Assembly (NCBI RefSeq): GCF_000309385.1
Contig: NZ_JH976537.1
Location: forward strand, 3,518,498-3,582,497
Length of the DNA stretch: 64,000 nt
Reading direction: 5' to 3'
Origin: Nodosilinea nodulosa PCC 7104
GTDB taxonomy: Bacteria > Cyanobacteriota > Cyanobacteriia > Phormidesmidales > Phormidesmidaceae
Below, piece after piece: positions 1 through 64,000 of this stretch (its first letter is position 1; every line of letters starts with the position of its first letter). The notes under the pieces were generated by a model. It made no database searches. It was not told the DNA's origin and saw nothing but the letters and a program-made list of their open reading frames with translations. Position numbers and translations under genes: made by a program.

Positions 1-584
1 TTTCAGCTCTATGTGATTCTCGATGTCTTCAGTCGCTATGTCGTCGGCTGGATGGTGGCGCATCGCGAATCGGGCGCGTTGGCCGAGCGCTTGATTCGAC
101 TCACCTGTCAGAAGCAGGCCATTGAGCCGGGGCAGTTGACGCTCCATGCTGACCGGGGTACGTCAATGACCTCGAAGACGGTCGCGTTCCTGCTCTCTGA
201 TCTGGGCGTGACCAAGAGCCATAGCGTCCCCAGGTGTCCAATGACAATCCGTTTTCGGAGGCGCAATTCAAAACCTTGAAATATCAGCCCACGTTTCCCA
301 CACAGTTTGGCTGTATCGAAGATGCCAGGGCCTTTTGCCAACACTTCTTTGCCTGGTATAACCAAGTCCATCATCATGGGGGCATTGGTCTATTGACCCC
401 TGAGGTGATGCATTCAGGCCAAGCTGACGTCGTCACTCAGCAACGACAAGCCGTTTTAAACACGGCTTATCTCGCCCATCCTGAGCGCTTTGTCCATCAT
501 CCGCCCACTCCACCCGTGGTGCCCAATGCCGTTTGGATCAATCCACCGATAGCAGCTCCTAACAGCCAGGCGGTTCCACACTAA
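1..584 (+). pseudogene. IS3-type transposase (OrfB), partial and frameshifted
   Basis: This is the C-terminal catalytic half of an rve/DDE integrase-type transposase; the 5' part lies outside the window. The first acidic residue is in LDVFSRY, the second in LHADRG, and the glutamate in NPFSEAQFKTLKY, the usual order for IS3-family OrfB. The reading frame shifts near 228-245: the first segment runs in frame 1 up to about the VTKSHS motif and the rest continues in frame 3 to the TAA at 582-584. The protein is therefore broken unless a programmed shift occurs here, which would be unusual inside OrfB. The element ends at about 618-620 with a TGT...-type terminus and lies inside umuC. Family assignment rests on motif recognition. 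Confidence 0.85.
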
Positions 585-1259
585 TTTGTTTTTAGTTTCT
601 GTCTCATTTTTGTTGACACATTCCGCTCCGACCACACCCAGGATCTGCTTGATCAGGGGAATATCAGCTTCCCGCAGCTGCAACGCTGTCGTGATGCCCT
701 GAGCCTCCAAGCGCTTGGTCAACTGTCGCCCAATGCCCCAGACTTCTGATACCGGCAACTGGGCTAAAACGGGCTCAGGCTCTCTCAGCACAAAGATCCC
801 GTCCTGCTGTTTGGCAATATAGTTGGCGACTTTGGCCAAAGTCTTAGTGGCAGCCACCCCAATAGAGACTGGAATACCTGTCCACTTTTTAACCGTCCGC
901 CTGATCTCCTGTGAGACTGCCTGAAAGCCCCGACCCGAGAGGTTCAGAAACGCCTCATCAATTGAATAGACTTCGATATCTGGGGTAAACATCCCCAGAG
1001 TCTCCATCACCCGCCGCGAGAGGTCGCCATACAGGGCATAGTTGCTGGAGAACACCTCGATAGGGTGCTCCTGAATCAAAGGACGCAGCTCAAAGGCGGG
1101 GGTACCCATCTTCACACCCAAAGCTTTGACCTCGTTCGACCGGGCCACCACACAGCTGTCGTTATTGGAGAGCACCACCACGGGCTTACCCTCCAGCATT
1201 GGGTTAAAGACCCGCTCACAGGACACATAGAAATTGTTGGCGTCTACTAAGGCGATCAT
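456..1259 (-). pseudogene. umuC: UmuC (Y-family DNA polymerase V subunit), truncated by IS insertion
   Basis: The N-terminal half of a translesion DNA polymerase. The first catalytic aspartate is in LVDANNF (residue 6), and the SIDE motif with the other acidic residues is at 99-102. A helix-hairpin-helix-like stretch ([11 protein letters not shown]) follows at about 174-184. Genuine UmuC sequence ends near residue 211 (about position 627). From about 620 downward the frame reads through the end of the IS3-type element, adding about 55 foreign residues. Full-length UmuC is about 420 residues, so the C-terminal little-finger half is lost here; it may lie left of the window beyond the IS. The start ATG overlaps the umuD stop (ATGA), showing translational coupling. 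Lesion bypass activity is unlikely. Confidence 0.9.
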
Positions 1260-1675
1260 GCGCCCTCCAGAAAGCGAATGGCTTTGGTAACAACGCCCCA
1301 GATCGCAAAATCGGTGTCGTGGTCAATCTCAATCGGATCGTAGGCTGGGTTCTCAGGCAGCAGCGCGAACCGCCCATGCGACATGTGAAACCGCTTTACT
1401 GTCAGGTCGCCATTGACGACGGCGATCACAATGCTGCCGTTAGTCGGGTCCAAGGCCCTATCCACAATCAGTAAGTCACCGGCAAAAATACCTACGCCAG
1501 TCATGGAGTTCCCTTTGACCCGCACGAAGAACGTAGCGGTCGGGTGAGGAACAAGATAACGATTTAAGTCAAGCGGCCCCTCAGCATAATCTTCTGCTGG
1601 CGAGGGGAAGCCAGCAGCAACAGTGACGATAAACAATTCAAAGATGTCCTTCAGCGCAACTGCGGTAGATAGCAC
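1256..1675 (-). CDS. umuD: UmuD, LexA-type self-cleaving subunit of DNA polymerase V
   Basis: An S24/LexA-family serine protease that cleaves itself after RecA activation and, as UmuD', partners UmuC in SOS mutagenesis. With the GTG start chosen here the protein is 139 residues, the same length as E. coli UmuD. The cleavage site falls at A21-G22 (AAGFPSP), the nucleophile Ser at 57 (GNSMTG) and the general-base Lys at 94 (LTVKRF). The open frame extends upstream to an ATG at 1780, but that region contains a probable SOS box and a -10 element, so the longer start is unlikely. A TTG at 1636 preceded by AAGGA is another possible start. The stop overlaps the umuC start by 4 nt. The gene is intact although its partner is broken. 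Confidence 0.85.
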
Positions 1676-1734
1676 CTGGGAATTGAAAGCCGCGTGTGCT
1701 GAGGGTTTGAACCTCTCTCGGAACTCGTTAGAGC

Positions 1735-1753
1735 AGTATAGTACAAGTGAACT
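1735..1753 (-). promoter_or_regulatory. Probable LexA/SOS box and -10 element of umuDC
   Basis: On the minus strand AGTTCACTTGTACT (1753-1740) matches the cyanobacterial LexA box RGTACNNNDGTWCB at all but one position. It is followed directly by TATACT (1740-1735), a good -10 hexamer. A LexA dimer here would block the promoter. Consensus knowledge is from cyanobacterial LexA studies; binding is inferred. Confidence 0.6.
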
Positions 1754-1780
1754 GTATAGGCGAAAGGATTTGGTGCTCAC

Positions 1781-2761
1781 AAAACCACCAAGGCCGAAGC
1801 GTTGGCCTGGTGGTTGGCTTCAAAGGGCATCTACAGTAAGGACGTTCAAGGAACTCGCTACTGGGCCTATAGTGCCCGCCACTCTGGGGTCAACTAAGAG
1901 GGCAGTGGCGCGATCCGCTAGATGGCTGAGTCGATAGCCTCCGCTTCAGCACCGACTGGAACATTGCCACACAGGCCGACAGTCTCCCTGATTGGTTGCA
2001 CCGTTCTGAAGCTATTCAGCCCACAAGCCTCAGGCTAAGGCCATTGAACACAACAAGTAGGCTTTGCCGATGATGGACAAAGCGCTCAGGATGGGCAAGA
2101 TGAGCAGTCTTTAGAACATGAGCCTTAGTCGTTAGCAAAAAAAGGTCTTTACAAATTCTAGAACTGCCACTCCAACTCAACCTACTGAATCAAAAAACTA
2201 AGTTCCCGATCATTAATTGAATATGAAATTTACGATGCATTTTTAAATTTTAAAATAAAATTAGAACAGAACCTTGTGCCGAAACAAAAAAGATAGCAAA
2301 CAAAGAAACCTAAGAATTTTGTTGGCAGTTTCCCAAAGCCTAACAAGATGAGAAGATTTTGAGATTAAAAGAGGTATTATGCTGATATTGGCAGAAACAC
2401 TGGCCGATAGACGTTATTATTTTTGTTGGGATAGCTCTTTCTGTAAAGTCATTTCTTGAATACTGCTGATCATGTTTCCGGTATTTTTCTTCTTCGTTGC
2501 AAGGATATATACATCGTATCGCAGCAGACAAGCCCAATGCTATCGGAATAATCAATGGTTATCTGGAGCTGCCAAAAATCTTTTATTTGTAAAAGAGCTA
2601 TTGAATTTGCTAAAGACTACCGCTCATCGGCTAGATTAATCAAAGAAATATATGATTGTGATGTTAAAAGTATCCGAAGAAACTAAATCTTCAATGAAAA
2701 CATTCCAAGAACTCAGATTCCTTGAAAATACTATTACTTGTAAAAATTCTGCAAAAGAATT
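1781..2761. other. Gene-free, decayed stretch
   Basis: No convincing gene. The part at 1781-2010 contains protein-like stretches on the plus strand (for example AEALAWWLASKG and DWNIATQADSLPDWL) in different frames broken by stops, suggesting a decayed gene of unknown type. From about 2130 to 2760 the DNA becomes strongly AT-rich and only short chance frames occur. Confidence 0.5.
2016..2150 (-). pseudogene. Remnant of a transposase C-terminus related to the IS3 element at the left edge
   Basis: Read on the minus strand, about 2068-2125 encodes [12 protein letters not shown], nearly identical to [14 protein letters not shown] in the transposase ending at 584. DNA identity is high over about 35 bases, and the similarity fades on both sides. 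The frame closes at about 2016. It is a small fossil of a related IS in opposite orientation, on the other side of umuDC from the left-edge element. Confidence 0.6.
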
Positions 2762-3640
2762 TTGAAAATCAAAAGAAAAGAAAAATTTAGCCCTAAACAT
2801 TTAGATCAAATGGACGTCTACAGAAAATTTGCACTCGAGATTATTAGTTTCTTATTTACGCTAGGTTTTTCCTATGTTGCTTATGTTATTGCTACACCGA
2901 GCGATGCCTATTTGGTCGGATCGTTAGGTGTGCTAAACACTCTGACTGTTGCGGGTCTGAAGAAGGAAGTCAAGGATTCTCTAGACAAAACATCAAAGGA
3001 GATTCATCACAAGCTAAAGGACTCTGAGAGACTTCTTACTGAACACATAGAGCTGTATAGAAAGTTTGGCGAAATAGATGATCCTGATTTAAAGAGGGAG
3101 GTTCTGTGGTTTATAGACGATATTTATGAAGGCAGATTGCCTGAACATATTGCAAGAAATAGAAGGATTCAACTTCTAGAAAGAACTAATCTGATTCGTG
3201 CTTCTGCCTATCATGAAACTCTCGAGAGTCTATACGACTGGAACAAAACCTGGCTCTCTCCTTGGTATAAGAATACCTTAGAGCTACTGGCTCGAGGAGG
3301 GAAAGTAGAACGAAATTTTATCATTAGCAAACATAGTGTTTTATCTAACGGAAAGTGGGATGGAGAAGCATATTTAATACTAAAGCGCCAATTCGAAGAT
3401 GGAGTGGATATCAGAATTGTGTGGACTGAAGATATTGCACAAGAAATTCAACATCTCCATAGAGATATAATGAGAAACTTCACAATTTTTGACGATTGTG
3501 AGGTATTGGAAACTGATAGGACAGGTCAGCGTATGTATAGGCGACCGTCTAGACAAGTTGATCTTTGCCAAGAATTGTTCGATAAGCAAAGACGCTTTTC
3601 TAAAACTTTTAAAGAAGTATTTCCTGATGTAGAAACTTGA
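2762..3640 (+). CDS. Hypothetical protein with N-terminal membrane segments
   Basis: I do not recognise the family. The frame given starts at a TTG; an ATG at 2810 (16 codons in) is an alternative, and neither has a strong ribosome site. The N-terminus carries two hydrophobic segments (about residues 23-43 and 50-66), followed by a charged, probably helical linker (about 70-110) and a soluble C-terminal domain. Around residues 180-225 the pattern G.VERNFIIS...GV.IRIVW resembles the phospholipase-D-like cytoplasmic domains found in some membrane-bound sensors, but no HKD catalytic motif is visible. Base composition is AT-rich, like the surrounding island, which suggests transfer. It stands alone, with no close neighbour in the same operon. 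Confidence 0.6.
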   Translation: MKIKRKEKFSPKHLDQMDVYRKFALEIISFLFTLGFSYVAYVIATPSDAYLVGSLGVLNTLTVAGLKKEVKDSLDKTSKEIHHKLKDSERLLTEHIELYRKFGEIDDPDLKREVLWFIDDIYEGRLPEHIARNRRIQLLERTNLIRASAYHETLESLYDWNKTWLSPWYKNTLELLARGGKVERNFIISKHSVLSNGKWDGEAYLILKRQFEDGVDIRIVWTEDIAQEIQHLHRDIMRNFTIFDDCEVLETDRTGQRMYRRPSRQVDLCQELFDKQRRFSKTFKEVFPDVET

Positions 3641-3830
3641 GTGCTTGTAATTGAATTATTAGCTATCAAAGGTCGTTGGTAGATTGAGTCATTATGGCTT
3701 CAGAGAAAAAGAAAAAATTATTGCTATGGGGTGCATTGACCTCGAGAATGCATCCCAGCCATGAAATAAGTCCTAATACTTAATCTTAACTGGCTCATGA
3801 ACGTTCAGCTTTGAGCAGTTCAGTATAGGA

Positions 3831-4135
3831 ACGTCACTTCCATAGATGCATCCAAAGAAGCCCATCTTAAAGCCCTGAGGCGGGAGCTAGCTGAATTGCT
3901 CCCCAAGAAACTGCCCCGAGACGTCAAGACCCTAGAAGGGATTGAGAACACCGTGCAGGGCTATTTGCTTGAGCACGTAGGCTCAGAACTCGGTTCATTT
4001 TTATCTGCACAAGCAACGGCACAACGCGAGTCCGCCAGCAAGGTGTTATCAGCATCATCGGCCATTTGAGCATCAGCGAACAGCAATAGCAGCGGCTAGG
4101 CCTGGAAGCCCCCACCCGTAGAGTCCGTAGTTAGA
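3831..4135 (+). pseudogene. Decayed, frameshifted gene fragment, possibly a transposase
   Basis: From about 3831 an open stretch reads as a coherent helical protein (LKALRRELAELLPKKLPRD, then IENTVQGYLLEHVGSELGSF). The frame is lost near 4030, but a second frame continues naturally (VISIIGHLSISEQQ, a stop, then QRLGLEAPTRR). The pattern fits an old coding sequence with at least one frameshift and one nonsense change. The layout is reminiscent of some cyanobacterial transposase N-termini, but I cannot name the family. No start codon is evident. Confidence 0.4.
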
Positions 4136-4591
4136 ATAGTGTTGCTTGCTGTTAAGTGCTAATTGGTCCTAGAAAGATACAACCCAGAATATTGTAATGG
4201 CATCATCATGACCCTCGTCGGCAGGAGCAGAATTTGCGCGCGCTCTAATTTGGGGGCCGACAGAGTACCTTGACGCGTTAGGTAGTCGAGGTCATGACGT
4301 TCTACGGCAGTTAGGTTAACGGTGTAGTTGGTGGGAATAAGTAGATGAGCCTAATTAAACGTAGCTTTGGATCGATGGAAGCCTTGCTATGTCGTGATTG
4401 GGATGCTGATTACTTAGATCTATCTACTTAGGGCTATTGAGGTTTTTCTCAGTCTCTCATCCCTATCTCACCTGTCAATATCAGCTTGGCAAAGTACTAG
4501 GATGTACTTTAAGTTAGGCTAGAAAAACTGGTTTGTATTTTATATCAGCTTTACTTGTTCTCAAACCTCTCTACTATTGTTTGGAGAATTT
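4136..4591. other. Intergenic region before the HTH/TPR-like gene
   Basis: About 450 bp with no gene that I can support. It presumably holds the promoter of the downstream gene; the AT-rich stretch at about 4510-4580 is the likely place, but no clear -35/-10 pair stands out. Confidence 0.4.
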
Positions 4592-7204
4592 ATGGACATT
4601 CAGAACTCTAATGAATTTGACAACGGATTAGAAGATTATGAAGGGCAGCAAGTTCGCTATTGGCACAATCTTAAAAGTATGCTTGAACTTTATTGTCAAG
4701 ACTACGGTGCTAGTGTAACTGAAATTGCTGAGGGTTTATGTATAAGCCGACAAAGGCTGTATGACTTTCTCAAGAAGCCAGAAGAAGGTCTTGCGGTAAA
4801 CTGGTCAACTCTAATGAACTTATGGAAGAAAATAGCTCAGCCAAAAAATGAAATTTTGAAAAAGCTTAAATCAGAATACAAAACCAATAGAGAAAGCCTA
4901 ATGAAATTGGGGCCTGATTCACTTCTTTCCACGGTTGGCTTCTCTGCAAAGATCCAGCCTGACATCAATAATGATGCCCGAAAAGACTCTTTAGAAATCA
5001 AAAACTTACAGGTTCGCAGGGCGATCATGCGATTGACTAGCGATTGGGTGCAAGACGACATAGTTAGAACCTATATAGCCAATGAAATTATTGATTCTGT
5101 TCTTACCAAAGGCAGGCCTGATCAATCATTTTATGTTGAGCTACTTTCTGATAGTGAGAAAATTAAAAATTGGCCAAGAGAAGCTCCGATTAGCAGTAGA
5201 CATTCTGAAAGTCTAATAAAATACTCGGAAGAAATTCAAAAGCTGACGAGCTTTGGGAAAAAAGAGTTTGTTCCTTCTGAGCTCTATGAAATTTATCAAA
5301 GCATTTATGAGCATGAAGCATTGAATTCACGAATTCCTAACCATATTAATATTATTGACTGCCAATTTAGAATATTATCTAATTCAATTGGAAATATTGA
5401 TGATGAAACAAGTTCTCAATTCATAAAAGCAGAGGAAGCCATGCTTTCTTTTTTGAGGGGTGATGGCTCGCATACAGGTAGTTCAACCAAAAATAATGGC
5501 AATAAATCTAGGCCTAGGCTTATAAACTTTAATTTAAATCCAGTCATTGAGGTTGCAGTAAAGGTGAATTTCTCTTATGGTGAAAGGGAGCACCCTGACA
5601 TTATTTGGCGTTATAGTTCAACTGCTCCACACATCAGAAATATGTTTTCTGCTGTTAAGAATGGTTTGGGTTACCCTTTTCACATTATTGACTTTTCTAA
5701 TCGTCAAATAGGTAGACTAGAAAGAAGTCTAGTCAGAAGTGAAGTAGTTTTAGCTGACCCTGAGCAGAAAGAGAAAATCTATCAGGGATGGTGGGTTGAA
5801 TATAGTACAATTATAGGCTGTTTGCATGCAACGGTTGATGCAGTTAAAAGATGGCTTAATGATCAAAATATCGACATTTTGAGATACTATGAATCTTTTC
5901 AAAAACTAGCTGAGATTGATGAACAGCTCTTTATAAGTCGAGCCTCATTCTATTCTCACATCCCTGATCTTAATTATAAAATTGCAGATGGATGTGTTGA
6001 AGACATACAGCATGTAAAAAAACAGTTTTCTCAAGAGGAAAGGGAGGATAGATATTTTCAACGACACATAGAACTTCTAACTCAAAAAGCTCAGATTGCT
6101 CGTCTTACTCAGATGCATATTGCTTTATTAGAGGGTGACACAAAGCGAGCCAGTACATTCGTTTTTGAAGCAGAAGAAATTGCGCTCAGAGTACATGAAG
6201 GTCCCCTTGCCCTCAATGCATCTTCATGTGTAATGTTTTACAAGCTGATGATAGGAGAATTTAGCTTCTTGACTGAAAAAGCTTGGAGGAAGGGAGCCGC
6301 TTACAGTTTAGAATCTAATGCTGACAAGCTAGGAAGATATATAAAAGCAAATTGTTGCATTGACATTGATGCGTATCTATATGCTTCTCAATTCTGGGGT
6401 ACTGTTAGTTATCTTGAGTTTTATACAGCTTCAGATCTGAAAGATATCTATTACTTGAACGAGGCAGCAAACAATTTTTTGGCTGCTGCCTATTATGCCT
6501 GCCGTATTGATCATATGAAGAGGGCGATTCACTGGCTAGCTTATGCTAGTCGTACATATTGCCGTTTAGGCAATATAGAAAGAGCAGCATATTATGCAGA
6601 TTTAGCACAGCGCGAATCAGATATCAGATCGTCTCTAACTCAATTAGGTGATGTCGAGCCGTTAATGACTTATTCGGCCTTTGCAGACAAAGTTTATGAC
6701 GTTGGTTTTGATTTAACTAGGAATTCGGATAATTGGATGGAATCTGTCACTCGCCATGAACATTGGGCAATGAGTAATTTATACCTTGCGCAGGGAGAAA
6801 TAGCTTTCTATTTAGGAGATTATGAGAAAGCAGCTAGTGATTTTAGCCGCTCTCTAGAGATATCAATTTATACTGGGTTTGCAAGACTTGCTGCTGATAG
6901 CTTGTATAACCTTTCTAGAGTGGCCGAAAAGTTTTTATCTACAACCGAAAATCCTTTTATTCGACAATATACCAACTATGATGCATGGACTAGAAATTCA
7001 TTTACTGAAGATTTATACAAATTTGTCAAAGGCTTGGGCAAAGACATAAATTGGCATCAGGCCTCGATAGGAATGGCTGAGTATTCTGCTTTAATTTGGG
7101 ATAGATGGTCGTTGACAGCAACGAAGAATAGTAAAGACAGGCATCCTTTTAGTATTTCTATTGAGAACAAAGCTTTTATAAAATTGATTCAGGATCGATT
7201 ATGA
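4592..7204 (+). CDS. Large HTH protein with helical-repeat (TPR-like) C-terminus, unknown function
   Basis: About 870 residues. The ATG at 4592 is preferred because GGAG lies 6-7 bases upstream; a TTG at 4577 would extend it by five residues. Near the N-terminus a Cro/XRE-like helix-turn-helix is visible (VTEIAEGLCISRQRLYDFL, about residues 43-62). The middle is of unknown fold. From about residue 470 onward the protein is almost entirely alpha-helical, with pairs of helices of TPR character, for example AIHWLAYASRTYCRLGNIER and NLYLAQGEIAFYLGDYEKA. This layout (DNA-binding head, long superhelical sensor) resembles signal-dependent regulators, but I recognise no named family. Codon use is AT-rich and unlike the right-hand core genes. 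No partner gene is adjacent on the same strand. Confidence 0.75.
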   Translation: MDIQNSNEFDNGLEDYEGQQVRYWHNLKSMLELYCQDYGASVTEIAEGLCISRQRLYDFLKKPEEGLAVNWSTLMNLWKKIAQPKNEILKKLKSEYKTNRESLMKLGPDSLLSTVGFSAKIQPDINNDARKDSLEIKNLQVRRAIMRLTSDWVQDDIVRTYIANEIIDSVLTKGRPDQSFYVELLSDSEKIKNWPREAPISSRHSESLIKYSEEIQKLTSFGKKEFVPSELYEIYQSIYEHEALNSRIPNHINIIDCQFRILSNSIGNIDDETSSQFIKAEEAMLSFLRGDGSHTGSSTKNNGNKSRPRLINFNLNPVIEVAVKVNFSYGEREHPDIIWRYSSTAPHIRNMFSAVKNGLGYPFHIIDFSNRQIGRLERSLVRSEVVLADPEQKEKIYQGWWVEYSTIIGCLHATVDAVKRWLNDQNIDILRYYESFQKLAEIDEQLFISRASFYSHIPDLNYKIADGCVEDIQHVKKQFSQEEREDRYFQRHIELLTQKAQIARLTQMHIALLEGDTKRASTFVFEAEEIALRVHEGPLALNASSCVMFYKLMIGEFSFLTEKAWRKGAAYSLESNADKLGRYIKANCCIDIDAYLYASQFWGTVSYLEFYTASDLKDIYYLNEAANNFLAAAYYACRIDHMKRAIHWLAYASRTYCRLGNIERAAYYADLAQRESDIRSSLTQLGDVEPLMTYSAFADKVYDVGFDLTRNSDNWMESVTRHEHWAMSNLYLAQGEIAFYLGDYEKAASDFSRSLEISIYTGFARLAADSLYNLSRVAEKFLSTTENPFIRQYTNYDAWTRNSFTEDLYKFVKGLGKDINWHQASIGMAEYSALIWDRWSLTATKNSKDRHPFSISIENKAFIKLIQDRL

Positions 7205-7468
7205 TCATGTTAAATCTGCCATCTCAAGGCAAATCCGAGCACTTAAGGACAATAGCTTGTCGACTCCTCGAAGATTTCTCATGGTCAGTTTTTCTTCATT
7301 GTACAGTTCAAACCCATCTACCCTGACCCGGTGCCCGACTGAGGTTTCTAGCACTGCTCCTGGTGGCATTGTTTCGCGTCGAGCAGGTGAACCTGGATAA
7401 GTTAAGCGACAGGCTTTGCCAATCAGGCGCAAAGTGCGTCGAGCTATAAACCCCTGACCCACTTCCAT
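7205..7468 (-). CDS. Small hypothetical protein, possibly a remnant
   Basis: An 87-residue frame that ends right against the stop of the HTH/TPR gene, convergently. The middle looks protein-like, with a basic N-terminus (ARRTLRLIGKACRLTYPGS) and a segment GHRVRVDGFELYNEEKLTM that could form beta strands. It is not recognised. The start lies near the broken IS4-type element, so it may be the tail of a gene truncated by that insertion. Confidence 0.3.
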   Translation of the reverse strand: MEVGQGFIARRTLRLIGKACRLTYPGSPARRETMPPGAVLETSVGHRVRVDGFELYNEEKLTMRNLRGVDKLLSLSARICLEMADLT

Positions 7469-7594
7469 CGCGGCTTCGCTGTGAATTTCAACGCCATCGC
7501 ACGAGCGGTAGTGAGTTTGGAGTCAGAAATCTGACTCCAAGATGTTGAGTCAGAGCGCAAGAACTGGTGCTTCAGGATACTCAATATCAATATT

Positions 7595-8350
7595 TTGATG
7601 CTAGGCATTGTCCATGAAAGGGTAACCTTTCCGGTGATGTGGACGATGCTCGACAAACGCGGCAACAGCGATAGCGATAGTGACGAGCGAATAGAGCTGA
7701 TGGACCGCTTTGAGCGAGTCTTTCCCGATGCCGAGATCCATTGTCTGACCGGCGACCGAGAGTTTGTGGGCAAGGAACGGTGTAGTTTCTTGCTGCTGCC
7801 AGAGGCGATCCCCTTTCGGCTGAGGCTCAGGCACAGTGACCGCATCACCTCTCACTGGGGCAAGCATCGACAGCGGGGCGAGCAAGTCTTTGCCAGTTTG
7901 AGGGTGGGTGAACAGCTTGTCCTCTCAAGCAAACGCTGGGTATGGGGCCGTCGGGTCTACGTCGTCGCCACTCGGCTTGAGGATGGCCAACTCCTGATTT
8001 TGGCCACCAACCACAGCCCCAAGACAGCTTTGGCAGATTACCGCTTGCGGTAGGGTATTGAAACCCTCTTTGCAGCACTGAAAAGCCAAGGCTTCAACCT
8101 CGAATCGACCCATTTCTGCCACGCCGAACGCCTCAGTAAGCTCATTGCGCTGCTGGCCTTAGCGTTTTGCTGGGCCATGCTCACCGGACTTTGGCAGCAC
8201 CAGCAGCATGCGATTCCCCCAAAGGCGCATGGACGTCCAGCCAAAAGTCTGTTCCGCTTTGGCTGTGACTTCCTGCGCCGCTCCTGCTGCGACCTTACTT
8301 TGCGCCACTCTGAATTCAATCAGGCGCTTCAACTTTTGTTCTTGTACTGA
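7595..8350 (+). pseudogene. IS4-family transposase, 5'-truncated with an internal stop
   Basis: The C-terminal part of a DDE transposase. Recognisable pieces are VTFPVMWTMLDKRGNS, the second catalytic aspartate in CLTGDREFVG, and the YREK-like block YRLR*GIETLFAALKSQGFNLE, whose glutamate (IETLF) is the third catalytic residue. The TAG at 8051-8053 replaces a residue that is normally tryptophan in RWxIE motifs, so a single TGG to TAG change would explain it. Coding then continues in the same frame to a TGA at 8348-8350. The region encoding the first aspartate is missing upstream. The element is dead. Confidence 0.8.
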
Positions 8351-8599
8351 GCTAGCAGTTATATTTATTGACATTTTAGTGGGACAGGACGCCTCAGCTT
8401 TCCACTGATTACTATTATTTCATCGATGCAACGGCTTGTTAAGCCTCTGTTAAATTAACAAGTCTCTATAAAAATTAAAAATGGCCTAAGCTTAGTAAGC
8501 TGTTAGGCATTCAAACTGCGCTAGCAAAATCTCCCCAAAAGCCCTGCCATAAGGGCTTCGCAGAAGTCACCATGCAATTTAAATGCTCGACAGCTTATC
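8351..8599. other. Intergenic, no gene seen
   Basis: AT-rich spacer between the dead IS4-type transposase and the MITE. No supported frame or obvious regulatory element. Confidence 0.4.
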
Positions 8600-8776
8600 C
8601 TTAGTGGTGCTGAAAACTTTTTTGAGTCTCATGCTGGATGATCTGGACGGCCAAATCAGCGGCTGAAACCCATTGCCTTCGTTCGTTTGCCTGAAAAACT
8701 CCAAGATTGCTGTCTCGATGAGAATCCTTTATACATAAGGGTTTCAGGAGTTTTCTGCACCACCAAGCAGCTTATC
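8591..8776. mobile_element. 168-bp MITE with 9-bp target-site duplication
   Basis: Element 8600-8767. The ends are inverted repeats: CTTAGTGGTGCTGAAAACT at the left and, reading inward from the right end, CTTGGTGGTGCAGAAAACT, two mismatches in 19. It is flanked by a perfect direct repeat CAGCTTATC (8591-8599 and 8768-8776), the expected target duplication. The interior is non-coding. It was probably mobilised by an IS4-type transposase with matching ends, but the parent is inferred. The right duplication contains the TAA stop (8772-8774 on the minus strand) of the adjacent nuclease gene, so the insertion preserved that reading frame exactly. Confidence 0.8.
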
Positions 8777-9791
8777 TGACACGATACTCTCGGATACGAG
8801 TATTTTCGATCAATAAATGCATAGTAGAAAGCGTAAAAACTTTTCCATCAGTTGCTTGCAGTAATCTCCGCATATCCTCTCGTCGAACCTTGAAACCTCG
8901 ACCAGCAATACATGCAATCACATCATAGTTTTGACCACTTTCGTCACGCAAGGTGCGGAGCCGCTGAACACGTGTTACTTTGTCACGGGCAGTACCGTCG
9001 TCTTCAGTAAGCTTTGCCTCTATCAGAGCTACCGGGTTAAATTCGTCCGGAATAATGAAATCGGGAGCTTGGTCAAAACCATTGATTCTCTCTGCACGCT
9101 TAGTTTCGCGGAAGCTAACCTTTGCAGCGTTAAGAACATCCTTAATAGCGCTTTCAACCACTTCACCAACCAGTTCACTGACAGAATCACGGTGAGATGC
9201 AAACGGACGACCAAGAAAGCGTTCATAGAGTACTACTGGGTAAGGTACACCTAGATCCGCGATAGGCTGAAGACTCTGCAAACCTTCTCGAGTATCGACC
9301 TTGTCCAGTCGGTGAAAAATAGTGGGCACTTCAGTATCAGCCCCTGTCACAAGGGTTTGAACCCCTGCACTAATAAGGGCACGAATTCGCTGGTCTGTTA
9401 GAGAATTGGTTAAGGGTCTTGAGGTTAAAGGTTGTAGACGAACTTTCCGATCAATGGAACGGGCTGCACCTTGACTTACAATGACGTCCGTCATTTCTGT
9501 AGTGATGTAAGCCCATTCTGGTGGTGTGAAGCCAAGAATAGCCCGAAATACAATTAACGAAATAGGGGTTGTGACAACAGCCAGCTCTACTGTTTCAGCA
9601 GTCACATCTTCAAAAGCATTAGTTGATCGCTTTAATGTTTGGTAGCCCTGCTCAAAAACACTGTAATCAATAAATCCGTTACCGCGCGGCATCTCTAAAA
9701 AACTAGATGTTAGCTCAGAGAAAACTTCATCAATTAACGGATCGTAGATAATAGTAGGGACTCGGTAGTTCACCTCAAAACGTGATGGCAT
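8772..9791 (-). CDS. PD-(D/E)XK restriction-endonuclease-like protein
   Basis: 339 residues, last gene of a three-gene minus-strand operon, starting 10 nt after the methyltransferase stop. The C-terminal third contains a PD-(D/E)XK nuclease signature: PDFIIP around residue 244, then a strand ALIEAKL around 256-262 giving the E-x-K pair, followed by a helix with Q/R residues. The N-terminal two thirds (about 1-200) is unrecognised and may bind DNA or a partner. The context next to a DNA methyltransferase and a DUF262 protein supports a role as the cleaving component of a restriction or defence system. The substrate and whether cleavage depends on methylation are unknown. The gene is intact, and the MITE lies directly at its stop codon. 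Confidence 0.75.
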   Translation of the reverse strand: MPSRFEVNYRVPTIIYDPLIDEVFSELTSSFLEMPRGNGFIDYSVFEQGYQTLKRSTNAFEDVTAETVELAVVTTPISLIVFRAILGFTPPEWAYITTEMTDVIVSQGAARSIDRKVRLQPLTSRPLTNSLTDQRIRALISAGVQTLVTGADTEVPTIFHRLDKVDTREGLQSLQPIADLGVPYPVVLYERFLGRPFASHRDSVSELVGEVVESAIKDVLNAAKVSFRETKRAERINGFDQAPDFIIPDEFNPVALIEAKLTEDDGTARDKVTRVQRLRTLRDESGQNYDVIACIAGRGFKVRREDMRRLLQATDGKVFTLSTMHLLIENTRIREYRVR

Positions 9792-9801
9792 CGAGGTCCT
9801 C

Positions 9802-11973
9802 CTAGGTATTTGGCACTACAAATAAGTTAGGGTTGAGTGCTAGCCGAGTTTGGTTAAGTAACTCTAGGGCAGCCTCCACATCCTTAATAGTTGAGACCTC
9901 ATCCATCATTACCTGAATAAGTTCTAGTTTTCGACTCGTCGGTTGGCTGGTATTCCAGTCAGAGTGTAAGTTCCAGATGGTCATCCGAGTGAGATGCCCA
10001 AAGGCAATGCAGCGGATGTCTCCAGCGGTAGGCCTCATACCTGCAGCAACGAGTTCTACCAACTCATGATGAATGATTTGAGCTAAATCAGTAGCGTCTT
10101 TAAATGGCTTAGAACAGGGAGTTATACCCCGATTACGACAGACAAATACCGTATCTACGATGGATGAACCGGTACCATGAATATGTATAGAGCCACTCAT
10201 TTCTGCAGGGCATGGTAGAGAAGCCGAACACGTTAACCCTGCATCTAGGATAGCCATCGCTACAGCTAGATAGGCTTCTTGACGATTATGGTGGTAGGTA
10301 AACACCAGAGGAGCACTTGGTTTAAGAGCTACAGCCATACGGCTATAGACCTCGGCTAGACCCTCAGCAAAATGCACAATACCCCTTTCTGCGGTATCAT
10401 TACCAGTTAGCTCATCACGATGAAGTGTAGTTTTTAAGTCAAGTCCTGGAAAGTCATGTCCCATCAGCTTTCGGAGCCACACATAACAAAAGTGCATTAG
10501 CTCTCCATATTGCACCATGCCATAATAGGGCGGATCGGTGAAGACAGCATCGAGGCTATGTTTTGGTAGATTTAGTGTAGTTGCCGAACCACATCGCAAA
10601 TCTAAAACACGAGCATGGGTTTGAGATTTTTGGGGAGGGTGTACCCCAATCCATTCGCCATCAATCAGCACAGTGCGTTTTTTCTTACCCTTAAAATAAA
10701 CCTCAAAGGGAGCCGTACAGTAATGTTTGGCTTTGGTGTACTTCTCAATGATATTTACCCAACCACCAGAGCCCACTGGTAAGCCGTTATCTTTTCTAAT
10801 ACCCAGAAAATTAGATTCGACCTGAATATACCCAACCGGGAATCCGTGAACTGAAAAGATATCAAGAGACTTCAATGCCATAGTGTCATAGCGACACAGC
10901 AGATTTTGGTACCGTAGTAAGTCAGAAAAATTAGTTGCAAAAGCACGACGTAGTCTATGGTCTTGAATTTGGTCAATAAAGCCTGCAACTGTTTCTAGTG
11001 CTAATAACTGCCGAGGGTTAAACAGCTGATTGAACAGCTTATACCCCCAGCGATGTAACCGATTAGTTTCATCTCCTGCAGGAATATCGTCCTCAGGCAG
11101 GTATGAAGGAGAAAGGCTGAACCATTCATCCCGAGCTTTTTCAACCCTAGCGAGGTCATCGGCATCAGGCTTTTTAAACAGACGCCCTGATTGCCCCTTT
11201 ATGTCAGAGTTATAGTACTCAATGGCAAAGAGGCGATGGGAGGGTGGCCCATTATCGTGGGAAGTAGCCTTGTTGATATGCCCACAGTGGGGACATGGAC
11301 ACTGGCTACGCTGGACGGGACCTTTAGCAGTTAAATTTTTTCCACAAGTACAAAAGCCTGGATGTTTAAGATCGGCAACTTCATTGAGATCACCACAAGC
11401 CGGACATATTAATACATATGTTGGATGTCGTACATCCCTAGCCAAAACATACCCAGGAAAAAGATCAAAACTTTGATGACATGCAGTACAGACTTTAGTC
11501 TTGACCCAAAGAAAGTACTTAACGTCTGCATTCTTACGGCCTGTAATAGGGCATCGCGTTTTGTAAAGTTCGCCAATCTCGTTGCTTAGATGTGCCAAAA
11601 GATAATCTGCTGTTTGCATGTAAGCCGTGAGATCAATCTCAGCTATTTCTTCTTGGACGATCCAGGTGGCCATAGGATTGATATCTGTACCAATTACGTT
11701 GCAGCCTAAGCGGTTGGCTTCGATTAAGGGAGTGCCACCACCCATAAAAGGATCAGCAATAATAAGCCCTTCGAGATTATGGGAATTATAGTAAGTTTGC
11801 TCAACAGGTTTATCAATGAATTCAGCGAGTATGAGGCTACGAAAAAGTGTGCCAGGTCGCCGGGCAAACCATTTATGAACGGCAATGATTGGTCGATAAT
11901 TTTGCTGAACTTGCTTTTCACGCAATGCCAGTCTAGCGGTGAATTCAATATCAAAGTTCGTTTCTATTGGCAT
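9802..11973 (-). CDS. DUF1156-type DNA methyltransferase with internal zinc-ribbon region
   Basis: 723 residues. The N-terminus has the DUF1156-like HKWFARRPG block (about 33-41). A SAM-binding loop variant DPFMGGGTPLIEA (about 74-86) follows, then GTDINPMA. A cysteine-rich segment with several CxxC pairs (CTACH, CPACG, CTCGK, CPHCG) lies at about 155-235 and probably forms two zinc ribbons. The catalytic DPPYYG motif is near residue 478, typical of N6-adenine or N4-cytosine amino-methyltransferases. It probably modifies host DNA to protect it from, or mark it for, the nuclease encoded downstream. DUF1156 methyltransferases are known from several bacterial defence islands, usually with a DUF499 ATPase, which is absent here. 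Confidence 0.85.
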   Translation of the reverse strand: MPIETNFDIEFTARLALREKQVQQNYRPIIAVHKWFARRPGTLFRSLILAEFIDKPVEQTYYNSHNLEGLIIADPFMGGGTPLIEANRLGCNVIGTDINPMATWIVQEEIAEIDLTAYMQTADYLLAHLSNEIGELYKTRCPITGRKNADVKYFLWVKTKVCTACHQSFDLFPGYVLARDVRHPTYVLICPACGDLNEVADLKHPGFCTCGKNLTAKGPVQRSQCPCPHCGHINKATSHDNGPPSHRLFAIEYYNSDIKGQSGRLFKKPDADDLARVEKARDEWFSLSPSYLPEDDIPAGDETNRLHRWGYKLFNQLFNPRQLLALETVAGFIDQIQDHRLRRAFATNFSDLLRYQNLLCRYDTMALKSLDIFSVHGFPVGYIQVESNFLGIRKDNGLPVGSGGWVNIIEKYTKAKHYCTAPFEVYFKGKKKRTVLIDGEWIGVHPPQKSQTHARVLDLRCGSATTLNLPKHSLDAVFTDPPYYGMVQYGELMHFCYVWLRKLMGHDFPGLDLKTTLHRDELTGNDTAERGIVHFAEGLAEVYSRMAVALKPSAPLVFTYHHNRQEAYLAVAMAILDAGLTCSASLPCPAEMSGSIHIHGTGSSIVDTVFVCRNRGITPCSKPFKDATDLAQIIHHELVELVAAGMRPTAGDIRCIAFGHLTRMTIWNLHSDWNTSQPTSRKLELIQVMMDEVSTIKDVEAALELLNQTRLALNPNLFVVPNT

Positions 11974-12015
11974 ATCTAGATAGGTATAAGAGCTCGTATA
12001 TAAAAAATCAAAAGA

Positions 12016-13815
12016 TTACGAGCGATTAAATAACTCATGCACAGACATTATCTTTTTGCCTTTCGCTAATTCTGTAGACGAGCCATTTCGGTAAAAGGCA
12101 TCATCTCCCACATAAGAAATTCCAGTTTGAGCAGGTATAGTTATTCGGACAACTGAGAAAACTTGATGAGCTTTTGCTATCTTGACAGTATCAAACTTTG
12201 TTAATACCTGGGTTTTAACAGGTTCAGAAAGCCCTGAATTTCTGATTGAATTAAGCAAAATGTCGATATATTGCTCAATACTAACACTAAGTGACTTAGC
12301 TTCTCTATCAATACCAACAATGTATCTGCCATTTATTTCATATGGTTCAATCTGGTCAAGCACCTTGACTCTCTCAGCGTCTTTTTTATTATCTGCAACG
12401 CCAACGAATAGATATCCATCTCCGTCAGGACCAACATTGGCAATACCACATATTGTTTGTAGAATTCTCTGTAAAAGGTCCTGATCTAAGTCTCTTTCGT
12501 TTGAAAGGCGTAATAAGCCCTGCTTACACTCGTAACGGGACGTTTCTATTAAGGATCGCCTAATAGAGTTTTCTAAGTCTAAAGCCAAGCTCGGTCCATG
12601 CCTGAGAATGGATGGCTCTTTTTTGACAAAGAATTCATCTACCAAGCCTTTGACCTTGTTGATGTTATTTTTCCTGTCTCTAACATTAACGGCTTTTGAA
12701 GTCTGCTTGAGGCTGGTATGCACATTATTTAGCGCTTCCATAATTCCTTGTGGATCAATAGGGGTTCTCTCCTGGTGAACAATTAAGTCGAAGAAGGCCA
12801 TGAAAATAGCATAAAAAGCAGTTTTTATAGGGTTTCCTCCAGCATTAGGATGGACTACTCGACGCAAAATATTTGATTGATCGCTATATGTTTCTATGAC
12901 TTCTCTCAGCACGGAAAAAGTTGCCTTTATGTCATACAGAAGACGATCGGATGTGTAGCGAGCAAGAGCATTCTCTAAATTTTTGAATTCAGCCGTGCTT
13001 AAGTCATATAGTTTATCTAATCGTTCACGACTATATGCTAAAGGCTCACCGAGTAAAATAGATGCACAAATATCAGCAATCATTTGCTCATCCTCACTGT
13101 CCCTTAACTGTGAGACAGTAAGAATTCCTTGTTTACACCACAAGATATCTTCTGCATTTAATCCGTATCCATGGTGTCTCTGCTTTGAGTCAATGCTAAT
13201 CTCAGGCATGTTGACTAATAGCATTAATTCTTTGGAGGAATCACCTCGTAACTCAGAGGCAATTTTCCTTACAGTATCAGCGAAGGGCGCTACAACACCC
13301 GCCTGTCGTTTTTCCTGGAAACTCAACTGCTTGCCATTGGAATTAATTCTTCCAAAAACATCTGTGATTTCCTCTTCCGTTGTTGCCGGATAAATAGTAA
13401 CAGCTAACTGATAATCAATTATCTTTGCACATTCGGCCAGAGATAGTAGTTTTTTCTCGCCATCCAATTCTTCTATAACGCCTGTTTCCAACAATTCTTT
13501 TGCATAAGAGAAGTGCTGAATGTCAAAGTAACGATCGTCATCTAGCGGGAAGAAATTTTCAATAAAAGTGAATATAGCATTAAACCTTTGCATCCCATCC
13601 ATTATTTCGTAGACACCAGATTTATGAATCTGAGATCTTGAAGCGAGAAGAATCAATGGAATCGGATACCCTTTTAATATACTATCTAGAAGCTTCACTT
13701 TCTCGGCTTGAGTCCAGACCAGCTTTCTTTGATATCGGCGATTTACGAGAAGCTTCTGACTTCTGTAAAGACGATATGCTTCGCTGATCGGCATACCTCT
13801 TGGAGTAATGCTCAT
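12016..13815 (-). CDS. DUF262 (GmrS/ParB-like) protein fused to a Schlafen AlbA_2 domain
   Basis: 599 residues, first gene of the minus-strand operon, 42 nt before the methyltransferase. The N-terminal DUF262 domain shows the NRRYQRKLVW block and the DGMQRFNAI motif (about 73-81), a variant of the DGQQR nucleotide-hydrolysis signature of the GmrS/ParB superfamily. FGRINSNGKQLSFQE follows at about 155-170. The C-terminal part has a Schlafen-type AlbA_2 domain, with YECKQG near residue 428 and GIANVG...YLFVGVAD shortly after, known in putative nucleic-acid or nucleotide-binding regulators. DUF262 proteins such as GmrSD and BrxU are nuclease or NTPase components of anti-phage systems. The DUF262-AlbA_2 fusion next to a methyltransferase and nuclease is unusual. 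Confidence 0.85.
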   Translation of the reverse strand: MSITPRGMPISEAYRLYRSQKLLVNRRYQRKLVWTQAEKVKLLDSILKGYPIPLILLASRSQIHKSGVYEIMDGMQRFNAIFTFIENFFPLDDDRYFDIQHFSYAKELLETGVIEELDGEKKLLSLAECAKIIDYQLAVTIYPATTEEEITDVFGRINSNGKQLSFQEKRQAGVVAPFADTVRKIASELRGDSSKELMLLVNMPEISIDSKQRHHGYGLNAEDILWCKQGILTVSQLRDSEDEQMIADICASILLGEPLAYSRERLDKLYDLSTAEFKNLENALARYTSDRLLYDIKATFSVLREVIETYSDQSNILRRVVHPNAGGNPIKTAFYAIFMAFFDLIVHQERTPIDPQGIMEALNNVHTSLKQTSKAVNVRDRKNNINKVKGLVDEFFVKKEPSILRHGPSLALDLENSIRRSLIETSRYECKQGLLRLSNERDLDQDLLQRILQTICGIANVGPDGDGYLFVGVADNKKDAERVKVLDQIEPYEINGRYIVGIDREAKSLSVSIEQYIDILLNSIRNSGLSEPVKTQVLTKFDTVKIAKAHQVFSVVRITIPAQTGISYVGDDAFYRNGSSTELAKGKKIMSVHELFNRS

Positions 13816-14137
13816 TAGTTGTACCTTTGAGAAAATATATCAAACTAAATAAACAGTCTAGAACAGTACAATGTTGGGCAACTATTCTCGCAGTATTTTG
13901 GTTTCGCCACAAGGTACTGGTACCGTTCAGACTCAAAACTCTAATTGTTTAATATAGCGGTTTACCCGAATTAGGTGTGGGTCATTTACCCAAATTATGG
14001 TTCTTAAGGCTTTTCATATCTACGGTATAACCATCTAGAGCTACGGACCTAACCGCCTGACAGAAGTGGGTGAAAGGCTTGAAACCTTGCGAAACGAGGG
14101 GGAAAAGGAGAGCTGGCATAAGACGCTGAAATGTGCG
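13816..14137. other. Operon promoter region and spacer
   Basis: Upstream of the defence-like operon, which is read leftward. It contains a near-direct repeat, TTTACCCGAATTA and TTTACCCAAATTA (about 13960-14000), of unknown meaning. No gene is supported. Confidence 0.4.
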
Positions 14138-14986
14138 TCGGTAGTGCATTGGTGTGCGGGACAGAGGAACATTAGGCAGTGTCATGCGATGAACCGGGAG
14201 TCAAACCCATGACGATTGAGATGACCTGCCCGACCTGTGGGGCTCATGACGTCTCCAAGAACGGCACCACCCACCGGGGGGAGCAAAATTACAAGTGTCG
14301 GGACTGTGGGCGTCAATTCGTTGAAGATCCGCAATGGCAGGCGAAACCGAAGGAGACCAAGGCGCTGGTGAAGCGACTACTCCACGAGAAGATCTTGCTG
14401 GCGGGCATTGCCCGGGCCACGGGGGTATCGGAGAGTTGGCTACAAGGTCAGGCCAATGCCACCTATGAGGCGGTTTCTCCAACGGCGGAGGTCATCCCCA
14501 AGCCAAAAGGTCCGTTGAAGGTGCAGATGGATGAACTGTGGTCGTTCGTTGAACACAAAGGGAATAAACAATGGGTCTGGCTGGCCATGGATGCCGAGAC
14601 CCGAGAAATCATTGGCTGTTACGTGGGAGACCGTTCTCGGGAATCCGCCATCGCCCTATGGTAATCCATCTCGGCGGTCTATCGCCAATGCGCCAAGGTC
14701 TACACAGACTTCTGGGAAGCTTATGTCACAGTCATTCCGCGCAAACGACATGAGGCGGTGGGCAAAGACAGCGGCTTGACCAGTACCATCGAGCGCCTGA
14801 ACAACACCTTGAGACAGCGGGTTGCGCGGCTAGTCCGGAAGACCCTATCGTTCTCCAAAAAGATCGAGAACCACATCGGGGCGATCTGGCTATTCATCCA
14901 TGACTACAATTGCGGCATCCGGCAGAAGTGGGCCGAGCCAGGCAACCCTGTCTTTCCCTCTAGCCTGCACTAAAATGCACTACCGA
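14138..14986 (+). mobile_element. IS1-family insertion sequence, complete ends but non-functional transposase
   Basis: Bounded by perfect 13-bp inverted repeats TCGGTAGTGCATT (14138-14150) and its complement (14974-14986). The length is about 849 bp, near the size of other cyanobacterial IS1-type elements. I see no obvious target duplication in the flanks. It carries a single transposase frame with an internal stop. Confidence 0.8.
14209..14973 (+). pseudogene. IS1-family transposase with one internal TAA
   Basis: An N-terminal zinc ribbon (CPTCGAHD...KCRDCGRQF), a helix-turn-helix (IARATGVSESWLQ), then the DDE core beginning with QMDELWSFVEHK and continuing with VYTDFWEAY and STIERLNNTLRQR. 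The TAA at 14662-14664 sits after AIALW, in the same frame as the following SISAVYRQCAKVYTDF. A single CAA to TAA change would account for it. The start is taken at the ATG at 14209; an ATG at 14218 is also possible. The transposase cannot be made full length without readthrough. Confidence 0.85.
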
Positions 14987-15015
14987 AGATTTTTCGTTGA
15001 ATCGAAACCCTCTTG

Positions 15016-15705
15016 TCATAAGCGCACTGACTGCTGCTCCTGATCGCACTCTCCCGCTCTCCGGGCTCGACGTTTTGGCTCGCTTATAGCAGCTTGATAC
15101 GCTTTAGCCTTAAATGCACCAGCTGAAGCCCTGACTTGCCCGTGGCACCCTTGCTTGCCACAAGAAAACACTCGCCCCTTTCGCAGAAATGCTAAGCACA
15201 CGCTGGTCTCGCGGCCACACTTACACCTGGCACCAGCGCGAAACTCCCCAGACTCATCTCGCCACATCGACGTTACTCTTAGTAGACCAACCGGACTGAC
15301 CGATTTCCAGTAGGCAAGTTTCTCCTGTAGACGTTGCTCTAGGGCCACCTTGTGCTTTTCAGCTCGCTGTTCGGCTCGAAGCGTCAGCGCCACTGGGTCT
15401 CGCTGCCGAACAGCCTCTTCCAGCGCAGATGCTGCCACTCGCATACTCTTAGCAATCTCTCTCAGGTCTTCAAAGTCATATAGACGACAAATCGCGTCAA
15501 CAAGCTGCTTGTCCGCTACTGTACGGGACGCGCTTTTTACGCTTTTCAGGCCGTAGAAACTCAATACCTGCCGCACCCGCTCACGGGACACATCCATAGC
15601 GTCGGCAATCTCGCCATTGTTCCAGCCTTGCTGGTGCAGTTCGATATAGCGCTTGTGACCTGACAGCGCTTCTTCGATGGGCCTAACTCTACTGGGCATC
15701 ACCAC
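15016..15705 (-). CDS. Hypothetical protein with sigma-region-4-like HTH and a cysteine cluster
   Basis: 229 residues. Near the N-terminus, NGEIADAMDVSRERVRQVL (about 29-47) matches the helix-turn-helix pattern of sigma-70 region 4 and related proteins. A coiled, Arg/Gln-rich middle follows (about 95-135). Near the C-terminus CKCGRETSVC and CGKQGCHG (about 163-195) could bind one zinc. The combination suggests a DNA-binding accessory protein. No partner gene is coupled to it; the IS1-type element lies just downstream. Phage, plasmid or transposon origin is likely from the context, but the family is not recognised. Confidence 0.6.
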   Translation of the reverse strand: MVMPSRVRPIEEALSGHKRYIELHQQGWNNGEIADAMDVSRERVRQVLSFYGLKSVKSASRTVADKQLVDAICRLYDFEDLREIAKSMRVAASALEEAVRQRDPVALTLRAEQRAEKHKVALEQRLQEKLAYWKSVSPVGLLRVTSMWRDESGEFRAGARCKCGRETSVCLAFLRKGRVFSCGKQGCHGQVRASAGAFKAKAYQAAISEPKRRARRAGECDQEQQSVRL

Positions 15706-16092
15706 GAACTCACGCTCCTCCTTTTGTACTCTTTCCGTTACCGGATCATAGCTGCTGGCAACGAGGCCGATTTCTGAGTACCTGTTGTTTTATCGACTTG
15801 GCGTAGATTTCCCGTCACGAGCAGCGTGTGAGAGTGCAGGAATTTTTACACTACTTGTAGGATGGGCTTGAAAGCACTAAGCCCGGAATGGGGATCTCAG
15901 TGGTACTGCGCCTCTGCTGCTGAGACTCTTTAGGCAGCGGCTTAAGATCCTTCAGCGTCTACATGCGCCTTCAAAGCATCGTTACTAAGAACCGAGGCTG
16001 CGCCAATCCCTATCTTCCTTGACTGGAGCAACAATTCTCCTGACCCTGACCACTTGTAGATATGGGATCAGCTTGTCGCTTCAGAAGTGGGT
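15706..16092. other. Intergenic, no gene seen
   Basis: About 390 bp with no supported gene. It contains the upstream region of the sigma-like protein gene and the 3' flank of the XRE gene. Confidence 0.4.
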
Positions 16093-16338
16093 TTACTCCG
16101 CATCCTCAATTCCATAATCAACAAACAGTCTTGAGACGGTAATATTCAAGGCTTTGGCAAATTGGTCAATCGATTCAAGCGTCGGATTGCGCTCTCCTCG
16201 CTCGACACTCGAAACATAGGTTCGATTCATACCAGCCCTTTCGGCCAGCGCTTCTTGAGAAATATCTAACTCTCTTCGGCGACGGCGAACGGCTTTGCCG
16301 AAAAGGATTTTGATGTCGGCTCGATTGCTGTTTTCCAC
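16093..16338 (-). CDS. XRE-family transcriptional repressor
   Basis: 81 residues, almost entirely one Cro/C1-type helix-turn-helix domain. RRRRELDISQEALAERAGMNRTYVSSVERGERNPTLESI contains the five-helix signature, with the recognition helix at about 37-48. Short proteins of this type usually repress their own and a divergent promoter. Two palindromic sites lie directly upstream, between this gene and the divergent gene at 16431, which fits. The domain assignment is seen in the sequence; the regulatory circuit is inferred. Confidence 0.9.
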   Translation of the reverse strand: MENSNRADIKILFGKAVRRRRRELDISQEALAERAGMNRTYVSSVERGERNPTLESIDQFAKALNITVSRLFVDYGIEDAE

Positions 16339-16350
16339 AACTCAATGTTC

Positions 16351-16411
16351 ATGAGTTGTATCTCATAAGTCTACATACATCTAGGTACATAATGTATCTT
16401 ATGAGATACAT
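16351..16411. promoter_or_regulatory. Paired palindromic operators between divergent genes
   Basis: TGTATCTCATAAG (16357-16369) recurs exactly in inverted orientation at 16398-16410. The right copy lies in a perfect palindrome ATGTATCT-TATG-AGATACAT (16392-16411); the left copy lies in ATGAG-N6-CTCAT (16351-16366). A TATAGT hexamer at 16418-16423 lies just before the ATG at 16431. These are probably binding sites of the neighbouring XRE protein. Confidence 0.65.
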
Positions 16412-16430
16412 TCGAAGTATAGTGTTGTCT

Positions 16431-16787
16431 ATGCGAGGATTTTTAGCGTATCAAGAGGCGCTGGATGGGCTGCTGGAGCCATTTCCAGAGTCCTGGCGCG
16501 AAACGTATCCCAAGGAATGGCCTCAACAGCGGTTTGATCAAGGTGACAAGGTTTGTTGGAAAGCGCGGGATTCTGATGGGAGAGAAGTCCTTGACCACGG
16601 TGTTGTAAGGGGATACGGCATTCGTCCGGTGGAGCATTGTGGGCAATGGCGTTGGAATTACCTGATTGAGCTGGATGAAGCCAGTCCTTCATTTGAACGA
16701 ATGCGGTACGTACTGCTATGGCAGGACGACATTCTTGGGCCATGGAGTGTCCTTGCCAGTGTTGAAGAGAGGAACTGTCTTCTCTGA
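16431..16787 (+). CDS. Hypothetical protein, paralogue of the next gene
   Basis: 118 residues from the ATG at 16431. The open frame extends to 16356 but would then overlap the operator and promoter, so the shorter start is preferred. With a TATAGT only 8 bp upstream, the message may be nearly leaderless. The core RFDQGDKVCWKAR, then GVVRGYGI, GQWRWNYLIELDE and RMRYVLLWQDDI, is shared with the neighbouring 122-residue protein, giving one small beta-rich domain. The function is unknown. Its position, divergent from the XRE repressor and upstream of the HTH gene, suggests membership of a regulated island module. Confidence 0.6.
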   Translation: MRGFLAYQEALDGLLEPFPESWRETYPKEWPQQRFDQGDKVCWKARDSDGREVLDHGVVRGYGIRPVEHCGQWRWNYLIELDEASPSFERMRYVLLWQDDILGPWSVLASVEERNCLL

Positions 16788-16859
16788 CTGTCCCCCTGAG
16801 CCTGTGCCAGTTACCTGAGTTATGACGATTAATCTTGGTAAATCACTCAAACCCAGACT

Positions 16860-17228
16860 ATGACTGTATTTCGTGATTATGAAGCCGCAATTATTGCCTT
16901 TAGGCATCCTGCTGACTACCTGCCGCAAAGCGGAAAGACATCCAATTGTGATCAAAGGAAATTTGATGTGGGTGATCAGGTGTGCTGGTATACGGCTCAG
17001 CCACAGTCTGGAAGAGGAAGAAAGTGGGGACGGGTCATCCATTGGGGTTATATCCCTGAAAGCGAGGGGGGACAGGGTGATTGGTGCTACATCGTTGCGG
17101 TGCCGGAGAACAAGCCCTTCCAAAGGCAGGAGCGATACGCTGTCGTTTGGCAGGCTGATTTAGTCGATCCTCGGTTGATACGGCTCTCCAACTGGCGTGT
17201 TCGTCACCTGAAAGCAGCCGAGTCATGA
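16860..17228 (+). CDS. Hypothetical protein, paralogue of the preceding gene
   Basis: 122 residues. It shares the pattern KFDVGDQVCWYT, then GRVIHWGYI, GDWCYIVAVPE and QERYAVVWQADL with the upstream protein, so the two look like a tandem duplication that has diverged. The fold is probably a small all-beta domain, and the order of conserved Gly, Trp and Asp residues suggests an SH3-like barrel, which is inference. Its stop overlaps the start of the next gene (ATGA), showing translational coupling with the HTH protein. Confidence 0.6.
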   Translation: MTVFRDYEAAIIAFRHPADYLPQSGKTSNCDQRKFDVGDQVCWYTAQPQSGRGRKWGRVIHWGYIPESEGGQGDWCYIVAVPENKPFQRQERYAVVWQADLVDPRLIRLSNWRVRHLKAAES

Positions 17229-17554
17229 GGCATCCACGGAGCCTTGGGGAGCAGGAACTCGCTTTACTGAAGTTCTACTCGAAATGCACGTTGAGAATGT
17301 CTCCTCAGGAGTTCTATAGCCGCTGGGCTGTCACTCATGCCCAAATGGCTCAGATTTGCGGATGTTCACTGCCGACTGTAGACAGGTGGTTTGCTCAGGG
17401 AGAAGGACGTAGGCAGGCAGAACCGTTATATCAGCGTCGGTTAGCGGAAATGCACTTCTTGTGGAAGCACTACGACAAACTGCCTCCTGGGTTCAGGCGG
17501 TACAAAGAGTTCCTATGTCCGCCAGTGGACCAGGGTGATGATCTATCACGGTGA
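17225..17554 (+). CDS. Small helix-turn-helix protein
   Basis: 109 residues, starting within the stop codon of the previous gene. AQMAQICGCSLPTVDRWFAQGEGRR (about 39-63) is a clear helix-turn-helix with a basic end. The C-terminal part (LAEMHFLWKHYDKLPPGFRRYKEFL) is helical. It is probably a DNA-binding regulator or accessory factor made together with the preceding small protein. The family is not recognised beyond the HTH. Confidence 0.65.
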   Translation: MRHPRSLGEQELALLKFYSKCTLRMSPQEFYSRWAVTHAQMAQICGCSLPTVDRWFAQGEGRRQAEPLYQRRLAEMHFLWKHYDKLPPGFRRYKEFLCPPVDQGDDLSR

Positions 17555-17620
17555 TAGTTAAAGGGGTTCAGATGCTGTAGACCTCAGTAACTTGAGGCTA
17601 ATTCTATAGGGTCACTCCTG

Positions 17621-18280
17621 GTGATTAGCCTTTCAATTTCACGGCGACAGATTTCGCTATCTCCCACCCTGCAAGCCATTGCTAAAGCCTCCGCTAGTCG
17701 GCGGGGATTACAGTTACGCTTCCAGCAGCAACTCAGTCAATGCCTAGTAGACTACAGAGCCTCGGAGACCCTAGAGCTTCACGAGGATGTGTTGCGATGG
17801 TGTGTTTGGCGGTACTCCGAACAGGTTGTATTTGACCCGTTGGAGGAACTCAACATCTGGTTTAGCTATCGCGGCGGGCAATTCTTGGCACCGGGTTACC
17901 AGCCTCTTTTCTACAGTCGTAGTGAAAATCATTCTGTATCCCCAAGCAAGACAGCCGTGGCGGGCATTGGAGAAGGGGTTTCTGGATTTCTGGCTCAGCG
18001 GCTGTATCGCTGCCGTAAGTTAGCCCGGCCCATCCAAGACTATCCAGACATCGTGATGAACGCGACCGGTAGCGGCGCGATCTACCTGGTGGAGTCCAAA
18101 GCCTCTACAGGCTCTCCAGTGGCTCTCCATCGAACCATAGACGAAGAGGTAATCCGCTTGGCTTCTTACGCTTCTGCCTGCTCAGAGCTAAATACGCGCC
18201 CTATCAGGGGGCTTTTGGTGGCGACAGCGTGTCGGAGCACTAATGAGTATCAAGCCTACCTGACGGAGATTTTGTTATGA
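17621..18280 (+). CDS. PD-(D/E)XK nuclease-like protein
   Basis: 219 residues, GTG start; AGGG lies upstream but the ribosome site is weak. The motif PDIVMN (about 143-148) is followed by a strand AIYLVESKAS (about 155-164), giving a D...ExK pair as in PD-(D/E)XK nucleases. A helix with conserved acidic and basic residues (RTIDEEVIRLASYAS) and a final strand (RGLLVATA) follow, consistent with the fold. The N-terminal 110 residues are unrecognised. It overlaps the next gene by 4 nt (ATGA), so the two are probably made as partners. A role in defence or mobile-element function is inferred from the fold and island context only. Confidence 0.55.
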   Translation: MISLSISRRQISLSPTLQAIAKASASRRGLQLRFQQQLSQCLVDYRASETLELHEDVLRWCVWRYSEQVVFDPLEELNIWFSYRGGQFLAPGYQPLFYSRSENHSVSPSKTAVAGIGEGVSGFLAQRLYRCRKLARPIQDYPDIVMNATGSGAIYLVESKASTGSPVALHRTIDEEVIRLASYASACSELNTRPIRGLLVATACRSTNEYQAYLTEILL

Positions 18281-18924
18281 AATTTCTGTACTCCCCCAGT
18301 GGGGCTTACTTGTTCGAAAACTTGATTGACTTGCTACGCAACCAGGAGCGGCATAACAACTTGGTCGTTGATGCCACCTTCAACGAGCTAGTCAAAGAGA
18401 CCATGCTGGAGAAGGCCCAGTTTGAGCGGCTGACAGATGTAGCGCTGCTCAGTACGTCCTTAGATCTGGTAATTCAGAGTCTAGACTCAGAGCTGAAGGC
18501 AAGGGGGGTAGATGTCGATTTCAGCTCTTACAGGAAGGATGCTCAGAATCGGCTAAAGTTTGCGGCTAAGGAGATGGCAAGCCTAGCTGCTGCTGCACAT
18601 GAAGGCGAGAACCAGCGGCAGGTGCCTGAGCCCCTGGTAACGGCTCAGGGAATTCCGTTTCAGCTTACCTCCCTGAGAATGGGAAGCCAGTTTAATGGGC
18701 TGTATGCTTTTGCTGTAGAGACAGCGACATTCGACTTGGAAGCTCTTCAGAAGAAGTATCCAGTCGAAGGAGACTGGTTCCCCGTAACAATTTCTGAGAA
18801 TGACTTCCTGTTTATCGTGGACTACAGCTCGGTTATGGTGAACCTGAGTCATTTATCGCATGACCACTGGGCTAGAGCGAAAAGTGAGTTGGTTGAAATG
18901 ATGAACTGCTTAAGGCCTGCTTGA
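18277..18924 (+). CDS. Hypothetical partner protein of the nuclease-like protein
   Basis: 215 residues, translationally coupled to the preceding gene by a 4-nt overlap. The first half is helical (LFENLIDLLRNQERHNN, then LKFAAKEMASLAAAAHEGE). The second half looks mixed alpha/beta. No catalytic motif is recognised. The coupling suggests a fixed stoichiometry with the nuclease-like protein, such as an antidote, specificity or regulatory subunit, but nothing in the sequence decides between these. Confidence 0.55.
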   Translation: MKFLYSPSGAYLFENLIDLLRNQERHNNLVVDATFNELVKETMLEKAQFERLTDVALLSTSLDLVIQSLDSELKARGVDVDFSSYRKDAQNRLKFAAKEMASLAAAAHEGENQRQVPEPLVTAQGIPFQLTSLRMGSQFNGLYAFAVETATFDLEALQKKYPVEGDWFPVTISENDFLFIVDYSSVMVNLSHLSHDHWARAKSELVEMMNCLRPA

Positions 18925-19500
18925 TTGATGTTGAAGAGAGCTCTTCTGGGCTTGTGGCAGAGACTACACGCAAGAAACGCTTTCCTTCTGTCCAGAAACT
19001 AAAACTTTGCTACGCCTTGCCATAAGTTTTGCCTATCAGCGCATATCCATAAGAGCTGCCAAGAGTTGATTGTGGGTATCTGGCAAAGCGGCACCCTCAA
19101 CTGTCGCTCAAACAAGCTCCTGCTCTCGATCTTAGGCCATCATGCCTACCTTAATTTCTTTAGCCAGTTATCCGATCTTGCCTGCCGATGGATGGTTAAA
19201 AGAGGCAGTTGGCTTAAGCCAGAATATACACTTCTATACAAACAAAGAAGCTAGCTTATATCAGAAGAATAGGCCCATTTAGACAGGTTCAATAGTCTTT
19301 TAATTTTGCTTACTTATCTATAGTCAATATCCTCTATTTATAGGCTTTTCAGGCTTTGGCTCAGGATAATTAAAGCAAATTGCTTAAGCCACTTCTCCTA
19401 AGAATTCTCCCCTAAGAATATCTTATGATTCCTGTAATTTCTGAGAATCGCTTGTTCAGCTAGTGTAGAATCCAGCAAAACTGCTGATTTAGGTTTTGCC
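18925..19500. other. Intergenic region, left part of the recognisable CAST remnant
   Basis: About 575 bp with no supported gene. Contains GGCTTGTGGCAGAGACTACA (about 18953), which resembles GGCCTCGTGGCAGATACTAC at about 20112. Several TTGCTTAA-type or GGCTTAAG-type motifs also occur (about 19209 and 19380); these resemble the repeats at the right terminus but do not form a clear transposon end. Confidence 0.4.
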
Positions 19501-19899
19501 ATGAGTGAGCTACCGTCCGAGCCAACTCCAGATGAATTTGATAATGAATCTCAAGACGAAGTCCAACCCGACGTACCTAATAAGCAAAAGCTTGATTTAT
19601 GCCTCCTGAAGCAACTATTGTGTAGAAAGATACAAAGATTTGGTACTGTGCAAGTTTTTCATCAAATTTATCAAGGAGATTGTCTATTGGATCCCCAAAT
19701 AGACAGGGTAAGTATTCGCTACGACTCAAGCAACATAATCTATATTCTTGCTTACACAGAAGAAAAAGTAGATACACCTTCCCAGTTTTTGGGTGTCCTT
19801 AAAATTAGAGATAGAAAGAAGGACAAGCTGTCTTTGACAAATCTAAGACTAGAGCAAAGACTAATTCGTGAAAGATCTAAAACAATTGAACCTTATTAG
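19501..19899 (+). CDS. tnsB: TnsB C-terminal fragment (isolated)
   Basis: 132 residues. The stretch KLDLCLLKQ...RKIQRFGTVQVFHQIYQGD, then VSIRYDSSNIIYILAYTEE, corresponds to the Mu-transposase-type C-terminal beta-barrel of V-K TnsB (pattern RDLDICLMKQ...RTVQRGGCLQFQNLMYRGE, then VNLRFDPRDITTILVYRQE). The rve/DDE catalytic domain normally preceding it is absent: the frame is closed by a stop about 65 bp upstream and no catalytic fragment is seen. It has its own ATG with an AGG about 9 bases upstream, so it may be a small expressed protein and not merely a fossil. In CASTs the TnsB C-terminus is the part that contacts TnsC. The identification is from recalled family sequence. Confidence 0.75.
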   Translation: MSELPSEPTPDEFDNESQDEVQPDVPNKQKLDLCLLKQLLCRKIQRFGTVQVFHQIYQGDCLLDPQIDRVSIRYDSSNIIYILAYTEEKVDTPSQFLGVLKIRDRKKDKLSLTNLRLEQRLIRERSKTIEPY

Positions 19900-20211
19900 A
19901 AATAACAGGAGCAATTGCTGACTCCAATTCTCTCCATAGACTTTTGAAGTTACATAAGAAATCAATAGCTTCGTTTTGCTATGGTCGATTCATTGTAAAG
20001 CGCAAGTTCTCTGAAGTGCATCAACCTGGCTCAGAACCGCTGCCAGCCCTTGCGACCATCGCCAAAGCAAAGAAACGTAGCCCTCATAACATTGGCCTTG
20101 CGGTCTCTTGTAGGCCTCGTGGCAGATACTACACTGCAAGCATTTTTGAGCAGGTAATGCACTCTTGAATTGGCCCAATTGAAAAACCGTTGGATTTAAG
20201 GGTTTGCTGTT
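19900..20211. other. Spacer where tnsC and tniQ would be expected
   Basis: About 310 bp between the tnsB fragment and cas12k. No frame resembling TnsC (AAA+ ATPase) or TniQ is visible. A minus-strand frame contains the cysteine pattern CLQCSICHEAY, weakly mirrored near 18960; its meaning is unknown. Confidence 0.45.
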
Positions 20212-22086
20212 ATGAGCAATATGAGAACCTCTGAGTGCCGGTTGGTTTCTAGCTATTGGGAACGCCCCTCAAAAGCCAAACCTGACTCTATTGCGTTAGC
20301 CAGCGACGACACGAAGGCATACTTGTGGAGCTTATCTGTAGGAAGTACCCACCTTTGTCAAGAACTTAATAAGCGCATATCTAACCATGAGCTTTTTGAG
20401 GACTGGGTTCAGAACGCCGAAATACCTGATGCAGAAATCAAAAAGATCTGGAAGGAATTAAAAGAAGGAGAAATGTTCAAACATATTCCAGAAAGATTTT
20501 GTCGCTCTGGGTTGCTTACCATTCAGAATATTTATTCAAGCTGGCTTTCCGGCCGGAGAAAGCTGCAAGACAGATTAAAAGGCTTGGAGTATTGGCTCAG
20601 CATCGTCAAAAGCGATATTGAGCTAGTTTCAGAAAGTGGCCTAGATATAGAAGAGATACAAGTTAGGGCAGAAGAAATAATTAATGATTTACAAGCCGAA
20701 GCTCAAGCGAGTTCAGACTCCCAAAAATAGGCATCAAGTAGTCTCATCGGCTCCTTGTTCAAACTTTATGATGAAACCGAACAAAGTACGTCGCGAGATA
20801 AGGCAGCAATTATTTATCTAATTAAGAATGGGTGCAAGATTCCTTCTTGTCAGGAAAATCCAAAAAAGTTTGAAGAGAATCGTCTTAACAAACAAAAATC
20901 GATAGAACGAATAGAGAGAAAATTGGAAGGCAAGACGCCTAAAATCCGAAAATTTCCACTGTACCCAATTGCATTTTATAGCAGCGATGATCTGCGGTGG
21001 TCTCTTATAAAGCGAGAAGATCCTAAGACGAAGGATATCAAAGAGCGCATCTTTGTAACTTTTAAGGGTATGGGAAGAAACCGGATTTTTGAAATCTGCT
21101 GTGGTCGTCGCCAGCTTCCAATATTCCAAATCTTTCTTGAGGATTGGCAGCTTTATCAGGGAAATGAGAAAGAGTATTCCCTGGACATGGTTTTGTTAAG
21201 ATCAGCCTCTTTAGTTTGGCGTAAGTGTAAAGAGAGCTCTTCTAAAGAGGCGGCCAATAGTTTAATGGATGCTTATGAACCTTATCTCAAAGTTACTATT
21301 GACATAGATAATCTGACTACTGAAGGGGCAGGGGTGATTCGTGATGAGAAGTTAAAAGACGTAGAGCGACGTATTCAAAACTACGGGAAATTAGCTGAAG
21401 ATAAAGACTTAACCCCAAACCAAAAGACGAACTTGAAGCAGTTAAAGAGCAGAGAAACTGGCTTAGGCAATTGCTTTCCTCGCCCATCTAAGCCTGCCTA
21501 TGAAGGGAATGCCAACATAGCCATAGGAATCAGCTTTTGCCGACAAAAAGTAATAGCCGCAGCTATAGTTGACCTTAAAAAGGGCAAAGCTATTGTTTAT
21601 AGAACTGCTCAGCAGCTTCTCGGCAAGGATTACTCGCAAATTCCTGAATATCGCCACAGACAGCGAACTAATCGTAACAAACGACGTAAGCTTCAGTTGC
21701 AAGGAAAGAATGCTTCAATCACGGAAGCAGGCCAAGGAGTTCACCTGAATAGGGTTTTAGCCAAAGCTTTTGTCAGACTAGCTGAAGAGTACAACGCTGG
21801 AGTGATTGTTTTACCTAAAACTGATGGACTTCGAGAAATCATTCAAAGTGGGATTGAGGCTATGGCTGAACAGAAATATCCAAAGGACAAGTCACGCCAA
21901 AGGCAGTTTCTTAAGGAATACCGTATCAGTGTGCACAACTGGGATTATTTCCGTCTTAGGCGATCTATTGAAGAGCGTGCGGCTAAGGTCGGGATTCCTG
22001 TGAAGGTAGGCTGCCAGCCATCAAAGGGATATCTCCCGCAAAAAGCTCAACAAGTTGCTCTATCTGTCTTAGAGCGCGTGGTTTAG
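20212..22086 (+). pseudogene. cas12k: cas12k (C2c5), interrupted by one in-frame TAG
   Basis: Cas12k is the catalytically inactive Cas12 effector that guides V-K transposition. Frame 20212-20730 encodes the N-terminal 172 residues (ISNHELFEDW, then LKGLEYWLSIVKSDIELV). After the TAG at 20728-20730 the same frame continues to 22086 (FKLYDETEQ...AIIYLIKNGCKI, IFEICCGRRQLPIFQIFLED, FPRPSKPAYEG, YNAGVIVLPKTDGLREIIQS). These blocks match known Cas12k in order, for example SYLLKNGCKL, IFEVYCGNRQLHWFQRFLED and GSIVLPKLGDMREVVQS. Read through, the protein would be about 624 residues, normal for the family. No other frameshift is seen. Either it is a recent one-base pseudogene, or it is expressed in two pieces or by readthrough. 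A TTG at 20755 has no ribosome site. Confidence 0.9.
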
Positions 22087-22299
22087 GTCGACAGCCCTAA
22101 TCTTGTACCTTGAAAACCAAATATTGATTTATCGCGCCTCCGCTCATGCCCGAAGGAGCCTCTGAGCCGGAGGAAATGGACCTCTTTTCTACCGCAAGGT
22201 AGTTCTTTCCAGTCCTTGGTAGAAGTGCTTCCTTGTGAAGTCTGCCCGCCCCTGCTCTGCTGCCTCTTGTGGGTAAGGAAACTTACTGTCAAGGGGGAT
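22087..22299. other. Spacer between cas12k and tracrRNA
   Basis: About 210 bp, expected to hold the tracrRNA promoter. A CTTTTCTACCGCAAGGTAG hairpin-like stretch lies at about 22183-22202. No gene is supported. Confidence 0.4.
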
Positions 22300-22486
22300 T
22301 AAGTCATGCTGGTGAAGTTGCTCTCATCTAGTATGGCGTAGGTCGCGCCCATGTACCAGGGGTAAAGCTCTAATTTTTTGGAGTGTATAGCTCTTCTTAG
22401 CGAGAGTGAGATTATCTCAGTGGCAGCTACCACCCAATGCTGAACTAGGCTTTGGTTCGCCTAAGCTTAGGGATTATCCACTACTT
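22300..22486 (+). ncRNA. Type V-K tracrRNA (approximate limits)
   Basis: Located between cas12k and the CRISPR array, as in known V-K CASTs. Two conserved-looking blocks resemble the Scytonema tracrRNA: GTCATGCTGGTGAAGTTGC (about 22303-22321) and GGCAGCTACCACCCAATGCTG (about 22422-22442). A TAGGC-loop-GCCTA hairpin (22446-22463) precedes TATCCACT (22475-22482), which is perfectly complementary to AGTGGATA in the CRISPR repeats (for example 22725-22732). That is the expected anti-repeat. The exact 5' and 3' ends are not determined. Confidence 0.7.
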
Positions 22487-22700
22487 CCTTCACGTTCCTG
22501 GCAAACCCAAGCAGGCTCAAAAATCCCTAGAGGGTTTGCCAGGATTGTTAAAACTCTTATCTAGCAAGGGTTTACGGCTAGATGTGCTCAGGCTTGCTCT
22601 AACGCTTTCTTTGCGAAAGGCTCAAATCTTGAGTACCTGACTGACCTTTGCCAAAAGCTGTCCTGAAACGCAGGCAAAGCAGCCACTTGAGCCCTCAGGG

Positions 22701-22957
22701 GCTGCTTCTAGCTTTCCTCCCATGAGTGGATAGAAAGAGCACAACACACCCACTTCTAAGGACACAGACCCATGTTGCTTTTAGCTTTCCTCCTATGAGT
22801 GGATAGAAAGCTAGAGCGCCATCAGTTGCTCTATGTGGCCCTCACTGTTGCTTCTAGCTTCCCTCCCGAGAAGGATACAGAAAGGCGAAGGCTACGGGGC
22901 TCACGGGACTAGACATACGAGTTGCTTTTAGCTTCCTTATCGAGAGAGGATAAAAAA
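22701..22957 (+). CRISPR. Type V-K CRISPR array, four repeats decaying toward the right
   Basis: Repeats begin GTTGCTT(T/C)TAGCTT and end GTGGATAGAAAG, about 37 nt: 22701-22737, 22774-22810, 22847-22884 and 22921-22957. The three spacers (22738-22773, 22811-22846, 22885-22920) are each exactly 36 nt. Repeats 1 and 2 are nearly identical and keep AGTGGATA for tracrRNA pairing. Repeats 3 and 4 are degenerate (GAAGGATACAGAAAG and AGAGGATAAAAAAC), as is common at the distal end of an array. Spacer targets are unknown. Confidence 0.85.
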
Positions 22958-22969
22958 CCTTGAGCTTAA

Positions 22970-23013
22970 GTTGCAAATAGTGGATAGAAAGGAGCACTTG
23001 TATGGCATATACG
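22970..23013 (+). CRISPR. Delocalised homing crRNA unit targeting tRNA-Ala
   Basis: A shortened repeat (22970-22991) keeps the 5' GTTGC and the 3' AGTGGATAGAAAG but lacks the centre. The spacer that follows starts GAGCACTTGTATGGCAT (22992-23008) and matches the tRNA-Ala sequence GAGCACTTGCATGGCAT at 16 of 17 positions. In the tRNA gene the protospacer (23273 downward, minus strand) is preceded by GGTA, a GTN PAM. This is the arrangement described for V-K CAST homing to tRNA genes. The spacer 3' limit is approximate. Confidence 0.85.
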
Positions 23014-23040
23014 GCACAGTTGCGTGCTTACAGCCATAAA

Positions 23041-23069
23041 GTTGCTTATTTTGATACAGGATAGCTAAG
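23041..23069 (+). repeat. Possible further degenerate repeat
   Basis: GTTGCTTATTTTGATACAGG ATAGCTAAG shares the 5' GTTGCTT and the GGATAG near the 3' end with the CRISPR repeats. It may be a fossil repeat or a TnsB-binding motif. Spacing from the homing unit is not that of a normal array. Confidence 0.35.
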
Positions 23070-23178
23070 CGGCATGCAGTATTTTTCTCTCACAAGAGCC
23101 ATTTAATTAGCAAACGTTTTTAGTACATTTGACCTGACGAGGCTGAAACGTACAGAATTACGTGCCATCGCAGCATTA

Positions 23179-23214
23179 GTTGCTTAAACACAACAAATAT
23201 CTGCTTAATGGACA
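23179..23214 (-). repeat. tRNA-proximal terminus of the CAST
   Basis: Read on the minus strand the end starts TGTCCATTAAGCAG at 23214. TGCTTAA occurs twice near this end (23181-23187 and 23202-23208), each followed within a few bases by an ACA, as expected for tandem TnsB sites. The end lies 59 bp downstream of the GTA PAM and 7 bp beyond the tRNA 3' end. A 5-bp target duplication would be AATTA (23215-23219); the distal copy was not found. Confidence 0.6.
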
Positions 23215-23221
23215 AATTAAA

Positions 23222-23294
23222 TGGAGCTAAGCGGGTTCGAACCGCTGACCCCTTGCATGCCATGCAAGTGCTCTACCAGCTGAGCTATAGCCCC
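23222..23294 (-). tRNA. tRNA-Ala(GGC)
   Basis: 73 nt without encoded CCA. It starts GGGGCTATAGCTCAG and has a D-arm with GGTAGAGC, an anticodon stem CTTGC/GCAAG enclosing loop ATGGCAT (anticodon GGC), and a T-arm GGTTCGAACC. The acceptor stem closes with the 3' AGCTCC plus discriminator A. It is the target of the CAST homing spacer and marks the island border. Confidence 0.95.
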
Positions 23295-23441
23295 GAGTGC
23301 GCCGACTATTGCGTTGAGCGCATCAACAATAGTGACCCAAGGAGGGGGCCACCGTCAACCCCAAACTTTGCCCCATTTTTATTCCCGGTTGCGATGAAGG
23401 GCAGTCATCCGCGATAGAGTCAGGGAGAATGTAGTGTTAAC

Positions 23442-24530
23442 GTGGCAACGACAATGGTTTCCCCCGGTTCTTCTTCACCCCCCGATGCCGATGCGGTGCA
23501 GGCCATACTGCTCAAGCTGCGGCGCAAAGAGGGCACCTGGGTCGACTGGGCCCAGGGCTGCCAGGCGCTGCAAAAGGCTGGGCTAAACCCCCAGCAAATC
23601 TTTGAAGAAACGGGGTTTGAGCCGATTCAGCAAAACCAGATTGTGGTGGCAGAGCAGGTCTATCAGTCGGCGATTAAAGCGGGGGTGGCAGAACCGACTA
23701 AGGCCCACTTTACCCGCCAGGGAAGCGATACGCTCTACGAAATGCGGCTTCTCTCCCAGACCGACCGCGCCAGTATGGCTGACTTCGTCTTGCAGCATGG
23801 CCTGGATTCTGAACAGGTGCGGGATTTAGTCAAGCCGATTAAAGAATATTCCTACCGCAAAGAGAAGCCAACCGGCTTTGAGGATGGGCCAGGAGATGCG
23901 ATCGCCTACCACTTTTGGAAGCTGGCCCGCCAAAAAGACGACCTGCAAGACCGCTCCCGGCTGATTGCCCAGGGGCTGCGCTTTGCCGAGAGTGCCGGCG
24001 CCCGCCAGCATATCGAAAAACTGCTGACCGACTTTACCGTGGTCAAAAGTCGGCCTGCCCCAACGCTGCCGCTGTACCGATTGGAAACCGAAAGCGAGCT
24101 ACCGCGCATGATCCCCGTGGTGGGGCAAATGCCGCTGACGGTAGATGACCTGAAGGCGGTGCCTGTGGTGGTAGCCGAAGAACCGTTTAGCATGGTCAGC
24201 GCAACCGGGGCCAGCGCCTGGATTGCGGTACCGGGCTGGCAGGTGATCTTTCGGGCCGAGGATCCGGTGGGCGTGCTCACCCAGGCGCGCCAGCTGCCCA
24301 ACTACCCCGCCGATGCCGCCGATGAGGCGGTACTGGTTGTGGTCGATCGCAGCGATCGCACCTGGGATGACGAGGGCTACTTTCTGACCGCCGAGGGAGA
24401 CTCCCTGACCCTGGTCTGGTCTCCCAGCCCGCTAGAGACGCCCATTTTAGGCAAGATAATTTTGATTCTGCGGCCCAAGCGCGTTTTAGATGAAAACTAC
24501 AACCGTGAACTCTGGCAGCTAGACGAATAG
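23442..24530 (+). CDS. raf1: RuBisCO accumulation factor 1 (Raf1)
   Basis: 362 residues from a GTG; an ATG at 23454 is an alternative. Raf1 is a dimeric assembly chaperone that stabilises RbcL dimers before RbcS joins, in the cytoplasm of cyanobacteria. The N-terminal helical domain (LLKLRRKEGTWVDWAQGCQALQ, then FEETGFEPIQQNQIVVAEQVY) is highly typical of the family, and the C-terminal beta domain (WIAVPGWQVIFRAEDPVGVLTQ) follows after a flexible link. It is the first core gene right of the tRNA border and is followed closely by a small conserved gene. Confidence 0.9.
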   Translation: MATTMVSPGSSSPPDADAVQAILLKLRRKEGTWVDWAQGCQALQKAGLNPQQIFEETGFEPIQQNQIVVAEQVYQSAIKAGVAEPTKAHFTRQGSDTLYEMRLLSQTDRASMADFVLQHGLDSEQVRDLVKPIKEYSYRKEKPTGFEDGPGDAIAYHFWKLARQKDDLQDRSRLIAQGLRFAESAGARQHIEKLLTDFTVVKSRPAPTLPLYRLETESELPRMIPVVGQMPLTVDDLKAVPVVVAEEPFSMVSATGASAWIAVPGWQVIFRAEDPVGVLTQARQLPNYPADAADEAVLVVVDRSDRTWDDEGYFLTAEGDSLTLVWSPSPLETPILGKIILILRPKRVLDENYNRELWQLDE

Positions 24531-24539
24531 GAGGACAGG

Positions 24540-24749
24540 ATGGCCATAGAACGACGCATGTCGCGCTCCATGTTTTTAAGTACCGAGGTGGTTGAGCTGC
24601 GGCAAATGTGCTTCACCCCCGGTCGTGTATTCGAGCCGGGTAAGTACCTGGCTGGGGATCTGCCCGATACCGCCTTCGAGATGGGGTTGGTAGACAAGCT
24701 CCCTCCGGTGCGGGGCAAGAGCGAGGAGATTGAGGACGGGCTGGATTGA
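24540..24749 (+). CDS. Small conserved hypothetical protein
   Basis: 69 residues starting 10 nt after raf1, with GGAGG 6 bases before the ATG, so the two genes are probably one operon. The sequence is acidic at its C-terminus and contains no motif I recognise. It has the look of a small cyanobacterial protein (RMSRSMFLSTEVVELRQMCF). Function is unknown. Confidence 0.7.
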   Translation: MAIERRMSRSMFLSTEVVELRQMCFTPGRVFEPGKYLAGDLPDTAFEMGLVDKLPPVRGKSEEIEDGLD

Positions 24750-24830
24750 TGGGGCGTAGGGGCGTAGGGGCGTAGGGATCCTGTCGTCCCCTCACCCCCT
24801 CACCCCCTCACCCCCTCACCCTCCCTCCTC
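24750..24830. repeat. Short G-rich/C-rich tandem repeats
   Basis: GGGGCGTA-type 9-bp units (about three copies, 24752-24777), then CCCCCTCA-type units (about four copies, 24789-24822). The opposite purine/pyrimidine bias lets the two blocks pair partly. It lies after the small gene and may act as a terminator. Confidence 0.6.
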
Positions 24831-24929
24831 CCCCTCGTCACTCAAACTTTTAAAACAACGTGATCTAAGCTACAGCAGCCACTGCCCTCAGCCTCGACAA
24901 CAGAACATAGCGTATGCCGTGGTTTCGCA

Positions 24930-26696
24930 ATGGTGGCAACTTCCTTAAATACTCTGGAAATGCCTCGACCCCAGCGGCCCCAGATCATTGTCTGCGGGCT
25001 AGGGCGCACCGGACTGCGGATTTTTAATCTGCTCCGGCAGCAGGGGGCCAGGGTGGTGGGGGTGAGCTATCATCCCATGCCAGGGATCGGCGGTGAGGTG
25101 GTGATTGGAGAGCTGCGATCGCCCACGACCCTGATTCAGGCCGGCATCCATCAGGCCCAAACCCTGGTGCTGGCCACCTCCGACGATGCCCTTAATTTGG
25201 CTATTTTGACCCAGGCGCGCATCCTCAACCCCAACATTCGCATCATCAACCGGCTGTTTAATATCAGCCTCGGCGAGCGCCTCGACCACACCCTACCCCA
25301 CCACGTCAGCCTCAGCTCTGCGGCCCTGGCCGCACCGCTGTTTGCCTTTGCGGCGCGGGGCAACCGAGCCATCGGCCAACTGCGCCTGTTCGACCTCACC
25401 TGGCCCATGTACGAAGAGGTCATTACCCCCCAGCACCCCTGGCACGGCAAGCCCCTCAAGGCGCTTTGGGACAACCGATCCCAGCTGCTCATTCACTACC
25501 ACTCGGCGCGCCGCCCCATCGATCTGGTGACGGCGGTGGTAACGGGGGAGGTGTTGGAGGTGGGCGATCGCATTGTGGTGGCGACCCAGCCCCAGCAGCC
25601 CATGCTCAAATCGCGGCAGATCGCTCAGTTTTGGCAGCGCCTGGTCGTCACCCTCGACCACGGTCGTCGCCGCGCCCGCGCCACGCTGCTGGTAATTTTG
25701 GCGTTGCTCATCACCATCGGGCTGGCCACCTTTACCTACCTGTGGAACAGCCTCAATACCAGCTGGGTAGATGCCCTGTATTTCTCGGTGGGCATGATTA
25801 CGGGAGCTGGGGGCCAAGAGCAGGTGGCCGAAAAAGGCTCTGCCGCCATCAAGGTGTTCACCGCCGTCATGATGCTGGTGGGAGCCGGGGTGATTGGCAT
25901 CTGCTACGCCCTGCTCAATGATTTTATTTTGGGATCCCACTTTCAGAGCCTGTGGAGCGTGGCCCGCATGCCTCGCCAGCACCACTACATTGTCTGTGGC
26001 TTAGGGGGGGTGGGCTATCGCATCGCGACGCATTTACAATCCACCGGTCACCAGGTCGTCGTCATAGAGCAAGATGCCAACAACCGCTTTTTGCCCTCGG
26101 TCAAGGCGCTCAAAATTCCGACTATCATTGCCGATGCCAACATGACCTCTACCCTTGAGACCGTCAATCTGGCCTCGGCCCAGGCTCTGCTGGTGGTCAC
26201 CAGTGACGACACCGTAAATCTGGAGATTGCCCTCACTGCGCGCAGCATTAGCCCCCAGGTCACCGCCGTGGTGCGCATCTACGACGCTGAGTTTGCCCAG
26301 CAGGTGCAGCAGGTCTTTGAGTTCGACCAGGTGCTCAGCCCCATGGATTTAGCCGCTCCTACCTTTGCCGCCGCCGCCCTGGGGGGCCGCATTCTCGGCA
26401 ACGGCATGGCTGGGGATCTGCTGTGGGTGGCGATCGCCACCCTGATCACGCCCAACCACCCTTTTTACAATCAGCCAATCCAGGCCGTAGCCCAGAGCGC
26501 CCACCTGGTCCCTCTCTATATCGAGAGCCGCGACGGTCAAGGCACAACCCTCAAAGGACCTCGCCCGATCCACGGCCATGATTTGCTCAACGTAACCCTC
26601 GCCGACGGCGACGTGCTCTATCTAACTATGCCCGCCAATCGCCTCGACTGCCTGCAATACAGCCCTGCATCAGTGACAGAGGAGATGAGGGGATGA
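24930..26696 (+). CDS. Two-RCK (TrkA-N) potassium-channel-like membrane protein
   Basis: 588 residues. RCK/TrkA-N domain 1 (about 16-215) has the Rossmann motif IIVCGLGRTGLRI. Two transmembrane helices follow (about 250-275 and 307-332) with a re-entrant pore loop between them (LYFSVGMITGAGG, about 283-295). RCK domain 2 (about 350-570) has YIVCGLGGVGYRI. The layout is that of a ligand-gated cation channel with RCK domains on both sides of the pore. The filter region lacks the canonical TVGYG of potassium channels, so ion selectivity is uncertain. The nucleotide bound by the RCK domains is probably NAD(H) or a di-nucleotide second messenger; this is family knowledge. Confidence 0.75.
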   Translation: MVATSLNTLEMPRPQRPQIIVCGLGRTGLRIFNLLRQQGARVVGVSYHPMPGIGGEVVIGELRSPTTLIQAGIHQAQTLVLATSDDALNLAILTQARILNPNIRIINRLFNISLGERLDHTLPHHVSLSSAALAAPLFAFAARGNRAIGQLRLFDLTWPMYEEVITPQHPWHGKPLKALWDNRSQLLIHYHSARRPIDLVTAVVTGEVLEVGDRIVVATQPQQPMLKSRQIAQFWQRLVVTLDHGRRRARATLLVILALLITIGLATFTYLWNSLNTSWVDALYFSVGMITGAGGQEQVAEKGSAAIKVFTAVMMLVGAGVIGICYALLNDFILGSHFQSLWSVARMPRQHHYIVCGLGGVGYRIATHLQSTGHQVVVIEQDANNRFLPSVKALKIPTIIADANMTSTLETVNLASAQALLVVTSDDTVNLEIALTARSISPQVTAVVRIYDAEFAQQVQQVFEFDQVLSPMDLAAPTFAAAALGGRILGNGMAGDLLWVAIATLITPNHPFYNQPIQAVAQSAHLVPLYIESRDGQGTTLKGPRPIHGHDLLNVTLADGDVLYLTMPANRLDCLQYSPASVTEEMRG

Positions 26697-26790
26697 GGGG
26701 ATGGGGAGATGGGGGGATGAGGGGCAGAACCAGGTTGAGAATGACTGCCGGGCTGGGGCGCTACAATACCCCCAGCAACTACCACACACC

Positions 26791-28296
26791 ATGGGGCGTA
26801 CACCCACCCTCACCTACGATCGCGGCACTCTCATTCTCCATCCGCCGCCGCGCGGCAAAACCTGGATCGACTTTGCCCACTGGGACGATCGCATTGAGAA
26901 ATTTCGCATTCCTGCCCAGCAGTACCGTGACCTGGTTGAGACTCTGCGGGCCGATCGGGTTGCGTTTGAGGATAGGGTTCACGCCTTTAACCCCCTGGCG
27001 CTGGATCCCCGCGTTTCTCTGAACCCCTATCCCCACCAGCAGGAAGCGCTCCAGGCTTGGATTGACCAGGGCTGGCGTGGAGTGGTGGTGCTGCCCACCG
27101 CCAGCGGCAAAACCTACCTGGCCCAAATGGCCATGCAGACCACGCCTCGGCCCACGCTGATCACCGTGCCCACCCTGGATCTCATGCACCAGTGGTATGC
27201 CCATCTCACGGCGGCGTTTCCCGATGTGGAGGTGGGGCTGCTGGGCGGTGGCTCTAAGGATCGCAGCCCCATTTTGGTGGCCACCTACGACAGCGCCGCT
27301 ATCCATGCCGAGAGCCTGGGCAACCAGTACGCCCTGCTGATCTGCGACGAGTGCCACCACCTGCCCAGCGACTTTAACCGGGTGATTGCCGAATATTCCA
27401 TCGCCCCCTACCGGCTGGGCCTCACCGCCACCCCCGATCGCGCCGACGGTCGCCACAGCGATCTCACCCAGCTGCTGGGGCCTGTGGTCTACCAAAAGTC
27501 AGCGGCGGATCTCTCGGGGGATGCCCTGGCTCCGTTTCGGATCGTGCCGATTAGCGTCAAGCTCTCCCAGGCCGAACGGGAGCGCTACGATCGGCTGCTC
27601 GATCAGCGCAACCGCTTTTTGCAGGAGGCCAACATCTGGCTCAGTTCGGCCCAGGGGTGGCAGCGGTTTGTGCGGGCCAGCGCCCAATCGGCCGGGGGGC
27701 GACGAGCAATGCTGGCTCACCGAGAAGCGCGGGCGATCGCCCTGGGCACGGAGGGCAAGCTGCGGGTACTGGCCGATCTGCTGGCCCAGCACTACCCCGA
27801 CCGCACCCTGATCTTTACCAACGACAACGCCACTGTTTACCAAATTTCCGAGACGTTTTTAATTCCCGCCATCACTCACCAAACGCCGGTCAAAGAGCGC
27901 CACGCCATTCTCCAGGCCTTTCGCAGCGGCGAGTACCCCACGCTGGTCGTCAGCCACGTGCTCAACGAAGGGGTCGATGTGCCCGAGGCGCGGGTGGCCA
28001 TTTTGCTCTCGGGCAGCGGTTCAGTGCGCGAGTACGTGCAGCGGCTCGGACGCATCCTGCGCAAGGGCAGCGGTGACAAGCAGGCGGTACTCTACGAAGT
28101 GGTAGCCGAAGCAACCACCGAAGAAGCCATCTCTAGCCGCCGTCGCCAGGGGGTACAGCATCGAGGTGACCAGCCGCGTCAGCTGGAGCTGGTGCCAGTC
28201 AAGCCAGTTTATCCAACCGATTTGCCAACCTTACCCAGGGCTGCCGAACCTGAGGGAAGGTTGGGCTCAGCGGATCCCGCGATCGAATCCTCCTGA
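26791..28296 (+). CDS. XPB/Rad25-like superfamily 2 DNA helicase
   Basis: 501 residues from the ATG at 26791; the open frame extends upstream into a G-rich repeat and is not used. Helicase motifs are in order: I PTASGKT (about 107), II DECHH (about 186), III TATP (about 213), V/VI NEGVDVPEA and QRLGRILRKG (about 395-430). The fold resembles archaeal and bacterial XPB proteins involved in nucleotide excision repair or transcription-coupled DNA handling. A glutamine/arginine-rich tail follows. It begins 94 bp after the channel gene. Confidence 0.85.
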   Translation: MGRTPTLTYDRGTLILHPPPRGKTWIDFAHWDDRIEKFRIPAQQYRDLVETLRADRVAFEDRVHAFNPLALDPRVSLNPYPHQQEALQAWIDQGWRGVVVLPTASGKTYLAQMAMQTTPRPTLITVPTLDLMHQWYAHLTAAFPDVEVGLLGGGSKDRSPILVATYDSAAIHAESLGNQYALLICDECHHLPSDFNRVIAEYSIAPYRLGLTATPDRADGRHSDLTQLLGPVVYQKSAADLSGDALAPFRIVPISVKLSQAERERYDRLLDQRNRFLQEANIWLSSAQGWQRFVRASAQSAGGRRAMLAHREARAIALGTEGKLRVLADLLAQHYPDRTLIFTNDNATVYQISETFLIPAITHQTPVKERHAILQAFRSGEYPTLVVSHVLNEGVDVPEARVAILLSGSGSVREYVQRLGRILRKGSGDKQAVLYEVVAEATTEEAISSRRRQGVQHRGDQPRQLELVPVKPVYPTDLPTLPRAAEPEGRLGSADPAIESS

Positions 28297-28777
28297 CCGC
28301 AGTTAGGTGGCAGCCGATTGTGCCACCGGCCTCTAGATAACCGATTCCTCCGCAAATCTACGGAAGGCCGTTTGGCGAGCCTTTCATCGAACCGGAGCAC
28401 CTTGCTTACCCACCCCATTCGCCCTCGGCTTAACAATTGTTCCTGCTTTGCGTATGATCCCAAAGAAGTGGCTATAGTTCCGTCCAGAAAGTCGCTCAGC
28501 CGCTATCTTAGTAATAGGTTAAGGTCTTGCTAGGTCAGGGCTGAGGGCGCTAGCGTCTAAGGCTGAAATCTGGGCTTTATCCACAGCTTATTGCCAGGCT
28601 TAGGTATCTTGGGCTTCCCCCCACAGCCCTTATATTCCTAATAATTGTTCTGGCTATCGCTAGGGAGCAGAGCCAATTGCTGAGCGTTTTTGGCCCTTCT
28701 GAGTCGGTTTTTCGCAGTTTGTGCGGCGATCGCGTCCTTGCCTACTGTATCCATTTTTACGTCCCTTGTCTTCGTCC
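28297..28777. other. Intergenic region with hairpin
   Basis: About 480 bp. GGTGGCA-loop-TGCCACC (about 28305-28326) is a likely terminator or RNA hairpin after the helicase gene, though no T-run follows. No gene is supported in the rest; it should contain the promoter of the next gene. Confidence 0.5.
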
Positions 28778-29479
28778 ATGAGTCAACTGTTTGCCACGGC
28801 CCTGCTACTTACCCTCGGTGCTGGTTCAGCGGGGTTGTTTGCCGTATCCAATCAGCCCACCCTGGCCAGATCCTCGGGCCCTGGCCCCATGCAGGCGGGT
28901 CTTTTACGGTCTGGTGCTGCGGTATCTGCCCTGGCTGGCTACCTGGCCCAGGTCGAGCCTGAAGCTACCTCGACTGACCAGCCCCAGGCGGGTGAGGCGA
29001 TCGCGGCGAATATTTGCGCCAATCTGCCCGACTGGCAGCGCCCCTCCGACCTGGCCCAAATCAAGCAGCTAGAGTCTATGCCTGGCTATGGCGAAGCGCT
29101 CCAGAGCGATCCCCTGGCGGAACTGGCCAAAGCGTGGTGGAGCAACGAGTTCTTTTCATTCACCACCTACGGTCTCAGCGCCCGCACTGACCCCCTCTAT
29201 CTGTCTGGGGTATGGACGGCCATGGATGATACCTGGGGCTGCTACAGTGCTGACCAGCCCGAACAAATCAACCGGGGAGAACTGGCGGAGCTGTGGCTGC
29301 TGCACCATCGCCTGGTCAACCTCGTCTGGCAAGATGAGCATTACCTGGCCACGGTAGAACCAACGGATACAGGCCTCCAGCTAGTCCAATTTCCTCGGCG
29401 AGAGCACAATCAGGGCTTGCCCCTCAGCATTGTGACTACAACCGGGCAGGCCCTCGCTGTCATGTCGGGAGACTGGTAG
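28778..29479 (+). CDS. Hypothetical exported protein
   Basis: 233 residues from the ATG at 28778; a GTG at 28721 would add 19 residues before a normal signal peptide. The N-terminus MSQLFATALLLTLGAGSAGLF is a hydrophobic signal segment, with cleavage possible after the following ARS or similar. The mature part is unrecognised, with Trp/Tyr-rich segments (AKAWWSNEFFSFTTYGL, then GVWTAMDDTWGCYS). It is probably periplasmic. A strong hairpin terminator follows. Confidence 0.65.
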   Translation: MSQLFATALLLTLGAGSAGLFAVSNQPTLARSSGPGPMQAGLLRSGAAVSALAGYLAQVEPEATSTDQPQAGEAIAANICANLPDWQRPSDLAQIKQLESMPGYGEALQSDPLAELAKAWWSNEFFSFTTYGLSARTDPLYLSGVWTAMDDTWGCYSADQPEQINRGELAELWLLHHRLVNLVWQDEHYLATVEPTDTGLQLVQFPRREHNQGLPLSIVTTTGQALAVMSGDW

Positions 29480-29510
29480 AGCTAAACAGCCCACAATGGG
29501 CTTCTACTAA

Positions 29511-29545
29511 AACACCCCTGGCGCTGTAAACCAGGGGTGTTATTT
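29511..29545 (+). terminator. Intrinsic terminator
   Basis: AACACCCCTGG (29511-29521) pairs perfectly with CCAGGGGTGTT (29531-29541) over a 9-base loop. It lies 32 bp after the exported protein gene and before the convergent secG, so it may serve both. Confidence 0.8.
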
Positions 29546-29633
29546 CATCAATAAATTCACAAATTCTGCGCAGTCCCGCGCAGCCCGGTAGATATAGCTG
29601 TTGAGAACTATACCCAGGGTGCGTGAGGAGGCG

Positions 29634-29888
29634 TTAGCCGACGGGAGGGGTTGCCGCCCCATATAGCCAGGGTGCGCTGAGCACCACGGTAAGGCCCATA
29701 AACAGCACGGTCAGCGTCCAGGTAACGCGATTGAGGGTTGTTTCGGCGCTTTTGGTGCTGGTAAACAGCTGAGCCTGGCCGCCTAACCCGCCCAAGCCGT
29801 CGCCCTTGGGGCTGTGCAGCAGCACCAGAGCCGTCAGACCAACGGCGGAAACCATCCAGATAACCTTCAAAATTGTGATAACTAGCAT
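29634..29888 (-). CDS. secG: Preprotein translocase subunit SecG
   Basis: 84 residues, usual for the family. Two hydrophobic helices (about 3-24 and 55-75) flank a Gly/Gln-rich loop (HSPKGDGLGGLGGQAQLF) that is the hallmark of SecG. It forms the SecYEG protein-conducting channel in plasma and thylakoid membranes, raising translocation efficiency. It is read in the same direction as gpmI, which lies upstream of it beyond neither an overlap nor a shared gap: the coding order on the minus strand is gpmI then secG, about 150 bp apart. Confidence 0.9.
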   Translation of the reverse strand: MLVITILKVIWMVSAVGLTALVLLHSPKGDGLGGLGGQAQLFTSTKSAETTLNRVTWTLTVLFMGLTVVLSAPWLYGAATPPVG

Positions 29889-30035
29889 CGCGTTCTTAGA
29901 CTAACCTGCTCAAGATAATGGGGAGGGCGGCGGGCCAACCTCAGCCAGTATGAATAGCCCAATCTTCACTATACCCTACGGGTTGGGGCATTAGCGCTGC
30001 CGGGCCTGCGGCTAGGCTTGCTACCCAGGGATCGC

Positions 30036-31634
30036 CTAGATGGACAGCTTTACCGGGGTGCGGTTGTTGCGAATCTCTACGTCGGCGGGAAGGAACATCG
30101 ATCGCCCCGTCATCTCCTGGGGCTGGGGCAGCCCTAAAATTTGCAAAATAGTCGGGGCAATGTCAGATAGCCTGCCATCTTGCCGCAGATTGACGTCGCC
30201 GCCGTAGGCGGGCACCTTGAGCTTTTCCCCTTCGACCAGGATAAAGGGTACGGGGTTGGTGGTGTGGGCCGTCCAGGGCTTGTGGTTTTCGTCCCACATC
30301 AGCTCGGCGTTGCCGTGGTCGGCAATGATGATGGCCGTCCCCCCCGCCTTGCCAATGCTGTTGATCAGCTGACCCAGCTGGTGGTCAACGGCCTGGAGAG
30401 CGGTCACGGTGGCCTCCATCTGTCCGGTGTGGCCCACCATGTCGGGGTTGGCGTAGTTGATCACCACCAGGGAGTAGATGCCTTTTTCAATGGCGGCGAT
30501 CGCGGTTTGGGTGACGGCCTCTGCCGACATCGCTGGGGCTCTGTCGTAGGTGGCTACCATGGGGCTAGACACCAGCTCCCGGTCTTCGCCTTCCAAGGGT
30601 TCTTCCAGACCGCCGTTAAAAAAGTAGGTGACGTGGGCGTACTTTTCGGTCTCGGCGGTGCGAAACTGCCTGAGCCCGTGGTTAGCCACCACTTCCCCCA
30701 AAATGTTGCTCAGGTTTTGGGGCTGAAACGCCACCTTTACCGGCATTTCCGGGTCGTACTGGGTCATGGTGACAAAGCTCAAAGGCGCCACAAGCTCCCG
30801 CTCAAAGCCCTTAAAGTTGGGATCGACCAGGGCCTGGGTGAGCTGCCGCGCCCGGTCGGGGCGAAAGTTAAAGAAGATAACGCCGTCTTCGGGCGCGATC
30901 GCCCCTGGGGCCAGCCGCACCGGCTCTACAAATTCATCGTTGATCTCCTGGTCGTAGGAGGCCAGGAGGGCTTCCATCGCCGTTTGGCCGCTGCCCTGGC
31001 CAGGATCGGTCATCACCCGGTAGGCCTTTTCCACCCGATCCCAGCGGTTGTCGCGATCCATGGCATAGTAGCGACCGCTGAGGGTAACCAGTCGGCCCAA
31101 GCCGAGCTTATCGACGAAATCCTGAATCTTTTGCACCGCCACCTTGCCCTCGGTAGGCTTGGTGTCGCGTCCGTCGGTGATGACGTGAATGCAGACCTGA
31201 TCGATGTCCTGGGCTTTGGCCATCTCTAGGAGGCCGAAGAGGTGAGACAGGTGGGAGTGCACCCCGCCCTCGGAGCACAGCCCCACCAGGTGCAGCTTGC
31301 TGTTGCGGTAGCGGACTGCCTGGCAGACCTCTAGCAGAGCCTCATTTTCTTGCAGGGTACCGTCTTCCACCGCATCCGAAATGCGGACCAATTCCTGGGG
31401 CACAATGCGCCCGGCCCCGATGTTGAGGTGACCCACTTCAGAATTTCCCATCTGACCATCGGGTAGCCCCACATCTTTGCCCGATGTGCGAATTAGGGTG
31501 TGGGGATAGGCGGCCCACAGACTATCCATAACCGGAGTCTTTGCGGCAGCTACGGCATTGCCGTCGGCATTCTCCCGATATCCCCAGCCGTCGAGAATAA
31601 TGAGCACCATCGGCGGGATTGACGCTTGACTCAT
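30036..31634 (-). CDS. gpmI: Phosphoglycerate mutase, 2,3-bisphosphoglycerate-independent
   Basis: 532 residues. It interconverts 3- and 2-phosphoglycerate using two manganese ions and a phosphoserine. Visible marks: LIILDGWGYRE (metal-binding Asp), MGNSEVGHLNIGAGR with the catalytic Ser (about 63-77), CIHVITDGRDT, FNFRPDRARQ, NYANPDMVGHTG, IIADHGNAE and AHTTNPVPFI supplying the remaining metal ligands. The length and motif set are complete. secG follows on the same strand 147 bp downstream, a neighbourhood common in cyanobacteria. Confidence 0.95.
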   Translation of the reverse strand: MSQASIPPMVLIILDGWGYRENADGNAVAAAKTPVMDSLWAAYPHTLIRTSGKDVGLPDGQMGNSEVGHLNIGAGRIVPQELVRISDAVEDGTLQENEALLEVCQAVRYRNSKLHLVGLCSEGGVHSHLSHLFGLLEMAKAQDIDQVCIHVITDGRDTKPTEGKVAVQKIQDFVDKLGLGRLVTLSGRYYAMDRDNRWDRVEKAYRVMTDPGQGSGQTAMEALLASYDQEINDEFVEPVRLAPGAIAPEDGVIFFNFRPDRARQLTQALVDPNFKGFERELVAPLSFVTMTQYDPEMPVKVAFQPQNLSNILGEVVANHGLRQFRTAETEKYAHVTYFFNGGLEEPLEGEDRELVSSPMVATYDRAPAMSAEAVTQTAIAAIEKGIYSLVVINYANPDMVGHTGQMEATVTALQAVDHQLGQLINSIGKAGGTAIIIADHGNAELMWDENHKPWTAHTTNPVPFILVEGEKLKVPAYGGDVNLRQDGRLSDIAPTILQILGLPQPQEMTGRSMFLPADVEIRNNRTPVKLSI

Positions 31635-31914
31635 GGGTGAAAATCCTTGGGATTTGGACTAACGTCTCGGCGATCATACCATCCGGAAAATTAGCCCCGA
31701 TTCTGAGCCAGGGCAGCGCCAGGATGGCGATTGTGACAACTACGCAAGTCAAAAAGCTGCGCTACAGGAATATTTAAAACCTGATCAAATGAGGCAGAAC
31801 CTCACCTGAAGATCCAACTACTGCGATCTAAACCCGCTTTTCAACCCGGCGGTAGAGCCACGAGATCCACTTAAGCAAGATTTTTTATAAAAGGCATATT
31901 ACTCTACAACTGCG
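31635..31914. other. Intergenic region
   Basis: About 280 bp between the ABC-F gene stop and the gpmI start, both minus strand. It should hold the gpmI promoter. AT-rich near 31870-31910; no gene seen. Confidence 0.4.
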
Positions 31915-33624
31915 TCATTTTGTAGCACCGGCCTTGCGCTTGGTCTGCTGCTGTTTGCGTTTGGCCTCGGCCTTGGCTTTTTTCTCGGCCTCCAAGGCTG
32001 CCCGCTGGGCGGCTTCGGCCTCTTCGGCTACTTTGTCGAGATAGTAGTGGTAGTCGCCCCGGTACAGGCGCAGTTCGCCGTCGCGAATCTCGACAATTTT
32101 GGTGGCCACGCGGGAGATAAAGTAGCGATCGTGGGAGACCAGCAGCACGGTACCGTCGTAGTGCTGAAGGGCTTCTTCCAGCATTTCTTTGGCGGGAATA
32201 TCCAGGTGGTTGGTGGGCTCGTCGAGCATCATTAGGTTGGCGGGGCGCAGCAACATTTTGGCCAGGGCCAGGCGGGCTTTTTCGCCACCGCTGAGGGCCT
32301 TGACCTGCTTAAAGGCCATGTCGCCAGTGAACAAAAACCGCCCTAGCAGGGTGCGGACTTCTTCGTTAGTCCAGTCGGGCACTTCGTCGTGGATGGTGGC
32401 AATCACGGTTTTCTCGAGATCGAGCGCCTCGGCCTGGTTCTGCTCGAAGTAGCTGGGGATCACGTTGTGGTTGCCCACCTCAACCTTGCCGTCGGTGGGG
32501 GGTTCTAGTCCGGCAATCATGCGCAGCAGGGTCGACTTGCCCGCGCCGTTGTGGCCCAAAAAGGCAATGCGATCGCCCCGCTCAATTAGCAGGTTGGCCC
32601 CCAGAAACAAGATCTTGTCGTCGTAGCTGTGGGTGAGATCTTCAATGGTGACCACCTCGCGCCCGCTGCGGGGGGCGGGGGGAAAGCGAAAGTGCAGAGT
32701 GCGCACGCTGCCGGTGGGGGCCTCAATGCGCTCGACTTTTTCGAGCTGCTTTTCGCGGCTTTTGGCCTGGGTGCTGCGGGTGGCGCTAGCCCGAAAGCGA
32801 TCGACAAAGGCCTGCTGCTTGGCAATTTCCTTCTGCTGGCGCTCAAAGGTGCTGAGCTGGGCGGCTAGGCTTTCTTCTTTTTGGGTCAAATACGCGGTGT
32901 AGTTGCCCAGGTAGGTGGTCGAAACGCCCCGCTCGGTTTCGACAATCTGGGTGCAGAGGCGATCGAGAAACTCCCGGTCGTGGGAGACAATTACCATGGG
33001 GGTGGTGAGCTTTTTGAGGTAGCCCTCCAGCCACTCAATGGTGTCGAGGTCGAGGTGGTTGGTAGGCTCGTCGAGCAGCAGCACGTCGGGGGCTTGCAGC
33101 AATATTTTGCCCAGACCCATGCGCATCTGCCAGCCGCCGCTAAACTCGCTGACGTAGCGATCGCCGTCGGCCGCCTCAAACCCCATCTCGGGCAAAATTT
33201 TCTCGATTTGCGACTCCAGCCCGTAGCCGCCCAGGGCATCAAAGCGCCGCTGGAGCTTGTCTAACTCGTGGATTAGACGATCTAGCTCGTCGGGGTCGGC
33301 GGTCTCCATCAGAGTTGGAATGTGGTGCAGCTTGGACTGCACATCGTTGGCCTCTTTAAATACTGTCCAGAACTCGTCGCGCACGGTATGGCTGGGGTCG
33401 ACCTCAAACTCCTGGGACAGGTAGGCGATCTTGAGGTCGGCGGGGCGAATGATGGTGCCCGTGGTGGGTTCGATTTTGCCCGTGATGATTTTGAGCTGGG
33501 TCGATTTGCCCGCGCCGTTGACGCCCACCAGGCCAATGCGATCGCCCGGCTTCACCTCCCAGTTCACGTCCTTGAGAACCTCCCCAGTGGGATAAATCTT
33601 GCTGATGTGCTCTAAACGCAGCAT
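31915..33624 (-). CDS. ABC-F family ATP-binding protein
   Basis: 569 residues from the ATG at 33624, which has GGAG seven bases upstream; a TTG at 33636 lies inside that ribosome site and is unlikely. Two ABC domains: Walker A GVNGAGKST and GHNGAGKST, signatures FSGGWQMRMGL and LSGGEKARLAL, Walker B LLLDEPTNHLD and MMLDEPTNHLD. A long charged linker (about 235-310) joins them. There are no membrane segments. ABC-F proteins act on ribosomes as translation factors or ribosome protectors. The C-terminal coiled tail is rich in Lys, Ala and Glu. Its exact subfamily (Uup, EttA-like) is not decided. Confidence 0.9.
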   Translation of the reverse strand: MLRLEHISKIYPTGEVLKDVNWEVKPGDRIGLVGVNGAGKSTQLKIITGKIEPTTGTIIRPADLKIAYLSQEFEVDPSHTVRDEFWTVFKEANDVQSKLHHIPTLMETADPDELDRLIHELDKLQRRFDALGGYGLESQIEKILPEMGFEAADGDRYVSEFSGGWQMRMGLGKILLQAPDVLLLDEPTNHLDLDTIEWLEGYLKKLTTPMVIVSHDREFLDRLCTQIVETERGVSTTYLGNYTAYLTQKEESLAAQLSTFERQQKEIAKQQAFVDRFRASATRSTQAKSREKQLEKVERIEAPTGSVRTLHFRFPPAPRSGREVVTIEDLTHSYDDKILFLGANLLIERGDRIAFLGHNGAGKSTLLRMIAGLEPPTDGKVEVGNHNVIPSYFEQNQAEALDLEKTVIATIHDEVPDWTNEEVRTLLGRFLFTGDMAFKQVKALSGGEKARLALAKMLLRPANLMMLDEPTNHLDIPAKEMLEEALQHYDGTVLLVSHDRYFISRVATKIVEIRDGELRLYRGDYHYYLDKVAEEAEAAQRAALEAEKKAKAEAKRKQQQTKRKAGATK

Positions 33625-33780
33625 GGGCGGCTCCAAAGGCAGACTTCAACGGACGGGAAGTAAACGAATCTTTACCAAAGGTAACGAAAAATGGGGCCAG
33701 GTTGTTTACTTCTGCGCTATCTAGCTAATTCATCCCTCAGAGAAAAATTAGTTCCCAAGCCTCAACGAAACAGGAGCACA

Positions 33781-33808
33781 AAAAAGGACGCAGCACTGCT
33801 GCGTCCCG
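33781..33808 (-). terminator. Intrinsic terminator
   Basis: GGACGCAGCA (33787-33796) and TGCTGCGTCC (33798-33807) form a perfect 10-bp stem. On the minus strand it is followed by TTTTTT. It terminates the 34292-33876 gene. Confidence 0.85.
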
Positions 33809-33875
33809 ATTGATTCATTGGCGGGGCTTAAGGGCTGTCATCAACTAGTTGCTGATGGCCCAAAAATCACGTTGA

Positions 33876-34292
33876 CTACTTCTTAATGTCCTTGGCCATT
33901 TTGCGGAACATGTCGAGGTTGGTATCAACCTTGCGACGCTCGGCGCTGGCATCCTTTTTGACGGCGGGTTGGGAGGAAACCTCAGAAGGGGCCAGCTTCT
34001 CCACAGAAAGGCCCTGATCCTGAAGCCGTTTGGCTTCTAAAGCCGAAATCTGCCGAATGCTTTCTTTTTCTCCGGTTTCGCCCCGCTTTTTGGCGTAGGT
34101 GCGCCGCACAGTCTTGGAGGATCGCATGTACTCTATGTTCCCATAGCTCTTGGCATCGTCCTCGTTCAGGAAGTACGCTCCTCCAACCTGCTTGATGGTG
34201 GGCTGCTGAGGCTTGGGCTGCCGCACGGAGCGGGCTGATTCCCCGGGATTCTTAGGTTTGCCGCCAAACAGCCCGCGAATAAATCCAGTCAT
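33876..34292 (-). CDS. Conserved hypothetical protein, highly charged
   Basis: 138 residues from the ATG at 34292, with GGAG upstream; the frame extends to 34352 but that start lacks support. The N-terminus MTGFIRGLFGGKPK is amphipathic, and the rest is rich in Lys, Arg, Glu and Ser with little hydrophobic core (SARSVRQPKPQQPTI, then GGAYFLNEDDAKSYGNIEYMR). The YFL...DDAKSYG segment looks like the conserved heart of a small cyanobacterial family. Function is unknown. It is a single-gene unit ending at a strong terminator. Confidence 0.7.
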   Translation of the reverse strand: MTGFIRGLFGGKPKNPGESARSVRQPKPQQPTIKQVGGAYFLNEDDAKSYGNIEYMRSSKTVRRTYAKKRGETGEKESIRQISALEAKRLQDQGLSVEKLAPSEVSSQPAVKKDASAERRKVDTNLDMFRKMAKDIKK

Positions 34293-34589
34293 GAAGCTCT
34301 CCTGCGTCTGTAGATAGTAGGGTCGAATAAACCAAGTCCGCAGGCAAAGCACCCTTGCACAGGGCAGATGGCCAGACTGGACTTAGCTGAAGGTTTGTTA
34401 ACTACCATGTTAACTTTTGTTGGGAGAAAAGTAGGAGTCAGATTAGAAGGCCTGATTTTGCGGCAGGTTGCCCATTTATGAGAGCGGTCTGCCCGTCAAG
34501 TCGCCGTGACGTATTGTCGGTCGAGCATTCGAGCGGAGCAATGGCAAAGAAATACTAGAGTGGGTAAGAATCTTTTACGGCCTGTTTCC

Positions 34590-35240
34590 ATGGTTACCCC
34601 CCCGTCTTCATTGTTTGCCGCCGCTGTGCCCGTCGATCGCATTCGCTACAACGATCAGGGTCTAGTGCCTGCGATCGTGCAGGATCACCTCGATGGCACC
34701 GTGCTGATGATGGCCTGGATGAACGCCGAATCGCTGCAAAAAACCCTAGACAGCGGCGAAACCTGGTTCTGGAGCCGATCGCGCCAGGAATTTTGGCACA
34801 AGGGGGCCACCTCGGGGCATGTGCAAAAGGTGCGGGCCATCCGCTACGACTGCGACAGCGACGCCCTGCTGGTCACGGTGGAGCAGATCGGGGATGTCGC
34901 CTGCCACACGGGCGAGCGCAGCTGCTTTCACCAGGTAGAGGACCACAAAATTGCGCCCCCCGCCGATACCCTGTCGCAGGTGTTTGGGGTAATCTGCGAT
35001 CGCCGCGATCACCCCAACCCCGACTCCTACACCTGCAAGCTTTTGGCCGGGGGCGACAACAAAATTCTCAAAAAAATTGGCGAAGAATCCGCCGAAGTGG
35101 TGATGGCCTGCAAGGACGACGACGGCGACGCGATCGCCGGGGAAGCCGCCGACCTGATGTACCACACCCTGGTGGCCCTGGCCCACCACGGGGTCGATAT
35201 TAAGGACGTTTACCGCAAGCTCCAGGAGCGGCGACGGTAG
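34590..35240 (+). CDS. hisIE: Phosphoribosyl-AMP cyclohydrolase / phosphoribosyl-ATP pyrophosphatase
   Basis: 216 residues from the ATG at 34590; the longer frame from 34506 is not typical. A bifunctional enzyme for steps 2 and 3 of histidine synthesis. The HisI domain (about 1-120) shows [35 protein letters not shown] and CHTGERSCF, which bind zinc and magnesium. The HisE domain (about 125-216) shows [13 protein letters not shown] and the E/D pairs of the MazG-like fold ([10 protein letters not shown]). It ends with an inverted purine/pyrimidine repeat against rsmG. Confidence 0.95.
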
Positions 35241-35245
35241 ATAAG

Positions 35246-35340
35246 GCGATGGGGAAGATGAGGGAGATAGGGAAGGTGAGGGAGAGCAAATGCAGACCCT
35301 CCTTATCTTCCCCACCTTCCTCATCCCCCTCATCTTCCCT
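35246..35340. terminator. Imperfect inverted repeat between convergent hisIE and rsmG
   Basis: A purine-rich run GATGGGGAAGATGAGGGAGA (35248-35267) and a pyrimidine-rich run ending CCCTCATCTTCCC (35326-35338) can pair over roughly 30 bases with some mismatches. It lies between convergent stops, so a two-way terminator is likely. Confidence 0.6.
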
Positions 35341-36085
35341 AAATCAGCGGCGTCTTCGACGGTATCCCCGGCAGGCGAGGAAACTTGTCGGGGGTGCGCT
35401 CGACCTTAGTGAGAATCACATTGTGGCGAACGCCCTGGGTCAGGGGCGTGGTCTGCGATCGCACCGACTGCAGCTTACCGCCCAAGCGCGGCAGAATAGC
35501 CGCCAGGCCAGCCTCCTCCTCTGTCGACCATTGGCCCCGGTAGAGCACAGCTTGTCCGCCCAGTTTCAGCAGCGGTAGAGCGTACTCAGCACAGGCATTC
35601 ACGGAGCCAACGGCCCGCAGCAGGGCCAAATCGTAGGCCTCCCGGTGAACGGGCTGATGGGCTACCTGCTCAGCTCGCTGGGGCAGAAAGCTGACGTTAG
35701 CGATCCCCAAGCTGTCGCAGATGATTTCGAGCGCCGCAATTTTCTTGCGGGTGGCATCCATCAGGGCAATTGTCCAGTGGGGAAACACCAGGGCCACTGG
35801 CAGGCCAGGAAATCCGCCGCCGGTACCAACATCGACCACCTTCAGCCCTGGCTCCCTGGCCTCGGGATCGCTCAGTAAGGGAGCAACGCCCTGGAGCGAA
35901 TCCCACAGGTGTTTTTCCCAGAAATCTTCGGGCGTTGTAATGCGGGTCAGATTGACCTGCTGGTTAGCGGCCAGAATTGCCCCGTAGAGCTGCTGAAAAC
36001 GCTGCTGGTGAAGGCTGCTAGGCTGCCAGTGTAGGGTGCTCTGCCAGCGATCGCCGTGCGTCGGCAATAGGTCGATGGTCTCCAT
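35339..36085 (-). CDS. rsmG: 16S rRNA (guanine527-N7)-methyltransferase RsmG
   Basis: 248 residues. SAM-binding motif DVGTGGGFPGLPVAL (about 86-100), preceded by NLTRITTPEDFWEKHLWDSL, the GidB family signature. It methylates G527 of 16S rRNA; loss gives low-level streptomycin resistance in other bacteria. The gene follows an ABC ATPase gene by 9 nt on the minus strand, so both are probably co-transcribed. The C-terminus is slightly longer than in E. coli (207 residues), as is common in cyanobacteria. Confidence 0.95.
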   Translation of the reverse strand: METIDLLPTHGDRWQSTLHWQPSSLHQQRFQQLYGAILAANQQVNLTRITTPEDFWEKHLWDSLQGVAPLLSDPEAREPGLKVVDVGTGGGFPGLPVALVFPHWTIALMDATRKKIAALEIICDSLGIANVSFLPQRAEQVAHQPVHREAYDLALLRAVGSVNACAEYALPLLKLGGQAVLYRGQWSTEEEAGLAAILPRLGGKLQSVRSQTTPLTQGVRHNVILTKVERTPDKFPRLPGIPSKTPLI

Positions 36086-36094
36086 GGTGCTGCT

Positions 36095-36751
36095 TTAACC
36101 TGCCGCTGACGAAAGAGACGTTTGGGCTACCGGGGCAAGTCTGCCGTGGTCGAGCTGCCAGCAGCGATCGGCCAAATCAGCCAGTTCGTCGGCATCGTGG
36201 GAGACCACTAGCAGCGTCCAGTTTTGCTTGAGCTGCTTGAGCAACCCCAAGATCTGTCGCCGCATTGACCAATCTAGGCCCGCCGTGGGCTCATCGAGCA
36301 ACAGCAGGTAGGGTTTGCGAATCAGCTGCACCGCTAAGGCCAGTCGGCGCTGCTGTCCACCGCTCAAATCCTGGGGAGAAGCCTTCAGGGAAAGCTGTTC
36401 CAGCCCCACCGCCTTTAACGCCTGATCAATCTGGTCGCGGGCCAGTTCTGGGTGCCCCAGGCGGAGTTCTTCGAGCAGCGTATGTCCACAGAAGTGGCGC
36501 TCTGGAAACTGAAACACCAGCCCCGCCAGCTGCCTCAACGCCTCAGCGTCTAGGTCCTGCTGCCGCCACTGGATAGCCCCCTCCGTGGGCTGAGCAAACC
36601 CCGCCATGATTTCTAGCAGGGTGCTCTTGCCCGAACCGCTAGGCCCGTAGATTAGCCCCAGCTGTTGGGGGGCAAGCTCTAGGGAAATGTTGCTCAAAAT
36701 GGCCCTTGGGCTAGCCGGCGGATGGTAGGTAAGCTGGCGAAGATGGAGCAT
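36095..36751 (-). CDS. ABC transporter ATP-binding protein (ECF/CbiO-like)
   Basis: 218 residues, one nucleotide-binding domain: Walker A GPSGSGKST (about 36-44), Q-loop FQFPERHF, signature LSGGQQRR, Walker B LLLLDEPTAGLD and switch His in VVSHD. The FQFPE Q-loop resembles energy-coupling-factor and cobalt-type ATPases. No permease gene lies next to it, so the partner must be encoded elsewhere. It is the first gene of a pair with rsmG. Confidence 0.85.
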   Translation of the reverse strand: MLHLRQLTYHPPASPRAILSNISLELAPQQLGLIYGPSGSGKSTLLEIMAGFAQPTEGAIQWRQQDLDAEALRQLAGLVFQFPERHFCGHTLLEELRLGHPELARDQIDQALKAVGLEQLSLKASPQDLSGGQQRRLALAVQLIRKPYLLLLDEPTAGLDWSMRRQILGLLKQLKQNWTLLVVSHDADELADLADRCWQLDHGRLAPVAQTSLSSAAG

Positions 36752-37062
36752 TCTGGCCGACAGTAAAACAGCAAACAGGAGCGCTAAGCTAAATGAGAAT
36801 AAACGAGAACCGTTGATTTGATCTCCTCTACAGTGTGCCCTAGGACGTGGCCATTGATGGCGCTTTAGGGTCAGTTCGCCTAGAGCTAGGCCAGTGTAGC
36901 TTCTGTAACATTACTACCGCAAACCAAAGGGGAATTCGCCACAATTAGGCCATCAGGTTCCGCACCTACCGCTTAGGCACATAGCCCTCCCTTCAGAATC
37001 CAGTCTTTCGCGCCAAACGTTTTTTTCGCGCCAAATGTTTAGGTCGTAACGGATAATTCACC
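36752..37062. promoter_or_regulatory. Divergent promoter region with two tandem 18-bp repeats
   Basis: Between the ABC ATPase gene (leftward) and the TPR protein gene (rightward). TTTCGCGCCAAACGTTTT (37006-37023) is followed directly by TTTCGCGCCAAATGTTTA (37024-37041), two 18-bp copies ending 21 bp before the ATG at 37063. It is possibly an operator. Confidence 0.5.
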
Positions 37063-37998
37063 ATGGTTTTTCCCGCCTGCATTGCCTCACCTCGCATCGG
37101 TTCGCGCTTCAAAGCACTGTCAGCAAGTGCTCTCACCACGGCTTTTTTGTCCTTAGCGCCCATGGCCGCCCAAGCGGCCGATCCGTTTCGCACCACCAAT
37201 CCCCACGATATTGGTGACAAAACTGAGGCCGTGTTCAACGCCCTGTTTCGTGACGGCAACTATACAGAGGCCGAGACTCTGGTGGGACAAGCCATTGCCC
37301 AAGAGCCTGAGGAACCGATGAACTACGCCATCGCAGCGGCCCTAGGCTACCTCAACAACGATCTCGATGCCCTGGCCAAGCAGGCTCAGATGACCCAGGA
37401 AACCGCCGATGCGCTTAAGGCTACCGACCCCTTGCGTGGCCATCTCTACACCGCCGTAGGCTTATTTATGGAAGGGGCTCATGTACTGCAAACCCAGGGT
37501 ATTGCCCGCGGCACCCCCAGCGCCCTGCGTCTGCTTCAGCGGGTCTTTAGCGAGCTAGATGAGGCAGAAAAGATTGACCGCGATGATCCAGAGCTGAGCT
37601 TACTCAAGGGTTTTATGGATTTGCTGCTGGCTGTAAATCTACCCTTTGCCAATCCTGACCAGGCGATCGCCCGCCTGCAAAACGGGCACCCTGACTACCT
37701 CACCTATCGCGGTATTGCCATTGGTCTGCGCGACCTAGGCCGCTACAGCGAGGCCCTCACCGAGGTCGATAAGGCCTTAGCGGCGGCCCCTGAAAACCCC
37801 GATCTTCTGTACCTGAAGGCCCAGATTCTCTTCCTCCAAAAGCAGTACGAGGCCAGCGTGCCCCTTTACCAGTCGGCCCTGTCCTACGCCGATCAGCTAC
37901 CGGTGGCTACGGTGCAGCAGATCGCCTTTGAGGCCTGCCAAGCCGAAGGCGGCGAAGGAGAGGTCTGTTTCGCGCGATCGCGCGTCACCGATCGCTAG
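37063..37998 (+). CDS. Exported TPR protein
   Basis: 311 residues. The N-terminus has a signal peptide with a hydrophobic core (ALTTAFLSLAPMAAQA) and a likely cleavage after AQA, near residue 38. The mature protein is helical with TPR units; the clearest are DLGRYSEALTEVDKALAAAPENPDLLYLKAQILFLQ (about 220-260) and the earlier FRDGNYTEAETLVGQAIAQEP. It is probably a periplasmic or thylakoid-lumen scaffold similar to the cyanobacterial Sll0314 group. The family name is not certain. Confidence 0.75.
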   Translation: MVFPACIASPRIGSRFKALSASALTTAFLSLAPMAAQAADPFRTTNPHDIGDKTEAVFNALFRDGNYTEAETLVGQAIAQEPEEPMNYAIAAALGYLNNDLDALAKQAQMTQETADALKATDPLRGHLYTAVGLFMEGAHVLQTQGIARGTPSALRLLQRVFSELDEAEKIDRDDPELSLLKGFMDLLLAVNLPFANPDQAIARLQNGHPDYLTYRGIAIGLRDLGRYSEALTEVDKALAAAPENPDLLYLKAQILFLQKQYEASVPLYQSALSYADQLPVATVQQIAFEACQAEGGEGEVCFARSRVTDR

Positions 37999-38057
37999 TT
38001 TGCGCTGGGTAAGCCCTGTTAAGCCCTATGCTGAGTAATGCAGCGTAGGGCTTTGTT

Positions 38058-38510
38058 ATGCAGGTTGAATTTCGCGAGTGCGACTTCTTTAACCTATGGG
38101 TTTGGCTGAAGTTTGAGACCGTGCCCTCAACCATGGAGCAGCAGTACATCGACGAAGTGTTTTCATCGTGGTTTTTCTTGGGCAAGCTGGGAGGCTTCAA
38201 TGCCGAGAACCTCCAGGTCCAGGATACCGGCCTAGATATCAGCTACATGCCCTATGACCAGGAGCAGTTGGGCAACAGCATGCTGTCGGTTATGCACAAC
38301 ATGGGCGAGGTGCAGTACCAGGGGCTGTGGGCCCGCTGCTGGCTTGATCTGGGCACCAGCGATGCCCTGGCCGTTGATGTGCTGATTAACGCCCTAGAGC
38401 AGTTTAGCCGCGAGTACGTGGCGATTGAAACCTGCTACATCGGCGGCGAAAACGCCGACTGGCCTATTCCCGGCAGCGGTCAACCTGAATTTGTTGACGA
38501 AGACGCGTGA
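38058..38510 (+). CDS. DUF3531 family protein
   Basis: 150 residues. The pattern MQVEFRECDFFNLWVWLKF...PSTMEQQYIDEVFSSWFFLGKLGGFNAEN matches the DUF3531 family, found in cyanobacteria and plastids. Acidic and aromatic residues are conserved throughout. Function is not established. It lies 59 bp after the TPR gene on the same strand. Confidence 0.8.
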   Translation: MQVEFRECDFFNLWVWLKFETVPSTMEQQYIDEVFSSWFFLGKLGGFNAENLQVQDTGLDISYMPYDQEQLGNSMLSVMHNMGEVQYQGLWARCWLDLGTSDALAVDVLINALEQFSREYVAIETCYIGGENADWPIPGSGQPEFVDEDA

Positions 38511-38557
38511 GCGACATGTAGCCATAGTCATATTGGTTAGGACATCCAGAAACCCTA

Positions 38558-38583
38558 TGAACGTTCAAACGTTTGAACGTTCA
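38558..38583. repeat. Perfect 26-bp palindrome
   Basis: TGAACGTTCAAAC followed immediately by its exact complement, no spacer. It could be a regulator operator or a cruciform-forming site. It lies between the DUF3531 stop and the prs terminator. Confidence 0.7.
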
Positions 38584-38663
38584 CAGAAGACATGTTTTAA
38601 CCAGACTGGCCAAAGCTATAGTCCAATTTGCCCCAGCCAAACTCAAGGATGGGGCTAGCTGAT

Positions 38664-38704
38664 AAAACAAGGGGAGAGGTTGCCTGTTGCAACCTCTCCC
38701 CTTG
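38664..38704 (-). terminator. Intrinsic terminator of prs
   Basis: CAAGGGGAGAGGTTGC (38668-38683) pairs perfectly with GCAACCTCTCCCCTTG (38689-38704), loop of 5. On the minus strand TTTTATC follows. The prs stop is about 45 bp upstream. Confidence 0.9.
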
Positions 38705-38747
38705 GCCAAAACCGGAAAAGCATCAATCGGGCGGGGCAAACCGACGG

Positions 38748-39767
38748 CTAGCGAAACATGCTGCTAACCGAGCTCTCCTCATGGATGCGCCAGATCGCTT
38801 CTCCCAACAGGTTAGCCATGGACAGCACCGTCAGCTGCTCAAATTGACGGGCCGCCGTCATCGGAATCGTGTTGGTGACGATTACCTCCTCAAACAGCCC
38901 CGCCGACAGACGCTCTATCGCTGGGGGCGAGAACACCGGGTGGGTAGCGCAGGCATAGACCTGGCGGGCCCCTTCCTGCTTTAGCAACCGCGCCCCCTCG
39001 CAGATGGTACCAGCGGTATCAATCATGTCATCGACGAGCACGGCGGTTTTACCGTACACATCCCCTACCACATTCATCACCTCGGCCACGTTATGGGCCT
39101 GGCGGCGTTTATCGATAATGGCCAGGGGCGCATCGTTTAGCTTTTTGGCAAAGGCGCGGGCGCGGGCCACGCCGCCCACGTCGGGGGAGACTACCACCAG
39201 ATCTTCCAGCTGTTTGCTGGCGATATAGTCGATGAGCACCGGAGTACCGTAGACGTGATCGCAGGGAATATCAAAGTAGCCCTGAATTTGAGCCGAGTGC
39301 AGATCAATGGCCAAGACGCGACTGGCCCCGGCCTTAGTCATCAGGTTGGCCACCAGCTTGGCGGTAATCGACTCGCGCCCAGCGGTCTTGCGGTCGGCCC
39401 GAGCATAGCCGTAGTAGGGAATTACAGCGGTAATCTGCCGGGCCGAGGCGCGCCGACAGGCGTCGATCATGATCAGCAGTTCCATCAGGTGATCGTTCAC
39501 CGGCTGGCAGGTGGGCTGAATGAGATAGACGTCGCAGCCGCGAATCGACTCTTGAATCTGGATGTAAAGCTCGCCATCGGCAAAGCGTTTGCGCACCATT
39601 GGTCCGAGGTCTAGCCCCAGGTAGCGGGCCACTTCGCGCGCCAGATCAACGTTGGCTGAACCAGAAAAAAGTTTGAGGCGGTTATTCTCTCCGAAGTGCG
39701 GCAGCGACGGAGTTTGCATCGGCAAAGTGGCGGAACGGATCACATCAGGCCCTCTGAGCATGTTCAC
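38748..39767 (-). CDS. prs: Ribose-phosphate pyrophosphokinase
   Basis: 339 residues. Makes PRPP from ribose 5-phosphate and ATP for nucleotide, histidine and tryptophan synthesis. Motifs: FADGELYIQIQESIRG, DHLMELLIMIDACRRASA, AVIPYYGYARADRK, the catalytic flexible loop, and the PRPP-binding loop VLVDDMIDTAGTI (about 245-257). The first 25 residues (MNMLRGPDVIRSATL) are extra compared with E. coli Prs; an internal ATG (MQTPSLP) 16 codons in is an alternative start. It ends at a strong terminator. Confidence 0.95.
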   Translation of the reverse strand: MNMLRGPDVIRSATLPMQTPSLPHFGENNRLKLFSGSANVDLAREVARYLGLDLGPMVRKRFADGELYIQIQESIRGCDVYLIQPTCQPVNDHLMELLIMIDACRRASARQITAVIPYYGYARADRKTAGRESITAKLVANLMTKAGASRVLAIDLHSAQIQGYFDIPCDHVYGTPVLIDYIASKQLEDLVVVSPDVGGVARARAFAKKLNDAPLAIIDKRRQAHNVAEVMNVVGDVYGKTAVLVDDMIDTAGTICEGARLLKQEGARQVYACATHPVFSPPAIERLSAGLFEEVIVTNTIPMTAARQFEQLTVLSMANLLGEAIWRIHEESSVSSMFR

Positions 39768-39918
39768 CTAGGAAATCCTAGCATTCCAACCTGAAAAGCT
39801 TTTGAGCATTTATCCTTAAAATGCGGCGATCGCTGCTAGGCCCTAGCACGTACAAAGCCAGCGTTCCCGCTCCGGCAAAGCAGCTACCGACCCACAATAT
39901 ATAACGTAGCAATTCCAC

Positions 39919-39942
39919 CAATCGCTTAGTCGCTTAGTCGCT
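39919..39942. repeat. Tandem TCGCTTAG units before the VOC gene
   Basis: TCGCTTAG occurs twice, then TCGCTATG runs into the start codon (39922-39945). It forms the 5' leader of the next gene, and no typical ribosome site is visible there. Confidence 0.5.
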
Positions 39943-40332
39943 ATGTCACCCTTTCAAGGCATTCACCACATTGCAATTATCTGTAGCGACTACGGTCGAT
40001 CAAAGCAGTTTTACACCGAGGTCTTGGGCCTAGACGTGGTGCGCGAGACCTATCGGGCTGAGCGACAGTCCTACAAGCTCGATTTACGCTTGCGGGACGG
40101 CACGCAGATTGAGCTATTTTCCTTTCCGGCTCCACCGCCCCGCCCCTCTCGCCCAGAGGCCCAGGGGCTGAGGCATCTGGCGCTAGTAGTAGATGACCTA
40201 GAGGCAGCTATTCAACATCTTCAGAGCCACGGGGTAGCCACCGAAGCTATTCGCCTGGATGACCTGACCGGCAAGCGCTTCGTCTTTTTCCAAGATCCTG
40301 ACCGGCTCCCCATCGAGCTGTACGAGCGCTGA
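39943..40332 (+). CDS. VOC (glyoxalase/fosfomycin-resistance/dioxygenase superfamily) protein
   Basis: 129 residues. Two beta-alpha-beta-beta-beta units: HHIAIICSDYGRSKQFYTEVLGLDVV (about 6-31) and RHLALVVDDLEAAIQHLQSHGV (about 76-98). Metal-ligand positions correspond to H7 or H8, E in IELF, H77 and E in PIELYE. It resembles the GloA2/YaeR group. The substrate is unknown. The start follows a tandem repeat and has no clear Shine-Dalgarno. Confidence 0.8.
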   Translation: MSPFQGIHHIAIICSDYGRSKQFYTEVLGLDVVRETYRAERQSYKLDLRLRDGTQIELFSFPAPPPRPSRPEAQGLRHLALVVDDLEAAIQHLQSHGVATEAIRLDDLTGKRFVFFQDPDRLPIELYER

Positions 40333-40338
40333 GGCAGG

Positions 40339-40656
40339 TTAAAACTCGTCAGTCAGCCACTCCAGCGATCGCTCCCCCAGCGACAGGGGAATGCTAACGG
40401 CTTTGCCCAGCCGGGGACGATCGCGGGTTTGGGCAATCCACTGCTGCACATAGTCCACCTGCCCCCACTCGTGCAGATACAGCATCACCTGATTGAGGTG
40501 CGCCAAATACTCATCTTCGCTAAGGGGGAACGACACCTGCTCCAGGTAGCGCCACATGACCTGAAGAAAAATCTTGCCCTGGGTGCGTCGAAACTGAATA
40601 TCAAAGGAATAGCCCCATTTCTCGATTAGAAGTGCCTGCAAGTCTTCCCCTGTCAT
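40339..40656 (-). CDS. DUF3067 family protein
   Basis: 105 residues from the ATG at 40656; the frame runs to 40740 but the upstream part is not typical. Starts MTGEDLQALLIEKWGYSFDIQF and continues KIFLQVMWRYLEQVSFPL, the DUF3067 pattern of cyanobacteria and plastids. Its function is not known to me. It is convergent with the VOC gene, only 6 bp apart. Confidence 0.8.
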   Translation of the reverse strand: MTGEDLQALLIEKWGYSFDIQFRRTQGKIFLQVMWRYLEQVSFPLSEDEYLAHLNQVMLYLHEWGQVDYVQQWIAQTRDRPRLGKAVSIPLSLGERSLEWLTDEF

Positions 40657-40740
40657 TGCCTTCGTCCTACCATCGTCAGTCTCGATACATTTCTTTACGA
40701 TACGTCCTGGGGGTTCAGCCCAGGCAGGTCGCTCCTTCAA

Positions 40741-41108
40741 CTGCCAAAATCAGCCAAATACTCTGATAACTGAGTTTATCAAAGGATAAGTTGTCGTTCG
40801 TCCGGCTTCACTGCCGTTCAGGCCTTGCCAACGACCTTGATTGCCGTGTTTTCTGCCGCTTCCAGCCAAAAAACTGCGATCCTTCCGGCCTATTTACCTC
40901 CAGTAGAAATTTTCTGAGAACAGCAAGGTGCAATAATACGATTGGTGAAGCTAAAGGCGTGGTCAGCAACATCGGGACTGCTCCAATGGTTGCCCCGCTA
41001 AGGGTTTGCCTGGCTGCGATGGGGGCGATTAGCCCGCTATTGTAGGTAGGCTCAGCTACCGCCGTTGATAGCTGCTATTCATTTGAAACAGGTATACCAG
41101 TCTGGATT
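40741..41108. promoter_or_regulatory. petC upstream region
   Basis: About 370 bp before petC without a supported gene. It probably contains the petCA promoter; no unambiguous -35/-10 pair is chosen. Confidence 0.4.
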
Positions 41109-41651
41109 ATGACTCAAGTTTCTGGAACCTCCGATGTCCCTGATTTGGGACGCCGCCAATTTATGAATCTGCTACTCCTAGGGGCCGCCAGTGGGGCCGT
41201 CGGGGGCATGCTCTATCCCGTTGTTAAATACTTTATTCCTCCCTCCAGCGGCAGTGCCGGAGGCGGGGTAACCGCCAAGAACGAGTTGGGCAACGATGTT
41301 ATTGCCAGCCAGTTTGTGGAGACCCACAACCCCGGCGATCGCGTGCTGGTGCAGGGGCTCAAGGGTGACCCCACCTACCTAGTGATTCAAGAAAGCGGCT
41401 CCCTAGAGAGCTACGGCATCAGCTCTATCTGCACCCACTTGGGCTGCGTCGTACCCTGGAACGCCAGCGAAAACAAATTTAAGTGCCCCTGCCACGGCTC
41501 CCAATACGATGCCACTGGCAAGGTGGTGCGTGGCCCCGCGCCGCTTTCTTTGGCTCTGGCCCACGCCAACGTCACTGAAGACGACAAAGTTTCTCTGACC
41601 GATTGGACTGAGACCGACTTCCGAACCGGCGAATCTCCCTGGTGGACGTAG
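41109..41651 (+). CDS. petC: Cytochrome b6f Rieske iron-sulfur protein
   Basis: 180 residues. The N-terminus has a twin-arginine signal anchor ([16 protein letters not shown]) with one membrane helix that remains in the thylakoid membrane. The cluster-binding boxes are CTHLGC (about 109-114) and CPCHGS (about 127-132), giving two Cys and two His ligands for the [2Fe-2S] cluster. It transfers electrons from plastoquinol to cytochrome f. petA starts 75 bp downstream; the petC-petA order is the standard cyanobacterial arrangement. Confidence 0.97.
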
Positions 41652-41726
41652 GCCTAGCCTGGATTTTGGCAAACTGCGACAAAACAACCCGTTGACATAA
41701 CTCCAGTTGACATAACCTCTGAACGC

Positions 41727-42692
41727 ATGAACAGATTCACTTCACTGATCCAGGGTTGGCACCCCATTGCCCTCACCTGCGCCGCTCTGCTGACGGTTTT
41801 GACAGGTTGGCTAGCGGTTCCCCAAACCGCTGCCGCATATCCCTTCTGGGCCCAGGAAAACTACGCAACTCCTCGGGAAGCCACCGGTCGGATTGTTTGC
41901 GCCAACTGTCACCTGGCGGAAAAAGCGACCAAGGTCGAGGTGCCCCAGGCGGTTTTACCCGACTCTGTATTTAAGCTCAAGGTCGAAGTGCCCTACGACC
42001 TCGACACCCAGCAGGTGCTGGGCGACGGCAGCCGAGGTGGCCTGAATGTAGGTGCGGTGGTGATTTTACCGGAAGGCTTCAAGATTGCGCCTCTCGATCG
42101 CATGTCTGAGGAGCTCAAGGAAGAAGTGGGTAGCACCTACTTCCTGCCCTACAGCGACACCCAGGAAAACATCGTGCTGGTTGGCCCTCTACCCGGCGAG
42201 CAGTACCAGGAAATCGTCTTCCCGGTGCTCTCTCCCGACCCCAGCCAAGATAAGTCGGTTTCCTTTGGAAAATACCAAATCCATGTGGGCGGCAACCGAG
42301 GCCGAGGCCAGGTATACCCCACTGGACAGGCCAGCAACAACACCGTCTACAATGCCACCGTGAACGGCACCGTAACCGATGTTGAGCCCCAGGCTGCCGG
42401 GGGCTATCTCGTCACTATCCAGCCCGAAGCTGGCGCTAGCGTCACCGAAACTATTCCAGCCGGCCCCGAACTTCTGGTGGCCGCAGGCGATGTGGTAGAA
42501 GCCGGTAAACCCCTAACCAGCAACCCCAACGTGGGCGGCTTTGGCCAAATGGATACCGAAATCGTCCTGCAAAGCCCCAACCGGATTAAGGGCCTCGTCG
42601 CCTTCCTGGCGGCTGTCATGCTAACCCAGATTATGCTGGTGCTGAAGAAGAAGCAGGTGGAGAAAGTCCAGGCCGCTGGGATGACCATGTAG
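41727..42692 (+). CDS. petA: Cytochrome f
   Basis: 321 residues. Signal peptide of about 36 residues; the mature N-terminus is the Tyr of YPFWAQ, whose alpha-amino group is an axial heme ligand. Heme c binding CANCH is at about 58-62. A large beta-rich lumenal domain follows, ending with a C-terminal transmembrane helix ([18 protein letters not shown]) and a short stromal tail [15 protein letters not shown]. It accepts electrons from the Rieske protein and passes them to plastocyanin or cytochrome c6. Confidence 0.97.
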
Positions 42693-42734
42693 GCGACCCG
42701 CCGAAGGTCTATATGACCTATGGTTCACCGATAG

Positions 42735-42764
42735 AAAAGGGGTGCTGGTAGGCATCCCTTTTTT
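42735..42764 (+). terminator. Terminator of petCA
   Basis: GGGGTGC (42739-42745) pairs with GCATCCC (42752-42758, one G-T pair), then TTTTTT. It lies about 45 bp after the petA stop. Confidence 0.85.
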
Positions 42765-42964
42765 GCTGTCTGGGCCTGGGCAAGGTTTCCTGGGCGAGGT
42801 TGAAATATAAGATTCGCAGCTTTTGTCAGGGGTCTGTTTAGTGAGCTACAATTGTTAAGTCTTTTTGCTTTTTGTCTACTCGGAACTTGTCTTGAGCTTC
42901 CTACCGTTTGGCGCTCTGGGGTAGTTTCGTTGCCCAATTATTGTCGCCCAGGTTTTACACAGTT

Positions 42965-44755
42965 ATGACGCTTCCCATTCGCAACGTTGCAATCATTGCT
43001 CACGTTGACCACGGCAAAACCACTCTGGTTGATGCCCTGCTAAGGCAGTCCGGCATTTTTCGCGAAGGGGAAGACGTACCCGACTGCGTCATGGACTCTA
43101 ACGACCTGGAGCGGGAGCGTGGCATTACCATTTTGTCGAAGAACACCGCCGTCCGCTACGGAGAGACGTTAATCAATATCATCGATACCCCTGGTCACGC
43201 CGACTTTGGCGGCGAGGTAGAGCGGGTACTGGGCATGGTCGATGGCTGCATCCTGATTGTGGATGCCAACGAAGGCCCCATGCCCCAGACCCGATTTGTG
43301 CTCAAAAAAGCTCTGGAAAAGGGGCTACGTCCCATTGTGGTGGTCAATAAGATCGATCGCCCCCAGGCCGATCCCCATGGATCGGTAGATAAGGTGCTCG
43401 ATCTATTCATTGAGCTAGGGGCCGATGATGACCAGTGCGAGTTTCCCTACCTATTTGCATCGGGTTTGGCGGGCTATGCCAAAGCCAAGCTCGAGGATGA
43501 AGGGATCGATATGAAACCCATGTTCGAGGCTATTCTCGACCATGTACCACCTCCGGTCGGCGATCCTGAAAAGCCTCTGCAAATTCAGGTGACGACCCTC
43601 GACTATTCTGAGTATTTAGGCCGCATTGTGATCGGTAAGATCCACAACGGAGTGATCAACGCTGGCCAGCAGGCGGCTTTGGTTAGAGAAGACGGCAGCC
43701 TGGTTAAATCTAAGATCTCGAAACTGCTGGGCTTTGATGGCTTGAAGCGCATTGAGATTGAGCAGGCCTCGGCAGGCCACATCGTAGCGGTAGCGGGCTT
43801 TGCCGATGCCAACATTGGTGAAACAATTACTTGCCCCACCAACCCCCAGGCGCTGCCCCTGATCAAGGTAGACGAACCAACCTTGCAGATGACCTTTGTG
43901 GTCAACGACTCGCCCTTTGCGGGCCAAGAGGGCAGCTTTGTCACGTCGCGCCAGCTGCGCGATCGCCTCATGCGCGAGCTTGAGACCAACGTAGCTTTGC
44001 GGGTCGAACCCACCGATTCCCCCGATCGCTTCTCCGTGTCGGGCCGAGGTGAGCTGCACCTGGGTATTTTGATTGAGACTATGCGGCGGGAAGGTTATGA
44101 GTTTCAGGTCACCCAGCCTCAGGTCATCTATCGCGAAGTCAACGGTCAACCCTGTGAGCCCTACGAGCTGCTAGCGCTCGATGTCCCCGAAGAGGGCGTG
44201 GGTGGCTGTATGGAGCGCATTGGCCAGCGCCGGGGCGAACTGCAAGATATGCGGATCATGGGCGACGGTCGCGCCACCCTGGAATTTGTGATTCCCGCTC
44301 GGGGGCTGATTGGTTTTCGGGGTGAGTTTATGCGGCTGACCCGCGGCGAGGGCATCATGAACCACAGCTTCTCAGACTACCGCCCCCTCTGTGGCGAAAT
44401 TGAGGCCCGCCGCAACGGTGTGCTGATTGCCTTTGAAGAAGGGGTAGCCACCTTCTATGCCCTCAAAAATGCCGAAGACCGGGGAGTCTTCTTCATTGCC
44501 CCTGGCACCAAGGTCTATAAGGGCATGATTGTGGGAGAGCACAACCGCAACCAGGATTTGGACCTCAATATCTGCAAGACGAAACAACTCACCAACCACC
44601 GCGCCGCTGGCGGGGATGAATTGGTACAGCTACAAACCCCTGTGGATATGAGCTTAGAGCGCGCTCTAGAATATATTGGCCCGGATGAACTGGTGGAGGT
44701 TACCCCGGAGTCCATTCGCCTGCGCAAGCTTTCTAAAAAGCTGGTCAAGCGATAG
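42965..44755 (+). CDS. typA: Translational GTPase TypA/BipA
   Basis: 596 residues from the ATG at 42965; the frame extends to 42908 but the family starts at [16 protein letters not shown]. GTPase motifs G1 [10 protein letters not shown]2 (RGITIL), G3 DTPGHADF and G4 NKIDRP are complete. Domains II, III, V and the TypA-specific C-terminal domain follow ([17 protein letters not shown], then [19 protein letters not shown]). Acts on ribosomes, mainly for assembly and stress adaptation. It is a single-gene unit. Confidence 0.95.
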
Positions 44756-44989
44756 ACAGGGCCAACCGCAGAAATTGCCCATTGTTTGAGCTGGATTCCC
44801 CTGTCACTGCGAACAGAGGAATCCAGTTTTGTTTGGGTATGCTCTGCTATAGCTGCTGCCCCAGCCTAGGACCGCTGCGGATAGATTCGATCCCGGCGGT
44901 TTGCCCGTCAGTGTTCGCATTTATGCTGGACGGGCGGCACCTGGGCCGGTGCGATCGCGCCTCCAATACAGGTAGAGTAAGGCAATCCC
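44756..44989. other. Intergenic region
   Basis: About 230 bp with a hairpin: GGATTCCCCTGT and ACAGAGGAATCC (about 44791-44822) pair almost perfectly, a likely typA terminator. No gene is supported. Confidence 0.5.
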
Positions 44990-46165
44990 ATGAGATTTGC
45001 GGCCCGCTTCACTAACTGGCTAGAGCACCGCTGGGTCAACCCTGCCTATGTGGGTTGGGTGCTGCTGGGGCTTGCGCTGTTCTTTTTTGCGGCGGCGACC
45101 AATACCCTGGCAGGCTGGCTCTACGTGATTAGCGGCGTCATGCTGGCGCTGCTGATGGTGGCGGCCCTGCTGCCGCCCCGCAATCTACAGGGGCTGGTGG
45201 TGACGCGATCGCCCATTCAGCCCGTTACAGCCAGCACCCCCCTAGCAATTGAGCTTCGTGTTCACAATCCTCAGCGACAGCCCAGGGGGCTGTTTCAGAT
45301 TATCGATTCCCTGCCCGCCAGTTTGGGGGCCGTTCAGGCAACGGCCATTAGCACTTTGCCCCCTGGCCAAACTTACACCTGGCAATACTCAGTGCCCACC
45401 GAGCGCCGAGGCATCTACCACTGGCCCCAGGTCGATCTGCGAACGGCCGCTCCTCTGGGGCTGTTTTGGTGCCGCCGCTCTACGGAAGCACCGGCCACTG
45501 CCGTGGTGTATCCCCAGGTATTGCCCCTAAAGCGCTGCCCGCTGCTGGATACTGTTGGCCCTCGCAACGGGCAGCACTGGCGCTATAGCCCCTTGACCCA
45601 GGCCGATACCCAGGGGGTGACGCGATCGCTGCGGCCCTACCGCTGGGGCGACCCCACCCGGCTGATTCACTGGCGTACCAGCGCCCGCTACGGTGAACTC
45701 CGGGTGCGCGAGCTAGAAAACATGACCGCCAGCCGCGAAGTGATTATTGCCCTCAACACCAGCGCCCGTTGGGATGTGCCCAGCTTTGAGCAGGCTGTAG
45801 TGGCGGCGGCTTCGCTCTATACCTATGCCGTCAAGCAGGGCTTTACCGCTGCCCTTTGGCTGCCCAACTTGGCCGCAGGAAACAATCTGCTGAGAGAGAG
45901 CAGCCGGGTGATGTATTCTTTAGCGGGGATCAATCCCGCTCCAACGGCTCAGAGCGCCACGGCACTGCCGCCGAGGGCCACAATCTGGCTGACGGCGGCA
46001 GGTGCTCCGTCGATGGCCCTGCCAGCGGGCAGCCGCCAGGTAGTGTGGGGAAATGGCTCGGGGTCCGATGCCCAAGATAGGGGCATCGGTACCCTACAAA
46101 TTGATGCCAGTGAGCCCCTAGAAACCCAGCTGCAGGCCAAGGTTGCTGATATAGCCAGGTTTTGA
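44990..46165 (+). CDS. DUF58 domain protein
   Basis: 391 residues. Two membrane helices near the N-terminus (about 19-36 and 40-60), then a beta-rich region. The DUF58 signature follows: GVTRSLRPYRWGDPTRLIHWRTSARYGELRVRELE (about 204-238). A von-Willebrand-like part comes after it (REVIIALNTSARWD). DUF58 proteins usually act with MoxR ATPases in assembling periplasmic or membrane complexes; no MoxR gene is next to it here. It is probably anchored in the plasma membrane. Confidence 0.85.
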   Translation: MRFAARFTNWLEHRWVNPAYVGWVLLGLALFFFAAATNTLAGWLYVISGVMLALLMVAALLPPRNLQGLVVTRSPIQPVTASTPLAIELRVHNPQRQPRGLFQIIDSLPASLGAVQATAISTLPPGQTYTWQYSVPTERRGIYHWPQVDLRTAAPLGLFWCRRSTEAPATAVVYPQVLPLKRCPLLDTVGPRNGQHWRYSPLTQADTQGVTRSLRPYRWGDPTRLIHWRTSARYGELRVRELENMTASREVIIALNTSARWDVPSFEQAVVAAASLYTYAVKQGFTAALWLPNLAAGNNLLRESSRVMYSLAGINPAPTAQSATALPPRATIWLTAAGAPSMALPAGSRQVVWGNGSGSDAQDRGIGTLQIDASEPLETQLQAKVADIARF

Positions 46166-46396
46166 CGAGTTTTGGGCTAGGCCAAGGGGGCAGCCGCCAG
46201 ACTCTATCTCGGCTTTGGCGATCGCGTTTAGTGCGATGAGCCCAGAGTCTGCCGGTGCGATCGCCTCAACCCAGCTGAGCAGGATTTCCCTGGGCGTAGG
46301 GGCTGACCCCGAGGCAATTTTTCGGCTAGTGAACGCCATTCTGCCCCTGCCCATCGGGGTAGGCAGAATAGCTTTGGCACAGAGCTAAAAAAGGGC
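46166..46396. other. Intergenic region
   Basis: No supported gene. Includes the 3' end region of the DUF58 gene; a GCGATCGC HIP1 site is present. Confidence 0.4.
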
Positions 46397-46426
46397 AAAA
46401 AAAAGGAGAGCCTAAAATAGCTCTCC
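46397..46426 (-). terminator. Terminator of gatB
   Basis: GGAGAGC (46405-46411) and GCTCTCC (46420-46426) form the stem. On the minus strand TTTTTTTT follows. Located 95 bp after the gatB stop. Confidence 0.85.
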
Positions 46427-46520
46427 CTACCATCAGGGTGCATCTGAGTACCATATTAACCCAAAAAAAGCATGGGGGGTGAGACCCCTTATTGAATTTT
46501 TTCAATGGATTTAATGGCTA

Positions 46521-48008
46521 TCATGTATTTAGCTTTTGGCTCAGGAGCTGGTTGCTCAACTTGGGGTCAACCCGACCTCCACTGCGCTTCATGAGCTGGC
46601 CGACAAAAAAGCCCTGGAGCTTTTTCTTACCGCCGCGATAGGCTTCAAGCTCCTCGGGATGGGCCGCTAGCACCTCGTCGATCAGCGCCTCAATCTGAGC
46701 GGGGTCGGAAATTTGGCTCAGCCCCCGCGTCTCGACCAGAGCCTTGGGCGAACCGCCCTGGGTCAGCAGTTCGGGTAGCAAATCCTTGCCAATTTTGTTG
46801 CTGATAGTGCCCGCTTCAATCAGCTGCACCAGCTCCGCCAGACTGGCCGGAGTCAAGGGCAGCGCGTCAATCGACAGCTTTTCGTTGTTTAAGTAAGCGG
46901 CAATGTCCTGGGTAATCCAGTTGGAGGTGAGTTTGGCATCGGCCCCGGCGGCTACTGTAGCCTCAAAGTATTCGGTAATCGCGCGCTCGTCGCTGAGCAC
47001 CCGCGCATCGTAGGGGGAGAGGCCAAAGTCTTCTTCGTAGCGGGCCCGCTTTTGGGCCGGCAGCTCGGGCAATTCGGCCAGCCAGCCTTCCCTCTGCTCC
47101 ACCGACACCACAATGGGAGGCAGGTCAGGTTCTGGGAAGTAGCGGTAGTCGCTGGAGCCTTCCTTGGAGCGCATACTCTGGGTGCGCTGGCTGCTTTCAT
47201 CCCACAGGCGGGTTTCTTGAACGATTCTTTCGCCCGCTTGATTGGCTTTGATCTGCCGCTCAATCTCGTACTCGATCGCTTTTTGGATGGCGCTGAAGGA
47301 GTTCATATTTTTGATCTCCACCTTGGTGCCAAATTCCGCCTGGCCCACCGGGCGAACGGAAATGTTCACGTCGCAGCGCAGGGATCCCTCCTGCATGTTG
47401 CCGTCGCTGATGCCCAAATAGCGAACAATGCGGCGCAGCTCCTGGGCGTATTCGGCGGCCTCCTGCCCGGTGCGAATATCGGGTTCTGAGACGATCTCAA
47501 TCAGCGGTACCCCGGCTCGGTTGTAGTCCACCAGGGAGTAGGTGGACCCGGCCAGTCTGTCGCTGCCCGCGTGCACCAGCTTGCCCGCGTCTTCTTCCAT
47601 GTGCAGGCGGGTGATGCCAATGCGCTTGCGGGTGGCTTGCTTGGTTTTCTTGTCGATTAGCTCGATCTCTAGCCAACCGTGCTCGGCAATGGGCAGATCG
47701 TACTGGGAGATTTGATAGTTCTTGGGCAGGTCAGGGTAGAAGTACTGCTTGCGATCGAACTTGGAGTAGGGAGCGATCTGACAATTTAAGGCCAATCCCG
47801 CTTTGACAGCGTACTCCAGCACCCGCTGATTGAGCACCGGCAGCACCCCAGGCATGCCCACCACGATGGGGTCAATGTAGGTGTTGGGATCTGCCCCAAA
47901 CGCGGTAGACGCCGGGGAGAAAATTTTGGTTTCGGTGCACAGCTGACAGTGGGTTTCGAGACCAATGATGGCTTCGTACTGGGTTTTGGCGGGGGCCGCA
48001 GTGGTCAT
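46521..48008 (-). CDS. gatB: Aspartyl/glutamyl-tRNA amidotransferase subunit B
   Basis: 495 residues from the ATG at 48008, which has GGAG upstream; a TTG at 48020 lies within that site. Contains YEAIIGLETHCQL, the zinc- and substrate-binding core KNYQISQYDLPIAEHG and HMEEDAGKLVHAG, then DYNRAGVPLIEIVSEPD. The C-terminal YqeY-like tail ends with GFFVGQLMKRSGGRVDPK. It converts Glu-tRNA(Gln) to Gln-tRNA(Gln) with GatA and GatC. It is usually encoded apart from them in cyanobacteria, as here. Confidence 0.97.
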   Translation of the reverse strand: MTTAAPAKTQYEAIIGLETHCQLCTETKIFSPASTAFGADPNTYIDPIVVGMPGVLPVLNQRVLEYAVKAGLALNCQIAPYSKFDRKQYFYPDLPKNYQISQYDLPIAEHGWLEIELIDKKTKQATRKRIGITRLHMEEDAGKLVHAGSDRLAGSTYSLVDYNRAGVPLIEIVSEPDIRTGQEAAEYAQELRRIVRYLGISDGNMQEGSLRCDVNISVRPVGQAEFGTKVEIKNMNSFSAIQKAIEYEIERQIKANQAGERIVQETRLWDESSQRTQSMRSKEGSSDYRYFPEPDLPPIVVSVEQREGWLAELPELPAQKRARYEEDFGLSPYDARVLSDERAITEYFEATVAAGADAKLTSNWITQDIAAYLNNEKLSIDALPLTPASLAELVQLIEAGTISNKIGKDLLPELLTQGGSPKALVETRGLSQISDPAQIEALIDEVLAAHPEELEAYRGGKKKLQGFFVGQLMKRSGGRVDPKLSNQLLSQKLNT

Positions 48009-48049
48009 AAACCGCTCCAACGGGGAATGGGGTCAATTTAACTATTGTA

Positions 48050-48222
48050 GCTGGGTGGGAGGTGGGGGAGTGATGGGGTGGGGAGTGATGGGGTCGGGAG
48101 TGATGGGGTCGGGAGTGATGGGGTCGGGAGTGATGGGGTCGGGAGTGATGGGGTCGGGAGTGATGGGGTCGGGAGTGATGGGGTGGGGAGTGATGGAGTG
48201 GGGAGTGATGGAGTGGGGAGGA
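48050..48222. repeat. About ten tandem copies of a 15-bp repeat
   Basis: Unit GGAGTGATGGGGTCG, about ten copies, perfect in the middle and with single changes (GGGGTGG, GGAGTGG) at both ends. It lies between the stop of the ubiA-like gene and the start of gatB. A frame on the minus strand through it is a chance product of the repeat. Function unknown; it is a candidate for length variation between strains. Confidence 0.9.
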
Positions 48223-48253
48223 TTGTTAACGGGACTTACCCCTGCGGGCTGCG

Positions 48254-49150
48254 CTAGAGCAGCGAGCCTAAGATCATGCCGAGGAGGAGCACAAAGCCGA
48301 GCTGGACGTTCTGCCGAAAAATCTGCCCGTAGAGCTGGAGCGGGGGCTTGTAAAGACTGAGCTGGTAGGACTGACGCGACCAGACAATTAAGGCCGCGGC
48401 CAGGCTCAGCCAGTAGGGAAACGCCAAGAACAGCAGCAGCCCCAGCCAAATCAGGAGCAGCCAGGTGCCCAATAGGCAAAAGCCAATGAATTGAGCGCTG
48501 TAGTCGCCAAAGAACAGAGCCGATGAGTTGACCCCCAGACGGCGATCGTCGTTGCGATCGGGAATGGCGTAGACGGTGTCGAAGGCGAGGGTCCACAGCA
48601 CTACGGCCAGCCACAAAATCCACGTGGGCAGCTCGAGGGTGTTGGTTACAGCCGCCCAGGGAATGAGTACGGCAAATCCCCAGGCCAGCGATAGCACTAG
48701 CTGGGGCACTGGAAATATTCGCTTGGCCAGGGGATAGAGCAAAATAACGGGCACCGCCAGGACGCACAGCCAAAAGCTCAGGGGGTTGAGGTAGCGCGAT
48801 AGGCCATAGGCGCAGAGCAGCGATACCAGCAGCACACCGATCCCGACCTGTACCGAGAGATGGCGGGCGGCCAGGGGACGGGTGCGGGTGCGATCGACGT
48901 GGGGGTCAATGTTGCGATCCCACAGGTCGTTGACCACACAGCCAGCGGCACTGGTGGCTAAGGTGCCCAAGATAATGACACCTACCAGGGGAAGCGGCGG
49001 GCTACCCTGGGCCGCCAGCACGACTGACCAGAGGGCAGGCAGCATTAAAATGAGCCGTCCGGTGGGTTTGTCCCAGCGCAGCAGACGAAGGATGGCACTC
49101 AGCGTAGAGGGTTGGGGACGGGTGGAAGGACTCGCCATGGTTGCTGGCAC
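48254..49150 (-). CDS. UbiA-family prenyltransferase (4-hydroxybenzoate solanesyltransferase type)
   Basis: 298 residues with eight or nine membrane helices. The first Asp-rich motif is NDLWDRNIDPHVD (about 74-86) and the second is YAIPDRNDDRRLGVNS (about 194-209), both binding prenyl diphosphate through magnesium. Sequence around LRWDKPTGRLILMLPALWSV fits the UbiA type that prenylates 4-hydroxybenzoate for plastoquinone, which in cyanobacteria is made from this precursor. The exact substrate is inferred from family, not shown. Confidence 0.85.
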   Translation of the reverse strand: MPATMASPSTRPQPSTLSAILRLLRWDKPTGRLILMLPALWSVVLAAQGSPPLPLVGVIILGTLATSAAGCVVNDLWDRNIDPHVDRTRTRPLAARHLSVQVGIGVLLVSLLCAYGLSRYLNPLSFWLCVLAVPVILLYPLAKRIFPVPQLVLSLAWGFAVLIPWAAVTNTLELPTWILWLAVVLWTLAFDTVYAIPDRNDDRRLGVNSSALFFGDYSAQFIGFCLLGTWLLLIWLGLLLFLAFPYWLSLAAALIVWSRQSYQLSLYKPPLQLYGQIFRQNVQLGFVLLLGMILGSLL

Positions 49151-49245
49151 ACTACATCGCTACAGCCTTCAGCATAGCGGCCCCAGGGCCAGGTCAAAAG
49201 CGCTGGAGCGAGGGCACCGCCCGACTCCTTCCCTGGCTGCGGCTA

Positions 49246-50202
49246 TCAGTCTGAGCTGTAGATTTTCAGCCCCTTTGCGGTTAGGAGGTCTAAATTGACA
49301 GCAGCGGCGGTGTCTGCTCGATTGTGAAGGAGTACGGTAAAGCCTCCTGCCCCCAGCCCGGACTGGGGCCATAGTCGATAGCAGGGAAAGGAAACTAAGG
49401 GTGAGGCATAATCTGCCAGGGCTGGAACCTCAACGGCTGTGAACTGGGGAAACTTTTTGATCAGCCAGGCGGCCACCTGTTCGTTTTCCTCGGGGGAAAA
49501 GGTACAGGTCATGTAGGCCAGGTAGCCGTTACCCGCTACGGTTTGGGCCGCGCTGGCGAGGATGCGTTTTTGACGACCAGCATTTTTTTTGATATTCACG
49601 GGGTGAAAGCAGCCCAGGGCAGCGTCACCTTTTGCCAGCAGCGACTGCCCGCTGCACGGGGCGTCAACAATGACGATGGAGGCCCCATGGGCAAGCTGTT
49701 CGGCAAAGACTTGAGGGTCGAGGTTGAACACCAGGGCTTCGGTGAGTCCGCAGCGCTTGAGGTTAGAGATTAAGATTCTCACCCGCTTGTGGATGACTTC
49801 GTTACACCAAAGCTGCGTTGGAGCCAATGTCTTCCAGGCCAGTAAGCTTTTGCCCCCTGGGGCGGCGCAGAGATCGAGCACTGATTCTACCGGCGCTGCG
49901 ATCGCGCCCAAAACCGCCGCCGAGAACACCGAGGCCATATCCAGACAGTAGTAGGCCCCGGCCTGGTGGAGAGGGTGTCGTCCGGGCCGCTGATCGCCGC
50001 TGAGGCGATCGACCCAGGCGGGCTGCCAGGCGAGCGGCGGGGCGATCGCAAAGGGAACTACCTGCGGGCGGGGCTGAACCCACAAAAGGGCGGAGGGAAA
50101 CGCCTGAGGGGTGGTCAGAGCTGCCACGAAGGCATCGCGATCGCGTTCCTCCGAGAATAGCCGACGGCTCAGTTTTAGCAGCAGATTAGACGGTTGGCCC
50201 AT
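49246..50202 (-). CDS. NOL1/NOP2/Sun-type RNA cytosine-5 methyltransferase
   Basis: 318 residues. SAM-binding motif CAAPGGKS (about 111-118), motif IV VDAPCSGQS with one catalytic Cys (about 178-186), and motif VI MTCTFSPEENE with the other Cys (about 228-238). This is the RsmB/RsmF family that makes 5-methylcytosine in rRNA. It lacks the N-terminal NusB-like domain of RsmB and the C-terminal PUA-like domain of RsmF, so it is a short version. Target unknown. Confidence 0.85.
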   Translation of the reverse strand: MGQPSNLLLKLSRRLFSEERDRDAFVAALTTPQAFPSALLWVQPRPQVVPFAIAPPLAWQPAWVDRLSGDQRPGRHPLHQAGAYYCLDMASVFSAAVLGAIAAPVESVLDLCAAPGGKSLLAWKTLAPTQLWCNEVIHKRVRILISNLKRCGLTEALVFNLDPQVFAEQLAHGASIVIVDAPCSGQSLLAKGDAALGCFHPVNIKKNAGRQKRILASAAQTVAGNGYLAYMTCTFSPEENEQVAAWLIKKFPQFTAVEVPALADYASPLVSFPCYRLWPQSGLGAGGFTVLLHNRADTAAAVNLDLLTAKGLKIYSSD

Positions 50203-50678
50203 AGGGCAGGATTATGCCACAACCGTTACCTGAGCCGCAGGGCAAAGCCCCACAGCTATAGCTGGCCCCGTTGCTGCCTGGGTGAATCTATCACCCGCTG
50301 CCTGAGCTATATCTCAAGCAGGATGTGGCCTCGGAAAAAATAATCTCTAGGGCAATTCAATATTGATAAATTCAGTATTTGGTATTTTGTATACAGAACC
50401 ATATTGATAAAATCTAGCGCGATCGCTCGCTGTCAACCGTAATACCGCTGCCGTTTTAAATGATCCCCATCAAGTTTACGTTCGTTAAAGTTTTGAGAAT
50501 TGGTAATTCATAAAATGTGAATAGGCCTAAAGTAAACATAAAGAAAACATAAAGCGAGTTTGGCGATTCCATCGGCTGTAGTCTTTTACTACCCAGGTGT
50601 CTGGGACTTAGGATAGATGATCCCCAATTTTTTAAGCGTGAAAATGTAGGGGTTATGAGCAGCTTTTAGGAAGCCATT
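50203..50678. other. AT-rich intergenic region
   Basis: About 475 bp with no supported gene. ATATTGATAAA occurs twice, 41 bp apart (50360-50370 and 50401-50411). Also AAGTAAACATAAAGAAAACA repeats AAACATAAAG near 50530. It is a probable promoter region for the next gene. Confidence 0.45.
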
Positions 50679-51002
50679 ATGAAATCAGCGCAGTGCCGGG
50701 TGTCATCTTGTAGCCGCTGCCGTTTTTATGCTCCAGAGGGTCGCCGGGGTGGCCAATGTAGCCAGCTCGGGGTGCCGGTGGAGAGCCGTTGGGCATCCTG
50801 CTCTCTAGCTGTTCCGGTGTTTTCGGCTCCCCTCGCCGAGCTAGAGCCTCTGAATTTTTTGCCCCAGCCCATTGAGCTAACTTTCCCTGAGGTTTTCCTG
50901 GAGGCTGCACTGCTAGAGGCTGCGCTGGAGGCTCCTTCGGTGCCTGGCCACGAGTCAGCCGTCAGTTCTCCGCAGCCTGCTCCTGCCAGGATACGCCGCT
51001 GA
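50679..51002 (+). CDS. Small hypothetical protein with N-terminal cysteine cluster
   Basis: 107 residues, ATG preceded by AGGA. Four or five Cys in the first 30 residues (CRVSSCSRCRFYAPEG...CSQLG) suggest metal or redox binding. The rest is rich in Ala, Glu, Leu and Pro and probably disordered. This pattern occurs in small cyanobacterial proteins. Function unknown. Confidence 0.6.
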   Translation: MKSAQCRVSSCSRCRFYAPEGRRGGQCSQLGVPVESRWASCSLAVPVFSAPLAELEPLNFLPQPIELTFPEVFLEAALLEAALEAPSVPGHESAVSSPQPAPARIRR

Positions 51003-51132
51003 AAGAATTCGCCTCGGGTTCTAAAATGCTAGGCATGTGGGCTATTCCTAATCTGTATCTGTGCGATAGGTTGCCAAAAGGTTGCGGCATCAGGAATAAC
51101 CCAGTCGCCCTCTACCTAGCGATAGGATTTCG

Positions 51133-52119
51133 ATGACATCACTGCGCTACGCCATTGTTGGGGCTGGAGCGGTAGGCGGCTACTACGGAGCCTGCCTACA
51201 GCGCGGTGGGGTCGAGGTGCATTTCCTCCTTCACAGTGACTATGAGCATGTGGTGACCCATGGCCTGGCGGTAGAGTCGATCGCAGGAAACTTTACCCTG
51301 CCCGTGGTGCGTGCTCACCACACCACTGCCACCATGCCCGCCGTTGATGTCGTGATTGTCAGCCTTAAGACAACGCAGAATTTTCTGCTGCCGGAGCTGC
51401 TGCCGCCTATTTTGGGTCCTGAAACGGCAATTTTGACTCTGCAAAACGGCTTTGGCCTGGAGGCTGAGCTGGCCAAATGGGTGGGCGATCGCCCCATTTT
51501 GGGCGGGCTGTGCATTATTTGCGCCAATAAAACTGGCCCTGGCCACATTCGCCACATCGATTACGGCAGCCTGCTGCTGGGCCAGCACAGCGCCGACCAG
51601 CAGCCTGCCGGGGTTTCGCCACTGATAGAGCAGATTGGGCAAGACTTCCGGGTCGGGCAGGTAGATGTGGAGCTGGTGGATGACCTGCGCCTGGCCCGAT
51701 GGCGAAAGCTGATGTGGAATATTCCCTTTAACGGCCTTTCGGTGGTGATGAACGCCACGACGACCGAGATGATGGCCGACCCCAACATTCGCCAGCTAGC
51801 GGAACAGCTGATGGCCGAAGTGCTGGAAGCTGCCCGGCGGGATGGGGAAGCGCTTTCCCCTGGGCAAGGGCGGCACCTGCCTGCGGCCCTGATGGCCCAA
51901 ATGCTGGCCCACACAGAGCACATGGCCCCCTACCGCACCAGCATGAAGGTTGACTTTGACGAGGGGCGATCGCTGGAGGTCGAAGCCATGTACGGCAACC
52001 TCCTGCGGGCCGCTCAGGCGGCAGGGGCGGCGGTCCCTAAAATTGAGATGCTGTACCACCAGCTCAAGGCGATCGACCGTCGGCAGGGAAAAGGCAGCAG
52101 GGAGCAAGGGAACCGATAG
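51133..52119 (+). CDS. Ketopantoate reductase-like protein (ApbA/PanE family)
   Basis: 328 residues. N-terminal NADPH-binding motif YAIVGAGAVGGYYGA (about 6-20), then SLKTTQN, TLQNGFG and GGLCIICA. The C-terminal helical domain contains ARWRKLMWNIPFNGLS, the ApbA/PanE signature with the catalytic Lys. It probably reduces 2-dehydropantoate in pantothenate synthesis, but paralogues with other substrates exist. The C-terminus ends 16 bp before the duplicated target of the IS1634-type element; the gene itself is complete. Confidence 0.8.
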   Translation: MTSLRYAIVGAGAVGGYYGACLQRGGVEVHFLLHSDYEHVVTHGLAVESIAGNFTLPVVRAHHTTATMPAVDVVIVSLKTTQNFLLPELLPPILGPETAILTLQNGFGLEAELAKWVGDRPILGGLCIICANKTGPGHIRHIDYGSLLLGQHSADQQPAGVSPLIEQIGQDFRVGQVDVELVDDLRLARWRKLMWNIPFNGLSVVMNATTTEMMADPNIRQLAEQLMAEVLEAARRDGEALSPGQGRHLPAALMAQMLAHTEHMAPYRTSMKVDFDEGRSLEVEAMYGNLLRAAQAAGAAVPKIEMLYHQLKAIDRRQGKGSREQGNR

Positions 52120-52134
52120 AGCGTTTACAGAGCA

Positions 52135-53940
52135 CTTTAGCTCCCGGTTCGCTCATTTCTAAGGTGGTTCGTCAGATACGGGCCCCAGCAGGGTGTAAAT
52201 ACTTACCGGGAAGTTGAGAGCCTTTAAGATCTGCTGCTGTAAAGGCGTCAGCTCCGTCAGATGGGCATAGGTCTGCCCTCGTGCATTCACCATGACTAGA
52301 GTAATGTCGCGAAAACTGGCCAACAGTAATTCGGCTGTCGGACGTGCCGTCGCCCGCTTGGGATTACCGATATATAGCCCTGAGAGGGTTTCTTGGTGAC
52401 CAGCTAAGGCTTGACGCATCTGAAACTCCACCAGCGTTAACAGCCGCAACCCCATCGAGAGTAAGCGAATTAATCCCTTGATATGGTCTTCACGCTGTAA
52501 GTACATCGGGGAGAGGGAGAGGGGATGCCCTTTGAGTCGGCTAAAGCTGTGCTCCACCAGATATTCTTGGCGGTAGACCGTCACGGCTTGAGGCAACGAT
52601 AATGCCGCTGCGGGATGATTGGTGACATAGACCCGCCAGCCCAAGGTTTGCATCTGCTGGTTGATGGCCTCAGTTTCTAGGGTGCCATTCACCTGGAATC
52701 GACGGTGCTCCACCATCCGAGCCGGGCGGTCCCGGTAGCGACGCACAGCGTGTTGCTCCACCTGTTGTGAGTAGGTGAGTTGAACGTAGGCCTTGACCCG
52801 GTAGCGGGTGAGAATCGCCTCGGCGGCTTGCGCTAAGGCGACCTCATCGGGAAAGGCTTTCTGGCCGCGCCCCGATTGGTTGAGCGCCGCTAAGGCCGTC
52901 TGGGCGTGCTCAAGTCGAGCTTGGAAGGCCTGCTGGGCGGATTGAGCATAAGCCAAGGAGTACACGACCAATTGCCGCTCTGACCACGTCCAGGTGTGTC
53001 CGTCCCATTCTCCTGTGCGGGTCTGGGTCTGCTCATAGCCTCGGGCAATCAGCGCGGTGTGACCGTCGGCATAGTCGTAGTGAATCTCCTGCAACTCAAC
53101 GGCCCCTTGCTCCACTGGGTCTAGGTAGGCCCGCATCGCCTCCGCCTTGAGTTGAGTCCCACCGAGCGGACAGAGATAGTAATCGCCTGTGGCCTGGAGA
53201 AAGCAACGGGTCGCTAGACTGGCCATCTTGCTGTCACCCACGTAGAGCAACCCAGACTGACTGAGGGTCTGACGCACCTGCCCGATGGCCGGAATGTAGA
53301 GCGGGTCGTCGGCGCGCTGCCCGGAGACAATCTCGGTCGCTATCGGTAGCCCCAGCGGATCTAGCGTCGCCAGCATCAGCTTCAGTTGGGGCAGGTCGGG
53401 GCGATGGTCTTTGCTATGGCCATATTGGAACAGCCCTGACTCATTGACCGTCCAATCCCCGCTGACGCTGGTACTATCCAGACGCAGCCGTTTGGGGTGC
53501 AGGTCATACACCTGAATCTGACGCTGATTCAACGCCGGTTCAAACAACGCCCATTGGGCATCATCACTGAGATATCGCAACACGCTTTCTAGGCGGTCGT
53601 CACTCAGGTCAAGGGCGCGAACCGGTTGCTGCAAGCCCTGTTGCAAGGTTTCCTGATGTCGCTCTACCCAGGCCTGCACGGGGTTTAACCGGTGATCCGC
53701 TTGGGACAAAATGTGGCTCAGCCAAACTATCACCACATGGCCTAAGCTGAGCCCCTGCCAGTTCCCATGGGTCGGAAAGTAGTCGTCGAGCAGGGGTTGC
53801 ACGTCCATCCGCTGCAGTTGGGCCAGCAACAGGGGAATATCGTCAACCCGTTCGGTGATAACGGTTAGGGAGGTATCCATAGCCCAAACCTAACCCAATT
53901 GGCTGACCTCATTTAAAAATGAGCGAACCGTGAGCTTTAG
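52135..53940. mobile_element. Intact IS1634-type insertion sequence with 6-bp target duplication
   Basis: Element 52141-53934 (1794 bp), inverted repeats CTCCCGGTTCGCTCATTT and, at the other end, CTCACGGTTCGCTCATTT (one mismatch in 18). CTTTAG flanks it on both sides (52135-52140 and 53935-53940). One intact transposase is encoded. It lies between the panE-like and the ada/ogt-like genes without breaking either. Confidence 0.9.
52159..53880 (-). CDS. IS1634-family transposase, intact
   Basis: 573 residues. DDE residues: D in RLRLDSTSVSG (about 153), D in LYVGDSKMAS (about 217), E in EYLVEHSFSRLKG (about 460). The large insertion between the second D and the E is typical of this IS4-like group. 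No internal stop or frameshift. The gene nearly fills the element, ending 19 bp from one terminus and starting about 54 bp from the other. It is likely active, given the clean target duplication and intact frame. Confidence 0.9.
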   Translation of the reverse strand: MDTSLTVITERVDDIPLLLAQLQRMDVQPLLDDYFPTHGNWQGLSLGHVVIVWLSHILSQADHRLNPVQAWVERHQETLQQGLQQPVRALDLSDDRLESVLRYLSDDAQWALFEPALNQRQIQVYDLHPKRLRLDSTSVSGDWTVNESGLFQYGHSKDHRPDLPQLKLMLATLDPLGLPIATEIVSGQRADDPLYIPAIGQVRQTLSQSGLLYVGDSKMASLATRCFLQATGDYYLCPLGGTQLKAEAMRAYLDPVEQGAVELQEIHYDYADGHTALIARGYEQTQTRTGEWDGHTWTWSERQLVVYSLAYAQSAQQAFQARLEHAQTALAALNQSGRGQKAFPDEVALAQAAEAILTRYRVKAYVQLTYSQQVEQHAVRRYRDRPARMVEHRRFQVNGTLETEAINQQMQTLGWRVYVTNHPAAALSLPQAVTVYRQEYLVEHSFSRLKGHPLSLSPMYLQREDHIKGLIRLLSMGLRLLTLVEFQMRQALAGHQETLSGLYIGNPKRATARPTAELLLASFRDITLVMVNARGQTYAHLTELTPLQQQILKALNFPVSIYTLLGPVSDEPP

Positions 53941-54024
53941 GACTGGGCCGCAAGAAACGGGTGGCAAGGCTTTTGGGCTGTCGGTAGATTGGGGACTGTA
54001 GTTGAATTGGGCAATGCTGATCCC

Positions 54025-54924
54025 ATGAAGCCTTTGACGGAAGCTGTACCGGACAACGATGAGACCTACAGGCAAATTGCTGAGGCGATCGCATTTTTGC
54101 GCCAAAACCATCTAGAACAGCCTGATTTGGCCACCGTAGCCCGCCATGTGCACCTGAGCGAGTACCACTTCCAGCGCCTGTTTACGCAGTGGGCGGGCAT
54201 TAGCCCGAAGCGATTTTTGCAGAATCTGACGGCGGACTATGCCAAGGCCAAAATTGCTGCGACCAAGAGCCTGCTGGAGCTGGCCGATGACGTTGGTCTG
54301 TCGGGGCCGGGGCGTTTGCACGACTTGTTTGTCACCCTGGAGGCAATGTCGCCCGGCGAGTTTAAGGCTGGTGGGGCGGGCCTAGAAATTCGCTACGGCG
54401 TTCACAGCACCCCGTTTGGGCCGTGTCTGCTGGCCCAGACCGCTCGGGGCATTTGCAATCTGCACTTTTTGGAGCAGGCGGACATGGCGGCGGCGGCGCA
54501 TTTGCTAGAGACAGAGTGGCCAGGGGCAACGCTGGTAGCCGATCAAGGGGGCACAGCGGCAGCCTGCGGTTCCCTAAGGGAGCGCTTTGCGAACCCCAGT
54601 TTTGCCGCTGACGCCGCTCACCCTCTGGTGCTAGCGGTCAAAGGCACCAATTTTCAAATTCAGGTGTGGCGGGCGCTGCTGAGAATTCCCCTGGGCGGCC
54701 TGACAACCTACCAGGGCTTAGCAGCGGCGATCGGTCGCCCCACGGCGGCGCGGGCGGTGGGCAACGCCGTCGGGCGCAACCCGGTGGGCTACCTGATTCC
54801 CTGCCATCGGGTGATTCGGGAATCGGGCGAGTGGGGCGGCTACCGCTGGGGGCTGGAGCGCAAGACGCTGCTGCTGGGCTGGGAAGCGGGTCAGCAGCAG
54901 CGCCAAGGGCAGGCGTCACTATGA
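54025..54924 (+). CDS. AraC-HTH / O6-alkylguanine-DNA alkyltransferase fusion (Ada-like)
   Basis: 299 residues from the ATG at 54025; a TTG at 53989 is less likely. The N-terminal AraC-type HTH (LATVARHVHLSEYHFQRLFTQWAGISPKRFL, about 29-60) is followed by the alkyltransferase domain, with catalytic Cys in LIPCHRVIRESGEWGGYRWG (about 258-277). Unlike E. coli Ada there is no N-terminal Zn/Cys phosphotriester-repair domain. It repairs O6-methylguanine and may also regulate transcription. The stop overlaps the start of the next gene (ATGA). The IS1634-type element ends 90 bp upstream, possibly separating the gene from its original promoter. Confidence 0.85.
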   Translation: MKPLTEAVPDNDETYRQIAEAIAFLRQNHLEQPDLATVARHVHLSEYHFQRLFTQWAGISPKRFLQNLTADYAKAKIAATKSLLELADDVGLSGPGRLHDLFVTLEAMSPGEFKAGGAGLEIRYGVHSTPFGPCLLAQTARGICNLHFLEQADMAAAAHLLETEWPGATLVADQGGTAAACGSLRERFANPSFAADAAHPLVLAVKGTNFQIQVWRALLRIPLGGLTTYQGLAAAIGRPTAARAVGNAVGRNPVGYLIPCHRVIRESGEWGGYRWGLERKTLLLGWEAGQQQRQGQASL

Positions 54925-55805
54925 GAAAAACAGATATGGCGGAATTTTTGCTGCTGGCGGCGCTGTGGGGCGGATCATTTTTATTCATGCGCGTGGCGGC
55001 GCCGGTGTTTGGCCCGCTGTGGCTGATTGCCATGCGCGTGGTATTGGCGGGGTTTGCCCTGCTGCCTCTCGTTGTGCACCTGAAACTGGGGCCGCAGCTG
55101 CGTCGCCACTGGCGATCGCTCCTGGTGGTGGGCGGCATTAATTCTGCCATTCCCTTCGTGCTGCTGGCCTACGCTTCCCTATCGCTACCGGCGGGGTTTA
55201 CGTCCATTTTGAATGGCACAGCGCCCCTATTCGGTACGGTGATCGCCGCGGTGTGGCTTCAGGAGCAAGTGACCCCGCTTCGCAAGATCGGCTTTGGGCT
55301 GGGCTTCGTCGGAGTCGTGGTGCTGGTGGGGTGGCGGGGGATTGATCCGACCCCGGGGTTTGGCCTGGCGGTGGCGGCGGGGTTGTTAGCGGCATTGATG
55401 TATGCGATCGCGGCTCCCTACGTTCGGCAAAACCTGGCGGGGGTGTCGTCGCTGACCGTAACCACAGGCAGCCAGCTGGGAGCCACCCTGTGGCTGCTGC
55501 CGGCCCTGCCCTTCACCGTGCCGCACCAAATGCCCACGCCAATAGCGGCCACGGCGGTAGTGGCCCTGGCGCTGCTGTCAACCACCTGCGCCTATCTGCT
55601 CTATTTTCGGCTGATTCAAAACGTAGGCTCTACCAAGGCCCTGACGGTGGGCTACCTGATTCCGTTATTTGCCATGCTCTGGGGCGCCATACTGCTGGCT
55701 GAGCCGATCACGCTGTCGATGGTGGTGGGGTGTGGCCTGATTTTGCTGGGCACCGCGATCGCCAACGACCTATTTAGAACTCTCATGCAGGGCAGAGCTG
55801 CTTAA
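54921..55805 (+). CDS. EamA/DMT-family transporter
   Basis: 294 residues, translationally coupled to the ada/ogt-like gene by a 4-nt overlap. Ten predicted membrane helices in two EamA repeats; the first begins LLLAALWGGSFLFMRVA and the second contains LLAALMYAIAAPYVR. Likely exports metabolites or takes up small molecules; the substrate is not evident. Pairing with a DNA-alkyl repair gene is curious but may be accidental. Confidence 0.85.
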   Translation: MRKTDMAEFLLLAALWGGSFLFMRVAAPVFGPLWLIAMRVVLAGFALLPLVVHLKLGPQLRRHWRSLLVVGGINSAIPFVLLAYASLSLPAGFTSILNGTAPLFGTVIAAVWLQEQVTPLRKIGFGLGFVGVVVLVGWRGIDPTPGFGLAVAAGLLAALMYAIAAPYVRQNLAGVSSLTVTTGSQLGATLWLLPALPFTVPHQMPTPIAATAVVALALLSTTCAYLLYFRLIQNVGSTKALTVGYLIPLFAMLWGAILLAEPITLSMVVGCGLILLGTAIANDLFRTLMQGRAA

Positions 55806-55859
55806 GCCATTCGCCACCAGCCCCGGCAGCCAGGAGCCTATCTGACCCCGGGCGGCGTG

Positions 55860-56612
55860 TTATTCCGCCGCCTCGCCCGACTCGGCCACTTTGGGGGCGG
55901 TATCCACCGACTCAGCAATGGTTTCAGCGGCGGCTTCAGCAGCTTTTTGACGCTCCTCGCGCTTTTTGCGATCGGCGATCAGCATGTCTTTCATCACTTC
56001 CTGGGCCTGGGCGAACTTCTCCAGGTTGCTGCGGTAGAGCTCAACGTCTTTTTGCAGCTTGTCGGGAGAGATGCTGAGTTTGTCGGCCAGGTCTTTGAAC
56101 AACGCTTCAACGGCGTCTTTTTCTTTGAGCGCCTCGGCAGGGGCCACGGCCTCAACCAGAGTATAGAGGCCGATGCCAAAGGGGCGGCTGTACTTAAATT
56201 TTTCTTTGTTGGCCACCGAGGCCAGCGTGCCCCGCAGGCCCTCGCCACCGTGCTCTAGGTTTTCAAACTGGCCTTTCAGGTCGTCAAGGGACATCCCGCT
56301 GACTGAGTTTTTGACCGCATCGGCATCGCCCCGGTAGTGCTCGGGGGTGCTGTTGATGGAGCGACACAGGGCATTGAAGATGGAGGCTTTGTCGTTCTCG
56401 GGCTGGTAACCCTCCATGAAGCGATCGAAGGTGGTGACGATGCCCAGGGCGTAGATGGGGTCGTAGGCAAAGTCAACGTTGACCGAGAGCAGATGCATTT
56501 CTACCATCAGCTCGTCTACCACGCGCCGGTAGATGGAGTTGATGGGACGAGTGTGGTGGGAGTAAAAGTCGCGCTTGGCGTCAGATACCGTGCGTACAGA
56601 AGCGTTGTTCAC
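55860..56612 (-). CDS. thf1: Thylakoid formation protein Thf1/Psb29
   Basis: 250 residues. The N-terminus RTVSDAKRDFYSHHTRPINSIYRRVVDELMVEMHLLSVN is highly conserved in the Thf1 family; a helical C-terminus with alanine-rich tail follows. In cyanobacteria it associates with FtsH proteases and takes part in photosystem II biogenesis and repair; in plants it is needed for thylakoid organisation. Convergent with the transporter gene. Confidence 0.95.
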   Translation of the reverse strand: MNNASVRTVSDAKRDFYSHHTRPINSIYRRVVDELMVEMHLLSVNVDFAYDPIYALGIVTTFDRFMEGYQPENDKASIFNALCRSINSTPEHYRGDADAVKNSVSGMSLDDLKGQFENLEHGGEGLRGTLASVANKEKFKYSRPFGIGLYTLVEAVAPAEALKEKDAVEALFKDLADKLSISPDKLQKDVELYRSNLEKFAQAQEVMKDMLIADRKKREERQKAAEAAAETIAESVDTAPKVAESGEAAE

Positions 56613-56754
56613 AGCCTAGGGTTCAAATATTACAGTTCTTATATTGTCTCGTGTGACTGTGCCTTTGCCAACCTACCGCCTTGAAGGTGGGGATCGTGGT
56701 GCGTGGTGCGTTCGTGGGGAGTGGGGTATTCCCTTCCCGTGGCCCCGTACTCCT

Positions 56755-57750
56755 TCATCGTCCCAGCTTCTTGCGCACTTTGGCGGCGGTGCGCTGTAAC
56801 CAGAGACCGGCCAAGCGAGGTTTAGTGAGGTCGGGGATATCGGCGCTGTGCTTGGCGCGGTAATCAAAAAAGTGGTTGATTTCGGTCAGGATCACCGCCA
56901 GCCGGGGCAGCAGGGCAGCGGCACGGTAGGGTTCGAGATCGGCTGGGGACATGGCCAGGGGGTTGGTGGTTTGCAGGGCGGCGAGAATGCGATCGCAGTC
57001 GTACCCCGCTGAATAAACCCCAACCTTGTAGCAGTTAAACCCCGGATCTAAATAGTCCGCCAGCGCCCCGTTGACGCTGGTAAACACCTGGCAGCCGCAG
57101 GCCATTGCCTCCATGGGCGGCAGGCCAAACCCCTCGCTCACGCGGCTCAGCGCCCAGTACTCTGCGGAGTCGTAGAGAAAGATTTTGCTGCGGTTGAACA
57201 AAATCGACAGATCATCGACAAACCCGGTCAGAGTCACCACGTTGCAGCAGGGCTCCAGGGCCGGTACAAGCTGGTTCAGCAGATAGCTCGACGACTTGCG
57301 CACCTGCACCAGCACGTCGATATCCCTAGGCTGCTGCCGGTTGGTAAACTCGGGTGAAATGTGATTGGGCAGGTGAAATATCAATCCACTGGGCCGCTTC
57401 TGGCCCCAGTAGCCCATCGAGTTGCGGCTGACCGTGATAATCGGAATATCACCCGGCAGGCTAAACCCGTAGCCGCTGCTGTGGGCGTGATAGACCACCG
57501 GGTAGCCCCGCAGCCGCTTGACCAAACGGGGGATGTGAAAGCCCCAGCTGATCACAAAAATGCTGTTGTCCAGGTTGGCCTGCTGGAGCAAGTCATCTAA
57601 AAAGAGGGTGTCGGGTTCGCGCTGGTCGTAGGTGACCACTTCGGCAGAGCAAATCTGCTGGGCCAGTCTCAGGGTCTTGAGTTCGGCAAACAGCCCGCCG
57701 CAGTGGAAACGCTTGCCGGTGCCAGGGACCAGAAAATAGAGGTGACGCAT
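56755..57750 (-). CDS. GT4-like glycosyltransferase
   Basis: 331 residues. The C-terminal half contains SRVSEGFGLPPMEAMACGCQVFTS (about 203-226), which gives the EX7E-like motif of GT4 enzymes, with nucleotide-sugar binding. The N-terminal half is less regular. It probably adds a sugar to a lipid or polysaccharide; acceptor unknown. No other glycan genes lie close by. Confidence 0.75.
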   Translation of the reverse strand: MRHLYFLVPGTGKRFHCGGLFAELKTLRLAQQICSAEVVTYDQREPDTLFLDDLLQQANLDNSIFVISWGFHIPRLVKRLRGYPVVYHAHSSGYGFSLPGDIPIITVSRNSMGYWGQKRPSGLIFHLPNHISPEFTNRQQPRDIDVLVQVRKSSSYLLNQLVPALEPCCNVVTLTGFVDDLSILFNRSKIFLYDSAEYWALSRVSEGFGLPPMEAMACGCQVFTSVNGALADYLDPGFNCYKVGVYSAGYDCDRILAALQTTNPLAMSPADLEPYRAAALLPRLAVILTEINHFFDYRAKHSADIPDLTKPRLAGLWLQRTAAKVRKKLGR

Positions 57751-57784
57751 CGATGTAACCCTGGATGATTAAAGTCCTGGAATT

Positions 57785-58690
57785 CTAAACGGCTTTGGCG
57801 CAGCTAAACTCACCCACCTCCCGCAGAGCGTCTAAAAAGGCGTAGAGCGCTGGGGTGTGCAGGGCGTCTTTGAGAATGGTGGCCCCGATTGGGCGGGAGA
57901 TCGGGAACGGTAGCGAGCAGATCTGCACCTCAGGCGGCACTGGCTGGGCGGCCAGACGAGGCAGAATGGCGAGGCCCAATCCCTGCTGCACCATCGCTAC
58001 CATGGAGGAGTCGTGGCGAATGCAGTAGGCAATCTCCAACGGATGTTCTTGAGCACCCAGCACGGTGCGAATGCGCAGGCCGCAGCTGCTGTGGCTGGAG
58101 CCGATGATCGGCATTTTGCGCATCTCATCGACGCTGAGGGTGCCGGTGATGGGGCGATAGCTGGGAGGCAGCAGGGCCACGTAGTCGTCATCAAAAATCG
58201 GCAGGGTTTCTACATCGTCGCCGTCGATGGTTTCGGCGACGCAGAGGTCAACTTTGCCTTTGACCAGGGCCTGCTTGAGCTGGTGCAGCTCATCCATTTC
58301 GTGGACGCTGATGGCGATCGCCGGATACCGACGGTGCAGCCGCGCGATCGCCCCCGGCAGCACGTGGGTCGCCACGCTGCGAAAGGAGGCAATCCGCAGG
58401 GTGCCCCCCTGCACCCCGCGAGCCTGGTTGGCCTCGCTGGCAATGGTGTCGAGCAGGCCCAGCATGGCGCGGGCGTGGGCGGTAATGCGATCGCCCACCG
58501 GGGTCAGCCGCGCCCCGTGGCGACCGCGCTGCAGGAGGGTAATGCCCAGCTCGTCTTCCAGGGTGGCGATGGCGTGGCTGACGGTGGACTGGGTGACATC
58601 GAGCTGAAGGGCGGCTTCGCTGAAGTTGCCGCAGTCTGCGATCGCCACCAGCGCGCGTAGCTGAGAAAGCTTGATTTTGCTGAGGTTCAT
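57785..58690 (-). CDS. LysR-family transcriptional regulator
   Basis: 301 residues. N-terminal winged HTH: LRALVAIADCGNFSEAALQLDVTQSTVSHAIATLEDELG (about 11-49). The C-terminal periplasmic-binding-like effector domain (GTLRIASFRSVATHVLPGAIARL onward) follows. Cyanobacterial members include NdhR/CcmR, NtcB and CmpR; this one is not assigned. The divergent gene at 59003 is a possible target. Confidence 0.9.
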   Translation of the reverse strand: MNLSKIKLSQLRALVAIADCGNFSEAALQLDVTQSTVSHAIATLEDELGITLLQRGRHGARLTPVGDRITAHARAMLGLLDTIASEANQARGVQGGTLRIASFRSVATHVLPGAIARLHRRYPAIAISVHEMDELHQLKQALVKGKVDLCVAETIDGDDVETLPIFDDDYVALLPPSYRPITGTLSVDEMRKMPIIGSSHSSCGLRIRTVLGAQEHPLEIAYCIRHDSSMVAMVQQGLGLAILPRLAAQPVPPEVQICSLPFPISRPIGATILKDALHTPALYAFLDALREVGEFSCAKAV

Positions 58691-59002
58691 CGCTATTACA
58701 ACCCCCTAAATGCTGATTTCAAGGCTAAGGGCTGAGGCCATAGCTAGCCTATCGATTTTTTGCATAGAACCCATTCACGTCATGCTTTGTTACATTTCTG
58801 CGGCTCGCGTAGATTGTGTATATCGACGAAAGCAGCCCAGCAATCACTGCTCCACAGCAAGGGTTCACAAACCCGCTAATCAGCTTCAGCACTGTCATGC
58901 GTTACGGCTCGGCAAGGTCCCTCAAGGGTCCACTGAGTTTGCTGCCTCAGCGTCGTCTGCTTCAACTCTGGAGCAATATTTTAACCCTAGGGAGGCAATG
59001 CC
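58691..59002. promoter_or_regulatory. Divergent promoter region
   Basis: About 310 bp between the LysR gene (leftward) and the small gene at 59003 (rightward); LysR regulators often bind such regions. GGGAGG lies 11 bases before the ATG at 59003. No gene is supported. Confidence 0.45.
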
Positions 59003-59326
59003 ATGGACACTACCCGCAATCCCAACCGCGATCTGCAACAGCAGCGTCAGCGCCTAGAAGCCCTGGTGCAACCCACCCTAGGCGCTCGTATCGATTCCAG
59101 TCCCAGTCACAACGGCCCCATCTACAGCGGTCTAGGACGGGCCATCAAACAATTAGGAGATAAAACCATGAGATTCTTTACCGGTCAAAACGAACTTCGC
59201 ATTTGGCAGCGCAGCCGCAACGGTCAACCGCTCTGGTTTGCCCACGACCCGGTGACTAACCGCACTCGCTCGTTTTACTCCGAGCAAGACGTGCGCACCT
59301 GGCTCGACCAGCGCTACTACGAATAG
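59003..59326 (+). CDS. Small hypothetical protein
   Basis: 107 residues, with GGGAGG a short distance before the ATG. The N-terminal half is Gln/Arg-rich and helical. The C-terminal half (NELRIWQRSRNGQPLWFAHDPVTNRTRSFYSEQDVRTWLDQRYY) has a compact beta-hairpin/helix look, with a possible internal start at MRFFTG (residue 56). It resembles small cyanobacterial proteins of unknown function. A strong terminator follows. Confidence 0.65.
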   Translation: MDTTRNPNRDLQQQRQRLEALVQPTLGARIDSSPSHNGPIYSGLGRAIKQLGDKTMRFFTGQNELRIWQRSRNGQPLWFAHDPVTNRTRSFYSEQDVRTWLDQRYYE

Positions 59327-59400
59327 GTTGGGCTGGCGCTTGCGATCGCTGCGCACAGCATGAACCACAGCGATCGTGAACAGATTCTTTCCACACCCCA

Positions 59401-59430
59401 GGGCAGCAGGTCAAACTTGCTGCCCTTTTT
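59401..59430 (+). terminator. Intrinsic terminator
   Basis: GGGCAGCA (59401-59408) and TGCTGCCC (59418-59425) form the stem, then TTTTT. It ends the 59003 gene. Confidence 0.85.
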
Positions 59431-59574
59431 ACGAACATTTTTGAGCTCAACCCTGAGCCTGAATGGCAGAATCTCGAATGAAACCAGGTCTTCAGGCGGG
59501 GTAAACGGCGTCTGCCCCGACCAGTCGGGGGTTGTGCAACCAAGACTCGGGACTGGTTCTGCCCCAAACACCCC

Positions 59575-61068
59575 CTAAGCGAAATCGTGGGCAAGAATGG
59601 CCTGACCGCGGCGGTAAAGCTCTTCGGCGTAGCCCGTCCAGGTGCCCTGACCCCAGTAGCGAAAGCAGCTAGTTTGCAGCAGCAGGTTGTGAATCAGGGC
59701 GTTGCGGTAGCGATACTGCCGCTCTAGCGTATCGCCCTGCTCGCTCTGGCGCTGCATAGTCTGGTGAAACTGGGCGCTCAGGCGCTGCATCGGGTCGAGC
59801 ACGTTGTCGTAGCCCTGCACCCAGCTGCGATCGCCCGTCCAGGAGCCACCCTCCATCGAGAAGCTCTGGTCTTCGGCGTGGATGGAGGCGATCGCATTCG
59901 CCACCGCCTCGGTTCCGGTCGCATCCCCCATCGCTGCCCACAGTCGGCTCTGCCCCACCGCCTGACAGGTGGGGAATGTCTCCGGCCTGCACCCCGCCGC
60001 CGCCAGCAGCTCCAGGTATTCGGTGCCGTTAAAGCCCACGACACCCCGCTGGCCGCCGCCCTGGTCGCGCATTTCGTACCACGATCGCATGAAGGCGCTG
60101 GGGAACTCGTTCATCATCACGCCGCCGTTTTCGCCGTCGCTGATCTGGCTGACCAGCGGCGGCACGGCGGCATCGCCAAGGACAACTTTGCCCAGGGTTT
60201 TGGCTTCCCAGTAGGGCTGCATTTGGCCCACCAGCTTGGTGTCAGAGCCCTGGGTTTTGACCAGCACCACGATCTCTTCTACCTCGCCCTGAGAATTGCG
60301 GGCCACCAGGCGGTGGGGCAGGTGGGGCTGCGATAGCCCATGCCCCTCTAGCGATTCCACCGTGTGCTCCTGCACCAGCATCCAGCGGTAGCCGCAGTCT
60401 TTGAGCGTTTTGACAAAGGCGTAGAGCACGTCGGGGTGGTTGGGCAGGTGCATCTCCGGCGGCGAAAAGCCCCGCACCCGAGCCAGGGCCTCGGGGCCAA
60501 ACAGGGCGGCAAAGTGGTGCTGCCAGGCGCGAATGTGCAGCTTGAGATCGGGCACCGGAGTTGAAGGTACCACCGCATGGCCCCAGCAGGTGCCCAGCCA
60601 CTCCACGTAGGGCTGGTAGGCGGAGTCGCAGGCCAAACGGCGCAGCTTGGCCAGAATATCCTGCCGGTCCATCTGCTGCAGGCCCCAGAGCAGAGTACCC
60701 GAGTAGTCGAGCATGACCCGAGGGTTACAGCCCTGGCTCACCAGCTCGGGGATGAAATCACCCAGGCGAGCGTAGCAGTAGGCAAAGGTGCCCGCGTTGT
60801 GGTTGTCCCCCTCGTAGGGATGCTCAAACATGTACTGGAGATGGTTAATCACCTCGCCCGTGGCCCCAGCGGGAATGCTGGGCTGGTGCATGTGCAGGGC
60901 GATCGCGAAGCCCGCCGAAATATCGGCCAAATTCAGGTTGGTGTGGTTCAGAAATACCGGCTCACCGCTGGCCATGACCGCCGCGACATCGGCCTCTCGA
61001 CCCGACAGGGGAGGTAGTCCTTCTTCTAGGGCGGGCCAGTCCATGGGAGAGAGTACAGCACCGGTCAT
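59575..61068 (-). CDS. Glycoside hydrolase family 57 protein
   Basis: 497 residues from the ATG at 61068, with GGAGG five bases upstream; a GTG at 61092 is upstream of that site. The N-terminal region ALHMHQPSIPAG carries the GH57 HQP motif. MLDYSGTLLWGL, GTCWGHAVVPSTP and the motif FSPPEMHLPNHP follow, where the E of PPEM is the likely catalytic nucleophile. It is probably an alpha-glucan-active enzyme, such as an amylopullulanase or branching type. The substrate is not decided; glycogen metabolism is a reasonable guess. Confidence 0.85.
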   Translation of the reverse strand: MTGAVLSPMDWPALEEGLPPLSGREADVAAVMASGEPVFLNHTNLNLADISAGFAIALHMHQPSIPAGATGEVINHLQYMFEHPYEGDNHNAGTFAYCYARLGDFIPELVSQGCNPRVMLDYSGTLLWGLQQMDRQDILAKLRRLACDSAYQPYVEWLGTCWGHAVVPSTPVPDLKLHIRAWQHHFAALFGPEALARVRGFSPPEMHLPNHPDVLYAFVKTLKDCGYRWMLVQEHTVESLEGHGLSQPHLPHRLVARNSQGEVEEIVVLVKTQGSDTKLVGQMQPYWEAKTLGKVVLGDAAVPPLVSQISDGENGGVMMNEFPSAFMRSWYEMRDQGGGQRGVVGFNGTEYLELLAAAGCRPETFPTCQAVGQSRLWAAMGDATGTEAVANAIASIHAEDQSFSMEGGSWTGDRSWVQGYDNVLDPMQRLSAQFHQTMQRQSEQGDTLERQYRYRNALIHNLLLQTSCFRYWGQGTWTGYAEELYRRGQAILAHDFA

Positions 61069-61405
61069 AGGAACCTCCGAGCATGGCACCACCGACTGCC
61101 GCCGGGGAAACCTGTGGTCACTATTTAGTGTTGCACTGACGAGAAGAGTTAACCACGGCTAGTAACATTTCGTGGTCTGCAAGATCGCCCAGGCATACAC
61201 CCGATGCTCGCGGCTAGCCACAGCAATAAAGCAGCTTCTGCAAAAGAGGACATCTCCAGATGGGGGCGCAGGGCCTGCGCCTTGGAGGAGAAACAAAATG
61301 CCCAGGTCTTTTCGTCGTCAGAATTGGCTTTGATAACGTTGGTCACCGTCTCGGAGGGAGGCGATCGCTATGCCATCCAAGATTTCTGTCCAAGCCATAA
61401 ATTGG
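61069..61405. other. Intergenic region upstream of the GH57 gene
   Basis: No supported gene; overlapping frames on both strands are short and unlike known proteins. Presumably holds the GH57 promoter. Confidence 0.4.
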
Positions 61406-61729
61406 CTATTTCCAGGCGCGGTTTTCCAGGTCGCGCACCTGGCGCTCCAGGCGATCGAGGCGGCCGCGCAGCTCATCCATTTCGGCCTGGCGGGGTACAC
61501 CCAGATCTTGCAGCGTATTGCGAAACAGCCGCTGAAACTGATCTTCTAGTGCTCCATTGCCCTCGTTGAGCTGGGCCATCACTTCATCTACCAGAGTTCT
61601 GGCCTGCTCGGGGTTAAACTTGCCTTCCCGCACCCATTCTTCGGTCACGACCTTGACCCGCTCGGCTACCAGGGAAGTTGTTCCCACGCCAATCATCAGC
61701 AACTGACGCAACAGATTATTGGTATCCAT
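61406..61729 (-). CDS. Phasin-like coiled-coil protein
   Basis: 107 residues. N-terminal hydrophobic segment (LLRQLLMIGVGTTSLVAERV), then a region like the phasin/PhaF group (EEWVREGKFNPEQARTLVDEVMAQL), and a C-terminal heptad coiled coil (LRGRLDRLERQVRDLEN). Such proteins coat polyhydroxyalkanoate granules or act as small structural proteins. Whether this host makes PHA is not shown here. Confidence 0.75.
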   Translation of the reverse strand: MDTNNLLRQLLMIGVGTTSLVAERVKVVTEEWVREGKFNPEQARTLVDEVMAQLNEGNGALEDQFQRLFRNTLQDLGVPRQAEMDELRGRLDRLERQVRDLENRAWK

Positions 61730-61897
61730 TCATGTCTCCTTATGGTGTGCGGGGCTCGGTCTGACGAGGCTTGGCCTGGTAGACAGGTCAAAGGCTGCTC
61801 AGCGACTTTTTGGCCACTCGTCTATTTTGTCAGAGATTCCCTAGGCCCAGAGCATTGCCAGAGTATTGAAAGCCGAACCCAGCGCGGCGGGTAGCCC

Positions 61898-62611
61898 TCA
61901 GCGGCTCGTCAGCTCATCTACCTTGGCCCGCACTGCCTGAATGTCCTGCCACATCAGCCATTTGGGGCTGCCCTTGTCGCGCGACGGGTTGCGCAGCAGG
62001 TAGGCAGGGTGAAAGATCGGCATGCACAGGCGACCGTCCCACTCCATCCACTGGCCGCGAACTTTGCTAATGCCCGACTTAACCCCCAGAATTCCCTTGA
62101 GCGCCGTAGCCCCGGTGAGCAAAATGATTTTGGGATCGACCAGGCGAATTTGCTCTAGCAAATAGCCTTTGCAGGCGGCCACCTCCGCAGCGGTGGGCAC
62201 GCGGTTGTCGGGCGGGCGACATTTGACGATATTGCAGATGTACACGTCGGTTTCGGTGTTAAACCGCACCGACTCCAAAATTTTCTCCAGCAGCTGACCC
62301 GACTTGCCCACAAAGGGTAGCCCCTGCTCATCCTCCTGCTGCCCAGGCCCTTCGCCGATAATCAGCACCGGGGCGCTGGGGCTGCCTCGGCTGACTACGA
62401 CATTGGTACGGGTGGGGGCCAGAGTACAGCGCTGGCAAGAGCGGCAGTGGGTGCCCAGGATCTCTAGATTGGGGTAAATTCCCGGCGGAATCGGCACCGC
62501 CCCGCTGGTGGGGATGGCCTCAAAATCGACGCTGCTGGGGTCTGCACCGGCCTTGTCTGCGATGCCATCGGCGGCACCAGCATTGAATAGACTAAATTGC
62601 TCGTCGGCCAT
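61898..62611 (-). CDS. Uracil-DNA glycosylase, family 4 (Fe-S type)
   Basis: 237 residues. Conserved blocks: HCRSCQRCTLAPTRTNVV (Cys ligands), GEGPGQQEDEQGLPFVGKSG (catalytic motif A region), NIVKCRPPDNR with a third Cys, EVAACKGYLLEQI with the fourth, and MPIFHPAYLLRNP (motif B). It removes uracil from DNA and binds a [4Fe-4S] cluster. The N-terminal 40 residues are an extra, low-complexity stretch. It is read divergently from the ribosomal S1-like gene. Confidence 0.9.
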   Translation of the reverse strand: MADEQFSLFNAGAADGIADKAGADPSSVDFEAIPTSGAVPIPPGIYPNLEILGTHCRSCQRCTLAPTRTNVVVSRGSPSAPVLIIGEGPGQQEDEQGLPFVGKSGQLLEKILESVRFNTETDVYICNIVKCRPPDNRVPTAAEVAACKGYLLEQIRLVDPKIILLTGATALKGILGVKSGISKVRGQWMEWDGRLCMPIFHPAYLLRNPSRDKGSPKWLMWQDIQAVRAKVDELTSR

Positions 62612-62757
62612 CGGCTCTGGGGGCTATATCGTTGTCTCGGCATCATTGTAAAGGGTCTCGGGCCGCCCTGCCGCGTCTATGGCTCAGCGGCAGCCCAGGT
62701 TGGCGTTGTATAGTAGAAAGCTAGTCGAATTCTGTTTGTTGTCCAGGAGCCTCAGCC

Positions 62758-63636
62758 TTGACTTTTTCCGCCGAAGATTTTGCCAAAGCCCTTGAGGCGC
62801 ACGACTACGATTTTCAGGTGGGCAGCACCGTGCGGGGTACCGTGATTTCCTGTGCTAACGACGGAGCCACGGTCGATATTGGCGGTAAGTCATCGGCCTT
62901 TTTGCCCATTCGTGAAGCGGCGGTGCGGGCCATCAACTCCTTTGAAGGGGTGCTGGAACCCGGCGTTGAATACTCGTTTCAGGTGATTCGCGACCAGGAT
63001 GCCGACGGTCAGGTGCTGCTGTCGATTCGTAAGCTCCAGCTCAAGCAGCTGTGGGACAAGCTGGCCCAGCAGGCCGAAGCCAGCGAGGTGCTAGAGGTCA
63101 AAGTGACTGGCTACAACAAAGGCGGGGTGACGGTCGATGTGGAAGGGCTGCGGGGCTTTGTGCCGCGATCGCACCTGGGCCGCACCTATGAAAACCTTGA
63201 AGATGCCGTGGGCCAGCGCCTCACCGTGGGGTTTCTGGAAGTCAACCCCGCCGCCAACAAGCTGGTCATGTCGGCCCGCCTTGCCGCCCGCAGCCAGGTG
63301 ATGAGCACCCTGGAGCTGGGCCAGTTGATCGACGGCACTGTAGCCAGCCTCAAGCCCTTCGGCGCGTTTATCGAGTTCGACGGCATTAGCGGTCTGCTGC
63401 ACATCAAGCAAATCAGCAAAAACTACGTCGAGTCGCTGCCGTCAGTGCTGAAGGTGGGTCAGCCGATCAAGGCGGTGGTGGTGGCCCTCGACCCCGAGCG
63501 CAACCGCATTTCTCTCTCGACCAAGGTGCTCGAAAAGTACCCCGGCGAGCTGATCAAAGAGTCTGAGGCCGTGTTTGCCGACGCCGAAAACCGCCTGGGC
63601 GACATTAGCCGCATGCTCGGCGACAGCGAGGCCTAG
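62758..63636 (+). CDS. S1-domain protein, 30S ribosomal protein S1 homologue (rps1b type)
   Basis: 292 residues, three S1 domains: about 21-90 (VGSTVRGTVISC), 105-170 (LEVKVTGYNKGGVTV) and 186-255 (GQLIDGTVASLKPFGAFIEF). The start is a TTG with AGGAG about 10 bases upstream; the conserved N-terminus TFSAEDFAKALEAHDYDF begins right there. Cyanobacteria carry a second short S1 protein (Rps1b) besides the main S1; this fits. It binds mRNA during translation initiation. It lies 5 bp before the Tab2-like gene, so the two are likely one operon. Confidence 0.85.
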   Translation: MTFSAEDFAKALEAHDYDFQVGSTVRGTVISCANDGATVDIGGKSSAFLPIREAAVRAINSFEGVLEPGVEYSFQVIRDQDADGQVLLSIRKLQLKQLWDKLAQQAEASEVLEVKVTGYNKGGVTVDVEGLRGFVPRSHLGRTYENLEDAVGQRLTVGFLEVNPAANKLVMSARLAARSQVMSTLELGQLIDGTVASLKPFGAFIEFDGISGLLHIKQISKNYVESLPSVLKVGQPIKAVVVALDPERNRISLSTKVLEKYPGELIKESEAVFADAENRLGDISRMLGDSEA

Positions 63637-63641
63637 GCACT

Positions 63642-64000
63642 ATGGGCACTGTGTGGGAACTCGACTTTTACTCCCGGCCCGTGCTGGATGAGAACGATAA
63701 GAAACTCTGGGAAGTGCTGCTCTGCGAGGGCCTGGTCGATAGCCAGACCGACAGCGCTGACACCTTTCGCTACAGCAAGTTTTTGCCCAGCAGCGAGGTT
63801 AACTCGATCGCGCTCAATGGGGCGATCGACGAGGCGATCGCCGCCGCCCAGGCCCAGGGCATTGCTCCCCCCAGCCGGATTCGATACTTCCGCTACCAGA
63901 TGCAAAACATGATTTTGCGGGCCTGCGACGAAGCGGGCATTCCGGCCCGGCCCAGCCGTCGCACCCTGGCATTGCAGGGGTGGCTGCGCGATCGCACCCA
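63642..64000 (+). CDS. Tab2/Atab2-like RNA-binding protein, partial at right edge
   Basis: The ATG at 63642 starts 5 bp after the S1-like gene. VWELDFYSRPVLDENDKKLWEVLLCE and LNGAIDEAIAAAQAQG, then RIRYFRYQMQNMILRACDEAGIPARPSRRT, match the N-terminus of the Tab2/Atab2 (DUF1092) family, which supports translation of photosystem I and II mRNAs. The frame is still open at the window end, about 120 residues in. Co-transcription with an S1-type protein would suit a shared role in translation. Confidence 0.85.
   Translation, partial: MGTVWELDFYSRPVLDENDKKLWEVLLCEGLVDSQTDSADTFRYSKFLPSSEVNSIALNGAIDEAIAAAQAQGIAPPSRIRYFRYQMQNMILRACDEAGIPARPSRRTLALQGWLRDRT

Follow-up and report, generated by a model that had tools for sequence, protein, structure and literature searches.

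The question raised by this locus is whether a short repeat and spacer, lying outside a CRISPR array and next to a tRNA-Ala(GGC) gene, guided into that site the transposon whose end is found there, and whether it could still do so. The window, that is, the whole stretch of 64,000 nucleotides analysed, corresponds to C1:3518498-3582497, on one of the two contigs of the Nodosilinea nodulosa PCC 7104 genome. We are highly confident that this repeat and spacer form a homing unit, directed to tRNA-Ala(GGC), that belongs to a type V-K CAST. With a stop codon in frame in its cas12k, the element probably has little or no mobility today. Delocalised crRNAs of V-K CASTs are said to have been described by Saito et al. 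in 2021, and RNA-guided V-K homing reportedly by Hsieh and Peters in 2021; the homing itself is already described, and what is new here is a divergent branch with an interrupted cas12k. The features are given below in window coordinates, or for the right-end genes in those of stretch L007, which holds the right end.

1-23214, no strand: portion of the element within the window; TIR and TSD at both ends of the element
19501-19899, plus strand: TnsB relic of another V-K lineage, profile positions 406-507 (PADLOC TnsB_V-K, E 8e-13)
20212-22086, plus strand: cas12k, as two collinear in-frame Cas12k matches with one TAG at 20728-20730
22087-22700, plus strand: putative tracrRNA region, with the anti-repeat TATCCACT at 22475-22482
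22701-22957, plus strand: CRISPR array of two intact and two degenerate repeats and three 36-nt spacers, recognised in the sequence by its repeat cores
22970-22991, plus strand: truncated homing repeat R*, GTTGCAAATAGTGGATAGAAAG, as read from the sequence
22992-23008, plus strand: 17-nt homing spacer GAGCACTTGTATGGCAT, directly 3' of R*
23205-23214, minus strand: left-end TIR TGTCCATTAA, 10 bp, identical to the right end at L007:15490
23215-23219, no strand: TSD AATTA, with the same 5 bp at L007:15485-15489
23222-23294, minus strand: tRNA-Ala(GGC), the attachment-site gene (ARAGORN; Rfam 65.2 bits)
23257-23273, minus strand: protospacer inside the tRNA-Ala(GGC) gene, with the PAM GGTA at 23274-23277
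L007:15711-17642: tnsB (V-K model TnsB, 8e-103)
L007:17636-18580: tnsC (V-K model TnsC, 1e-29)
L007:18607-19125: tniQ (V-K model TniQ, 2e-55)

Anchor spacers of V-K CASTs, in the accessible part of PMC9938897, consist of a truncated repeat and a 17-nt spacer and use a GTN PAM, with the protospacer 46-82 nt from the left end in all cases but one and the tRNA gene directed toward the left end. The available part of PMC12719977 gives the homing guide as a 13-nt repeat plus a 17-nt spacer, and according to the accessible text of the review PMC11406308 such guides can explain nearly all natural V-K insertions. So far as these texts extend, our locus has the same form: a truncated repeat and its 17-nt spacer stand apart from the array, close to the left end, and the protospacer lies in a tRNA gene, with a GTA PAM that satisfies GTN and a distance within the 46-82 nt range. 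The spacer agrees with the tRNA gene, read from 23273 to 23257, at 16 of 17 positions; position 10 differs, with T in the spacer and C in the tRNA, which is an rU:dG wobble between the U of the crRNA and the G of the target strand. The preliminary description had these letters and coordinates right, as well as the GGTA ahead of the protospacer and the 59-base distance from the PAM to the TGT at 23214, a spacing 1 bp under the 60-66 bp that it quoted but inside the published 46-82. Its term intact for the homing match applies to the guide and the target, and is restricted to these because cas12k has the in-frame TAG.

Searched through the window on both strands with up to 3 mismatches, the 17-mer finds itself and tRNA-Ala alone. 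Over the 6.89-Mb genome the same tolerance gives 12 places (itself with 0 mismatches, tRNA-Ala with 1, one place with 2 and nine with 3) versus 5 for the reversed-pattern control, so besides the spacer itself and tRNA-Ala no place exceeds 15/17, and no equally good match next to an insertion, which the preliminary description had named as evidence against it, is found elsewhere. Five of the 12 loci, among them the one with 2 mismatches, were scanned for tRNAs, and the tRNA-Ala locus alone has one. With uniform base use assumed, about 0.04 places with at most one mismatch are expected by chance in the whole genome, and the tRNA-Ala match additionally has a PAM and adjoins the element end. We also considered the mismatch as a trace of a former host's tRNA and found no support for this: with any base allowed at position 10 the 17-mer occurs at 44 places in 388 genomes, of which the element's own copy alone has T and all the others have C or A.

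The whole element spans C1:3513990-3541711, a length of 27,722 bp. Its right end, at C1:3513990, lies outside the window, 4.5 kb to the left, and together with tnsB-tnsC-tniQ it takes up the interval from 0.9 to 4.5 kb left of window position 1. The TIR reads inward from both ends, placing the TGT ends as inverted repeats, and a 5/5 duplication flanking them has a chance expectation of about 0.001. Empty sites were sought with the right flank (the tRNA and the Raf1 gene) as query. A match is present in 56 of 57 genomes, our own among them, which is no surprise for a query made of a tRNA and a conserved Raf1. Thirty loci were fetched, and element sequence at tRNA-Ala/Raf1 is present in our own one only and in none of the 29 from relatives. 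The left flank is seen within 1.5 kb in 9 of the 28 relatives' loci that have the tRNA (L052 is without it); in 6 of these 9 it is separated from the tRNA by 9-89 bp, and in the other 3 by 232, 633 and 640 bp. Twelve longer stretches (3 to 20 kb) contain the left flank in 5 cases, at 9, 1,709, 1,824, 17,555 and 18,527 bp, and lack it in 7, the 9-bp case being the same locus as one in the 28-locus set. With left-flank distances running from 9 bp to 18.5 kb, the site is therefore variable among relatives. The search of related genomes for empty sites, which the preliminary description had suggested, thus gives tRNA-Ala(GGC) sites free of the element, and no homology running uninterrupted across 23214 was found in these genomes. 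An exact joined-flank empty site is absent from all the sequences compared because the shared left flank is separated from the right end by 3.6 kb more of unshared DNA. This segment (L007:11894-15489) has a trypsin-like peptidase gene inside, is unmatched in the relatives' stretches, and may be an earlier insertion at this tRNA.

The gene content is that of a V-K CAST, with an interrupted cas12k, tnsB followed by tnsC and tniQ beside the right end and with intact frames, TGT ends with a 5-bp TSD, and an array and putative tracrRNA downstream of cas12k. The layout is likewise that of known V-K CASTs in the published text available to us, with the left end past the tRNA 3' end, the array and tracrRNA upstream of it, and tnsB-tnsC-tniQ at the right end. 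TnsA has no match among the scanned ORFs; the interval between the right end and tnsB has no ORF of at least 120 aa, and the gap from tnsB to tniQ holds tnsC only. The GxxxxGK[ST] motif is absent from the element's TnsC, and canonical Walker motifs are missing in some V-K TnsC according to the accessible part of PMC11406308. The C part of cas12k matches the PADLOC Cas12k model at 1.3e-120. The TAG lies in a poorly conserved linker of variable length among relatives, and by eye no ribosome-binding site is obvious ahead of the second half. The TnsB relic is 56% identical over 108 aa to the TnsB of L090 versus 33% to the element's own TnsB. Within the window the element also holds an ImpB/MucB/SamB-family polymerase gene (456-1259, 267 aa) and, as cargo at 8772-13815, a DUF1156/HmaB-like DNA methylase and a GmrSD-N plus Schlafen-AlbA_2 protein, which are defence-like.

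In the mechanism that we propose, the truncated repeat-spacer RNA would be transcribed, pair with the element's tracrRNA and form a complex in which the crRNA would guide Cas12k to the GTA-PAM protospacer in tRNA-Ala(GGC); integration by TniQ, TnsC and TnsB would follow about 60 bp downstream, just past the tRNA 3' end, with a 5-bp duplication, and this very guide would have directed the insertion seen here. A promoter and terminator scan of 22050-23220 stayed at chance level.

The array repeats lie at 22701-22737, 22774-22810, 22847-22884 and 22921-22957. The motif AGTGGATA is present in the homing repeat and in array repeats 1 and 2, and is altered in repeats 3 and 4. The tracrRNA is tentatively placed by the anti-repeat column of the alignment described below: TATCCACT is complementary to the homing repeat at 8 of 8 positions and shares its alignment column with the anti-repeats of 27 other elements. 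The preliminary description correctly saw the motif kept in the homing repeat and lost from the last array repeats, but passed over array repeats 1 and 2, which retain it. The longer selection on homing that it read from this decay is not a specific conclusion here because two array repeats would also pair, as those of no other among 48 arrays do at the anti-repeat site. Folding the homing repeat with the tracrRNA region, a check that it had suggested, gave no support, the duplex energy of −12.9 kcal/mol being no better than that of shuffles (mean −14.1 kcal/mol; 228 of 300 as good). The three array spacers had no match when searched against plasmids.

The genome contains one more V-K unit:

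L008:13850-17218 (C1:323850-327218): second V-K unit at tRNA-Val(TAC), with an open cas12k, an array with seven recognised repeats, and a left end

Its Cas12k (C1:325302-327218) is the one uninterrupted Cas12k of the genome, and its homing spacer matches tRNA-Val(TAC) at 17/17. The homing-unit architecture is alike in the two, whereas the tRNA-Val unit has a Cas12k of another clade, with the C parts about 33% identical, and another left end. A genome profile search found no TnsB or TniQ model matches near it, and the TnsB, TnsC and TniQ of our element as queries found nothing in L008 or the stretch L009; the TniB model was uninformative, since it matched 13 of 14 controls too. No convincing right end was found in the 60 kb searched, and the sole match to its left-end repeat with at most 3 mismatches in the needed orientation, at C1:293483, is on the wrong side of the tRNA. 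The genome search returned one V-K-like TnsB with TniQ. With an open cas12k at tRNA-Val, beside which no tns genes were found, and tnsBCQ accompanied by an interrupted cas12k at tRNA-Ala, an open Cas12k and an intact V-K tnsBCQ therefore coexist in different elements. That the TnsB of our element mobilises the tRNA-Val unit was considered and looks unlikely because the ends of the two elements differ. Another Tn7-like set, with TnsB-, TniB- and TniQ-type matches, is found on the second contig (G000:C2:383708-386558) and is distant from V-K.

How regularly such units occur was surveyed with the C part of the element's Cas12k as query against 388 genomes of the class at E 1e-30. Matches are present in 69 of the 388, at 98 listed places, of which 80 were taken (82 stretches); the 18 left out include many short fragments or second copies. 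A pattern search with the Cas12k C part matched 34 stretches, none of them confirmed, whereas the protein search of the 388 genomes did give relatives. One of the 82 stretches is without Cas12k, and among the other 81 a downstream tRNA is present in 61 and not in 20, in some through the contig end. Homing units were recognised by AAG ahead of the spacer, GT in the PAM, at most 4 mismatches, and at most 80 bp from the tRNA. By this definition a repeat-spacer match to the downstream tRNA is found in 57 of the 61 loci, own included, and in none of L136, L159, L166 and L169; since L091 and L175 are one locus, there are 56 distinct loci, some of them near copies. The core of the preliminary description, a delocalised homing crRNA of a V-K CAST, is supported by this survey together with the paired ends and the relatives' loci. 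Spacer mismatches over the 56 loci number 0 in 38, 1 in 16 and 2 in 2; reduced to 38 distinct spacer-target pairs, the counts are 24, 12 and 2. All 16 mismatches of the distinct pairs are at positions 7-15 and none at 1-6, and 9 of the 16 are of the wobble type (7 of these 9 with spacer T against target C). The position-10 wobble of our element is thus ordinary within the surveyed V-K homing spacers. Selection for wobble is not claimed because C-to-T mutation alone could yield spacer T and target C.

Since tRNA genes are common insertion sites, and the left-flank-to-tRNA distance in relatives varies so widely, one could suppose that the element reached tRNA-Ala by another route and that the 17-mer is a coincidence. 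We regard this as extremely improbable in view of the 0.04 matches expected per genome, the PAM, repeat and spacing that accompany the match here, and the repetition of the arrangement in 56 distinct loci, own included.

The homing unit of a V-K CAST is therefore the reading we keep, and the issue is its present state. A refinement that does not compete with this reading, and which we consider somewhat probable, is that the unit is a relic: the element would once have homed by means of a functional Cas12k, and decay of cas12k and part of the array would since have immobilised it. The in-frame TAG, the degeneration of two of the four array repeats and the TnsB relic beside cas12k speak for decay; yet there is a single stop in 1.9 kb, in a variable linker, and the tnsBCQ frames, TIRs, TSD and guide-target match are intact. 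Continued mobility, with Cas12k made as two chains split at the linker, by readthrough, or supplied from the open gene of the tRNA-Val(TAC) unit, seems unlikely to us. It would agree with the position of the stop in the linker and with a genome that has one uninterrupted Cas12k and one V-K-like TnsB with TniQ, but the C parts of the two Cas12k share about 33% identity, the units have different left ends, and the second cas12k half lacks an obvious ribosome-binding site.

The branch to which the V-K element at tRNA-Ala belongs is divergent. The C part of its Cas12k has 30-42% identity to the matches in the 388 sampled genomes, and in a FastTree of 70 proteins this Cas12k groups with L084 (support 1.0), with weak deeper placement (0.63). 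It further differs from known V-K CASTs by the TIR TGTCCATTAA, by the TAG in cas12k, and by array repeats that are predicted to pair perfectly with the anti-repeat. Relatives of its TnsB over most of the gene, at 59-61%, are found in three genomes (G231, G247 and G187), each with TGTCCATTAA upstream of tnsB, and TnsB fragments at 56-75% in two more (G269 and G141). The G247 element (contigs C58 and C82; L084 and L216) shares with ours a sister Cas12k, a TnsB at 60%, the same TIR, a tRNA-Ala target, and the last 13 nt of R*, AGTGGATAGAAAG, identical in L084. It differs in having an open cas12k, a spacer matching tRNA-Ala(CGC) at 17/17, the TSD GTACA and a spacing of 69 bp, and an automated repeat scan recognised no array in it. 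Because its ends lie on two contigs, C82 and C58, the shared TIR and TSD are what suggest that they belong to one apparently complete element. Two other places are of note. In G231:C68 (L214/L215), a second, more distant V-K tnsB and tniQ form a tandem with a tnsB-tnsC-truncated tniQ set of the type found in our element, with a tRNA-Gln gene about 0.4 kb away, and L090 (G007:C262) has a contiguous tnsB-tnsC-tniQ-cas12k with no downstream tRNA found in that stretch.

The surveyed elements also allow the homing repeat to be compared with the tracrRNA. Taking the 8 nt preceding GAAAG as the homing core, an exact complement is present in the own tracrRNA region of 28 of 56 elements versus 46 of 2,940 pairings with different-core elements. 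Of the 48 elements with a recognised array, 26 have an exact complement to the homing repeat in the tracrRNA region, and 2, namely ours and L157, have one to an array repeat anywhere in that region. In an alignment of the tracrRNA regions that was built without regard to repeats, and is readable for 54 of the 56 (not for L104 and L147), all 28 perfect anti-repeats, with 12 different cores among them, fall in a single column. The homing repeat makes a mean of 6.96 Watson-Crick pairs of 8, versus 5.33 for shuffled assignment (top of 1,000 shuffles, 5.85), values which are uncorrected for relatedness. Set against the best array repeat in the 48 arrays, the homing repeat is better in 32, equal in 12 and worse in 4. 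The homing repeat covaries with the tracrRNA anti-repeat across the 54 elements, kinship being uncorrected. One view, which we hold as evenly poised, is that V-K CASTs separate homing guides from array guides via the tracrRNA, with the homing repeat coevolving with the anti-repeat and the array repeats staying mismatched. The single exception is this element, whose array repeats share the homing core and which alone of the 48 has an array repeat pairing 8/8 at the anti-repeat site. No mention of such covariation was found in the accessible portions of the literature searched, a set without Saito 2021 and Hsieh and Peters 2021.

The locus offers a fully delimited natural V-K insertion, with both ends, TSD, guide, target and spacing, in a divergent branch that has one other apparently complete element in the 388-genome sample, and the ends and guide of this branch are therefore testable. 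In the 38 distinct spacer-target pairs of the survey, all the homing-spacer mismatches fall outside positions 1-6. If homing repeats are indeed kept matched and array repeats mismatched, the homing crRNA would be the stronger tracrRNA partner, and the survey thus provides a testable rule for how V-K CASTs may rank their guides.
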